A DNA stretch of 42,058 nucleotides from an uncultured Owenweeksia sp. Its GTDB lineage: Bacteria > Bacteroidota > Bacteroidia > Flavobacteriales > Schleiferiaceae. Location: positions 1 through 42,058 of the forward strand of contig CAKZRR010000006.1 in assembly GCA_937146805.1 (NCBI GenBank), in the 5' to 3' direction. A model generated the notes under the pieces. That model had not been told where the DNA came from, made no database searches, and saw only the letters and a list, made by a program, of their open reading frames with translations. Made by a program: the position numbers and the translations under genes. This document shows positions 1 to 42,058 of this stretch, in pieces (position 1 is the first letter of the stretch; the number at the start of each line of letters is the position of its first letter).

Positions 1-453
1 GCTTGGGGATGCGAAGTAACGGCTTTTACTAGTAGCGACAACAAGGCTGATGAAGCTAAAAATATGGGGGCCCATCATGTTATTAATTCAAAGGATAAAA
101 AACAGATTGAAGATTCTGTTGGCAGCTTCGATCTAATTATTTCAACGGTGAATGTAAAATTAGATTGGAACCTATATATTTCAACGCTTAAAGCAAAAGG
201 TCGTTTACATTTTGTTGGGGCTACTTTAGAGCCATTAGATATTGATGTTTTTTCACTTCTTGGAGGTCAAAAAAGTATCTCTGCTTCGCCAGTTGGTAGT
301 CCAGAGACTATCAGAATGATGCTAGATTTTTCCAATCGGCACAATATAAAGCCATTGGTTGAAGTATTCAAAATGAGTCAAATAAACGAAGCTATAAAGC
401 ATTTGAAGTCTGGTAAAGCTAGATATAGAGTTGTGTTAGAAGCAGACTTTTAA
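1..453 (+). CDS. Zinc-type (CAD/YahK-like) NAD(P)-dependent alcohol dehydrogenase, C-terminal part
   Basis: The frame is open from base 1, so this is the last 150 codons of a gene that begins outside the window. It starts in the cofactor-binding half (A-W-G-C-E-V-T-A-F-T-S-S, then MGAHHVINSKD), which is the typical segment after the Rossmann glycine motif of medium-chain dehydrogenases. The stretch FDLIISTVN, then LKAKGRLHFVGA, and the end ALKHLKSG-like 'AIKHLKSGKARYRVVLEADF' resemble the cinnamyl-alcohol/YahK subgroup, which reduces aldehydes with NADPH and binds catalytic zinc through the missing N-terminal half. Neither the zinc ligands nor the start can be seen. The gene ends 35 bp before a small hairpin (489-513) and is convergent with the cytochrome b561 remnant. 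Confidence 0.8.
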   Translation, partial: AWGCEVTAFTSSDNKADEAKNMGAHHVINSKDKKQIEDSVGSFDLIISTVNVKLDWNLYISTLKAKGRLHFVGATLEPLDIDVFSLLGGQKSISASPVGSPETIRMMLDFSNRHNIKPLVEVFKMSQINEAIKHLKSGKARYRVVLEADF

Positions 454-488
454 AATTACTTTTTATTGGGAGTTATAGTCTAAAACAG

Positions 489-513
489 TAACGCAGGTAT
501 TATTTCTGCGTTA
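489..513. terminator. Hairpin between convergent genes
   Basis: TAACGCAG (489-496) pairs with CTGCGTTA (506-513) around a 9-base loop. It lies between the end of the alcohol dehydrogenase gene and the convergent cytochrome b561 remnant. No long T-run follows on either strand, so termination activity is uncertain. Confidence 0.35.
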
Positions 514-535
514 ACAATTGTTTCTAACACGCTAC

Positions 536-904
536 TTAATATTCTTCTACTGGTATTGGCGGTATGACTTCTATCAGTATGTACATTGTTAATGCCGTAA
601 TTAAAATACTGATCACAAATCCTCCCCACGGAAAAGCTATGTTCACATTTTGTGGACCTTGTAGTTCCTTATTACCGGTCACCATCGCTTTAGTTAATGC
701 TTCTTTAAATTTTAGTTTGTAAATAATGATAGTTATTATGTGTAAGCCAATAAAGCCGAATAAAACAATGAATATATTATGATGTAAGAAGTTCATAATA
801 TTTTGCCCTATGCCACTTAACACGCCGTAATATGGTCCCTGAGTAAAAATATCGTCACTAATAAATAGCCCACTAACAGCTTGAGTCATTATTAGAGAAA
901 GCAT
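536..904 (-). pseudogene. Cytochrome b561 family protein, 5'-truncated remnant
   Basis: 122 codons remain. The visible part is the C-terminal half of a prokaryotic b561-type di-heme membrane cytochrome: 'SGLFISDDIFTQGPYYG', a helix with a likely heme-ligand histidine (NFLHHNIFIVLFGFIGLH), the basic loop YKLKFKEALTKAMVTG, and a last transmembrane helix. Family members usually begin with an HRIFHW-type helix holding the first heme ligands; that helix is absent. A stop (920-922) closes the frame 15 bases above the apparent start, and homology to a tyrosine recombinase on the other strand begins at about 900. The gene was therefore probably cut by a recombination event and is unlikely to be functional. 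Confidence 0.75.
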
Positions 905-983
905 AACAACTACCGAAATTTACACGCACCTGAACGATACGAAATTGAGGGAGACGATTAATAAGTTTCATCCTCGCGCGTAG
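900..983 (+). pseudogene. Tyrosine recombinase (phage integrase family), C-terminal fragment
   Basis: Reading + from about 900 gives S-ITTTEIYTHLNDTKLRET-INKFHPRA and a TAG stop at 981-983. This matches the last conserved box of tyrosine recombinases (GHxSIxTTxIYTH), including the nucleophile tyrosine (codon 921-923), but everything N-terminal is missing. It directly abuts the truncated cytochrome b561 gene, with the breakpoint near 899/900. The fragment is too short to be active. It is best read as the scar of an element that inserted or was deleted here. Confidence 0.65.
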
Positions 984-1128
984 CTCGGGTGATTGGGTGG
1001 ATTGGTTGATAAGGTATGGGCATTAAGGCACATGAAACGAAAATTAAATTTGACAGAAAAACACTTGTAATTTTTTTCTATACAAAAAAATCCTATATTT
1101 ATTGCAACTAATCAAATAAATAATAATT

Positions 1129-1551
1129 ATGAAAAATTTAATTTATTCAATCAAAACCATTGGCATTTTGGTATTAATGCTTTCCTGCTTTAGTTCCATT
1201 GCGCAAAGTGGTAATTTAGTTATCGAAAACAGAACTGACTGTTACTTCGAGTTTGTTATTGATGTTGCTGACTGTGCCGGTAGTGGCGGGTGTGTTATCG
1301 GCCCAATATGCGTAGTACCCCCAGGCACCAGTGTTGTTAGACCCTGCGGATTGTCAAAATTGGAATGGCATTCGGCCGATGTTGTATCGGTAGACCAAAA
1401 TTGCGAAGATTGTGGCGGTTCAAGTAGTACTGTTCAAAGAATGTTATCAGGAGGTTGCTCAAGCACAATGTCTCCTACATTTCTTGCATGTGACCCTTGC
1501 GGGTATGTCAATGTTTCTTTTACTTCTCCTAATCATATAGTTATTCAATAG
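1129..1551 (+). CDS. Small cysteine-rich secreted protein, function unknown
   Basis: 140 residues. Residues 1-26 form a clear Sec signal peptide ending FSSIAQ. The mature part of about 114 residues has ten cysteines, several in glycine/serine-rich settings (DCAGSGGCVIGPIC, NCEDCGGSSS, GGCSS, DPCG). Together with export this suggests disulfides or metal ligands. The start of the mature chain, NLVIENRTDCYFEF, looks like a beta-rich domain. There is no T9SS tail. A possible promoter is TATATTTA at 1094-1101, about 28 bp before the start codon. A strong terminator follows at 1571-1610, so the gene appears to be a single transcription unit. I do not recognise the family. Confidence 0.75.
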   Translation: MKNLIYSIKTIGILVLMLSCFSSIAQSGNLVIENRTDCYFEFVIDVADCAGSGGCVIGPICVVPPGTSVVRPCGLSKLEWHSADVVSVDQNCEDCGGSSSTVQRMLSGGCSSTMSPTFLACDPCGYVNVSFTSPNHIVIQ

Positions 1552-1570
1552 AAACTTATCTTACCTTGTT

Positions 1571-1610
1571 AAAAAGATGAATGCTTATTCTTATAAACAT
1601 TCATCTTTTT
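1571..1610 (+). terminator. Rho-independent terminator of the cysteine-rich secreted protein gene
   Basis: AAAAAGATGAATG (1571-1583) pairs perfectly with CATTCATCTTTTT (1598-1610) around a 14-base loop and ends in a T-run. It is A/T-rich but symmetric, and may act in both directions. Confidence 0.75.
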
Positions 1611-1676
1611 ATTTCTTAATACCTGTCCAACCTCCCATTGAAGACTCGCACAAAACAATTCAATCTTTAAGCTTAC

Positions 1677-2180
1677 TTAAAAAAACTCTACCTCGGTAGC
1701 TCCGGTGCCATATTCGGCATAGCTGGCATCGTAAAAACGCAGGCCATCCATCCGTTCTAACAAGGTGTGTATTTCCTCTTTCAACCTGCCGTTACCCACA
1801 CCATGTATAAGTACCACTCTTTTATTTCCTGATTTTTTGGCTCTATCTAAAAACGTACGTGCTTCTCTAAGCTGTATGTTAATCATTTGGCTATTGCTGA
1901 AATTTTTAGGGAAATCAACCAGTTTATTAAAATGTAAATCAATTTCTAAAACCGATTTTATATGGGCCGAAGATTGGTCCATCTTTTTAGCCAGGTGATT
2001 GTCTTTTTGCTCCACCCCTTGCACCTCCAAATGGCCTTTTAAAACCAGTTCATTTTCCGAATAGGTATTGTCAAATCCATCTTCATCCTCAACTACCACT
2101 TCATCACCATTGTAACGCAACACCTTGCCCTGCCCCACTTCATTCAAAAATGCTACTTTATCTCCTACCTTAAATTTCAT
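1677..2180 (-). CDS. Smr-domain protein (DNA mismatch/nuclease-related fold)
   Basis: 167 residues from the ATG at 2180. An N-terminal SH3-like part (MKFKVGDKVAFLNEVGQG, residues 1-60) is followed by a C-terminal Smr domain (about 85-167) with the family motifs EIDLHFNKL and VVLIHGVGNGRL (HGxG-type). The ending is AEYGTGATEVEFF. Smr domains are found in MutS2 and in stand-alone endonucleases acting on DNA or RNA; this one is the short Bacteroidota type and its substrate is unknown. The frame extends 15 codons further to 2225, but those codons are the stem of the upstream terminator (2185-2222), so 2180 is the credible start. That leaves almost no leader: either readthrough or a nearly leaderless mRNA must supply expression. 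Confidence 0.8.
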   Translation of the reverse strand: MKFKVGDKVAFLNEVGQGKVLRYNGDEVVVEDEDGFDNTYSENELVLKGHLEVQGVEQKDNHLAKKMDQSSAHIKSVLEIDLHFNKLVDFPKNFSNSQMINIQLREARTFLDRAKKSGNKRVVLIHGVGNGRLKEEIHTLLERMDGLRFYDASYAEYGTGATEVEFF

Positions 2181-2184
2181 GGGG

Positions 2185-2222
2185 TAAAAATAAAAAAACC
2201 CCACGCTAAAAGCGTGGGGTTT
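2185..2222 (-). terminator. Strong terminator after the giant T9SS gene
   Basis: AAACCCCACGCT (2196-2207) pairs perfectly with AGCGTGGGGTTT (2211-2222) around a 3-base loop. On the minus strand it is followed by a T-run (2198-2185). It lies 26 bp downstream of the giant gene's stop and ends 5 bases before the Smr start codon. Confidence 0.85.
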
Positions 2223-2248
2223 CATTTATTCTAAATATAAACCGAAGC

Positions 2249-5200
2249 TTACATCTTATTTAAGCGTCTGGTTACTATTCCTAAATCAGTTTGAATACGA
2301 AGCATATATACTCCATCTGCCAAGTCAGATAAATTGATTTGACGCTGAATTAGGCCACCTTGCTTACCTAGCTCATAACTATATACTACTTGACCAGTAG
2401 TATTTAGTACTTCTAGGCTCACCTCTCCACCACTTGCTTTATTAAACTCAATGTTAAATAAACCTTTTGATGGATTCGGATAAATGCTTAGTGTTTTACC
2501 AAACTCTGGCTCATCTAAACCAATTTCTGTTTGGAAAGTAATAGTGGTATCATCACTACTTCCACAGGCATTGGTTACTGTAAGCTTAACAGAAATAGAA
2601 CCGTTAGGTAAATTATAAGTTTCTACCGGAGGTGTTGCCCCAGTTCCTACGTTTCCATTACCAAAGTCCCAAGTATAGGTATCACCATTTAGGCTGGCAC
2701 TAGCATCAAACGTTACCAACTGCGTGGTTTGCGTAAATGTAGAACTCATGGTAAACGATGCGGATGCTACTGGAGCAGGATCAGTAATAAAAATGATCGG
2801 TCCTACCCATACACTAGTATCTCCACCCGAACAAGTATCCGCTACGTATAAGTCATAACTCGTATTAGCCACTAGTCCTGAGATATTATAAGAGCTATCT
2901 AACAAGCCTACCATAGTACCCGTACCCGGTGTAAAGCCTGTTGGACCGTATTCAATTATAGAACTGGTAGCACTATCAATAGCCGAAGTCCAAGAAACCT
3001 GAACACTGTCACAACCTCTTTTTAAGTTAGGCACCAACACATTGGAGGGTGTTAAACATACAGGAGGAGTATAATGTGTAATACAGAAGTTATCTACATA
3101 ATAATTAGAAGTTTGACCCGCATTAGCTGCTGAGTAAAAATTTACCGCGTTAAAGCGATCTCCCATATTAGTAGAACCAAAAGAGAACTGCCAGCCAATT
3201 GGTGTAGTTGCTCCATTAAGGCGAATCCAAGCAGTATCATTATCCAAATCGATAATATGCTCAATAGTATTCCAAGTACCGGGGTTCATAGTATAAGAGC
3301 CCAAATTAGCGGTACTATTTGTTCCACCTTGTACGGCAGCTGTACCATTGGCATCTATATATACTTCAATAGCCCATACATTGGTTACCCCTGTATAGTT
3401 ATGTAAGATATTATAATACCCTCCATAACCTAACGGCACAAACATATCGAACTGAAGGTTCCTAATGCCGCTTTGATAAGAGGTATCGGTCACCACAACC
3501 ATATCGGTAAAGTTACTTGCTCCCAACTCGGATACATGTAGAGACTTAGTACCACTGTTAGCATAGGTTGTAGATATTTCGCCATCACCACCAACATTAG
3601 CCCAACCATATACTAAATTAGACTGTCCTTGTAAATTTCGCACCTCATAACCCTCAAAATCATCACAAGGTTGCTGCTGTAATCCTACTGATAACTTATC
3701 AGACCAAAGGCTTGAGTCGGTAACGGTACAGTTACCACGCACATATACATCGTAAATTACATTGGCTACCGGGTTAGATATCGTGTAGGTATTCGTTAAA
3801 ACACCCGTGGTAATGTTTGCTGGCAAACCTAAAGTATAACCACCAACACCGGCCGATACATCGTAATTAGCAGCAGTGCTACCACCACTCCATCCTACCA
3901 CAATAGCAGTGGGCGATGAAGAAACCACATACAAAGAGTCCGGTCTATCACAGCTAGGTGGGTTAAACTCATCGGCTCCCATATCTACTATACCAGCCAC
4001 ATTCAAGGGTCTTGGATCACCATCAATATCCACCAACACTCCTACCGAGTTATCTCCAACATCGTTAGCATCAGTACTCACCGTATGGAAATCGCCAATA
4101 GAAATAAAACCTGGAGACCCAACTACCGAATTGGCATTTAAGGCGGGGGTAGCTGTAGTCCAGGCACCCAAGGTTGCATAAGCCGTTCCACTATAGTAGG
4201 CTATATCTCCAGCCGAACTGTATAAATTGTAGTTTACGGTAAATGAGGTTGGCACTGTGGCCACATAGATGGCATCTCCAGCTGCTGAAAGCTGACTAAG
4301 GATGTTGTTTCTCACATCAATATTGGAACTGGTACCAGTAAAGTAAAGTGAATAACTACCCGTGTTCTCAATAGAATTATGGTAAACATCCAAATCGTTA
4401 TTGCCGATAACATATAGCCCCGCTGTACCAGTACACTGTAGCATGTTGTTTACCACTTTAGAATTACTTCCCGTTGTTGTAGCACTGCTATAGTTAGAGT
4501 AAGCCATGTAAACTGCGTAAGTACCACAATCGTACATTTCGTTTTCACTGAAGTTTACATTATTGCTGTAATAGCTGTACAAACCATAACTAAATCCATT
4601 TCTAAAGCCTGGCACGTAATTACCAGTAACCGTAAGGCTATCACAATAATAGGCACGAACGGCATAGTAGTACTGATTCACAAAATTATTATCAATAATA
4701 TTTATGTTTTTGATGAATGAGGTACTACCAGACCCGTAAAATGAAATACCATTGTAATTACCCGATATAGTACAGTTAGAAATGGTAACGTTATTTGCGT
4801 TGTTACCAGAAGAACTTGTAGTAGTGGCAGACCCAGAGGCCGCAACCACAGCTGTAACGCTAGAGGTAGCCGTTCCGTTTCCTAATAGGTAACACTCATC
4901 AATGGTAATATTATGGGCATTATTATGAAACCACACTACGTAGTTTCCGCTGGTATTGGCCATAAAAATATCATTGAAAGTAATATTACCCGTACCATTC
5001 AAATCAACGGCTGCTGCTTGTGATACTGCCACAATACTATCGGTAGCCGTAGTGGAACCATTAAAGGTTATTGTATTAACCGCACTTGATCCTTGAATAT
5101 CCTCTAACATAATGGCATTATGCGTGCCTCCATTCATATTAAAGATTACGGGACCACCGATACCACAACCGTTCAACGCTTGTACCGCAGAATCTAATGT

Positions 5201-8200
5201 TGGAAAATTAGTTAAACCGGGTGTTCCACCAATGGTATAAGTTCCATTTAAAGGCCCTCCTGCACAATCGGTACAGAAAGTAAATGGTCCCATTAATGGT
5301 GGCGCTCCTGGTAGTGACGATGAACAATTCATGGTTAACCAATACTCATAACAGGTGTTAGAATTTAATCCAGAAATGGCATGTGAACTATCGGTTGCCA
5401 GTTTAGTAGCAGTACCCGTAGGCGCTTGCGATGCTTGTCTGTATCCAACAGGACCCCATTCAATAGTAGCTGCCGCAGGGTTTTGCAACCATGCAACCGT
5501 ACCACCTGTGGCTGTTACGTTTAAGGAAGTAATTCCACTTAAACCTGTACAAGGTGCAGGCACAAATTCGATAGCGCCTATATCTGGCTTCGTCCCTCTA
5601 ACAGCACCGTCAATATCCACCGTGTTATACATTGAAAAATCTACCCCTGAGGCATTTAACATAGCCGACTGAGGTGTAAAGTCATCAATTGATGGATCTA
5701 CAAAATAAGGATTGGATATTTGCGAGTTTTGATCTCCACCTAAAGCCATTTGCCAAGCACCAAATGTTGGAGTTGCACCACCTAAGTAACCAAAGTCTGC
5801 CGATGCAGCTGGATGTAGGTAGTAGGCATTGTTTTCAAAGTTAGACCCACTAGGTTGTGTAGAACAGTAAATCATTACAGATACACCCCCTGCATTTCTA
5901 TTAAAATAGGTGATGTTATTAGAAATCTCACAATTAGTAATAGAGCCAATCATATACCAACCTCTTGTTAAAGCGGTTGTACCTGTGTTTGAAGGATCAT
6001 CAAATACCCATGTATTGTTTATGATTTTAGTATTGGATATGGTAGAAGTATAAACCCCATACTGTGTACCCGCACTATTCATATTGTATAGCATATTATT
6101 GGCAACGATACTAGGATCAGAAGGGGTTCCAACCACTTGACCTAAATACATACCATAAACACCTGAAGTGGTAGTGGTATTAAGTGGTACCGGATCGTGC
6201 ATTTTATTACCAATAATATGCGCGCTGGTTGAACCATAATTATACATAAAGTAATGAGATGAATTAGCCGCTCTGTTCATTCTAGAGAACTCGTTTCCTT
6301 CTAACACAATATGGTCGTTATAGTAATTGTACATACCGTAATAGTAGTAATCGCTCACTACGTTGTTTCTAAAAACATTACCATTCAGCGAATCTGTACT
6401 AACTCCTACACTGGTCATACCATAGTATCCACCAGTAACCGTATTGTCTTCAAAAGTATTGTAGTTACCCGATGCTCCCTGCCCAGTTGCGCTAGACAGT
6501 GAACCAGAAACTGTAATACCTGCAAAAACGGATGAAGTTGATCCATCCTCAACAGAGACATTACACTTGCTTATGGTATTGTGATCGGCATTATTAGTTA
6601 ACGATACACCAAAACCATACGAAGCACCTAAAGCCACAATATTCAAGCTATCAATAGTAATCCAATCAGCACCGTTTAAAATAACGGTTGCCCTTAAGCC
6701 TGAGTTGGTAGCTTGGTACTCCAAGGTATTACCATTGCCATTAATGGTAATGGTATTGGTAGCCGAAACTCCAATAATCTCTCCTACCATAAACTGCTCT
6801 GTATAAGAAACTGCATTGGCAACATCTACCGAAACTGGTCCACAAACACCATAATTGGTTAAAGCCGTAGCTAAAGCGCTAAAACTGGTAAAGGTTGAAT
6901 CATTAGTAAAACCACTAACTATATAGTAGTTACCATTTAATCCAGCATTTAAAACAACGCTATCTGCATTATTAGTTAAATCGGTATCTACACCCGGTGC
7001 TATACCTGTAATATCAATTTTTACCTGGGTAGAACCTGCTGCCAATGTGATATTTTTAATGGTATCAATAATTTGAACGCCCGAATTGAAAATTCCTGAA
7101 TAGGCGATTGGAGTTTGTGCTACTCCATTAATCTCCCATGAAACATTAAAACTGGTTACCGTATCATTACCCATATTGGTTAACTCATACACCACTTCGC
7201 CACCTGTTCCACAAACGGCTCCATTTTGGCTCATGCTCAAAACAGTCATGTTGGGGCCTGGAGGAGGTGTAAATTCATAAGCACCCGCATCTGGTGTAGC
7301 CGTACGTGCTACTCCTAAAATATCGGTTGACACTTCCGTTAACAAGTTTAAACCTGTATTGTTCATTACCGCACTACCAGGAGTGTAATCACCCATTGCC
7401 GCATTTGCAAAAAATGGATTGGCTGAAATACCATTTTGATCAAAGACTGCAGAACCAGCTGCTTGCCAATCGGCAAAAGTGGTTTGGTTAGCCGTATAGT
7501 AAGCATAATGATTATTCCCAGTGCCCGCTTGTGGCATGTACAGCACGTTACCATCAAAGGTAGCGCCCGTATTTACCGTAGTATATATAGCATAATTCAA
7601 GCCACTGGTGCCTCTATCAACATAAATCAAGTTATTCTTGTACTCTACTCCAGTTACAGTACCTGTATGGTAAATACCTCTTGTAATACCAGTTCCGCTT
7701 CCATTCGGATCCTCTTCAACAATAGTATTGTGGTAATACTTCCAATTATCAGATGCACTGTTGTAAATCATATAATGCGTTCCTCCGTTGTTGTTATCCG
7801 AAAGTACGTTGTTAAATACCTTTACTTCATCTCCTCCAGCGGCATCACTTGAAAAAGAATAAATACCATATAAAGTACTGGTGTTTGAGGTACTTGTTGC
7901 CTGACCAAACATATGGTGAATCCAATTGCCGCTAATTTCAGTATTACCTACCGTATAACCATTGTACATAGCATAACCTGTTGTAAAAGTAGGGCGCGTA
8001 ATTCGAGTAAACTCGTTATCTCTTATCACTACATCTTCTTGGTAATAATTACGCATACCGTAGTAGTAGAAATCTTTTACAATGTTTCCTATAAACTGAT
8101 TACCTGTACCCAATACCGTAGGACTCGTTCCTCCATGGGCAATACCGTAATAACCACCTATAATTTCATTATTCTCAATCAAGTTATAGTTCCCGGTATT

Positions 8201-9427
8201 TCCATAAGATGTAGGCGATGTTACACTGGAACTAAAAACTACATTACTTACCAGCGAAGTAGTTACATCGGTACGCAATTCTATTTTACAATTACGTATA
8301 ATATTATTATCAGCTCCATTCATAAACTGCAAACCAAACTGATTGCTTGATGCATAACCGCGTATATTCAATGAATCTATTACTACATAATCTGCTCCAT
8401 CTAACATAACTATGGCGTGATTTCCCCCTGTATTTCCAGAATCAACTATACTGGCCCCATTACCGTTAATAGTTATGGTGTTTATACTACTGCTTCCTGC
8501 GAAATTCTTTACATCCAACTTCTCATAATAAGGACCTCCTGATACGTTTAAAACTACCGGACCACAAACTCCACTACTTGAGAAAACACCAAATGCAGCG
8601 CCAAACGTATTGAAATTTGAACCTCCTGTGGGTTGTGCATCATTAATCGTATAAACTCCCGAAAGAGCCGGAGACAATGTCTTTGAAATAGTATCATTTG
8701 TATTTGATGTATCCGCAACTCCATTTGGCATACTTGTCCAGGCCTTAATATCTGTAGCAGTATTGGCTACAAAATTATGGTTCCCTAAAAATACTTGTGC
8801 CGAACTTGCCCCTAGTCCACCTAAGGTATCTAAAGGACTCGTATAATTTATTATTGGTTGAACAACTCCATTTAAAGACCAATTCACGCGTACCGAATCA
8901 ATAATGTTTGTTCCGCTATTTACAATACTTATATATATGGGTTCGGTTCCTGAACAAAATGCTCGTGGAGAGTCTAAACTCATTACACCAGCATTGTTAG
9001 GGCCTGTAACTGGAATATACTCGGCTATAACATAAATACACTCATTTGGTGCACAAAAACCTGTAGTGGGAGTAAAGTAGTTACTAAATGTAATGCTACC
9101 GTCTAAACCCCAGGCGTTAAAAGAATCTACAGGAACTGTAAAGGATACTGAATCATAAGTACCGCACTGTATCGGATTTGTTACAACTCCTAACTGGTAG
9201 CCATTCTCTGTAAACACATCGACCTGCTCCCCTGATGAGTTTAAATCTCCTTGTGCCCAAAATACTAGCTTCACATCCTGCGAAGCCGGTAGCGGATTTT
9301 GAATTGTTATTACACTTGTAGAACCAGCGCCTGATCCACAAACCGTATCTGAATAGGCCATCGTCAACTGACCAGCTGAACTCATCCAGCATGCAATCAT
9401 GCCAAACATTAGTAAAATTCTTTTCAT
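2249..9427 (-). CDS. Giant T9SS-secreted surface protein with three parallel beta-helix modules
   Basis: 2392 residues with signal peptide 1-20 (ending SSAGQ). A CARDB-like region is followed by the first right-handed beta-helix, a second CARDB-like region and the second helix. An FN3-like domain at about 1290-1390 precedes the third helix (about 1396-1815). Then come FN3 (1820-1915), a concanavalin/laminin-G-like domain (1920-2120, starting CDDFEGYE), FN3 (2125-2210), PKD (2213-2300, TWDFGNG) and a type A T9SS sorting domain (2310-2392, YPNPSKGLFNIEF; end RRLNKM). Each helix module opens with a Y-x-I/V strand and a CGPV or GGPV motif, and each contains a tyrosine ladder near residues 453, 1026 and 1584, giving a period of about 560-570 residues. 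It is exported by Sec, then across the outer membrane by T9SS. The helices suggest carbohydrate or surface binding, but no catalytic residues can be assigned. A promoter lies at 9480-9510. Confidence 0.9.
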   Translation of the reverse strand: MKRILLMFGMIACWMSSAGQLTMAYSDTVCGSGAGSTSVITIQNPLPASQDVKLVFWAQGDLNSSGEQVDVFTENGYQLGVVTNPIQCGTYDSVSFTVPVDSFNAWGLDGSITFSNYFTPTTGFCAPNECIYVIAEYIPVTGPNNAGVMSLDSPRAFCSGTEPIYISIVNSGTNIIDSVRVNWSLNGVVQPIINYTSPLDTLGGLGASSAQVFLGNHNFVANTATDIKAWTSMPNGVADTSNTNDTISKTLSPALSGVYTINDAQPTGGSNFNTFGAAFGVFSSSGVCGPVVLNVSGGPYYEKLDVKNFAGSSSINTITINGNGASIVDSGNTGGNHAIVMLDGADYVVIDSLNIRGYASSNQFGLQFMNGADNNIIRNCKIELRTDVTTSLVSNVVFSSSVTSPTSYGNTGNYNLIENNEIIGGYYGIAHGGTSPTVLGTGNQFIGNIVKDFYYYGMRNYYQEDVVIRDNEFTRITRPTFTTGYAMYNGYTVGNTEISGNWIHHMFGQATSTSNTSTLYGIYSFSSDAAGGDEVKVFNNVLSDNNNGGTHYMIYNSASDNWKYYHNTIVEEDPNGSGTGITRGIYHTGTVTGVEYKNNLIYVDRGTSGLNYAIYTTVNTGATFDGNVLYMPQAGTGNNHYAYYTANQTTFADWQAAGSAVFDQNGISANPFFANAAMGDYTPGSAVMNNTGLNLLTEVSTDILGVARTATPDAGAYEFTPPPGPNMTVLSMSQNGAVCGTGGEVVYELTNMGNDTVTSFNVSWEINGVAQTPIAYSGIFNSGVQIIDTIKNITLAAGSTQVKIDITGIAPGVDTDLTNNADSVVLNAGLNGNYYIVSGFTNDSTFTSFSALATALTNYGVCGPVSVDVANAVSYTEQFMVGEIIGVSATNTITINGNGNTLEYQATNSGLRATVILNGADWITIDSLNIVALGASYGFGVSLTNNADHNTISKCNVSVEDGSTSSVFAGITVSGSLSSATGQGASGNYNTFEDNTVTGGYYGMTSVGVSTDSLNGNVFRNNVVSDYYYYGMYNYYNDHIVLEGNEFSRMNRAANSSHYFMYNYGSTSAHIIGNKMHDPVPLNTTTTSGVYGMYLGQVVGTPSDPSIVANNMLYNMNSAGTQYGVYTSTISNTKIINNTWVFDDPSNTGTTALTRGWYMIGSITNCEISNNITYFNRNAGGVSVMIYCSTQPSGSNFENNAYYLHPAASADFGYLGGATPTFGAWQMALGGDQNSQISNPYFVDPSIDDFTPQSAMLNASGVDFSMYNTVDIDGAVRGTKPDIGAIEFVPAPCTGLSGITSLNVTATGGTVAWLQNPAAATIEWGPVGYRQASQAPTGTATKLATDSSHAISGLNSNTCYEYWLTMNCSSSLPGAPPLMGPFTFCTDCAGGPLNGTYTIGGTPGLTNFPTLDSAVQALNGCGIGGPVIFNMNGGTHNAIMLEDIQGSSAVNTITFNGSTTATDSIVAVSQAAAVDLNGTGNITFNDIFMANTSGNYVVWFHNNAHNITIDECYLLGNGTATSSVTAVVAASGSATTTSSSGNNANNVTISNCTISGNYNGISFYGSGSTSFIKNINIIDNNFVNQYYYAVRAYYCDSLTVTGNYVPGFRNGFSYGLYSYYSNNVNFSENEMYDCGTYAVYMAYSNYSSATTTGSNSKVVNNMLQCTGTAGLYVIGNNDLDVYHNSIENTGSYSLYFTGTSSNIDVRNNILSQLSAAGDAIYVATVPTSFTVNYNLYSSAGDIAYYSGTAYATLGAWTTATPALNANSVVGSPGFISIGDFHTVSTDANDVGDNSVGVLVDIDGDPRPLNVAGIVDMGADEFNPPSCDRPDSLYVVSSSPTAIVVGWSGGSTAANYDVSAGVGGYTLGLPANITTGVLTNTYTISNPVANVIYDVYVRGNCTVTDSSLWSDKLSVGLQQQPCDDFEGYEVRNLQGQSNLVYGWANVGGDGEISTTYANSGTKSLHVSELGASNFTDMVVVTDTSYQSGIRNLQFDMFVPLGYGGYYNILHNYTGVTNVWAIEVYIDANGTAAVQGGTNSTANLGSYTMNPGTWNTIEHIIDLDNDTAWIRLNGATTPIGWQFSFGSTNMGDRFNAVNFYSAANAGQTSNYYVDNFCITHYTPPVCLTPSNVLVPNLKRGCDSVQVSWTSAIDSATSSIIEYGPTGFTPGTGTMVGLLDSSYNISGLVANTSYDLYVADTCSGGDTSVWVGPIIFITDPAPVASASFTMSSTFTQTTQLVTFDASASLNGDTYTWDFGNGNVGTGATPPVETYNLPNGSISVKLTVTNACGSSDDTTITFQTEIGLDEPEFGKTLSIYPNPSKGLFNIEFNKASGGEVSLEVLNTTGQVVYSYELGKQGGLIQRQINLSDLADGVYMLRIQTDLGIVTRRLNKM

Positions 9428-9479
9428 AATGTGCTTATTTTCAATTTATATTAGGGTTATGCCTTTGAAAAAAGGCCTA

Positions 9480-9510
9480 CAATTTTAACGAAAATTTAAG
9501 TCATTTCAAA
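9480..9510 (-). promoter_or_regulatory. Bacteroidota-type promoter of the giant T9SS gene
   Basis: On the minus strand a TTTG -33 box (9507-9510) is separated by exactly 19 bp from a -7 box TAAAATTG (9480-9487, 7 of 8 to TAnnTTTG). The predicted leader of about 45 bases contains a short perfect hairpin at 9461-9476 (GCCTTT, four-base loop, AAAGGC). Confidence 0.45.
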
Positions 9511-10026
9511 GAAAAAAGTAATCTCAATCCCTCATAATTGTTTGAGAATAGCCTAAAAAGAGGATAAAAGTCACGGTATATTGGATTTCAGGAAAATCAG
9601 AATGTTAATAAAATGCTAAAATTTGTCGCCTTTAAAACTATTTTTAAAATGCCACTAACCTTTAGCGCTAAACTCCTTTTACATAGCAATAAAAGCTTTC
9701 TGTATTTTTTTACCGTAGGCTTTACAAAATGAAACGGTGATTCCTTAAACCTTTTTAGTCCTTCCTAAATTTAAAAGCTTGCCCATTTACTTTTAAGAGG
9801 TAAAGGCCGGGTTTAAAGACGAATTTTCGCAGAAGTTATACCTGAAACCGCACCCATTCTAAGCAACACGAAAAAACTGATGTTCTCCTAAAAATTAATG
9901 CCTTGGTCAAAAAATATCAGTTGCCGATAGTTGTTATTCTTTGAAATAATACTGAGCTATAGAATTTTCAGTTTGATTATTACCTTTTTTACTAACCACC
10001 CATATTATTCTAATTTATGAAACCTT
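9511..10026. other. Gene-free spacer between the giant T9SS gene and hsdR
   Basis: About 516 bp of AT-rich DNA. Besides the T9SS tail relic at 9755-9835, the only item seen is one TAAGCAACA box at 9860-9868, opposite in orientation to the arrays at 12.6 and 14.2 kb and possibly a chance match. No RNA gene, repeat or intact reading frame was recognised. Confidence 0.5.
9755..9835 (-). pseudogene. Relic of a T9SS sorting-domain C-terminus
   Basis: The minus strand encodes L-L-R-K-F-V-FKPGLYLLKVNGQAFKFRKD and a stop at 9755-9757, with a stop directly upstream at 9836-9838. The G-L-Y-L-L-K-V strand and basic end are typical of the last 25 residues of a T9SS type A domain (as in 'GVYMLRIQ...RRLNKM' of the neighbouring gene). 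A further ITSAKIRL segment sits just upstream in another frame. No start and no body remain, so this is a decayed gene end. Confidence 0.5.
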
Positions 10027-12489
10027 CTAACCTAACTTCGTATTGTACAGATACTCTTGAAAACCAATAAAAGCATTTCGTATCCCGGCTATTTTGCCCA
10101 ATTGAGTTTTAGCATCAGAAATACTACTGTACTTTAATTCAAGAAGGTCTGGTAGCTTGGCATCGTCCAATTCATTTACACCGTCTCTCACATATTGCTC
10201 TAGCACAAAATTCAAAAACTCTTGTTGCTTTGGGTCATAGGTGTTTATTTGAATTTTTGCCGATTCTGCACGGTTTAATCGAGGCACCAAATCTTTGTGA
10301 TACGCTACATAACTAAGCACATCAAACAAATCACTCTCCTGCCCATTTACTAATTTTCGTAAATCTTCCAATTGTGCGTTGGTATATCCTTTTTCCTCTA
10401 ATTCAATAAGTAGTTTGTTTCGTGTATCTGGTGTGCTCCATAATTTTCGTAGTTCTTCTTCATTACTAAAGAAGTCAGGTAAATCACCAAACAGCTTCTG
10501 TATAAACTCAGCTGCCGAAATAGGTTTACCCTCAGGACTCCAAAATGTTGTTTTTGAGGCAGCATCAATCTCCAGTGCATTTCCGTTTGACAGTTTTACT
10601 TTCACCAGTTTTCTTGGGGGTGTATCACAAACGCAAGGGTCATTTTCACATTCGTCACAAGGCTCAGCCTCTGGGCTTTCACATACGCAAGGCTTTTGGC
10701 CACAGATAGTACAGGAAGATCGACCTCCTCCTTCAGCTGGAGGCTCGGGAGCTTGAGGTGGCCCATCCCACTCTGGGTCTTGAAAGTGTCTATGTGCTTT
10801 TGTAAAGTCATACACCGTGAAATAATCTTTCCCATCAAACAAACGTGTTCCTCGGCCTACAATCTGTTTAAACTCTACCATAGATTCTACCGGACGAAGC
10901 AAAACAATATTTCTAATCTCGGGGGCATCTACCCCTGTACTCAACTTTTGAGAAGTTGTTAATACAGTTGGGATACTTTTTTCATTGTCTTGAAAATCGC
11001 GTAAATGGTTTTCACCAATTCCGCCATCATCTGCCGTAACGCGGTGGCAATAATTGGAGTTTTTACTGTTTGCAATTTGATTAATCAAATCTCTAATATA
11101 AGCGGCATGAACTTGCGTAGCACAAAAAACCAAAGTCTTCTTACTTTGATTCATCAAATCCATAAAGTATTGAACACGATAGCGCTCTACCTGCTCAATG
11201 ATAATCTTCCTACCATAATCTTTATACGTAAACGTATCACCTACTTCTGCTTCACCCTCCACAATACAATCTTCTTTGGTAAGCGTATATTCATCGTAAT
11301 TGGTTTGAATTTCCTTGACCCTAAAGGGTGACAGAAAACCGTCATTAATACCATCCTTCAAAGCGTAGGTGTAAACAGGCTCACCAAAGTAATCGTAGGT
11401 ATCAGCATTCACATCGCGCTTAGGCGTGGCTGTAAGCCCAAGCTGCACGGCTGGCGAAAAATAATCCATAATGGCTCGCCAAGAACTCTCATCATTGGCA
11501 CCACCACGGTGACACTCATCTATGATGATAAAGTCAAAGAAGTCGGGTGGATATTGACCAAAATTAAATTCCCTGCTTTCATATAGAGCTTTAGGCTCTG
11601 CAGCCATTGCAAGGTCATCTTCATTCAATTCCTCAACCGCTCCGTTTTGAGCAGAAGTCATAAAGGTTTGGAATATCGTGAAGAACACATTTCCATTGGT
11701 AGGCACCTTCCCTTTCTTTCTTATCTCAGATGGACTAATACGCACCTTGATGTTTTCATCAATGCTATCAAAAGCATTAAACGAATTAAAGGCCTGGTCG
11801 GCCAATAGGTTTCTATCCGCTAAGAAGAGAATGCGTGGCCTACGCTGCTCATCTCTTTTTAGGTTCCACTTGGCATGAAACAACTTCCAAGCTATTTGAA
11901 AAGCAATGGCCGTTTTCCCAGTGCCTGTGGCAAGGGTTAATAGGATTCTGTTTTTCTTGTCAGCAATAGCCTCCAGAACTTTCGAAATCGCATTATCCTG
12001 ATAATAGCGCGGTTGCCAAGTGCCACTTCTATCTTCATAAGGAACAGCAAACAAACGTTCACGCCAGTCGGCAATTTCTACTTTGTATTCTTCTTTTGGG
12101 CTTGGAAAGGTCATTTCCCAAAGTTCATCTGGTGTAGGGTACTTTGCTACACCCCCCTCGGTACCCTCGTCCATATCTACCCCATATATTTTAAGGCCGT
12201 TGGTAGCATAGGTAAAGCGAATTTTCAACCGATCAGCATAATCTTTAGCTTGGCCAACTCCATCTGTATAATAGATATCTCTTGCCTTGGCTTCTACAAT
12301 GCCAATTCTGCGGTTTTTGTATTCCAATACATAATCTGCTTTTAATGGCTGGGCTCTTCTATTTTGTCCAATTAAGCGCCCTTGGGTAATAGGAAATTCC
12401 AAACGCAAACGACTGCCTTCAACAATACCCCAACCAGCGGCTTTCAAAGCTGGTTCTATTAAGTCGTGTTTGGTTTGTGCTTCGTTCAT
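10027..12489 (-). CDS. hsdR: Type I restriction enzyme R subunit (EcoEI-like HsdR)
   Basis: 820 residues and intact. The N-terminal nuclease domain has the PD-(D/E)XK core D52...E66-A-K68 (KADYVLEYK...VEAKA). Helicase motor motifs follow: ATGTGKT (187-193), DECH (about 323-326), GLTATP (about 353-358), and VGRGTRLFDG near 540. A cysteine-rich patch (about 590-622, CTICGQKPCVC, CDECENDPCVC) precedes the EcoEI_R_C-type C-terminal region that docks on the methylase core. With HsdM and HsdS it forms the ATP-dependent translocase that cuts unmethylated DNA. It is separated from hsdM/hsdS by the glycosylase-like and AlbA/ATPase genes, and its upstream region carries a four-box repeat array (12599-12705), so it may be regulated separately. 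Confidence 0.93.
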   Translation of the reverse strand: MNEAQTKHDLIEPALKAAGWGIVEGSRLRLEFPITQGRLIGQNRRAQPLKADYVLEYKNRRIGIVEAKARDIYYTDGVGQAKDYADRLKIRFTYATNGLKIYGVDMDEGTEGGVAKYPTPDELWEMTFPSPKEEYKVEIADWRERLFAVPYEDRSGTWQPRYYQDNAISKVLEAIADKKNRILLTLATGTGKTAIAFQIAWKLFHAKWNLKRDEQRRPRILFLADRNLLADQAFNSFNAFDSIDENIKVRISPSEIRKKGKVPTNGNVFFTIFQTFMTSAQNGAVEELNEDDLAMAAEPKALYESREFNFGQYPPDFFDFIIIDECHRGGANDESSWRAIMDYFSPAVQLGLTATPKRDVNADTYDYFGEPVYTYALKDGINDGFLSPFRVKEIQTNYDEYTLTKEDCIVEGEAEVGDTFTYKDYGRKIIIEQVERYRVQYFMDLMNQSKKTLVFCATQVHAAYIRDLINQIANSKNSNYCHRVTADDGGIGENHLRDFQDNEKSIPTVLTTSQKLSTGVDAPEIRNIVLLRPVESMVEFKQIVGRGTRLFDGKDYFTVYDFTKAHRHFQDPEWDGPPQAPEPPAEGGGRSSCTICGQKPCVCESPEAEPCDECENDPCVCDTPPRKLVKVKLSNGNALEIDAASKTTFWSPEGKPISAAEFIQKLFGDLPDFFSNEEELRKLWSTPDTRNKLLIELEEKGYTNAQLEDLRKLVNGQESDLFDVLSYVAYHKDLVPRLNRAESAKIQINTYDPKQQEFLNFVLEQYVRDGVNELDDAKLPDLLELKYSSISDAKTQLGKIAGIRNAFIGFQEYLYNTKLG

Positions 12490-12598
12490 CGTTGTTTTTT
12501 AGTGTTCAAATAAAATTTGGGGTAAAGAGAAAATTGCTACAGTCATTTTTTTGCATCAAGTAGTATTTTATTCATCGGTACTTCTAGAGTCTTGGGGC

Positions 12599-12705
12599 AT
12601 GTTGCTTAGCAAGGGGTAAATGTTACTTATTTTAGGTAATTAACTGAAAAACAATAACTAACACCTTTCATTTAATGTTGCTTAAGCATTATTTAATATT
12701 TCTTA
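12599..12705 (-). promoter_or_regulatory. Four-box TAAGYAACAT array upstream of hsdR (21-55-21 spacing)
   Basis: On the + strand, boxes ATGTTGCTTA (12599), ATGTTACTTA (12620) and ATGTTGCTTA (12675) and a weaker ATATTTCTTA (12696, 8 of 10) have start-to-start distances of 21, 55 and 21 bp. All point the same way. The array lies 110 bp upstream of the hsdR start and overlaps the 3' end of the preceding gene. The same geometry occurs at 14142-14248. Conserved spacing with non-conserved sequence between boxes suggests protein-binding sites. Confidence 0.5.
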
Positions 12706-14142
12706 AAGGCATATTGTGCATCGGGATCCCTTTGTTTATTGCTCTTTCTTTCAAGTAACTGCTGTTCAACAAAAGCATTAAGGTAACGCCTAATTGTATT
12801 AGTGTGCGCATCACAAAATTTAGCCAAATCTGCTATTGTTGCCACTTGGTGCGCAAATAAATAATTAATAATATTTTGTTGAGTGTCGCTATAGTTACCC
12901 CAGTTGTCTTCTACAGTGGCAATCACGTTTTCCTGAATGGTTTTAGAATGGCCACTTATTTTGTTGCGTAATGTTAAGTACACATTTCCGTGGTCTTGTT
13001 TATACTCAGGTATGGAGAGCATAGATTTCTCCATAGATTCATAAATCCGAGAAACCCCTTCATTTAATTGGCGTACATATCCCATATCTTCTAGTACTCT
13101 TGCTACTCGTGGGTTTCTTGCAAAGCGCTCCGTTTTTATATTTTCTATAGTAACCTGTGCGGGTAGTGGCCCGCTGTTAGAAATTTCTAATCTATCCTCA
13201 AAATGCTTGATGTAAATAGCGCTGCCTTGCGAATTGTATGAGCGATGGCATAAAGCATTAACAACCCCTTCAAGCCAAGCCTCCTCAGGGTACTCAGGTA
13301 CTCTTCTAAATTTACCTTTAGATAAATCTAAAAAGTAATAATCTTTAAAGGAAGCATTTAAAAATGCTTTTACTTCATCAATAAGATTTGGAATATTATT
13401 TTCAAAGCGTTGGTCTTTTACCACATTATGTTCAGCGCCTGTAAGCGCCTCTTTGCCTTCGTACCGTATATATCGTAAAGATGCTGATGGGATATATTTT
13501 TCGGGATCTTTTGAAAACAACAATACAGCAGCATGCTTCAGTAAATATTTGTTAGCTTGCTTTTTAGCTAAATAGCGCTTGGTCAAAAGCTCAAGCGCAT
13601 CATCTTTGTAGTTTACTTTTTCTTTATACGATTCAAGTAATTCATTGTCTAAATCAGCCAGGTCAAAATCAATTACAAGCTCTTCTTCAAACTTTCTAAT
13701 GGCTTTACTTTTTTACCCCATCACGGTCTAATTTACGGTTGGTATCCAAAACTCTCAAAAACACCTGCTCATTATCTTTTCTACAAAATAGGCGCTCAAA
13801 ATCTTGCTCCACATGGTATAGAAAAATAAGACAGCCCTGCACTTGGGCCTCCTCTAAAGTAATGTTACAAGCCGGGTGAATAAAATTATGAACCAGCGTG
13901 CGGTATTTATCTAAACCATTACCCAATTCTCTTAGATCCTGAAAATTGCCATTATCAGCCATACCAAATGCCAATACACCACCATCAGCATTTAGCATAC
14001 CTATCAACTCATCCGCAATTTTGGTGGGCTTAATGTCTTTTTCGCCTAAGCCCTTACGCTCAAAGTATTGGTTCTCTTTTTTGGCACCCAAATAGTGCTC
14101 GGTAATGAGTGGGTTAGTAGTTGATATGAAAAACGTAGACAT
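12693..14142 (-). pseudogene. AlbA_2 / ATPase / winged-helix regulator-like protein, frameshifted
   Basis: Two adjacent frames form one gene of about 483 codons. The first (14142-13705) carries the AlbA_2 (Schlafen-type) DNA-binding domain: FERKGLGEKDIKPTKIADEL, LNADGGVLAFGMADNG. The second (from about 13712 to 12693) has the GHKL-like ATPase domain of this family (EGVVNALCHRSY, LEISNSGPLP, NEGVSRIYESM), then a C-terminal winged helix (TIADLAKFCDAHTNTIRRYL). The frames join if one A is removed from the six-A run at 13710-13715, giving DRDGVKSKAIRKFEEEL. So this is a one-base frameshift mutation, a homopolymer sequencing error, or slippage-controlled expression. Boxes of the TAAGYAACAT array lie directly upstream. 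Relatives are putative transcriptional regulators, often near restriction systems. Confidence 0.75.
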
Positions 14143-14248
14143 AGTTGCTTATTACTTTATAAATGTTGCTTAGCACCTTTAAACCCTTGTATTACAGGCG
14201 TTTTAATTTTTAAATTGATGTTGCTTACAAGAGTCTCCATGTTACTTA
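14142..14248 (-). promoter_or_regulatory. Four-box TAAGYAACAT array upstream of the AlbA/ATPase gene (21-55-21 spacing)
   Basis: On the + strand, boxes TAGTTGCTTA (14142, 8 of 10), ATGTTGCTTA (14163), ATGTTGCTTA (14218) and ATGTTACTTA (14239) are spaced 21, 55 and 21 bp, start to start, in one orientation. On the coding strand they read TAAGYAACAT and run up to the start codon itself. The box sequence and the spacing equal those of the array at 12599-12705, while the DNA between boxes differs. Autoregulation by the downstream winged-helix protein is an inference. Confidence 0.5.
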
Positions 14249-14346
14249 ATTTTATACACCGCACCCGGCTCAGCAGCCATCTGCAATATAGCTTCACTTT
14301 CTTCTTTTATCAAACCTACGGCAAAGGGTTTTTGTAGGATGGCTTT
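14242..14346 (-). pseudogene. Possible HsdS C-terminal tail relic
   Basis: A short minus-strand frame with no start reads KAILQKPFAVGLIKEES followed by EAILQMAAEPGAVYKIK and a stop at 14242-14244. Its first 13 residues resemble the tail of the intact HsdS (KSILQKAFAGELT, 8 of 13 identical). It sits directly after the glycosylase-like gene, separated from it by stop codons. It may be the stranded end of an older hsdS gene split by acquisition of the glycosylase gene, or a chance similarity. Confidence 0.35.
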
Positions 14347-14352
14347 TTAAAA

Positions 14353-14916
14353 TTATGTAAATTCAATTTTCGATTTCCAATTCTCCAACATATACTCAAA
14401 CTTCTTAGTTCCTTTGGGCACTCTTGCTGCCATGCTAGGAGATACTAGCAGTGCTATCCCTTCTATTTTCGCTATTTCAGTTCTCCATTCTTTTAACTTC
14501 TGACCTTTACCCCATGTACTGTAAACCTTAACATCTGGGTTTCTTTCTATCACTTTAAGGATCGTATTTGTATTGTACTCTCTTGTGGTATATCCGTTGA
14601 TTATTTTGGCGTCACTGTATCCTTTACCTAAAACAAATTCTACTTTCTCTTCTGGCACATTAACAGCATGTATCATATCCATGCAGGCGATGCCATTTTG
14701 CTTGAGTTCGGCAAAAAACTCCATTGGACTATCTTGTTGGAATTTACAACCTGTTATTTCTCTTAGTAATGGCCAGAGTTGATTTGTTGCTCTACCGTAA
14801 TAGTAATTGACTTTATCTCCACCTGCTGGGTTAAAAGTGCCCAAAAACAAATGCTTAACAGGCCATTTAGGTATGTAATAATCTTTTGTTGAAAGTTGGT
14901 GCACTACTCTTTTCAT
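14353..14916 (-). CDS. Uracil-DNA glycosylase superfamily protein (deoxyinosine-glycosylase-like)
   Basis: 187 residues. Motif 1 is HLFLGTFNPAGGDKVNYYYG followed by RATNQLWPLL, which is the pattern of the HDG/UDG-family (GTxPS...FYYGNPRNxFWPxL). A late SPSMAARV segment lies in the position of the DNA-intercalation motif. Family members flip out and excise damaged or deaminated bases. The exact substrate cannot be read here, because the usual catalytic Asp/Asn position is only approximately matched (N in GTFN). The start codon overlaps the hsdS stop by 4 bases (ATGA), so it is probably translated with the restriction-modification genes. That position suggests a defence or DNA-modification role rather than housekeeping repair. 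Confidence 0.75.
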   Translation of the reverse strand: MKRVVHQLSTKDYYIPKWPVKHLFLGTFNPAGGDKVNYYYGRATNQLWPLLREITGCKFQQDSPMEFFAELKQNGIACMDMIHAVNVPEEKVEFVLGKGYSDAKIINGYTTREYNTNTILKVIERNPDVKVYSTWGKGQKLKEWRTEIAKIEGIALLVSPSMAARVPKGTKKFEYMLENWKSKIEFT

Positions 14917-16130
14917 ACCAAAACCTCTTTACCTGTTAACTCCCCTGCAAAGGCTTTTTGCAAAATGGACTTTTTGAGCTCTTCTAGATTGTTTGCTTTT
15001 TGCTCGTAGCCAAGTAGAATTTCTTCTGTATGGTCACTTAGATTAACCATTTTTTCTATTAGACTTTTTTGAGCTTCAATATGTGGGAAGGATATTCTAA
15101 TTCTTTTCAAATCGGCATTATACAATCTAGAAATCGTTGCGCCTTTAGAAGGGTTCCAATCGCAAACGCCATAGAATTGATATAAATATTCATTCAATAC
15201 AAACTCTTCATTATTATCAATCCAGACAATATTTGAGTCTTGGAAAAAAGCTGGCTCACCATCATAAATAACTCTTCTCCCTATAGTTCCCGAAGCAGAT
15301 ATTAAAACATCCCCAACTTTTGGAAAGGAATATTTAGTCTTAAACTCCTCGTAAATTTCCTTTGAGATGAAAGCATTAGGCGTTTTTCCGAATGTTCCAA
15401 TCTTATAAAATGGAATATCTCCTTCGGTTTTAGTTTGTTCTTTCAATATTCTCTTACACATAGACGGCTTCCCTAACTCCCCCAAACTTTTCTCCTCCCA
15501 GCCATCACCTCCTGAGCCTGTTGAAGGATGGCTAAATATTTCATTGAGCTTAGATTGAAAAAGCTCTTTAGCGTTTTCTATGTTTTTTTCTATGTTGGCT
15601 TTGGCTTGGTCTATGGCAGCAAAGGCTTGGTCTAAAAGCGCTACAATTTGTTTTTGTTCGGTGAGGGATTTAGGAAAGTTAATCTCAATTTGCTTCAGGT
15701 TTTTGAGAATAATTCTTCTTATTGCAACACCAGTTTTTTTTCCTATCGCAGCTTTTAAAAAGTTTGGATGCAATAATATATACTCTAAAAGCTCAGAATT
15801 TATTACACCTTTTTTGGGTCGCAGAATTGCCAAGGAAGACAAAACAACAAACTCTTTTTCAAAATTGACTAAAGCTACTTTTCCAACTGTACCATCTTTA
15901 GAAAATAACAAATCTCCTTCATTCGGTTTACACCCATTTTTAAGAAGCAAATCATAATTTTTTTTATCAATGAATTTGCAATTATCAAAATCAATAACAC
16001 CGTTTGAAATATCCCTCACTGTTATATATGGAAATTTATCCTCGCCTGAGGATTTGGGTGAAAAGTGACTTCCGTCCGTAATCTCCTCACAGATTTCAAT
16101 AAGGTGTCTATTTAACCAACCCGCTTTCAT
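14913..16130 (-). CDS. hsdS: Type I restriction enzyme specificity subunit
   Basis: 405 residues. It has two target-recognition domains (about 1-150 and 212-350), each followed by a conserved coiled-coil spacer: LTEQKQIVALLDQAFAAIDQ (about 155-200) and IEAQKSLIEKMVNLSDHTEE (about 355-405, ending LKKSILQKAFAGELTG). Each domain reads one half of a bipartite recognition site and the helices set the gap between the halves. It overlaps hsdM (stop/start ATGA at 16127-16130) and the glycosylase-like gene by 4 bases. Residues HPSTGSGGDG in the linker are encoded by a REP-like repeat sequence (15511-15530). The gene appears intact. Confidence 0.92.
   Translation of the reverse strand: MKAGWLNRHLIEICEEITDGSHFSPKSSGEDKFPYITVRDISNGVIDFDNCKFIDKKNYDLLLKNGCKPNEGDLLFSKDGTVGKVALVNFEKEFVVLSSLAILRPKKGVINSELLEYILLHPNFLKAAIGKKTGVAIRRIILKNLKQIEINFPKSLTEQKQIVALLDQAFAAIDQAKANIEKNIENAKELFQSKLNEIFSHPSTGSGGDGWEEKSLGELGKPSMCKRILKEQTKTEGDIPFYKIGTFGKTPNAFISKEIYEEFKTKYSFPKVGDVLISASGTIGRRVIYDGEPAFFQDSNIVWIDNNEEFVLNEYLYQFYGVCDWNPSKGATISRLYNADLKRIRISFPHIEAQKSLIEKMVNLSDHTEEILLGYEQKANNLEELKKSILQKAFAGELTGKEVLV
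15511..15530. repeat. REP-like element inside hsdS
   Basis: CCTGAGCCTGTTGAAGGATG resembles the widespread CCTGAGCxTGTCGAAGG palindromic intergenic repeat. It is in frame and encodes the HsdS linker HPSTGSGG between the first coiled coil and the second recognition domain. Confidence 0.45.
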
Positions 16131-17633
16131 ATCAAATCTTTAATGGATTGAAGAATGGTGTTGGTTTCTGCATCCAAGCTTTCCATTTCGTTTAGAATTT
16201 CAGCAGGTGCACGCAATGGTGCTTCTTTGGGTGTGTTTGGGTTTTTTACCGAAAGGTCCACTTCGCTTCCATTTCGACTCCGCTCAATGTCCGCTACAGA
16301 ATAGTTCCAGCTTTTTTCGGTTTCAGGGCCTTTTGCGCTTCGACTCCGCTCAGCGGCCAAGGCCACAAACTCCGCCATATCCTTATCGTTTAGCGGATTG
16401 GTTTTACCCATGTTTCGCCCCGGGTCTAGCTGGTAGTACCAAATGTTTTTAGTGGGTTCTCCTTTCTGAAAAAAGAGAGTTACTGTTTTTACACCTGCCC
16501 CTAAGAAGGTGCCACCCGGCATATCTAAAATGGTATGCAGGTTACAGCTTTCCAATAGCAGCTTACGCAAAGCCACCGAAGCATTATCGGTATTGCTCAG
16601 CACAGTGTTTTTAATCACAATGGCTGCACGTCCGCCCGTTTTTTAAACTCTTTATAAAATGCTGCATAAACAGGAAAGCGGTTTCTCCTGTTTTAATGTC
16701 AAAGTTCTGTTGTACCTCTTTGCGCTCTTTTCCACCGAAAGGGGGATTGGCCAAAATAACATGGTAACGGTTTTTCTCTTGTATGTCTCTAATGTTCTCG
16801 CCAAGGGTATTGGTATGAATAATGTTTGGGGCTTCTATGCCGTGCAGTATCATGTTCATAATGCCAATTACATAGGCCAAGTTCTTTTTCTCTTTACCGT
16901 AAAAGGTGCTTTCTTGTAAAGTCTTGAGGTTGTCTGTGGTCTTTTCCATGCGCTGGTACATGTAGTCGTAGGCTTCGCACAAGAAACCACAAGACCCTGC
17001 GGCACCATCGTAAACTTTTTCGCCCATTTGTGGGTCTAGCACATTAATCATGGCTCTAATCAGCGGACGTGGTGTGTAGTACTGTCCACCGTTACGCCCT
17101 GCATTGCCCATGTTTTTAATCTTGGTTTCGTACAAGTGGCTGAGCTCGTGCTTGTCTTTGGTAGAACGGAAAGGCAATTCGTCTGCGTATTCTAATATCT
17201 CACGTAAGTTATAGCCCGATTGAATTTTGTTTTTTAACTCAGAGAAGATTTCGCCAATCTTGTATTCTATGGTTTGGGCATGGTCTGCCTTTTGCTTAAA
17301 CTGAGCGAGGTAAGGAAAGAGCTTGCCATCTACAAAAGCTACCAAGTCGGGCCCTGTTAACGCCACGTGATGGTCCAGTTCGACTTCGCTCTCTGAACCT
17401 TTTTTTAATTTTTTAGGCATAGCCCAGTTTGGCCAACGGTACTCTTCGTCTAGTATGTATTTGTAATCTTCTCCTTTTAATTCGGCTTCGTCTGCTTTGT
17501 CCTGCTCTAGCTCGTCTAGGTAACGTAAAAACATTACCCAAGAGGTTTGCCCTATGTAATCCAGTTCACTGTCAGCCCCAGAATCTTTGTACAGGAGGTC
17601 GTCTATATTTTTAAATGTTTGTTCGAATGTCAT
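16127..17633 (-). pseudogene. hsdM: Type I restriction-modification N6-adenine methyltransferase, frameshifted hsdM
   Basis: Two overlapping frames make one gene of about 501 codons. The first (17633-16611, 340 aa) has the HsdM N-terminal helical domain, then SAM motif I region YDGAAGSCGFLCEAYDYMY and the catalytic NPPFGG (N6-adenine methylase N/D-PP-F/Y/W). It goes out of frame at SLKNGRTCSHCD and stops. The second (to 16127, 163 aa) continues with IKNTVLSNTDNASVALRKLL and LDMPGGTFLGAGVKTVTLFF. Removing one A from the six-A run at 16639-16644 gives SLKTGGRAAIVIKNT, the family sequence. Without that correction no full methylase is made. Three REP-like peptides are inserted relative to typical HsdM. 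It overlaps hsdS by 4 bases. Confidence 0.85.
16273..16352. repeat. Two TTCGACTCCGCTCA REP-like elements inside hsdM
   Basis: The 14-mer TTCGACTCCGCTCA occurs at 16273-16286 and 16339-16352. On the coding strand they encode ERSRNGSEVD and ERSRSAKG within a variable part of HsdM. A related TTCGACTTCGCTC is at 17379-17391, encoding GSESEVELD. All are in frame. Confidence 0.5.
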
Positions 17634-17686
17634 ATAATCTTGTATAGGGAGAAAGGCAAATCTAGCGGATTGAACTAGCTTGTTAC

Positions 17687-18724
17687 TTACATTACTTGGC
17701 TTTTTTTCAGTCCACCAAATTCATTAACATACTCATCAAGCAAGGATTCCATACTCCCGAGACATTTCTTAAAGTGATCCATATCAATATTATCAGAATC
17801 CTTTGCGTTAAAAGGATCTTTAACAATTAAAATTGAAGTCTTCCTTGCTGACCTAATTGAAACCTTGTAGTCTAACTTTTTAAAGGATGGCTGCTTTTTT
17901 AAGTTTAAAACAACTTGACGAATGTGGTTCTTCGATTCCTTCTTGTCATTTATCATAAAAACTGCAAGAGTAAGAGATCGGTCAGGTACTTGTATGAACT
18001 GTATCTTCAACCGAAAACCTTCAAATTCTTTTCTATGATAGAAGAAGTACGAGTCTCTCCCCCGCTCTATTGCCCACCTAGTGTCCTTATCTTCTAAAAA
18101 ATCCTCTAAGTACATATAGAAACCTTCAGCAGCTCTCAAATCTGATGCTAAACACTTTTTGCTATTGAACGACTTTGTACGTTCTTCTATGCTTTTAAGA
18201 TGCCTGACAAAATCATTAAATATATGATTTGAACTATCGCAGTCATCTAAGATATCCAGTATTGCACCTCTGTTTACAATTATATAATCATCCCCAGTTT
18301 CAATAATTCTTTTAGCATTCTTACTATCGTTCCCCGTTTTCAGGTAAATGGTTTTTAACGTTAAAGTAACTTTTCTTCTTTCTATCTCCGCGTTAGCTGC
18401 TTCTCTGTATCTTTCTAGTTGGTTACCATGCTGTCCAGTATGAGTTTTATCCTCAATTATGATAAAGTACTCTTCATTGATAATAACAGCAATGTCAATT
18501 TTCTTAAACTGCTTTAATATTTCTACTGAAGTAATTTGATAGTCATCGGATTCTTCAAGTAGCAACTTTCGAATAAATGTATTTGAAACCTCCTTTAAAT
18601 CTTTATCAATCACTTTTTTATCACTCCATTCTAACAGCCATATAAAAAAAGCATCTTGGGAAAGCTCCTTGGGTGCGTGTGTGAAAATATTTGGTGCTGC
18701 GGGTTTTGAGTCAAGGTGCATCAT
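17687..18724 (-). CDS. PD-(D/E)XK nuclease superfamily protein (PDDEXK_4-like)
   Basis: 345 residues. The N-terminal PNIFTHAPKELSQDAFFIWL followed by LEW is the signature opening of the PDDEXK_4 family. The nuclease core is visible as KIDIAVIINEEYFIIIEDKT (D...E-D-K) at about residues 73-93, followed by QLERYREAA. The C-terminal half (about 200-345, including AAEGFYMYLEDFLE) has no recognised motif. The family is widespread and of unproven function; its place as first gene of a leftward run with hsdM, hsdS and hsdR points to phage or plasmid defence. There are 53 bp between its end and the hsdM start, including a lone TTGTTACTTA box (17680-17689). Confidence 0.7.
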   Translation of the reverse strand: MMHLDSKPAAPNIFTHAPKELSQDAFFIWLLEWSDKKVIDKDLKEVSNTFIRKLLLEESDDYQITSVEILKQFKKIDIAVIINEEYFIIIEDKTHTGQHGNQLERYREAANAEIERRKVTLTLKTIYLKTGNDSKNAKRIIETGDDYIIVNRGAILDILDDCDSSNHIFNDFVRHLKSIEERTKSFNSKKCLASDLRAAEGFYMYLEDFLEDKDTRWAIERGRDSYFFYHRKEFEGFRLKIQFIQVPDRSLTLAVFMINDKKESKNHIRQVVLNLKKQPSFKKLDYKVSIRSARKTSILIVKDPFNAKDSDNIDMDHFKKCLGSMESLLDEYVNEFGGLKKSQVM

Positions 18725-18810
18725 TAGGTTTTTGGTTGGCCTAAAAATCTGTAAGATAAATAAGAACAGTAAATAAAATACATTTTATCTGATCTATTCA
18801 CTCAAACAAT

Positions 18811-19061
18811 CTTGGCTCACAACCTATTTAGGATTCATCGCTTTGCGATGATCCACATATAGCTACTAATTACCCGCAAAAGTCTTACTCGCTCCGCTCC
18901 TATGGCTTTTTTATTTGCCTTTAGCGCTCAAGCAAGCTTGGCTTAAGGCTATTTAGGATTCATCGCTTTGCGATGATCCCTATATAGTTACTCATTACAC
19001 GCAAAAGCCTTACTCGCTCCGTTCGTTTGGCTTTTTTATTTGCCTTTAGCGCCCAAGCAAG
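18811..19061. repeat. Two tandem ~125 bp repeats beside tRNA-Arg
   Basis: Copy 1 is 18811-18936 and copy 2 is 18937-19061. They share TATTTAGGATTCATCGCTTT, GCGATGATCC, CTTACTCGCTCCG and GGCTTTTTTATTTGCCTTTA, with scattered substitutions. A partial third copy begins at 19062. Each unit holds a hairpin made from GGATTCATCGC and GCGATGATCC around TTT. No reading frame is conserved, so this is a non-coding duplication. Confidence 0.75.
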
Positions 19062-19087
19062 CTTGGCTTAAGGCAAATAAAAAAGCC
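19029..19087. repeat. Long inverted repeat overlapping the tRNA terminator
   Basis: GGCTTTTTTATTTGCCTT (19029-19046) is the perfect reverse complement of 19070-19087. Inside it, CCAAGC (19053-19058) pairs with GCTTGG (19061-19066). The right arm shares its last bases (19081-19087) with the tRNA terminator stem, so the two hairpins exclude each other in RNA. Confidence 0.7.
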
Positions 19088-19110
19088 TCTCACTATCGTG
19101 AGAGGCTTTT
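19081..19110 (-). terminator. Terminator of tRNA-Arg
   Basis: AAAAGCCTCTCAC (19081-19093) pairs perfectly with GTGAGAGGCTTTT (19098-19110) around TATC. On the minus strand a T-rich stretch follows. It begins directly at the encoded CCA end of the tRNA. Confidence 0.85.
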
Positions 19111-19112
19111 GG

Positions 19113-19186
19113 TGATCCCGCTAGGATTCGAACCTAGGACCGTCTGCTTAGAAGGCAGATGCTCTATCCAGCTGAGCTACGGGACC
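19113..19186 (-). tRNA. tRNA-Arg (anticodon TCT)
   Basis: 74 bases without CCA. The acceptor stem GGTCCCG/CGGGATC (one G-T pair), the D arm GCTCAGCTGGATAGAGC, the anticodon stem-loop TCTGC-CTTCTAA-GCAGA and the T arm CTAGG-TTCGAAT-CCTAG all form. The anticodon TCT reads AGA/AGG. CCA is encoded (19112-19110). A promoter lies just upstream and a terminator directly after. Confidence 0.97.
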
Positions 19187-19202
19187 TTGTTTTTAAGGGC
19201 TG

Positions 19203-19233
19203 CAAATATAGACGTCTTTATAAATATTTCACA
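19203..19233 (-). promoter_or_regulatory. Promoter of tRNA-Arg
   Basis: On the minus strand the -7 box TATATTTG (19203-19210) matches TAnnTTTG perfectly. TGTG (19230-19233) lies 19 bp upstream, with a TTG at 19232-19234 (21 bp). Transcription would start about 10 bases before the tRNA. Confidence 0.6.
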
Positions 19234-19247
19234 ACCTTTTAAAAAAG

Positions 19248-19281
19248 AAAATGCGGCTACAATAAGCGTAGCCGCATTTTT
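19248..19281 (-). terminator. Terminator of the nqr operon
   Basis: AAAATGCGGCTAC (19248-19260) pairs perfectly with GTAGCCGCATTTT (19268-19280) around a 7-base loop, 19 bp after the nqrF stop. A-rich DNA on the + strand gives a U-rich tail on the minus-strand transcript. Confidence 0.85.
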
Positions 19282-19299
19282 AAAATATCAAGGATTTAC

Positions 19300-20613
19300 C
19301 TATCCTCCAAAGTCATCAAAACTTACATTCTCAGGCGGTACACCCCAGTCATCTACCATATTTAATACGGCAGCGTTCATCATAGGTGGCCCACAGAAGT
19401 AGAACTCAATCTCTTCGGGTGCATCGTGCTTGCTTAGGTACTGTTCAATTACTTGATTGTGTACAAAGCCTACAAAGCCATCTCCTACTTCGTCATTTAT
19501 ATCTTTTTTCTCTACCCAATTATCTTCTGGTTTGGCATCAGATAACACCATATAGAATTTAAAGTTGGGGAAGTTTTTTTCGATTTCGCGGAAATAGTGA
19601 ATATAGAACAACTCGGCTCTAGAGCGGCCACCGTACCAGTACGATACTTTTCTTCCAGTTTGTAGCGTTCTAAAAAGCTCGTAAATGTGCGAACGCATAG
19701 GCGCCATTCCAGCACCACCTCCAATATAAAGCATCTCGGCACCTGTATCCTTAATAAAGAACTCACCGTAAGGGCCTGAAATGGTACACTTATCTCCTGG
19801 CTTTAAGCCAAAGATGTAAGAAGAAGCAATACCGGGGTTAATATCCGCCCACGTGTTTTTGTCTCTATCCCATGGTGGAGCCGCCACACGTACGTTTAGC
19901 ATAATGTTTCTTCCTTCGGCAGGATAAGAAGCCATTGAATAGGCACGTACCACTTCCTCATCATTTTTCATTACCAAATGACGCAGGGCAAAAGCACCTT
20001 CCGACCAGTCTTTTTCAAATTTATCAGGCTCACCCGGGTGATCTTTAGGGTGTGCTTTAATGTCCATATCGGCAAACTTCACTTCTGTTTCAGGAATTTT
20101 AATTTGGATGTATCCACCCGCCTTATAATCCATGTCTTCTGGAATTTCTACTACAAACTCTTTAATATAAGTAGCCACATTATAGTTAGATACTACGGTA
20201 GCCTCCCATTCCTTAATTCCAAAAATCTCTTCCGGAATTTGAACATTCATATCGTTTTTCACCTTTACTTGGCAACCCAAGCGCCAGTTATCTTGCGCCT
20301 CTTTACGCGTAAAGTAGCCCACTTCGGTAGGCAGGATTCCTCCGCCCCCTTCTAGCACTTGGCATTTACACATAGCACAAGTACCTCCACCACCGCAAGC
20401 CGATGGTAAAAATATTTTTTGGCTAGAAAGTACATTCAACAAAGTGGCTCCTGACTCTACTTCGCGCGCCTCGCCATTAATGGTAAGGGTTACAGGCCCC
20501 GAAGGCGCCAGTTTAGCCTTAGCTCCTAAAAGAATACCAACAAGCGCGAATATTACAATAAAGAAAACTACGATACTGGTAACAATAATTGTGGTGGTTG
20601 ATAATAATACCAT
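19300..20613 (-). CDS. nqrF: Na+-translocating NADH:quinone reductase subunit F
   Basis: 437 residues. One N-terminal transmembrane helix (about 5-30) is followed by a plant-type 2Fe-2S ferredoxin domain with C73, C79, C82 and C114 ([10 protein letters not shown]). Then come an FAD-binding domain (VRAYSMAS, the R-x-Y-S motif) and an NADH-binding domain ([27 protein letters not shown] near the end). It takes electrons from NADH into the Nqr complex at the inner membrane. It is about 30 residues longer than the Vibrio form because of a loop near 165-205 ([18 protein letters not shown]). It is the last gene of the operon, 23 bp after nqrE. Confidence 0.97.
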
Positions 20614-20636
20614 CTTAAATATCTATAAAAAGAGTT

Positions 20637-21254
20637 TTACAACTTAATTCCCATAAAGGCCATAAAGGCAATACCCATTAAACCTGTTACAATAAACGTG
20701 ATTCCCAAACCGCGTAAGGCTGGTGGCACATTTGAATAACGGATTTTTTCGCGGATAGCAGCAATAGCTACAATAGCTAAAAACCAACCTACACCACTAC
20801 CTAAACCATACACGGTAGCTTCACCAATGCTCGAAAAGTCTTTTTCTTGCATAAAAAGTGAACCACCCAAAATAGAACAGTTTACAGCAATTAGGGGTAA
20901 AAATATACCTAAGGCACTGTACAAAGCAGGAGCAAATTTTTCTACTACCATTTCTACCAACTGCACCATAGAAGCAATTACCGCGATAAACATGATGAAA
21001 GACAAGAAGCTTAAATCTACCGTGTCAAAGCCTTCGCCTAGCCAGCTTAATGCGCCTTCTTTAAGTACTTTGTTTTCCAATAAATAGTTTACCGGAATGG
21101 TAATACCCATTACAAAAATTACGGCCGCGCCTAGTCCTACCCCTGTTTTTACAGTTTTAGATACCGCCAAGTATGAACACATGCCTAAAAAGTAGGCAAA
21201 GATCATATTGTCAACAAAAATGGACTTTACAAAAATGTTTACTAAATCTTGCAT
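20637..21254 (-). CDS. nqrE: Na+-translocating NADH:quinone reductase subunit E
   Basis: 205 residues, a multi-helix membrane protein of the RnfA/NqrE family (about six helices) and of normal length. C26 ([10 protein letters not shown]) and the cysteine in [14 protein letters not shown] near residue 123 correspond to the iron/2Fe-2S ligands shared with NqrD between the two half-helices. It starts 4 bp after nqrD ends. Confidence 0.97.
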
Positions 21255-21258
21255 CTTC

Positions 21259-21945
21259 CTAGTTTTCTTCGATTAGTTTGGTGTTACGCGCACGCTGAAC
21301 CCAAATAATAATGCCCACGGTAATTAGGGCCATGGGAGGTAACAGCATCATACCATTGTTACTATATACACCGCCTTCGGTAATGTACCAGCTGGTAGGG
21401 ATAATTTGAAACCCAAACAGCGTACCTGAACCCAATAACTCACGGAAAAATGCCACCGCTAATAAAATCCAGGCATATCCAAAGGCATTACCCAAACCAT
21501 CTAAAAATGATTTCCAAGGGCCGTTGGCCAAAGCAAAGGCTTCAAAGCGCCCCATAATAATACAGTTAGTAATAATTAAACCTACAAACACCGATAACTC
21601 TTTACTTACATCGTAGGCATAGGCTTTTAGCACTTGATCTACCAAAATTACTAAGGAGGCCACTACTACTAGCTGTACAATAATTCGAATACGGTTTGGA
21701 ATTACATTCCGCATTAGCGAAATAATAACGTTACCTACCGCCAGTACAAATAACACCGAGATAGACATTACCAAGGCCGGATATAGCTTTACGGTAATTG
21801 CCAATGCCGAACAGATACCTAAAACCTGCACCGTAATGGGGTTACTATCGTTTAATGGATCGGATAATAACAACCTGTTTTTTTTGCCCAAGAGTGGCTC
21901 TTTGGCTTTTTTTACTTTTACTTCTACTTCTGATACTTCAGCCAT
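21259..21945 (-). CDS. nqrD: Na+-translocating NADH:quinone reductase subunit D
   Basis: 228 residues of the RnfE/NqrD membrane family. A charged cytoplasmic extension of about 25 residues ([18 protein letters not shown]) precedes the first helix. Conserved cysteines lie in [11 protein letters not shown] (about 46) and [15 protein letters not shown], the intramembrane metal site partner of NqrE. The gene lies between nqrC (27 bp gap) and nqrE (4 bp gap). Confidence 0.97.
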
Positions 21946-21972
21946 AGCTTTAAAATTGAGTAGTTGTTTTAA

Positions 21973-22668
21973 TTAGTTTAATGCGTATGATTTCAAAAAT
22001 TCGCTGTACGATTCCATGCAATCATCAATCATATCTTGCACACCTACTGACGTAATGGTACCTCCGCTAATGCCATCCACTTGATGATCGCCTTGTGCGT
22101 TGCCCTTCATTACTCTAATGTTTACAAATTTACCGCTGGCATCCTGCATTTTTTTATCCGGAAATTGATCCATGAAAATTGGTGTAGCAATTTCAGCTCC
22201 TAGGCCTGGTGTTTCCGTTTTGTGGTCAAATACAGCTCCAAACACCGTACTTCTATCGCCTTCTAAAGCCATGTAACCCCATATTGGGCCCCATAATCCT
22301 TTTCCCCTTAGCGGGAGAATGAAGTAGGTTTTGCCATCACTTTCGGCTATATATAGCGGAGCTGAACGCTCAGCAGGCGCTTTTTTAAGCTCCTTGGCCA
22401 TATCAATATCAAAAGCAACCATTCCCTCTACCAACTTACCATTGGTTACTACCAGCTCTTGCTTTATAGTAGCATCGTACAAGGTTTGTGCACCTTCTCT
22501 ATCCACCTCTAAACCAATAGATTTTAAGATGTTTTGCATTTTTTCGTTCTTCACGTTCTCATCCTGCATAGGCTTAAGCGAAGTTGCTGCAAACGATAAA
22601 AGAGCCGCAACTACCACTACCATAACAGCAGCAAACATAAAGGTGTAACTATTCTTATTTACGTCCAT
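21973..22668 (-). CDS. nqrC: Na+-translocating NADH:quinone reductase subunit C
   Basis: 231 residues with one N-terminal membrane helix (about 8-30) and a periplasmic FMN-binding domain. GLWGPIWGYMAL, ETPGLGAEI and VDGISGGTITSVGV are the family motifs. The threonine in SGGTITS (near residue 200) is the expected covalent FMN attachment site (usually SGATxTS; here the third residue is Gly). It lies 5 bp after nqrB. Confidence 0.97.
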   Translation of the reverse strand: MDVNKNSYTFMFAAVMVVVVAALLSFAATSLKPMQDENVKNEKMQNILKSIGLEVDREGAQTLYDATIKQELVVTNGKLVEGMVAFDIDMAKELKKAPAERSAPLYIAESDGKTYFILPLRGKGLWGPIWGYMALEGDRSTVFGAVFDHKTETPGLGAEIATPIFMDQFPDKKMQDASGKFVNIRVMKGNAQGDHQVDGISGGTITSVGVQDMIDDCMESYSEFLKSYALN

Positions 22669-22673
22669 CTTAA

Positions 22674-23849
22674 TTAAGCTGTTTTAACTTGAATTCTCTT
22701 TTTACGTTTTTTCACGTTACCCTCAATCACATAGTGATCTACAAGTGGTGCCATTACGTTCATAAACAAAATAGCCATCATTACTCCTTCGGGGTAAGCT
22801 GGGTTAAATACACGAATCATAATGGCCAAAAAGCCACATAAAAATCCGTAAATCCATTTGCCTTTATTGGTTTGTGCAGCCGAAACCGGATCGGTGGCCA
22901 TAAATACTAAACCAAAAATAAGCCCCCCCATTAATAGTTGCTCCCAATAAGGAACAGCCATAAAGTTTTGCTGGGCTTCGCTAATCATGTGAGGTGCTAC
23001 TGCATTAAAAATCAATCCCATTACAATGGCACCAATTAAACCCGAAAGCATAATACGCCAGCTACCAATACCTGTATAAAGTAAAAGTGCGGCACCTAGT
23101 AAAATGGCTACAACCGAAGTTTCGCCAATAGAACCGGGTATATTACCAATAAACATTTCCATAGGAGAATAACTGGTAGTGCCGTTTACGGCAAGCTCCC
23201 CTAAAGCGGTAGCTCCCGAATGTCCATCTACAACAGCTCCTCCATCGGTATTAATCCAAACCTTATCTCCCGACATGAAAGTTGGGTACGCAAAAAAGGC
23301 AAAAGCCCTTGCGGTAAGTGCAGGATTTAAAATATTCATTCCTGTTCCTCCAAAAACCTCTTTACCAATTACTACGGCAAAAGCAGTAGAAACAGCTACC
23401 ATCCATAACGGAATGTCAACAGGCATAATCAATGGAATCAACATCCCAGAAACTAAAAAGCCTTCTTCTATAGAGTGTTTTTTGATGATACAAAAACCAA
23501 ATTCGATACCTAAGCCTACGGCATAAGATACCACTACCATTGGCAATACTTTAAGCGCTCCGTAACCAAATTGCTCCATTAAAGTAGCGGTTTCGCCTAG
23601 GGCTTGGTAATGAAAGTAACCTACATTCCACATACCAAAAAGCAAAGCCGGAATTAAGGCAAAAACCACAGTAATCATGGTTCTTTTTAAGTCAATACCA
23701 TCACGTATATGTGCACCTGAATGAGTACTGTGACCTGGCACAAACAAAAATGTTGCAATGCCATCGTACAGGGGGTATAATTTTTCGAGCTTACCGCCTT
23801 CTTCGAATTGCGGCTTTACGCTTTCGAGTAAATTTCTAAAAATCTTCAT
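22674..23849 (-). CDS. nqrB: Na+-translocating NADH:quinone reductase subunit B
   Basis: 391 residues with about ten membrane helices, in the RnfD/NqrB family. The motif GHSGATALGELAVNG near residue 210 holds the threonine for covalent FMN. GKEVFGGTGMNILNPALTAR is the conserved loop, and MATDPVSAAQTNKGKW is typical of the C-terminal half. It is the core sodium-channel subunit. It follows nqrA after 20 bp. Confidence 0.97.
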   Translation of the reverse strand: MKIFRNLLESVKPQFEEGGKLEKLYPLYDGIATFLFVPGHSTHSGAHIRDGIDLKRTMITVVFALIPALLFGMWNVGYFHYQALGETATLMEQFGYGALKVLPMVVVSYAVGLGIEFGFCIIKKHSIEEGFLVSGMLIPLIMPVDIPLWMVAVSTAFAVVIGKEVFGGTGMNILNPALTARAFAFFAYPTFMSGDKVWINTDGGAVVDGHSGATALGELAVNGTTSYSPMEMFIGNIPGSIGETSVVAILLGAALLLYTGIGSWRIMLSGLIGAIVMGLIFNAVAPHMISEAQQNFMAVPYWEQLLMGGLIFGLVFMATDPVSAAQTNKGKWIYGFLCGFLAIMIRVFNPAYPEGVMMAILFMNVMAPLVDHYVIEGNVKKRKKRIQVKTA

Positions 23850-23869
23850 CTCAAATTTCTATTTGTGAA

Positions 23870-25225
23870 TTAATCTCCGAGCTCGGAATACATTAAATCT
23901 AAACCATCGCGAAGGATTTTTTGCACCTCCGTTTTAGAAGTACAAACCACTTCGCAAAGTGCCATATCTTCTTCTACTAGTTCGTAAATTCCTAAATTCT
24001 CCATGGCTTCAATATCTTTTATCAAGATAGACTTAAGCAACTGCACGGGAAAAATATCAAAAGGAAAAACTTTTTCGTACTCGCCTGTTACCACAAACGC
24101 ACGTCCTTCTCCATTTAAGGAAGTATTAAGCGTTTTGGCTTTATTGGCCGTCATCCAAGACATTAAAGTTCTTGAGATACTGAATTTGCTAATACCAGGA
24201 TTTAACCAACCAAAAAACTCAGGCTCAATTCCTTCGGGCAATACCATTAACTCACGATCATAAAAACCTAAGTAACCATCGGCTTTAATACGATCACCTG
24301 TAAGTACATTTCCCGCTATATAGCGATTAGTACCATCTTGTGTGTTAGAGGCTACCATGTTTTTAACACTACCTCCTATAATAGTTTTATAGTAACGGGG
24401 CTTGGTTACTTGTGAACCACCCATGGCTACATTTATACTAGCATCAAACTTACCCGTTAAAAACAAGCGTCCAATAATAATAACGTCTTGAGGATTTAAT
24501 GTCCAAAATACTTCGCCTTTATTAATGGGATTGGTGTGGTGAATTTGCACACCAACATTACCTGCAGGGTGGGCTCCTTTAAAGTTTTGCTTTACTACAC
24601 CTTGGCAATCGGTAAAAACCTTGCTAGGCTTGGTACTACCATCTAAACCTAGGTGTACTTTACCTTCGGTTAATTTAGCAAGGGCATTAACGCCTGTTTG
24701 AAATTCTTTTTCAAAACCGTGTACCGTAAAATCATTTTCGCAGGCCAAGGGAGCAGAATCAAAACACGAAATGTAAATGTGTTTTGGTGTACGCTCGGGG
24801 TTGGCTACAATGTTATACGGACGTTGCTTAATAAAGGGCCAACAACCTGATTCTAGCAAGCGCTTTTTCACGTCATCACCGCTAAGCGACTCGGGGTTGG
24901 CCGTACCAAAGTCATGGTATTTGGTTTCTTTATCCGCCAAGATGCGTACTTCTAAAAGTTTCCGCTTTTCTCCACGTACAATTTCAACCACCTCTCCACT
25001 TACAGGGGCGCAAAATTTAACCGCTTCCTGTTCTCTATTAAAGAGTAAGGGAGTACCGGCTTTCACTTCGTCACCTTCGCGTACGGAAAGTTTGATTTTA
25101 ACACCTTTAAAATCGGTTGGTTTTAGGGCAAACGTTTCTGGCAATTCAGCGTTCGCGTAGATTTGTTCTGCTTTACCCTGCAGTTTAATATCTACACCGC
25201 TTTTAATTTTAATTGTCTCTGACAT
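23870..25225 (-). CDS. nqrA: Na+-translocating NADH:quinone reductase subunit A
   Basis: 451 residues, a soluble cytoplasmic subunit at the quinone side. An N-terminal barrel-sandwich domain (VREGDEVKAGTPLLFNRE, CAPVSGEVVEI) is followed by the NqrA Rossmann-like and C-terminal domains (FLTGKFDASINVAMGGSQV, DRELMVLPEG, FPFDIFPVQLLKSIL). It is the first gene of nqrABCDEF. The complex couples NADH:quinone electron transfer to Na+ export, which suggests a sodium-rich habitat. Confidence 0.97.
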   Translation of the reverse strand: MSETIKIKSGVDIKLQGKAEQIYANAELPETFALKPTDFKGVKIKLSVREGDEVKAGTPLLFNREQEAVKFCAPVSGEVVEIVRGEKRKLLEVRILADKETKYHDFGTANPESLSGDDVKKRLLESGCWPFIKQRPYNIVANPERTPKHIYISCFDSAPLACENDFTVHGFEKEFQTGVNALAKLTEGKVHLGLDGSTKPSKVFTDCQGVVKQNFKGAHPAGNVGVQIHHTNPINKGEVFWTLNPQDVIIIGRLFLTGKFDASINVAMGGSQVTKPRYYKTIIGGSVKNMVASNTQDGTNRYIAGNVLTGDRIKADGYLGFYDRELMVLPEGIEPEFFGWLNPGISKFSISRTLMSWMTANKAKTLNTSLNGEGRAFVVTGEYEKVFPFDIFPVQLLKSILIKDIEAMENLGIYELVEEDMALCEVVCTSKTEVQKILRDGLDLMYSELGD

Positions 25226-25262
25226 TTATGGTAGAATCAAAAAATTCTAACTTAATTTGGCG

Positions 25263-25270
25263 CAAATGTA
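25263..25270 (-). promoter_or_regulatory. Candidate -7 box of the nqr operon
   Basis: TACATTTG on the minus strand is a perfect TAnnTTTG match and would give a leader of about 30 bases before nqrA. No good TTTG box is found 19-21 bp upstream; a TTTG lies only 10 bp away, so the assignment is tentative. Confidence 0.4.
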
Positions 25271-25381
25271 ATAAGTAGCTCAAATTGTAAGTTACTCTCA
25301 CTCTATTTAGAGATTTTCTAAACAGCGCGCAAAGTTACTTTTTTAAGCCATTCATAAAAGCACCCATTAAAATATTTAGCA

Positions 25382-26692
25382 TTGACTAACACCCGCCTCA
25401 TTTTCACCCTAGTTATAAGTGGTTTTTTTGCACTAAGCCATACCCTTAAAGCACAGTATGTTATTGATGAATATTACAGTGAAAAAGAGCTCGTATATGA
25501 AGACCATATTTATCAAGCGGGCATCCGAAGTGTACAATTTCATCCCACTACAAATACATTGGGTTTTCCTGCCATCCCGTTAAACGGAGGCCAGCAGCTA
25601 TACCTCTCTTTTGATGACTTATACGAGGACTTTATGAACGTGAGTTACACCATTGAGCACTGCAATGCTGATTGGACCCCCTCGGGTTTACTGCCCCAAG
25701 AGTACATCCAAAATATGCAAGATGCCTACCTTCAAAATTACGAGTACTCACTCAATACCTTTGTTCCTTACACCAACTACCACATGGTTTTTCCAAGCAA
25801 TGGTTTGCGCATATTAAAATCGGGCAACTACCTGCTTAAATTATACCTAAATGATGACCCCAATGACCTCCTTATTACCCGAAGATTTTTGGTGTATGAG
25901 GAAATGGTAAATGTGGCAGGCCAAGTAAAAAGACCCATTACCGTAGATTTAATGCGTACCCATCAGGAAATTGATTTTTCTATACTGCATGCCAATTACG
26001 CCATCCAAAATCCATTTACAGATTTAAATGTGGTTTTAATGCAAAATCAACGTTGGGATAATGCCATTACCAATTTAAAGCCTCAGTTTATGCAAAACAG
26101 TAAACTGGTGTACCAATACGATCGTGAAAACGCACTAGAAGCGGCAAATGAATTTCGATTTTTTGATTTAAAGGATATGCGAACGCTATCGCAAAACGCC
26201 CGTAAAGTAGAAGTAGATAGTGTATATACCGTGTATTTAAGAACTGATATAAACCGTAGCATTCAAAACTATTCCGTTTACAACGACATTAACGGTAACT
26301 ACGTAGTTAGACGATTGGATGCAGAAAACTCAAACACCGAAGGTGATTACGTGTATGTCGATTTTTTATTGGAGCAACAGCCCTCTTTTAGCCACTCAGA
26401 TGTATACCTATTTGGTAAGTTTACCGATTGGAAACTATTGCCTGAATACCGTTTGCGGTATGATGAGGAACGCCAAGCCTACAAAACCAGAATATTGCTA
26501 AAGCAGGGTTATTACAACTTTGCCTATGCCACTTACGATAACCAAACGCAAACCGCTAGTTTTACAGATGTAGAGGGAAACCATTGGGAAACTGAAAACG
26601 AATACCAAATTTTGGTTTACAACCGCGAGGTAGGCCAGCGCTACGATCGCTTAATTGGTTTTAATACTTTTAGTTCGGAGGAATTGTATTAG
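25382..26692 (+). CDS. Type IX secretion system Plug-family protein (DUF5103)
   Basis: 436 residues from a TTG start. The frame has no ATG upstream before a stop (25355-25357), and the TTG gives a proper signal peptide (to LKAQ, about residue 25). The body matches the DUF5103 family: LYLSFDDLYEDFMNVSYTIE, then HCNADWTPSGLLPQEYI, FPSNGLRILKSGNYLLKLYL, and a beta-sandwich ending IGFNTFSSEELY. The Flavobacterium Plug protein closes the periplasmic side of the SprA translocon when no cargo is engaged; that role is inferred by family. It fits the two T9SS cargos in this window. The gene is divergent from nqrA and followed by the TsaC gene. Confidence 0.85.
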   Translation: MTNTRLIFTLVISGFFALSHTLKAQYVIDEYYSEKELVYEDHIYQAGIRSVQFHPTTNTLGFPAIPLNGGQQLYLSFDDLYEDFMNVSYTIEHCNADWTPSGLLPQEYIQNMQDAYLQNYEYSLNTFVPYTNYHMVFPSNGLRILKSGNYLLKLYLNDDPNDLLITRRFLVYEEMVNVAGQVKRPITVDLMRTHQEIDFSILHANYAIQNPFTDLNVVLMQNQRWDNAITNLKPQFMQNSKLVYQYDRENALEAANEFRFFDLKDMRTLSQNARKVEVDSVYTVYLRTDINRSIQNYSVYNDINGNYVVRRLDAENSNTEGDYVYVDFLLEQQPSFSHSDVYLFGKFTDWKLLPEYRLRYDEERQAYKTRILLKQGYYNFAYATYDNQTQTASFTDVEGNHWETENEYQILVYNREVGQRYDRLIGFNTFSSEELY

Positions 26693-26729
26693 CCACAAGC
26701 AAAATCTAAAAACAAACTACTTTTACGGC

Positions 26730-27689
26730 TTGGCAGAAATCAGTAAAAATATTGAAAAAGCGAAGGAGCTTTTGACCCAAGGACAAGTGGTAGGCATACC
26801 CACCGAAACCGTTTATGGTTTAGCCGCCAATGCTCTAAACCCGCAAGCAGTAGCACGTGTTTTTGAAGTAAAGAAAAGGCCCCATTTTGATCCGCTCATT
26901 ATTCATCTTTACGATGCCAGTCAGCTAGATGATTTTTGTGAACACATCCCTCCTCTTTTTTACACCTTGTACCAACGCTTTAGTCCAGGCCCCATCACCT
27001 ATATCCTAAATAAAAAAAGCCATATTCCGGATTTAGTTACCGCTGGGCAAAAAACCGTGGGCATTCGCTTTCCTCGTCACCCGCTTACGCGCGAATTATT
27101 AAGCCAATCTCGTATGGCTTTGGCAGCGCCCAGTGCCAATCCGTTTGGCTACGTAAGTCCTACCACTGCGCAGCATGTGCAAAATCAATTGGGCAGCGAA
27201 ATACCCTTAATTTTAGATGGCGGAGCATGCCTTGTGGGTATCGAATCAACTATTATAGACTTAAGTAAAGAAGAACCCGAAATTTTACGACTGGGTGGCT
27301 TGGCACTAAGCGATATCGAACCCGTAACTGGCTCCTTAAAAGTACAAAGTCATTCCAGCAGCAACCCAAAGGCACCCGGTATGTTAAGCGCTCATTATGC
27401 TCCTGGTAAACCACTTATTATAGGAAATATTGAGGAGTTGCTAGGCAATTACGCACCTAATACGGTGGGCATTATTAGCCTTTTTAAAAGTTATCCACTG
27501 GTTCCGGAGCAGCATCAAAAAGTATTATCGCCCAGCCAAAATTTACGTGAGGCTGCCGCTCAGCTTTTTAGCGCTTTGCGCGAATTAGACACTGATGGAA
27601 TTGAAATTATTTTGGCCGAAAAAATGCCCGAAAAAGGTTTAGGACCGGCCATCAACGATCGGTTGCAAAGAGCCGCTGCCTCTAACTAG
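26730..27689 (+). CDS. L-threonylcarbamoyladenylate synthase (TsaC/Sua5)
   Basis: 319 residues from the TTG at 26730. The frame runs back to 26655, but that part overlaps the previous gene, and the family start fits '[20 protein letters not shown]'. The YrdC domain (1-200) has [39 protein letters not shown] and [15 protein letters not shown]. The smaller Sua5 domain follows the linker [17 protein letters not shown] (at about 213-225). It makes threonylcarbamoyl-AMP from threonine, bicarbonate and ATP for the t6A37 tRNA modification. Its stop overlaps the convergent lptB stop by 4 bases. Confidence 0.93.
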
Positions 27690-28420
27690 TCGCGTTTTTT
27701 ACGCAATTCAAAATTTTGGCCTAAGTACACTTTTCGCACTTGCTCATCTTCCGCCAGTTCCTCTGCCGATCCCGACTTTAGAATACGTCCTTCAAACATT
27801 AAATAAGTACGATCGGTAATAGCCAAGGTTTCCTGCACATTGTGATCGGTAATTAAAATACCAATGTTCTTTTTCTTTAGCGAGGCTACAATATCCTGAA
27901 TATCCTCTACGGCAATAGGATCCACACCTGCAAAAGGCTCATCTAACAAAATAAACTTAGGATCTACCGCTAAAGCACGTGCAATTTCGGTACGTCTGCG
28001 CTCTCCCCCAGAAAGTAAGTCACCACGGTTGGTTCGGATATGCTGCAAGCTAAACTCATCCAATAAACTTTCCAACTTTGCTTTCTGTTCCTTTTTACTC
28101 AACTTGGTCATTTCGAGCACACCCATAATATTCTGCTCCACGCTTAATTTTCTAAAAACCGAAGCCTCTTGCGCCAAGTAACCAATACCGCTTTGGGCTC
28201 TTTTATACATGGGATATTTGGTAATCTCTTCTTGTTCTAAAAACACTTGCCCTTCGTTGGGCTTTATTAAGCCTACCACCATATAAAAGGAGGTGGTTTT
28301 ACCAGCACCATTTGGTCCCAAAAGCCCCACAATTTCACCTTGATTAACCTCAAAGCTTACTCCCTTTACAACGGTACGGCTGCCGTACTTTTTAACAATA
28401 TTATCTGCTCGTAATTTCAT
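27686..28420 (-). CDS. lptB: LPS export ABC transporter ATP-binding protein LptB
   Basis: About 244 residues from [13 protein letters not shown] (an upstream ATG at 28426 adds two residues). ABC motifs: Walker [10 protein letters not shown] (about 35-43), Q-loop YLAQEASVF, signature [16 protein letters not shown], Walker [14 protein letters not shown], and H-loop ITDHNVQET. It is the closest match to LptB, which drives lipopolysaccharide extraction from the inner membrane with LptFG. It is transcribed with tatC, 23 bp downstream of it. Confidence 0.93.
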
Positions 28421-28443
28421 GTACACGTATTGCGGCTGCCAAG

Positions 28444-29268
28444 TTAATCGGTTTTAGCCAAAGCCTTTTCTTGTTTTTTTACTACCCTAGCACAAATACG
28501 AATACTAATTTCGTAAAGCACCACAATGGGTAAGGTCACCAACACTTGGCTGGTAATATCTGGAGGCGTAATAATGGCGGATAAAACTAAGATTACCACA
28601 AAAGAGTGTTTTCTGTACTTGCGCATCCAATCGGGCGTAAGCAAACCAATTTTAGCCAAAAAATACACCAACACGGGTAGTTCAAAAATTAAACCACAAG
28701 CCAATGTTACGGTAGATACGGTGGTGATATAGGAACTAAGGTCAATAAAATTGGTTACATCGGCACTTACCGAGTAGGTTCCTAAAAACTGAATGGACAA
28801 AGGCGCAATAATATAATAACCAAATAGCACACCTATAGCAAAAAGTATCGCTCCAAAAAACAATACACCTCTTGAATATTTTCGCTCGGTACTGTGCAAG
28901 CCCGGTTTTATAAATCGCCACATTTCCCATATTAAATATGGAAAGGCCACAATAAACCCTGCGATAAGCGACACCCATATATGAATGCTAAACTGACCCG
29001 CCATTTTGGTGTTTAATATTTGGAAAGGCAAAGCATCCATACAAAACAAGCCTTTACCGGTAAGCGCGGTAGTTACTTCGCAAAAAATACGGTAGGTAAC
29101 AAAATGTGGGTTTTTGGGGCCAAAAATAATTTGATCGAACAAGATAGATTTGGCAAAAAATGCGATGCCTCCAAAAAGAAATATAGCCGCAGTAGAGCGA
29201 ACCAAGTGCCAGCGTAGTACTTCTAAATGCTGTAAAAAGGACATACTGCCCGAAGAGGATTTTGCCAT
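28444..29268 (-). CDS. tatC: Twin-arginine translocase subunit TatC
   Basis: 274 residues from the ATG at 29268 (the frame continues 8 codons upstream, but [20 protein letters not shown] is the family start). The cytoplasmic N-terminal E in [17 protein letters not shown], the loop [16 protein letters not shown] and six membrane helices are typical. TatC binds the twin-arginine signal of folded export substrates. No tatA is seen nearby. It lies just upstream of lptB. Confidence 0.94.
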
Positions 29269-29664
29269 AAACTTTGCCGAAATTGCGCACAAAGGTCATA
29301 AGAATTTACGAATGTTTCTACTATTTTTTAGAAGTACCTTTTCTTATCCTTTGTTAGCCACCAAAATAAACAGATGACAAACGGTTTACTAAAAAGGAGG
29401 AACCTCTCACCTATAAAAAAAGGGAACTCAACCATGACGATAAAAAGAGCATTAAAGTTTTGAGAACTTAGCGGCATCAATTAAATTTGTTCAACAAGTT
29501 TGTTAGAATTATTTCATCTAAACAAAGCAGGAAACATTTTTTGCTTTATCTTAACCCATCTAAATTTAACTTTAAATTTTCAAATTCGCAGGCAGCGGTA
29601 ATGGCCATTTAAAGATCGTTTAATTTAAGATTATACATTTCAATTGGATACAAAAACTGGTACT
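29269..29664. other. Intergenic region between divergent tatC and recQ
   Basis: About 395 bp without a credible gene. It holds a polypurine GGAGGAACC stretch (29396) and several A/T-runs. TACATTTC at 29634-29641 is a one-mismatch -7 box about 25 bp before the recQ start. In many flavobacteria a kpsF (arabinose-5-phosphate isomerase) gene sits between recQ and tatC, but none is present here. Confidence 0.45.
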
Positions 29665-31845
29665 ATGGAGCAGGAGCTGAAACGTTTGTTTGGCTTTTCG
29701 CAGTTTAAAGGATTACAGGGAGAAGTAGTAAAAAGCCTGATGGCAGGAAAGGACACTTTTGTAATTATGCCCACTGGGGGCGGTAAATCACTGTGTTATC
29801 AATTGCCCGCGCTATTGCGAGAAGGAGTGGCCGTGGTAGTTTCTCCGCTTATTGCTTTAATGAAAAATCAAGTGGATAGCATACGTGGTATTTCAGAAGA
29901 AAATGCCATCGCTCATGTACTTAACTCATCCCTTACTAAAGGGCAAACTGAGCAAGTAAAAGCAGATATTACCAGTGGTATTACCAAGCTACTCTATGTA
30001 GCACCTGAATCGCTTACCAAAGCTGAAAATATTGAGTTTTTACAAAATTCAAATGTTTCTTTTTACGCCATTGATGAGGCGCATTGTATATCTGAATGGG
30101 GACACGATTTTAGACCAGAATACCGAAATCTTAGAAATATAATTACCGCTATTGGTAGAAAGCCTGTAATTGCCCTTACGGCAACCGCTACTCCCAAAGT
30201 ACAAAGTGATATTCAGAAAAATTTGGGAATGGAGGAAGCCCAACTTTTTAAAGCTTCGTTTAACCGCGAAAACTTGTTTTACGAAGTACGTCCTAAAACT
30301 AAAAATGTAGATAGAGACATTATTAAATTTATAAAAGGACACATGGGTAAAAGCGGTATTATTTACTGCTTGAGCCGAAAAAGAGTGGAAGAGCTGGCCG
30401 AAACTTTACAAGTAAACGGCATTAATGCACAACCCTATCATGCGGGTTTAGATGCTAAAACTAGGGTAAAGCACCAAGATGACTTTTTAATGGAACGAGC
30501 TGAAGTGATAGTGGCTACTATTGCTTTTGGAATGGGGATTGACAAGCCCGATGTTCGCTTTGTGATACATTATGACATGCCTAAAAGCATGGAGAGCTAT
30601 TACCAAGAAACTGGCCGTGCCGGCCGCGATGGTGGAGAAGGTATTTGCGTAGCTTTTTACGCTTATAAAGACATTGAGAAATTAGAGAAATTTTTACATG
30701 GCAAGCCTGTTTCGGAGCAAGAAGTAGGTATGCAGCTTTTACAGGAAGTGGTGGCCTATGCCGAAACCTCCATGAACAGGCGTAAATTTATACTGCATTA
30801 TTTTGGCGAAAGCTTTGATGAAGTAAATGGTCCCGGTGCTGCCAATGATGATAACACCCGAAATCCTAAAAAGAAATTTGAAGCCAAAGACCAAGTTAAA
30901 CTGGCCTTAGACACCATAAAAACTACCAACGAACGTTTTAAGGCCGCTCCAATAACCCATATCCTTACTGGTAAACTCACTACGATACTTAAGCAATACA
31001 AAGCTCAAAATTTAGAGCAGTATATGAAAGGGGCTGATTATGATGAGAAATTTTGGTTGGGTGTAATTCGCCAAGCAGTAGTAAGCCAACTTCTTAAAAA
31101 AGACATTGAGAAATACGGAGTTTTAATGCTCACCGAAGCAGGTAGAAACTTTATTGAAAAGCCCAGCTCCTTTATGATTGCCGAAGATCAATCATACCCA
31201 GATGATGATGACAGTGCAGATATTGTAACCGCTGGTGGAACCACAGCCGTGGCTTTGGATGATACCCTATTCAAATTATTAAAGGATTTAACGCGGAAAG
31301 TTTCCAAGCAGAAAGGAGTGCCTCCTTACGCAGTTTTTCAAGAAAACTCGTTAAACGAAATGGCAATGAATTACCCTACTTCCTTAGATGAACTCAAAAA
31401 CATTAGTGGTGTAGGAGAAGGAAAGGCTAAGAAATTTGGAAAACCCTTTGTGGAAATCATCACCAAGTATGTTGAAGAGAACAACATTGAAAAGCCGGAA
31501 GACTTTGTAGTAAAATCAGTGGTAAACAAATCAGGATTAAAGGTTTACATTATTACCAGTACCGATCGAAAACTACCTTTAGAAGATATTGCAGGGTCGA
31601 AGGCCATTACCATGGAAGCGTTGGTTACCGAGATTGAGCACATTGTACGAAGCGGTACGAAAATTAACATCGACTACTTTATTGAATCGCGCTTAGACGA
31701 AGAGCAAATTGAGGAAATAATGGAGTACTATATGGAATCCGACACCGATGATTTAGCCACGGCTCATGAAGAGTTTGAAGGCGATTACGATGAAGACGAT
31801 TTGCGCTTGGTACGCATTAAGTTTTTCAGTGATGTGGCTAATTAG
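29665..31845 (+). CDS. recQ: ATP-dependent DNA helicase RecQ
   Basis: 726 residues from the ATG at 29665 (a TTG seven codons earlier is possible). The helicase domain (1-350) has FGFSQFKGLQGEVVKSLMAG, MPTGGGKSLCYQLP, DEAHCISEWGHDFRPEY, ALTATATPKVQ and QETGRAGRDG. A RQC-like region follows, then an HRDC domain (about 545-620) and a C-terminal helix-turn-helix region. The zinc-binding cysteines usual in RecQ after HYFGE are replaced by an acidic/polar loop (NGPGAANDDNTRNP), as in other Bacteroidota RecQ proteins I recall. It unwinds DNA in recombination and fork repair. Confidence 0.94.
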   Translation: MEQELKRLFGFSQFKGLQGEVVKSLMAGKDTFVIMPTGGGKSLCYQLPALLREGVAVVVSPLIALMKNQVDSIRGISEENAIAHVLNSSLTKGQTEQVKADITSGITKLLYVAPESLTKAENIEFLQNSNVSFYAIDEAHCISEWGHDFRPEYRNLRNIITAIGRKPVIALTATATPKVQSDIQKNLGMEEAQLFKASFNRENLFYEVRPKTKNVDRDIIKFIKGHMGKSGIIYCLSRKRVEELAETLQVNGINAQPYHAGLDAKTRVKHQDDFLMERAEVIVATIAFGMGIDKPDVRFVIHYDMPKSMESYYQETGRAGRDGGEGICVAFYAYKDIEKLEKFLHGKPVSEQEVGMQLLQEVVAYAETSMNRRKFILHYFGESFDEVNGPGAANDDNTRNPKKKFEAKDQVKLALDTIKTTNERFKAAPITHILTGKLTTILKQYKAQNLEQYMKGADYDEKFWLGVIRQAVVSQLLKKDIEKYGVLMLTEAGRNFIEKPSSFMIAEDQSYPDDDDSADIVTAGGTTAVALDDTLFKLLKDLTRKVSKQKGVPPYAVFQENSLNEMAMNYPTSLDELKNISGVGEGKAKKFGKPFVEIITKYVEENNIEKPEDFVVKSVVNKSGLKVYIITSTDRKLPLEDIAGSKAITMEALVTEIEHIVRSGTKINIDYFIESRLDEEQIEEIMEYYMESDTDDLATAHEEFEGDYDEDDLRLVRIKFFSDVAN

Positions 31846-32030
31846 GCGTAAACGCTCTCTAACAAAACATTATACACTATGCGCTGCTCAAGCGGCACTT
31901 TTTAGCTTTTGATAAATGCCTCTTGCATTTTCTAAAGGCTCTCCATTTTATCATTCCGAAATTCTGGATTGGTCGCTAAATAAGTTACCATCTAGTATTT
32001 CATTTATTCATAAAAAACTAAAAACGCGTC

Positions 32031-33302
32031 ATGCGATTTGAAGATCTAAATATTATTGCTCCCATAGCCAAATCCTTAAAAGAGGAAAACTACTCGGAGC
32101 CCACTCCTATTCAACAAAAAGCCATTCCGCTGGTATTAAACCGAGCAGATGTACTGGCCAGTGCGCAAACAGGTACTGGTAAAACGGCCGCTTTTGCCAT
32201 TCCTATTATTCAGCATCTGAGCAACGAGGAAAGAACTCCTCAAAACAATAGAAAAATTAAAGCCTTAGTACTTACGCCTACGCGCGAATTAGCTCTACAA
32301 ATTGATGAGAGTTTTTCCATTTATGGAAAGTACACCGGCCTTAAAAGCACCGTTATTTTTGGAGGTGTAAACCAACGTTCGCAAGTAGAAACTTTGCGCA
32401 GAGGCGTTGATGTTTTAGTGGCTACACCCGGCAGGTTACTTGATTTGATGAACCAAGGTTTTATAAACCTAAAAGACATTAAATACTTTGTATTGGATGA
32501 AGCTGATCGCATGTTAGACATGGGTTTTATACACGACATCCGAAAAGTGTTGGAGGTACTTCCAAAACAAAGGCAGTCTTTGTTTTTCTCAGCCACCCTG
32601 CCTAAAAATATTATAGAGCTTTCGCGTAAAATTTTGAGCAACCCTCAAAAGGTAGAGGTAAACCCCGTTTCATCCACAGCCGAAACTATTCAACAATACC
32701 TTTACTACACCAATAAGTCTAGTAAAAAGGATCTGCTATTTCATATTTTGAAAGATGAAAAAATGGATCAAGTACTTCTTTTTTCCCGCACCAAACATGG
32801 AGCCGATCGTATTGTGAAAAATTTAAAAAGCAAAAACATAAGCGCGGCTGCCATACATGGCGATAAAGCGCAAAACCAGCGTGTAAGAGCGTTAACACAG
32901 TTTAAAGAACATAACATCCGTGTTTTGGTTGCCACCGATATTGCTGCCAGAGGGATTGATATTGACAAACTTAAGCATGTGGTTAATTACGACATCCCCA
33001 ATATTTCTGAAACCTATGTACACCGTATTGGTAGATCTGGTAGAGCGGGTGAAGAAGGTGTTTCTATTTCCATTTGCGAGCCCGAAGAAAATGCATTTAT
33101 CCGAGATATTGAAAAACTAATCAAACAGCCTTTAGAAGTAATAGACGGTCATCCTTTTCCTCAAACGGAAAAGCCCATGAATAATCAAGAACGCAAGGAA
33201 TTTGAGAAGGAAAAGCAGCGTAAAAAACAAGAGTTTTTTGCCAACCGTAAAAAGAAAGAAGGTGCTGGTGGCGGTGGACGAAACTTTAGAAAAAAACGCT
33301 AA
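32031..33302 (+). CDS. DEAD-box RNA helicase (RhlE-like)
   Basis: 423 residues with all DEAD-box motifs: Q motif (YSEPTPIQQKAIP), SAQTGTGKTAAFA, PTRELALQI, TPGRLLDLM, LDEADRMLDMGF, FFSATLP, and HRIGRSGRAGEEG. A basic C-terminal tail follows (KKQEFFANRKKKEGAGGGGR). RhlE-type proteins remodel ribosomal and messenger RNA and help cold growth. It stands 185 bp after recQ with its own ATG. Confidence 0.93.
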   Translation: MRFEDLNIIAPIAKSLKEENYSEPTPIQQKAIPLVLNRADVLASAQTGTGKTAAFAIPIIQHLSNEERTPQNNRKIKALVLTPTRELALQIDESFSIYGKYTGLKSTVIFGGVNQRSQVETLRRGVDVLVATPGRLLDLMNQGFINLKDIKYFVLDEADRMLDMGFIHDIRKVLEVLPKQRQSLFFSATLPKNIIELSRKILSNPQKVEVNPVSSTAETIQQYLYYTNKSSKKDLLFHILKDEKMDQVLLFSRTKHGADRIVKNLKSKNISAAAIHGDKAQNQRVRALTQFKEHNIRVLVATDIAARGIDIDKLKHVVNYDIPNISETYVHRIGRSGRAGEEGVSISICEPEENAFIRDIEKLIKQPLEVIDGHPFPQTEKPMNNQERKEFEKEKQRKKQEFFANRKKKEGAGGGGRNFRKKR

Positions 33303-33384
33303 AAACCTGTTTAAAGTCATCTCGACAAAGCAAAATAATAGAGTTATTTTTGCGGCTTTGTAAAGTTTTATCTTGAAAAATGAA

Positions 33385-34245
33385 ATGTTTAAAATGAAGC
33401 ATTTATTGGTTATTGGGCTGGTTTTTAGCAGTGTTTTAAGTATTTCTGCGCAACGCCCTAACCCCATAAACAATTCACAAAAAGGTCAGTTCTATTTTTA
33501 CTGGGGCTGGAACTACAGTGGTTATACCAAATCGAACATAAGCTTTAGCGGAGATGACTACAATTTTGAACTCAAAAAGGTAAAGGCCAATGATAGACAA
33601 AGTGATTTTGATGCCAACGTGTATTTGAATCCTGCCAATATGACCATCCCACAGTACAATTTTAGGATGGGTTACTTTATCAATAATACCTACAATATTA
33701 GCTTTGGAATTGACCACATGAAATACGTGGTAAACACTGGACAAGAGGTCACTATTGATGGATGTATCTCGGAAATAGGCAATCCCTTTTTAGGGGAGTA
33801 CGCTAATGATAAAATAGTTTTAAGCCCTGATTTTTTAAAGTACGAGCATACCGATGGCCTTAACTATGTTAATGTGGAATTAAGGCGTTTGGACAAACTT
33901 TGGAAGAATGAAAAAGTAAGTTTCAACCTTGTAACGGGCCTTGGTGCGGGTATTTGCCTACCCAAAACCAATGTTACACTTATGGGTGGCCCCCGAAATG
34001 ACGAATTTCATTTAGCAGGCTTTGGGATGAGTGGTGTAGCGGGTTTAAACATTCGGTTTTTGAAATACCTTTTTATTCAAACCGAAATAAAGGGTGGCTA
34101 CCTTAATTTACCAGATGTTTTAACCACCCCTAGCGATAGCGACAAAGCCAGCCAACAATTTGGTTTTATACAAGTTAATGCTGTTTTTGGAGCGCAGTTT
34201 CAATTAACAAAACCCCGTAAACGTGCCCTTACTCCCAAATTTTAG
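33385..34245 (+). CDS. Secreted / outer-membrane beta-barrel-like protein, function unknown
   Basis: About 286 residues from ATG 33385 (MFKMKHLL; the ATG at 33394 is an alternative, as is a TTG at 33373). The signal peptide ends SISAQ. Alternating hydrophobic strands rich in Tyr/Phe (GQFYFYWGWNYSGYTKSN, YNFRMGYFINNTYNISFG, LFIQTEIKGGYLNL, FIQVNAVFGAQFQL) suggest a small outer-membrane barrel. Only this fold-level call is possible. A -7 box TATTTTTG lies at 33345-33352, without a good -33 box. Confidence 0.75.
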   Translation: MFKMKHLLVIGLVFSSVLSISAQRPNPINNSQKGQFYFYWGWNYSGYTKSNISFSGDDYNFELKKVKANDRQSDFDANVYLNPANMTIPQYNFRMGYFINNTYNISFGIDHMKYVVNTGQEVTIDGCISEIGNPFLGEYANDKIVLSPDFLKYEHTDGLNYVNVELRRLDKLWKNEKVSFNLVTGLGAGICLPKTNVTLMGGPRNDEFHLAGFGMSGVAGLNIRFLKYLFIQTEIKGGYLNLPDVLTTPSDSDKASQQFGFIQVNAVFGAQFQLTKPRKRALTPKF

Positions 34246-34275
34246 CCAAGCCAAACGCTTAACATCGAATCTACT

Positions 34276-34305
34276 TTTGCACCCTTGATTAAAGCTTTAC
34301 ATTTG
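34276..34305 (+). promoter_or_regulatory. Promoter of the SulP transporter gene
   Basis: TTTG (34276-34279), an 18 bp spacer, then TACATTTG (34298-34305, perfect TAnnTTTG). The predicted leader of about 17 bases ends at ATG 34329, supporting that start over the TTG at 34314. Confidence 0.55.
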
Positions 34306-34328
34306 CGCGCTTTTTGAAACAGCCGCCC

Positions 34329-35942
34329 ATGAAAACTATATTCAAGAACTTCAGCTTCAATCCTAAAAACGACATTCTATCCGGACTTACCGTGGCCTTG
34401 GCCTTGGTGCCCGAAGCGGTAGCCTTTTCCTTTGTAGCAGGCATCGACCCATTAGTAGGTTTGTACGGAGCTTTTATGATGGGCTTAATTACCGCGCTAT
34501 TTGGTGGCCGCCCAGGTATGATTTCGGGAGCAACAGGCGCCATGGCGGTAGTGATGGTACACCTTATTCAAAAGGGAAACGAGGTTGGGCTTACATTGGA
34601 TACACCAGTTGAAAACTTGGGTCTTCAATGGCTTTTTATCACACTTCTTTTGGTGGGTAGCATCCAAGTTTTGGCAGGAGTGCTTAGGCTGGGAAAGTTT
34701 GTTAGACTAATTCCTCATCCCGTAATGATGGGCTTTGTAAATGGCTTGGCCATTGTAATTTTCATCTCCCAATTAGGGATGTTTAAACAGACTGAAGGTG
34801 GCGTGAGTAGCTGGCTAAATGGCAGCGAGCTTTACATTATGATTGGCTTGGTAGCTCTTACCATGCTCATCATGTACTTTCTGCCTAAGCTTACCAAAAA
34901 GTTACCTGCAGCACTTATTGCTATTATAGTAGTAGCCTGTATTACCATTTTTGGAGGTATCGATGTAAGTACCGTGGGCTCTTTTATTAAAGATGGTGGT
35001 GGCACCGGTTTAGAAGGAGGTTTACCCACTTTTCAGATTCAAATTTTTAGTTTGTTTGATACGATTGCCGGCAACTGGGGTTTGATTATTTCAACAGCAT
35101 TTTTATTAGCAGCTGTTGGTCTTATAGAATCCTTAATGACGCTTAATTTAGTAGATGAAATTACCGAATCGCGCGGAAGCGGTAACCGAGAATGTGTAGC
35201 CCAAGGAGGCGCCAATTTTTTAAATGGCCTATTTGGTGGTATGGGTGGTTGCGCCATGATTGGTCAATCTATTATTAATGTAAACTCAGGTGGCCGTGGT
35301 CGTTTATCGGGCATTGTAGCTGCTGTTGCCCTACTCTGCTTTGTACTTTTTGGCGCACCTCTTATTGAGCAAATTCCCATTGCTGCGCTGGTTGGCGTAA
35401 TGTTTATGGTGGTAATTGGCACCTTTGCTTGGAGTAGTTTCCGCATTTTAAATAAAATACCATTGCCTGATGCTATTGTACTTATAAGTGTTTCGGCTAT
35501 TACCGTTTGGCAAGATTTGGCTGTAGCTGTAATTGCAGGTGTAATTATGAGCGCCTTGGTTTTTGCATGGAACAATGCGACTATGATTAGAGCTCGAAAA
35601 ACGGTGAAGGAAAACGGGGTAAAAGTGTACGAAATTTGGGGGCCTTTGTTCTTTGGATCTGTACAAGCCTTTAATAATAAATTTGATGTAAAAGGCGACC
35701 CCGATACTATAGAAATAGACTTTATGGAATCGAAGGTAAACGACCACTCCGGCATTGAAGCTTTGCGTGGTATTGCCAATAAATATTTAGATTTAAACAA
35801 ACAAATCAGGCTTACCCATTTAAGTCCCGAATGCCAAACTTTACTACTTAAGGCCAATCCCGAGTTTGCCACCATTATTGAAAAATCGATTGATGACCCT
35901 CGCTATTATGTAGTTACCAGTCAACTTGATTCGCAAGTATAA
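34329..35942 (+). CDS. SulP family inorganic anion transporter with STAS domain
   Basis: 537 residues from ATG 34329, with about 12 membrane helices. Helix 1 has the SulP signature DILSGLTVALALVPEAVAFS, followed by GMISGATGAMAVVMV. Later helices include LIESLMTLNLVDEITESRGS and GGCAMIGQSIINVNSGGRGR. A STAS domain (about 435-537, IDFMESKVNDHSGIEALRGI) ends the protein. Members carry sulfate, bicarbonate or other anions; the substrate cannot be told from sequence. Confidence 0.92.
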   Translation: MKTIFKNFSFNPKNDILSGLTVALALVPEAVAFSFVAGIDPLVGLYGAFMMGLITALFGGRPGMISGATGAMAVVMVHLIQKGNEVGLTLDTPVENLGLQWLFITLLLVGSIQVLAGVLRLGKFVRLIPHPVMMGFVNGLAIVIFISQLGMFKQTEGGVSSWLNGSELYIMIGLVALTMLIMYFLPKLTKKLPAALIAIIVVACITIFGGIDVSTVGSFIKDGGGTGLEGGLPTFQIQIFSLFDTIAGNWGLIISTAFLLAAVGLIESLMTLNLVDEITESRGSGNRECVAQGGANFLNGLFGGMGGCAMIGQSIINVNSGGRGRLSGIVAAVALLCFVLFGAPLIEQIPIAALVGVMFMVVIGTFAWSSFRILNKIPLPDAIVLISVSAITVWQDLAVAVIAGVIMSALVFAWNNATMIRARKTVKENGVKVYEIWGPLFFGSVQAFNNKFDVKGDPDTIEIDFMESKVNDHSGIEALRGIANKYLDLNKQIRLTHLSPECQTLLLKANPEFATIIEKSIDDPRYYVVTSQLDSQV

Positions 35943-35960
35943 ATTCTAAATCGCCTTCGC

Positions 35961-36494
35961 TTGAAACCAGCCTCCAAATCAGTAATCTTTAATCACGGTA
36001 ACTTTTTTGCGGGTCCCATAATTATTGTAGGCTATTTTATGTTGGGCATCAACTTAATCGCAGCATTGGCCTTCAATTATGAGGCTTTTGTGCTTTTTCC
36101 TATTGGCTTAATTATTTGCTTTAACCGCGTAGGCGTTGAAATAAATACCGAAACATCGGAGTATCGTCACTATTTTTTATTGGCTCGATTGCGAATAGGT
36201 ACTTGGAAGGATCTATTGAGTGATTACCCCGATATTAGTCTACTAAAAATCACCGAAAGAAGAGCTTTGTTAAGTGGCCTTTCGGGAAGCATAACCGAGC
36301 AAAAAACTTTTATACATGTGGTATTGTTAAACCACAACCACCGCAAAAAAATGCTGCTGGTTAAATGTAACAATAAAGAAAATGCCGATATTGTTATTAA
36401 TGATTTACGAGAACAAACCCACCTAAACTACACCAAGTATCAGCCGAAATTAAGTCGCAAAAGTCAGAGTCGTAAAAACCAAAGACGCAGGTAA
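35961..36494 (+). CDS. Small membrane protein, function unknown
   Basis: 177 residues from a TTG start. Two hydrophobic helices (about 17-60; IIIVGYFMLGINLIAALAF and FVLFPIGLIICF) precede a soluble domain and a very basic tail (KLSRKSQSRKNQRRR). The first ATG (36039) would remove most of helix 1, so TTG is preferred. It lies 18 bp after the SulP gene, and its stop overlaps the next start (TAATG), suggesting co-transcription. I do not recognise the family. Confidence 0.7.
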   Translation: MKPASKSVIFNHGNFFAGPIIIVGYFMLGINLIAALAFNYEAFVLFPIGLIICFNRVGVEINTETSEYRHYFLLARLRIGTWKDLLSDYPDISLLKITERRALLSGLSGSITEQKTFIHVVLLNHNHRKKMLLVKCNNKENADIVINDLREQTHLNYTKYQPKLSRKSQSRKNQRRR

Positions 36495-36961
36495 TGAGTG
36501 TAATTATTGAGACGGCACAAGAGCAACACCTTTCAGCTATTTTGGCTTTGTTTACCCTTTCGGTGAATGAATTAACCAAGCAGGATTATACCAGTGAACA
36601 GCGAAAAGCATGGACCAGCTCGGCAAAAAACCAAGAACGTTGGTTGCAAAAAATTAAGGACTCGCACTTTCTAATGGCATGCGACAATAAGGAATTGGTA
36701 GGTTTTGCTTCTTTAGAAAACGACCAACACTTCGATTTTTTATACAGACACCCCAACCACCCCAACAAAGGAATTGCCACCCTATTGGCAAATGCTATTG
36801 AAAAATGCGCTGTGCAAAAAAGAATGCGCCAAATTTCGGTAGATAGCAGCGAAACTGCTTTGCCCTTTTTCACTAAAAGAGGCTATCAAATGATCCGAAC
36901 ACAAGAGATAAGCCGACATGGCATTACTTTAAAAAATTACCACCTGTTAAAGGTTTTGTAA
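36494..36961 (+). CDS. GNAT family N-acetyltransferase
   Basis: 155 residues with the GNAT fold. The beta-4 strand is ELVGFASLEND, the acetyl-CoA motif is RHPNHPNKGIATLLANAIE (an R/Q-x-x-G-x-G/A type loop), and VDSSETALPFFTKRGYQMI is the typical C-terminal strand-helix. The acceptor substrate is unknown. The gene overlaps the preceding membrane-protein gene by one base. Confidence 0.88.
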   Translation: MSVIIETAQEQHLSAILALFTLSVNELTKQDYTSEQRKAWTSSAKNQERWLQKIKDSHFLMACDNKELVGFASLENDQHFDFLYRHPNHPNKGIATLLANAIEKCAVQKRMRQISVDSSETALPFFTKRGYQMIRTQEISRHGITLKNYHLLKVL

Positions 36962-37061
36962 AACTCTAATTTACAGAAAGAACTCCCGTTTTAAAGTCAT
37001 AGTTTTGATTTTTCACCCCTTTAATTCACATTTTACCAGAAGGTATTTGCTTTAACCTACT

Positions 37062-37445
37062 ATGCCCCATCCTAAATTTTCACTAAAAAAAAGAGCTCAT
37101 AGTTTTAAGTACGCTTGGGCAGGTATGGTTACGCTATTGCGCGAAGAGCATAATGCTCGTATACATTTATTTTTCGCACTAATAGCACTTTTACTAAGCT
37201 GGTTTTTAAGAATTAGCCCAACCGAATGGCTTTTTGTTTTAGGAGCCATTGCATTGGTTTTTGTAACCGAGTTGTTAAACTCTGCTATTGAGAAATTGGC
37301 TGATTTTGTATCTCCCGAAAAACACAGCCTCATAAAAAAAGTGAAAGACTTTGGAGCTGCGGCAGTACTAATTGCCGCGCTCAATGCGTTCATTATCGGG
37401 CTCGTTATTTTTTTACCAAAATTAATTTCATGTTTCGCAACTTAA
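37062..37445 (+). CDS. Diacylglycerol/undecaprenol kinase (DgkA family)
   Basis: 127 residues with three membrane helices. EEHNARIHLFFALIALL and VFVTELLNSAIEKLADFVSP carry the conserved acidic residues of the family (E in E-L-L-N-S-A-I-E); KVKDFGAAAVLIAAL is the last helix motif. It phosphorylates a membrane lipid alcohol with ATP, and in Gram-positive relatives this is undecaprenol. Its end overlaps the DUF1361 gene by 16 bases. Confidence 0.9.
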   Translation: MPHPKFSLKKRAHSFKYAWAGMVTLLREEHNARIHLFFALIALLLSWFLRISPTEWLFVLGAIALVFVTELLNSAIEKLADFVSPEKHSLIKKVKDFGAAAVLIAALNAFIIGLVIFLPKLISCFAT

Positions 37446-38122
37446 GTCGCCACCCCAAATTTAAAGAGGCCCTTTTCCTTTTCACCCTTAGCCTTTTGTG
37501 CTTTTTAGCCTCTATCTTTAGATGTTGGTTTACCGACAGTAAAGTGTATTTGTTTTTAAATTGGAATCTCTTTTTAGCATTTATCCCCTGGGCACTTACT
37601 TTACTTATAAAAGTTTCGTCCCACTCCAAATACCGCAAGCTCAAAACCACTGGGTTACTCCTTTCGTGGCTCCTTTTCTTCCCCAACGCCCCTTATATTT
37701 TAACAGATCTATTTCATCTAAGCTCAAACTCAAGCATGCCGCTTTGGTTTGATCTAATTTTAATCCTCTCATTTGCATGGACAGGCTTACTTTTTGGTTT
37801 ACTAAGTCTAGGCAATATTGAGGCACATTTAAGTTATTATGTACAAAAACATTGGTTGCCTATAGGGTCAACGGCTTTGCTTTTTCTATCGTCATTTGGT
37901 ATTTATTTAGGACGTTATTTACGTTGGAACAGCTGGGATGTAGTTCAAAATCCCGGAGGCTTACTTAGTGACATTGGCCATAGAATAGTATTCCCATTCC
38001 AACATCCCCAAACATGGGGCATGACCCTTTTTATGGGTTTATTTTTAGTGGGCGTTTATACATCTTTGAGGCTTTTAAAAAACAACTTTTCCAATACCAC
38101 ACTTTTAGCTCCACAATCATGA
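37430..38122 (+). CDS. DUF1361 domain-containing membrane protein
   Basis: 230 residues with about six membrane helices. The family motifs FFPNAPYILTDLFHL, LPLWFDL-like MPLWFDLILIL and YLGRYLRWNSWDV are present. Function is unknown. It overlaps dgkA by 16 bases and its stop overlaps the lipoprotein start (ATGA), so the three genes probably share a transcript. Confidence 0.88.
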   Translation: MFRNLSRHPKFKEALFLFTLSLLCFLASIFRCWFTDSKVYLFLNWNLFLAFIPWALTLLIKVSSHSKYRKLKTTGLLLSWLLFFPNAPYILTDLFHLSSNSSMPLWFDLILILSFAWTGLLFGLLSLGNIEAHLSYYVQKHWLPIGSTALLFLSSFGIYLGRYLRWNSWDVVQNPGGLLSDIGHRIVFPFQHPQTWGMTLFMGLFLVGVYTSLRLLKNNFSNTTLLAPQS

Positions 38123-38586
38123 CAACAACATTTACCAAAAAACTGTTACTTTCGTTTAGCTTATTAAGCTTTCTATTTATGGCAGGTTGTAAAAGCAAAC
38201 AAGCACCCCTTGCTAACACTAATAAAAAAGAGATTAGGGCTCTTATTAAAATAGGACAAAGTGGTGGTATTACAGGCGCTATCGAACAATACACGGTAGA
38301 TAGAACCGGATTGGTAAAACAATGGAATACACCAAGCGAAACGCCTAAAACCATAGGAATGCTTAGCAAAGAAGCTTGCAACCGTATTTTTGAACAAGCC
38401 GAAAAACTGGAGAAGCTTGAAGCATTTACCTCCAAACCCGGCAATATGAATTATTGGTTTAGCTATTCAAGTCCAAATGGCAATTTGGAAGTTAAGTGGT
38501 CTGACAATCAAACGCCCAGTAAAGAAATAGTCGAGTTTTACCGCACCACCTTTAAAGCGTTAAAATCTGCTAAACCGAATAAATAA
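38119..38586 (+). CDS. Predicted lipoprotein, function unknown
   Basis: 155 residues from ATG 38119 (the frame extends to 38014, but that lies inside DUF1361 and would hide the signal). Lipobox FLFMAGC puts the lipidated cysteine at about residue 23. The mature domain (EIRALIKIGQSGGITGAIEQ, SKEACNRIFEQAEKLEKLE, MNYWFSYSSPNGNLEVKWSD) resembles small Bacteroidota lipoproteins without a known role. It is convergent with the next gene, 6 bp apart. Confidence 0.8.
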   Translation: MTTTFTKKLLLSFSLLSFLFMAGCKSKQAPLANTNKKEIRALIKIGQSGGITGAIEQYTVDRTGLVKQWNTPSETPKTIGMLSKEACNRIFEQAEKLEKLEAFTSKPGNMNYWFSYSSPNGNLEVKWSDNQTPSKEIVEFYRTTFKALKSAKPNK

Positions 38587-38592
38587 AACGAT

Positions 38593-39891
38593 TTATTTCT
38601 TTACAAAATAACCCAGCAGTTCAGCGTCTTTACTTTGTAGCTTTAGAATAAAAGCACCCTTTTTAAGCATCGAAACATCTAGTTTTTGATGAGTCTGGAA
38701 TGGTGCCTCTATTATCACTCTTCCAGTTAAATCTACTATTTGATAACCCGTGGCTACAAAGCCCTGTGGCACCTTCACTTCTACGCTTTCTACACTTGGG
38801 TTAGGGTAAATTAACATTTGATCGGCCAAAGCATAATCTGCTACACTTTGTCCACAACTATCATAGGTTATGGTTATAGAATCTGAGCTGCTGCAACCAT
38901 TAACACCCGTTCTTACCAAACCATAAACACCCGGAGCAGTAACCACAAAACTAGAAGCAGTTGAGGCATCGTGCCAAGCGTAAGATGCCCCTGAGGCAGT
39001 AACATCTAGCATTAGCGTATCTCCATAACACAATAAAGTATCTGCTCCTAAATCAACCTGCTCATCAGGGTGATAACCCACTACCACTACATCCGAACCA
39101 TGGCAGCCATTTAGGTACACATCTACTGAGTAGGTACCAGCACTATCTACACTTATTAGGGTACCCGTAGATTGAGTACTCCATAATAAACTATCGTAAC
39201 CCGAACCTGCAAACAATAAGTACGTTTCACCCGCGCAAAGCACAGTATCCTTACCTAAATCTATGGAAGGTGGGCTAGACACCAATACGTTTTTAGTCAA
39301 TGAGTCGGAACAGGTACCATCACTTACCACCAGCTTAATAGCATAACTACCAGGGGTATTAAAGGTACTGCCAAAATTCTGCCCACTTCCTTGGCTACTG
39401 TTATTTTGATACCAAAGCTGGCTAGTAGACCCCACACTTGAGTTGGAAAAATAAATGGAATCACCAACACAAATCGTATCGGCCGAAGCTGTAAAATTAG
39501 GCACGGCAGGGCAACAGCTATTTACCTGTAAGGTTGTATTAATGGTAGAAACAGCCGCGGTATTTAGCACCCCTTGAATAACTACCGTATAACTCCCTGC
39601 TGGTAGCATTCCCAAATTGATATTATGTACAGGATAACTTAGAGCACCCAAGCAAATAGGACCCAGTGTATAATCAATACTAACCGTAATTGTACTCCCC
39701 ACCACGGTAAATGTATTACCATTATGAGCCGCATTAATGCATAGCAATAGTGCATTTACCGTTAAAGAAGTATTGGTGCAGCTAGTAGCGGGCAAACCCG
39801 TAAATGTGTGACTTTGAAGTTGTACATTTTGAGCCTGAATACCTCCCAAAAGGCCTAAAAAAAGGCCTATTACTATTGCTATCTTTTTCAT
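38593..39891 (-). CDS. T9SS-secreted protein with PKD and Ig-like repeats
   Basis: 432 residues. A signal peptide (to GIQAQ, about 20) is followed by a cysteine-containing N-terminal domain and a PKD-like domain (about 130-215; FTASADTICVGDSIYFSNSS). Two Ig-like repeats begin IDLGKDTVLCAGE and VDLGADTLLCYGD (about 215-345). A type A T9SS sorting domain ends it (about 355-432; LIYPNPSVESVEVKV ... LKLQSKDAELLGYFVKK). No enzyme is seen; adhesion or a surface role is inferred. A promoter with a perfect -7 box lies at 39910-39917. Confidence 0.88.
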   Translation of the reverse strand: MKKIAIVIGLFLGLLGGIQAQNVQLQSHTFTGLPATSCTNTSLTVNALLLCINAAHNGNTFTVVGSTITVSIDYTLGPICLGALSYPVHNINLGMLPAGSYTVVIQGVLNTAAVSTINTTLQVNSCCPAVPNFTASADTICVGDSIYFSNSSVGSTSQLWYQNNSSQGSGQNFGSTFNTPGSYAIKLVVSDGTCSDSLTKNVLVSSPPSIDLGKDTVLCAGETYLLFAGSGYDSLLWSTQSTGTLISVDSAGTYSVDVYLNGCHGSDVVVVGYHPDEQVDLGADTLLCYGDTLMLDVTASGASYAWHDASTASSFVVTAPGVYGLVRTGVNGCSSSDSITITYDSCGQSVADYALADQMLIYPNPSVESVEVKVPQGFVATGYQIVDLTGRVIIEAPFQTHQKLDVSMLKKGAFILKLQSKDAELLGYFVKK

Positions 39892-39909
39892 GCTAACTTA
39901 TCTTTCGGC

Positions 39910-39941
39910 CAAAGGTATTGTAAAAATTGGAGCCCTCTAAA
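39910..39941 (-). promoter_or_regulatory. Promoter of the second T9SS gene
   Basis: TACCTTTG on the minus strand (39910-39917) is a perfect TAnnTTTG. TTTA lies 20 bp upstream (39938-39941). The leader would be only about 13 bases. Confidence 0.4.
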
Positions 39942-39956
39942 TTCTTAAGCTTCTTC

Positions 39957-39987
39957 TTTAAAGCGTATTTCCTCTAGTTTATATTTG
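39957..39987 (+). promoter_or_regulatory. Promoter of the alpha/beta hydrolase gene
   Basis: TTTA (39957-39960), 19 bp, then TATATTTG (39980-39987, perfect TAnnTTTG). A possible TTG start at 39985 falls inside this box, which favours the GTG at 40012 as start codon. It is back to back with the minus-strand promoter at 39910-39941. Confidence 0.5.
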
Positions 39988-40011
39988 CCTTTTCCATCAG
40001 TATTCTATTCC

Positions 40012-40857
40012 GTGAAAACAAAACCTGCCAAGGCTACCTTTACATTGCCTTTTTACATACGAGCTAGCATTCAATTGTTGCAAAAAATTCATCCGCTGCT
40101 GGCCACTCCCCTAGCCCTAAAACTATTCTACACCCCCCTACGTTTCAGCACGCCTCCGCGCGAGAAAAAAATCCGTAGCGAAGCTAATATTCACAGGTTA
40201 CAAACTGAAAATAAAGAGTTTACCGTTTTTGAATGGGCAGGTACCGGTCCCAAAGTTATTCTAATGCACGGTTGGTGCGGACGTGCCAGTCAGTTTTATT
40301 CCCTTATTAAATCTTTGCGAGAGAGCGGCTTTGCCGTGTACGCAGTAGAAGCTCCTGGTCATGGTGAAAACGAAATGGAGAAATCTAATTTATACCATTT
40401 TATGGGTGCTTTACGCGAAACCAAGAAACACTTTGGAAGCTTTAAACTAGCCGTTGGTCACTCATTGGGTGCCGTGGCTATCGTAAATATATTTGCATCA
40501 GCCGGTATACCTCTTGTTACTTATGGCAGCCCTGCCAGTATACGAAACATGGTAACCAGTTTTTGTAATACCATTGGTGCTTCCTCGGATGTACAAAGGG
40601 AAATTATTAGGAGTATTGAAAAACGATATAACGTAAATATTGATGAAGTGGCTCCCAAATATCTACTTAAAAAATACCAGCCCCAAGGTTTACTTTTCCA
40701 TTGTAAAAACGATGAAGAGGTACCAATGGCAGAAGCCCACGAAATATTGCAAAGCTGGACCATGGCCGAGCCACACTTTTGCGAAAACCATGGCCACCGT
40801 AGAATTTTGAGAAACCCGCAGTTTATTGAAAAGGTACTGGCATTACTAAAACATTAA
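40012..40857 (+). CDS. Alpha/beta hydrolase
   Basis: 281 residues from GTG 40012 (MKTKPAKATFTLPFYI). The oxyanion-hole region is VILMHGWCGRASQF, the nucleophile elbow GHSLGAVA (Ser in G-H-S-L-G), a likely acid lies near FHCKNDEEVPM, and the catalytic His is in ENHGHRRIL. This is a complete esterase/lipase-like triad. The substrate is unknown. No signal peptide is evident; residues 9-20 are only mildly hydrophobic. Confidence 0.87.
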   Translation: MKTKPAKATFTLPFYIRASIQLLQKIHPLLATPLALKLFYTPLRFSTPPREKKIRSEANIHRLQTENKEFTVFEWAGTGPKVILMHGWCGRASQFYSLIKSLRESGFAVYAVEAPGHGENEMEKSNLYHFMGALRETKKHFGSFKLAVGHSLGAVAIVNIFASAGIPLVTYGSPASIRNMVTSFCNTIGASSDVQREIIRSIEKRYNVNIDEVAPKYLLKKYQPQGLLFHCKNDEEVPMAEAHEILQSWTMAEPHFCENHGHRRILRNPQFIEKVLALLKH

Positions 40858-40900
40858 ACTTGGTTTGAAATTTGATTAAATTCAACCAAATTTCCAATAA

Positions 40901-41374
40901 ATGAAAAGATTAATCCCCTTAGTTTGTGTAGCTCTTTTAGGCTGGTCATGTACCGCACAAACGCCCGCTAAAAATGACACAATGGATAACTACGAAGTAA
41001 ACAAAACGGAAGAACAATGGCGCCAAGCCTTGAGCCCCGATCAATTTCAAATACTACGCGAAAAAGGCACCGAGCGCCCCGGTACCGGCAAATACAATTT
41101 ACATTTTGAAAACGGAGACTATCATTGCGCGGGTTGCAATGCCGTACTTTTTAGCAGCGATTCTAAGTTTGAATCGCACTGTGGATGGCCCAGTTTTGAT
41201 GAAGCAGCTAACGATAGCTCTGTAGTTGAGATATTGGATAAAAGCCACGGTATGCTACGCACCGAAATAGTTTGTGCCAAATGCGGTGGACACCTAGGTC
41301 ATGTTTTTAATGATGGCCCCACCAAAACAGGCGTTCGTTATTGCATAAATTCAGGTTCGTTGGAGTTTAAATAG
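40901..41374 (+). CDS. msrB: Peptide-methionine (R)-S-oxide reductase MsrB, exported lipoprotein form
   Basis: 157 residues. Lipobox LLGWSC predicts lipidation near residue 17 and a periplasmic location. The MsrB domain follows: zinc ligands in CAGC and [26 protein letters not shown], and the catalytic cysteine in [11 protein letters not shown]. It reduces the R isomer of methionine sulfoxide in exported proteins; reductant supply is not visible here. An imperfect inverted repeat (GGTTTGAAATTT / AAATTCAACC) lies just upstream. Confidence 0.95.
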
Positions 41375-41559
41375 ATGCTTTCACAACTTTTTTGATAAAC
41401 AAAAGTTGAATCCCCATTTTTAATCACGACCAATACCAAGTCAATAACCCTGATGCTTATTACTATAGAGGCACGGTAGTATATTAGCTTAACCCTGGTG
41501 ATATTCCAGTTATTACCCGGAAGATTATCAATGGAGTATGACAAACTAACCAATTTAAA

Positions 41560-42058
41560 ATGAAACACTTTACATTCACTGTACTTTTTTCTATGCTGTT
41601 GAATTTATCTGCTCAATCTCAGATAGACAGCAATAATATTTACTTTAAAGCACTATCTGAACACCTGGAATACCTGAAAGATTTTAAGCAGAAAAAGACT
41701 GAAATATATTACATTGAAAAAGACCGAATTACTACCAACAACTTCCCAAGTGATATTGGCAGACAAAAGATTAAAATACTTTCTAAGGATGACATTATTA
41801 AAAAAGTAAGAGGCTGTAAAACCATAAAGTTGTTGGCAGTACGGCCAATACAATGGAAAAGCGGACAAATGGAGATTCACATTATAGAATATCAAGTTTC
41901 AGGTAACAAACGAAGGCTGAAATATTCCAATCGAATGAATGGAAGCTCATTCAAAATAAAATGTTCGAACGATTGTAACTTACAAAATGAACTACCCCGA
42001 GGCAGAGCCATAGGGGTATCAAAAGTCACAGCAACCTTAACTGACCCGAATGCAGCCT
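41560..42058 (+). CDS. Secreted protein of unknown function, cut by the window edge
   Basis: The frame is open from ATG 41560 to the last base (166 residues so far). A signal peptide MKHFTFTVLFSMLLNLSAQ is followed by a lysine-rich, strand-forming sequence (YIEKDRITTNNFPSDIGRQK, MEIHIIEYQVSGNKRRLKYS). No family is recognised and the C-terminus is missing, so a T9SS tail cannot be excluded. Confidence 0.65.
   Translation, partial: MKHFTFTVLFSMLLNLSAQSQIDSNNIYFKALSEHLEYLKDFKQKKTEIYYIEKDRITTNNFPSDIGRQKIKILSKDDIIKKVRGCKTIKLLAVRPIQWKSGQMEIHIIEYQVSGNKRRLKYSNRMNGSSFKIKCSNDCNLQNELPRGRAIGVSKVTATLTDPNAA

Follow-up and report, generated by a model that had tools for sequence, protein, structure and literature searches.

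A predicted UDG-superfamily glycosylase gene between hsdS and hsdR of a type I restriction locus from an uncultured Owenweeksia species, and the restriction contexts of its relatives

In the stretch of DNA analysed here (the window, 42,058 nucleotides of contig CAKZRR010000006.1 from an uncultured Owenweeksia sp.), a gene for a glycosylase-like protein lies between hsdS and hsdR of a type I restriction locus and overlaps the end of hsdS. The protein has a predicted UDG-superfamily fold and motifs that are conserved in its closest relatives, and related glycosylases recur in the same hsdS-hsdR slot and beside genes for GmrSD_N, type ISP and Eco57I-like proteins in other genomes. On the basis of sequence and a structural model, it is possible, although our confidence falls a little short of an even balance, that the gene is an R-linked accessory effector of the type I island, whose product would excise altered bases from incoming phage DNA.

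Read in the direction of transcription, the locus (Table 1) consists of a PD-(D/E)XK nuclease-like gene, a split hsdM, hsdS, the glycosylase gene, a split gene with AlbA_2 and HATPase_c_4 parts, and hsdR. A preliminary description of this DNA had placed the glycosylase gene between hsdS and hsdR, and the Methylase_S, ResIII and EcoEI_R_C profile matches confirm this position, which on the shared strand is that of an R-linked ORF. The gene is not adjacent to hsdR, from which it is separated by the AlbA_2 and HATPase_c_4 ORFs. The 4-bp overlap with hsdS given in the same description also holds: the frame is intact on the minus strand (the plus-strand translation of 14353-14916 contains 6 stops), and the TGA stop of hsdS, also on the minus strand, sits within ..GGTATGAAAAG.. 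at the glycosylase start, so that the ATGA overlap is exactly 4 bp. From this junction we infer that translation of hsdS and the glycosylase gene may be coupled.

Within the operon, hsdS, the glycosylase gene and hsdR are open reading frames, and two other genes are interrupted. The AlbA_2 and HATPase_c_4 ORFs match successive parts of phrog_12156 (12-144 and 194-474 of 485) and are therefore treated as one frameshifted gene. The hsdM frame changes within 16127-17633, close to a short A-run, and its split may be due to decay, phase variation or sequencing error. As the comparison of frameshifts with relatives covered hsdM and the AlbA_2/HATPase gene alone among the window genes, sequencing error and decay are indistinguishable. 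With both genes frameshifted, the restriction system of this copy may not work, and this copy of the locus may be decaying. The PD-(D/E)XK nuclease-like gene is possibly part of the island as a further defence gene. The glycosylase gene itself is flanked by two hsdS-like tails (14321-14348 and 14947-14974); the first encodes ILQKPFA, and the peptide ILQKxFA is common to both copies. This arrangement suggests that the glycosylase gene was acquired at the hsdS end, alone or with a new hsdS, although short repeats can arise by chance. The window's own genome (G000) also contains one GmrSD_N gene, on contig C9 at 84034-84504, which is unlinked to the locus.

Table 1. Features of the type I locus in the window, in order of transcription.
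Feature	Position	Strand	Evidence
PD-(D/E)XK nuclease-like gene just upstream of hsdM	17687..18724	-	PF14281 8.7e-08; PADLOC PDC-S26 1.4e-09
hsdM, 5' part, before the frameshift	16611..17633	-	PF02384 (N6_Mtase) profile 2-178, PF12161; PADLOC MTase_I
hsdM, 3' part, after the frameshift	16127..16618	-	PF02384 profile 183-293
hsdS, type I specificity subunit, 405 aa	14913..16130	-	Methylase_S PF01420 1.6e-39
ATGA overlap of hsdS stop codon and glycosylase start codon	14913..14916	-	junction sequence
UDG-superfamily (HDG-related) DNA glycosylase gene, predicted	14353..14916	-	intact ORF, 187 aa, ATG start
Relic of hsdS 3' end, right after the glycosylase stop	14321..14348	-	direct repeat, 28 nt, 79% to 14947-14974
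AlbA_2 part of split AlbA_2/HATPase gene	13705..14142	-	PF04326 5.8e-12; phrog_12156
HATPase_c_4 (RecG-C-like) part of split AlbA_2/HATPase gene	12693..13586	-	PF13749 2e-19; phrog_12156 2.9e-57
hsdR, EcoEI-like restriction/translocase subunit, 820 aa	10027..12489	-	ResIII PF04851, EcoEI_R_C PF08463; PADLOC REase_I

By its profile matches and modelled structure, the product is a divergent UDG-superfamily protein. Its NCBIfam match, TIGR04274 (hypoxanthine glycosylase), scores 30.5 bits where the cut-off is 80, which leaves the protein outside that equivalog; three of the five clade-A relatives tested (clades are defined below) score 30-37 bits. The window protein has no match to Pfam PF03167 (UDG) up to E 10, and none of its matches in Pfam, PHROGs and PADLOC is convincing. 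The missing PF03167 match reflects the reach of the curated model and therefore limits the label, not the fold; the same family is matched by the HDG of locus L117 and is likewise not matched by the clade-B protein of L085. An AlphaFold2 model built from five sequences (pLDDT 69.6, pTM 0.73, with pLDDT <50 at residues 29-43, a stretch including part of the motif region) has the predicted UDG fold across the whole chain. The comparison of a predicted structure with UDG family members, proposed in the preliminary description, gives as its best match 2L3F, an HDG-like Methanosarcina protein (Z 10.4 over 151 residues; Foldseek E 1.5e-4), followed by MUG (1MUG, Z 9.6) and TDG entries (Z about 8). 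A profile of 13 relatives, including the window protein, matches 2L3F by sequence at 4.4e-8.

The motifs agree with this placement. Five relatives with 51-57% identity to the window protein retain them, and the window frame is therefore a conserved protein rather than a chance ORF. G26-T27-F28-N29-P30, Y38-Y40, R42, N45, W48, D80, D102 and S159-P160-S161 do not vary among the six clade-A sequences, and N45 aligns with the conserved Asn of the HDG YYxxxxN..W segment, which we take to be the catalytic residue. With the family 6 UDG/hypoxanthine-DNA glycosylases (TIGR04274), the window protein shares the fold, the G...P and YYxxxxN..W core, D80 and a 97.9% profile match (hhalign, clade-A profile against HDGs); it differs from the TIGR04274 HDGs in its low score, in having SPSMAAR as the C-terminal motif in place of the LPSxS of the HDG sample, and in belonging to a separate clade of the tree. 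Taken together, the low TIGR04274 score and the fold and profile matches indicate a UDG-superfamily protein that is near the HDGs but is not a TIGR04274 member, and the assignment to a UDG/HDG-superfamily glycosylase family in the preliminary description is borne out by the predicted fold and the retained motifs.

Apart from the window, no match of >38% identity is listed among 60 relatives, 395 phylum genomes and 250 genomes of the order of G177, and the matches at or below 38% in those sets mostly cover part of the protein. A contig scan by exact short peptide patterns, which is not exhaustive, detected one close relative (L037, 51% identity) and three Pedobacter loci at 25-29% identity. Profile searches added one clade-A relative among 395 class genomes (L049, in G782) and three among 64 genomes of the order of G895 (L079 in G1090, L080 in G1091 and L081 in G1076). 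They were extended to 88 family genomes and to genomes from the orders of G782 (46), G177 (250) and G867 (10). In the family genomes, the clade-A gene is absent from the three others of the window's genus. The set of loci left out 2 of 28 rows from the order of G895 (both G1119) and, save for G491, rows weaker than ~3e-7 in the search of the order of G177. No member of the window's clade came up in the viral, phage and plasmid searches; no plasmid was matched by the window, L069, L053 or L079 proteins, and no phage by the L085 protein. A viral or phage origin of the window gene was rejected, as the viral contigs gave no relatives and the peptide pattern gave 8 short chance frames. The one match in the phage collection (MT835937, E 4e-3) seems to be a bacterial contig carrying an ordinary HDG, and one further candidate relative, L010, was dropped as a chance match.

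In an IQ-TREE phylogeny of 92 rows, built by a rapid, short search with no branch support other than SH-aLRT (two ORF pieces of L104 were excluded), the window protein belongs to clade A (6 rows, SH-aLRT 99), and the other groups are clade B (5 rows, 95), clade C (23 rows, 100) and the HDG clade (27 rows, 100). The 23 HDG-like controls on the tree fall mainly in the HDG clade (20), with L118 and L119 beside it and L134 elsewhere. Neighbourhoods were taken for 91 loci, the window included, and neighbour families were called by small profiles built from panel proteins, an approach that can overlook RM genes dissimilar to the panel. For several loci (for example L049, L050, L059, L080 and L081), the contig measures 4.6 to 7.4 kb, and the neighbourhood is truncated accordingly. 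The AlbA neighbour category was seeded with the compared proteins and is no evidence of kinship.

By these panel profiles, type I, IIG/ISP or GmrSD genes lie within five genes of the glycosylase in 12 of the 91 loci. Glycosylases occupy the hsdS-hsdR slot on the same strand at five loci in four clades: the window (clade A), L053 and L085 (clade B, both in G895), L069 (clade C, G654) and L117 (HDG clade, G1089). At L053, a 251-aa ORF separates hsdS from the glycosylase gene, and at L085 Y1_Tnp-like and PLDc_2 genes do so; a HATPase_c_4 gene lies between the glycosylase gene and hsdR in both the window and L053. The order at L117 (6434-13824) is hsdM, hsdS, OGG-like glycosylase, HDG, hsdR. The OGG-like protein (PF21790 6e-28) is unrelated to the neighbouring HDG, which has an N-terminal extension and matches TIGR04274 at 158 bits, above the cut-off, and PF03167 at 4.8e-10. 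Gene overlaps are found with hsdS in the window (4 bp) and at L069 (10 bp, the glycosylase start codon being within the last 10 bases of hsdS), and with GmrSD_N at L074 (8 bp), and the two glycosylase genes of L117 overlap each other by 1 bp.

GmrSD_N genes neighbour the glycosylase at L085 (two, inside the type I locus), at L099 and L101 (two each, adjacent) and at L074 (one). At the clade-B loci L099 (3652-8403) and L101 (6401-10407), the shorter of the two GmrSD_N genes alongside has a DUF7834 (PF25202) match, and the glycosylase and the two GmrSD_N genes form a candidate three-gene defence module. Other restriction contexts are more varied. The L049 glycosylase precedes a 1046-aa type ISP protein (PF18135 2e-84), an Eco57I-like RM enzyme with HSDR_N and TaqI_C lies two genes from the L108 glycosylase, the L113 glycosylase is divergent from an hsdMS pair, and a 147-aa HSDR_N fragment is found two genes upstream at L079. 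No RM gene was detected by the panel profiles within five genes of the clade-A glycosylases of L037, L080 and L081; the neighbourhoods of L080, L081 and L049 are incomplete because their contigs are <8 kb. At L054 and L056, which are outside clade C, a nearby 939-aa ORF is matched by the UvrD panel profile, and at L054 this ORF is PDDEXK_1 with a sub-cut-off AddB match.

Counted by clade, RM or GmrSD genes are found within five genes in three of the six clade-A loci (the window, L049 and, as a fragment only, L079), in four of the five clade-B loci (type I RM or GmrSD), and in 1/23 of clade C, 1/27 of the HDG clade and 0/23 of the HDG-like controls. The restriction association of the preliminary description is thus retained for clades A and B and abandoned for the other two: a link for the whole glycosylase family was cut back to some clades because clade C and the HDG clade are not RM-linked, and the comparison of all family genes with the HDG-like controls is not significant (6/52 without the window against 0/23, P 0.10). 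The survey of hsdMSR adjacency that it had proposed yields the five slot loci in four clades on the one hand and the 23 controls without an RM link on the other. Excluding the window and the L079 fragment, 5/10 of clades A and B are RM-linked against 1/27 of the HDG clade (P 0.003), and the same 5/10 against clade C gives P 0.005, both values being descriptive only because the clades were picked after the contexts had been seen. The RM label, taken for 11 loci (including the looser L113 and L108 but not L079), requires at least 9 changes on the tree. Clade C is present in 9/10 of the searched genomes of genus g327 and therefore looks inherited and repair-like.

The 48 genomes contain 59 hsdS loci, 33 GmrSD loci and 52 family genes. 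Of the 52, four are found no more than 3 kb from hsdS where 0.127 would be expected (P 1e-5), or three where 0.125 would be (P 3e-4) if the window, selected because of its position, is omitted; the same distance from GmrSD gives three, with 0.067 expected (P 5e-5). All three P values refer to a uniform-placement null that ignores defence islands, and the observed four near hsdS and three near GmrSD were counted by eye from locus listings.

Several known systems combine some of these elements. In the available excerpts of PMC11078745 and PMC13160076, Brig1 and Brig3 are UDG-like enzymes that are encoded in defence islands and remove altered bases from phage DNA, Brig1 homologues are found near BREX/Pgl, restriction endonucleases and other genes, and an ADP-ribosylglycohydrolase gene is reported beside Brig1 and near Brig3. 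The proteins described here likewise belong to the UDG superfamily, and an ADP-ribosylglycohydrolase gene (14694-15641, PF03747 7e-73) lies about 6 kb from the clade-A glycosylase of L037. In contrast to the Brig genes, the window gene is inside a type I operon. The family 4 UDG 4ZBY, the best structural match of Brig1 in the excerpted text of PMC11078745, matches the window model with a Z of only 6.2 against 10.4 for 2L3F, a comparison with Brig1 made via 4ZBY.

According to the accessible portion of PMC4619093, R-linked ORFs (rlo genes, such as RloF) are accessory genes between hsdS and hsdR, GmrSD genes occur within type I loci, and one nuclease of the GmrSD family acts on DNA with glucosylated hydroxymethylcytosine. 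The window gene resembles RloF in its slot, but encodes a predicted base-excision enzyme and not a DUF262 protein. R.PabI-type restriction glycosylases use base excision for restriction (excerpts of PMC10273834 and PMC4357717), as is proposed for the window protein, but they belong to another superfamily, named HALFPIPE (excerpt of PMC7806768), and are themselves the sequence-specific restriction enzyme. UDG is among the domains of DefensePredictor-predicted systems that are not yet validated as defensive, as stated in the accessible part of PMC13092281; excerpts of PMC5387724 and PMC12707154 provide background on the UDG family and on restriction, respectively. None of the full-text literature matches listed, a set that most subscription papers fall outside, describes in its available text a gene for a UDG-family or other glycosylase lying between hsdS and hsdR.

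That this fold recurs in the slot and next to modification-dependent nucleases speaks more for defence than for chance cargo, and a Brig-like attack on altered phage bases, for which the analogy is helped by the GmrSD_N pairing, is our best guess. The glycosylase would be made in step with HsdS through the overlapping start codon and would remove an altered base (for example one that is hydroxymethylated, uracil-like or deaminated) from incoming phage DNA. The resulting abasic sites would block the phage DNA, and coverage would be extended to phages whose altered bases hide type I sites. The catalytic activity, substrate, anti-phage use and joint expression of the window glycosylase are presumptive in this account, and although the defence reading leads its rivals, we hold it at somewhat less than one half because of the window frameshifts, the mixed clade-A contexts, the contig-cut neighbourhoods and a function that is only predicted. 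The inherited, repair-like clade C, the UvrD-matched ORF near L054 and L056, the non-significant comparison of all family genes with the controls and the middling confidence of the model also count against it, and position alone is weak evidence in a slot where accessory genes are known to gather.

The alternative that survives best, though we consider it unlikely, is that the glycosylase is passenger or mobile cargo with its own unrelated role, since the slot and defence islands gather genes. Accessory genes are known from the slot (R-linked ORFs and RloF, in the accessible portion of PMC4619093), but proteins of the present kind occupy it in four clades, at L117 as two unrelated glycosylases at once. 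Clade A is sporadic, with its single close relative from the contig scan, one from the 395 class genomes and three from the 64 genomes of the order of G895; the other three genomes in the window's genus lack its gene, its contexts are mixed, and the hsdS-tail repeat around the glycosylase gene points to insertion. Against this stand the gene overlaps in the window, at L069 and L074 and between the L117 glycosylases, together with an enrichment that exceeds uniform chance, albeit under a null that ignores island clustering.

Vsr is a repair partner for 5-methylcytosine, and deamination of N6-methyladenine gives hypoxanthine. A Vsr-like partner of the type I methylase, which would protect the host by removing hypoxanthine from deaminated N6-methyladenine at type I sites or by dealing with break-linked damage, is improbable here. 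The closest named family is indeed a deoxyinosine glycosylase (TIGR04274), and the L117 type I operon carries an HDG above the cut-off of that family, but the window protein itself is far below this cut-off and has SPSMAAR instead of LPSxS, and the OGG-like enzyme of L117 would be superfluous for hypoxanthine repair. The GmrSD_N loci L099, L101 and L074, which have no methylase within eight genes by the panel profiles, also argue against a role confined to methylation repair. Given the invariance of G26-P30, Y38-Y40, R42, N45, W48, D80, D102 and S159-S161 in the six clade-A sequences, it is very improbable that the protein is a catalytically dead UDG fold serving the restriction complex as sensor or regulator, a reading that would accord with the poorly modelled residues 29-43 in the motif region and with the departure of the C-terminal motif from that of the HDGs.

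If the defence reading is extended beyond the window, the type I loci of these bacteria may repeatedly recruit glycosylases (UDG-like and, once, OGG-like) as dedicated effectors, with the GmrSD-glycosylase pairs as a type IV counterpart, a generalization that we regard as rather doubtful. Within one operon, HsdR would cut unmodified foreign DNA and the glycosylase would strip altered bases from DNA unreadable to HsdS, joining sequence-specific restriction to base excision of altered phage DNA. The uncharacterised clades (the GmrSD-linked clade B, and the L117 pair of OGG and HDG) would then be places to seek enzymes of new base specificity, and a repair family would have been recruited to defence, with the widespread clade C as a contrast to the RM-linked members. 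Parts of this picture are already known from the excerpted sources, namely the R-linked ORFs of the slot and GmrSD in type I loci (PMC4619093) and base excision by Brig1 and Brig3 (PMC11078745, PMC13160076).

Two further arrangements were observed among the relatives. A 332/333-aa gene, for which there is no Pfam family, lies right after the glycosylase gene at L079 (10389-11387) and L081 (5845-6846), with an overlap of 4 bp at L081. Adjacent pairs of UDG-superfamily genes, the two members belonging to different clades, occur at L075 (9294-11203) and L100 (9095-11016).
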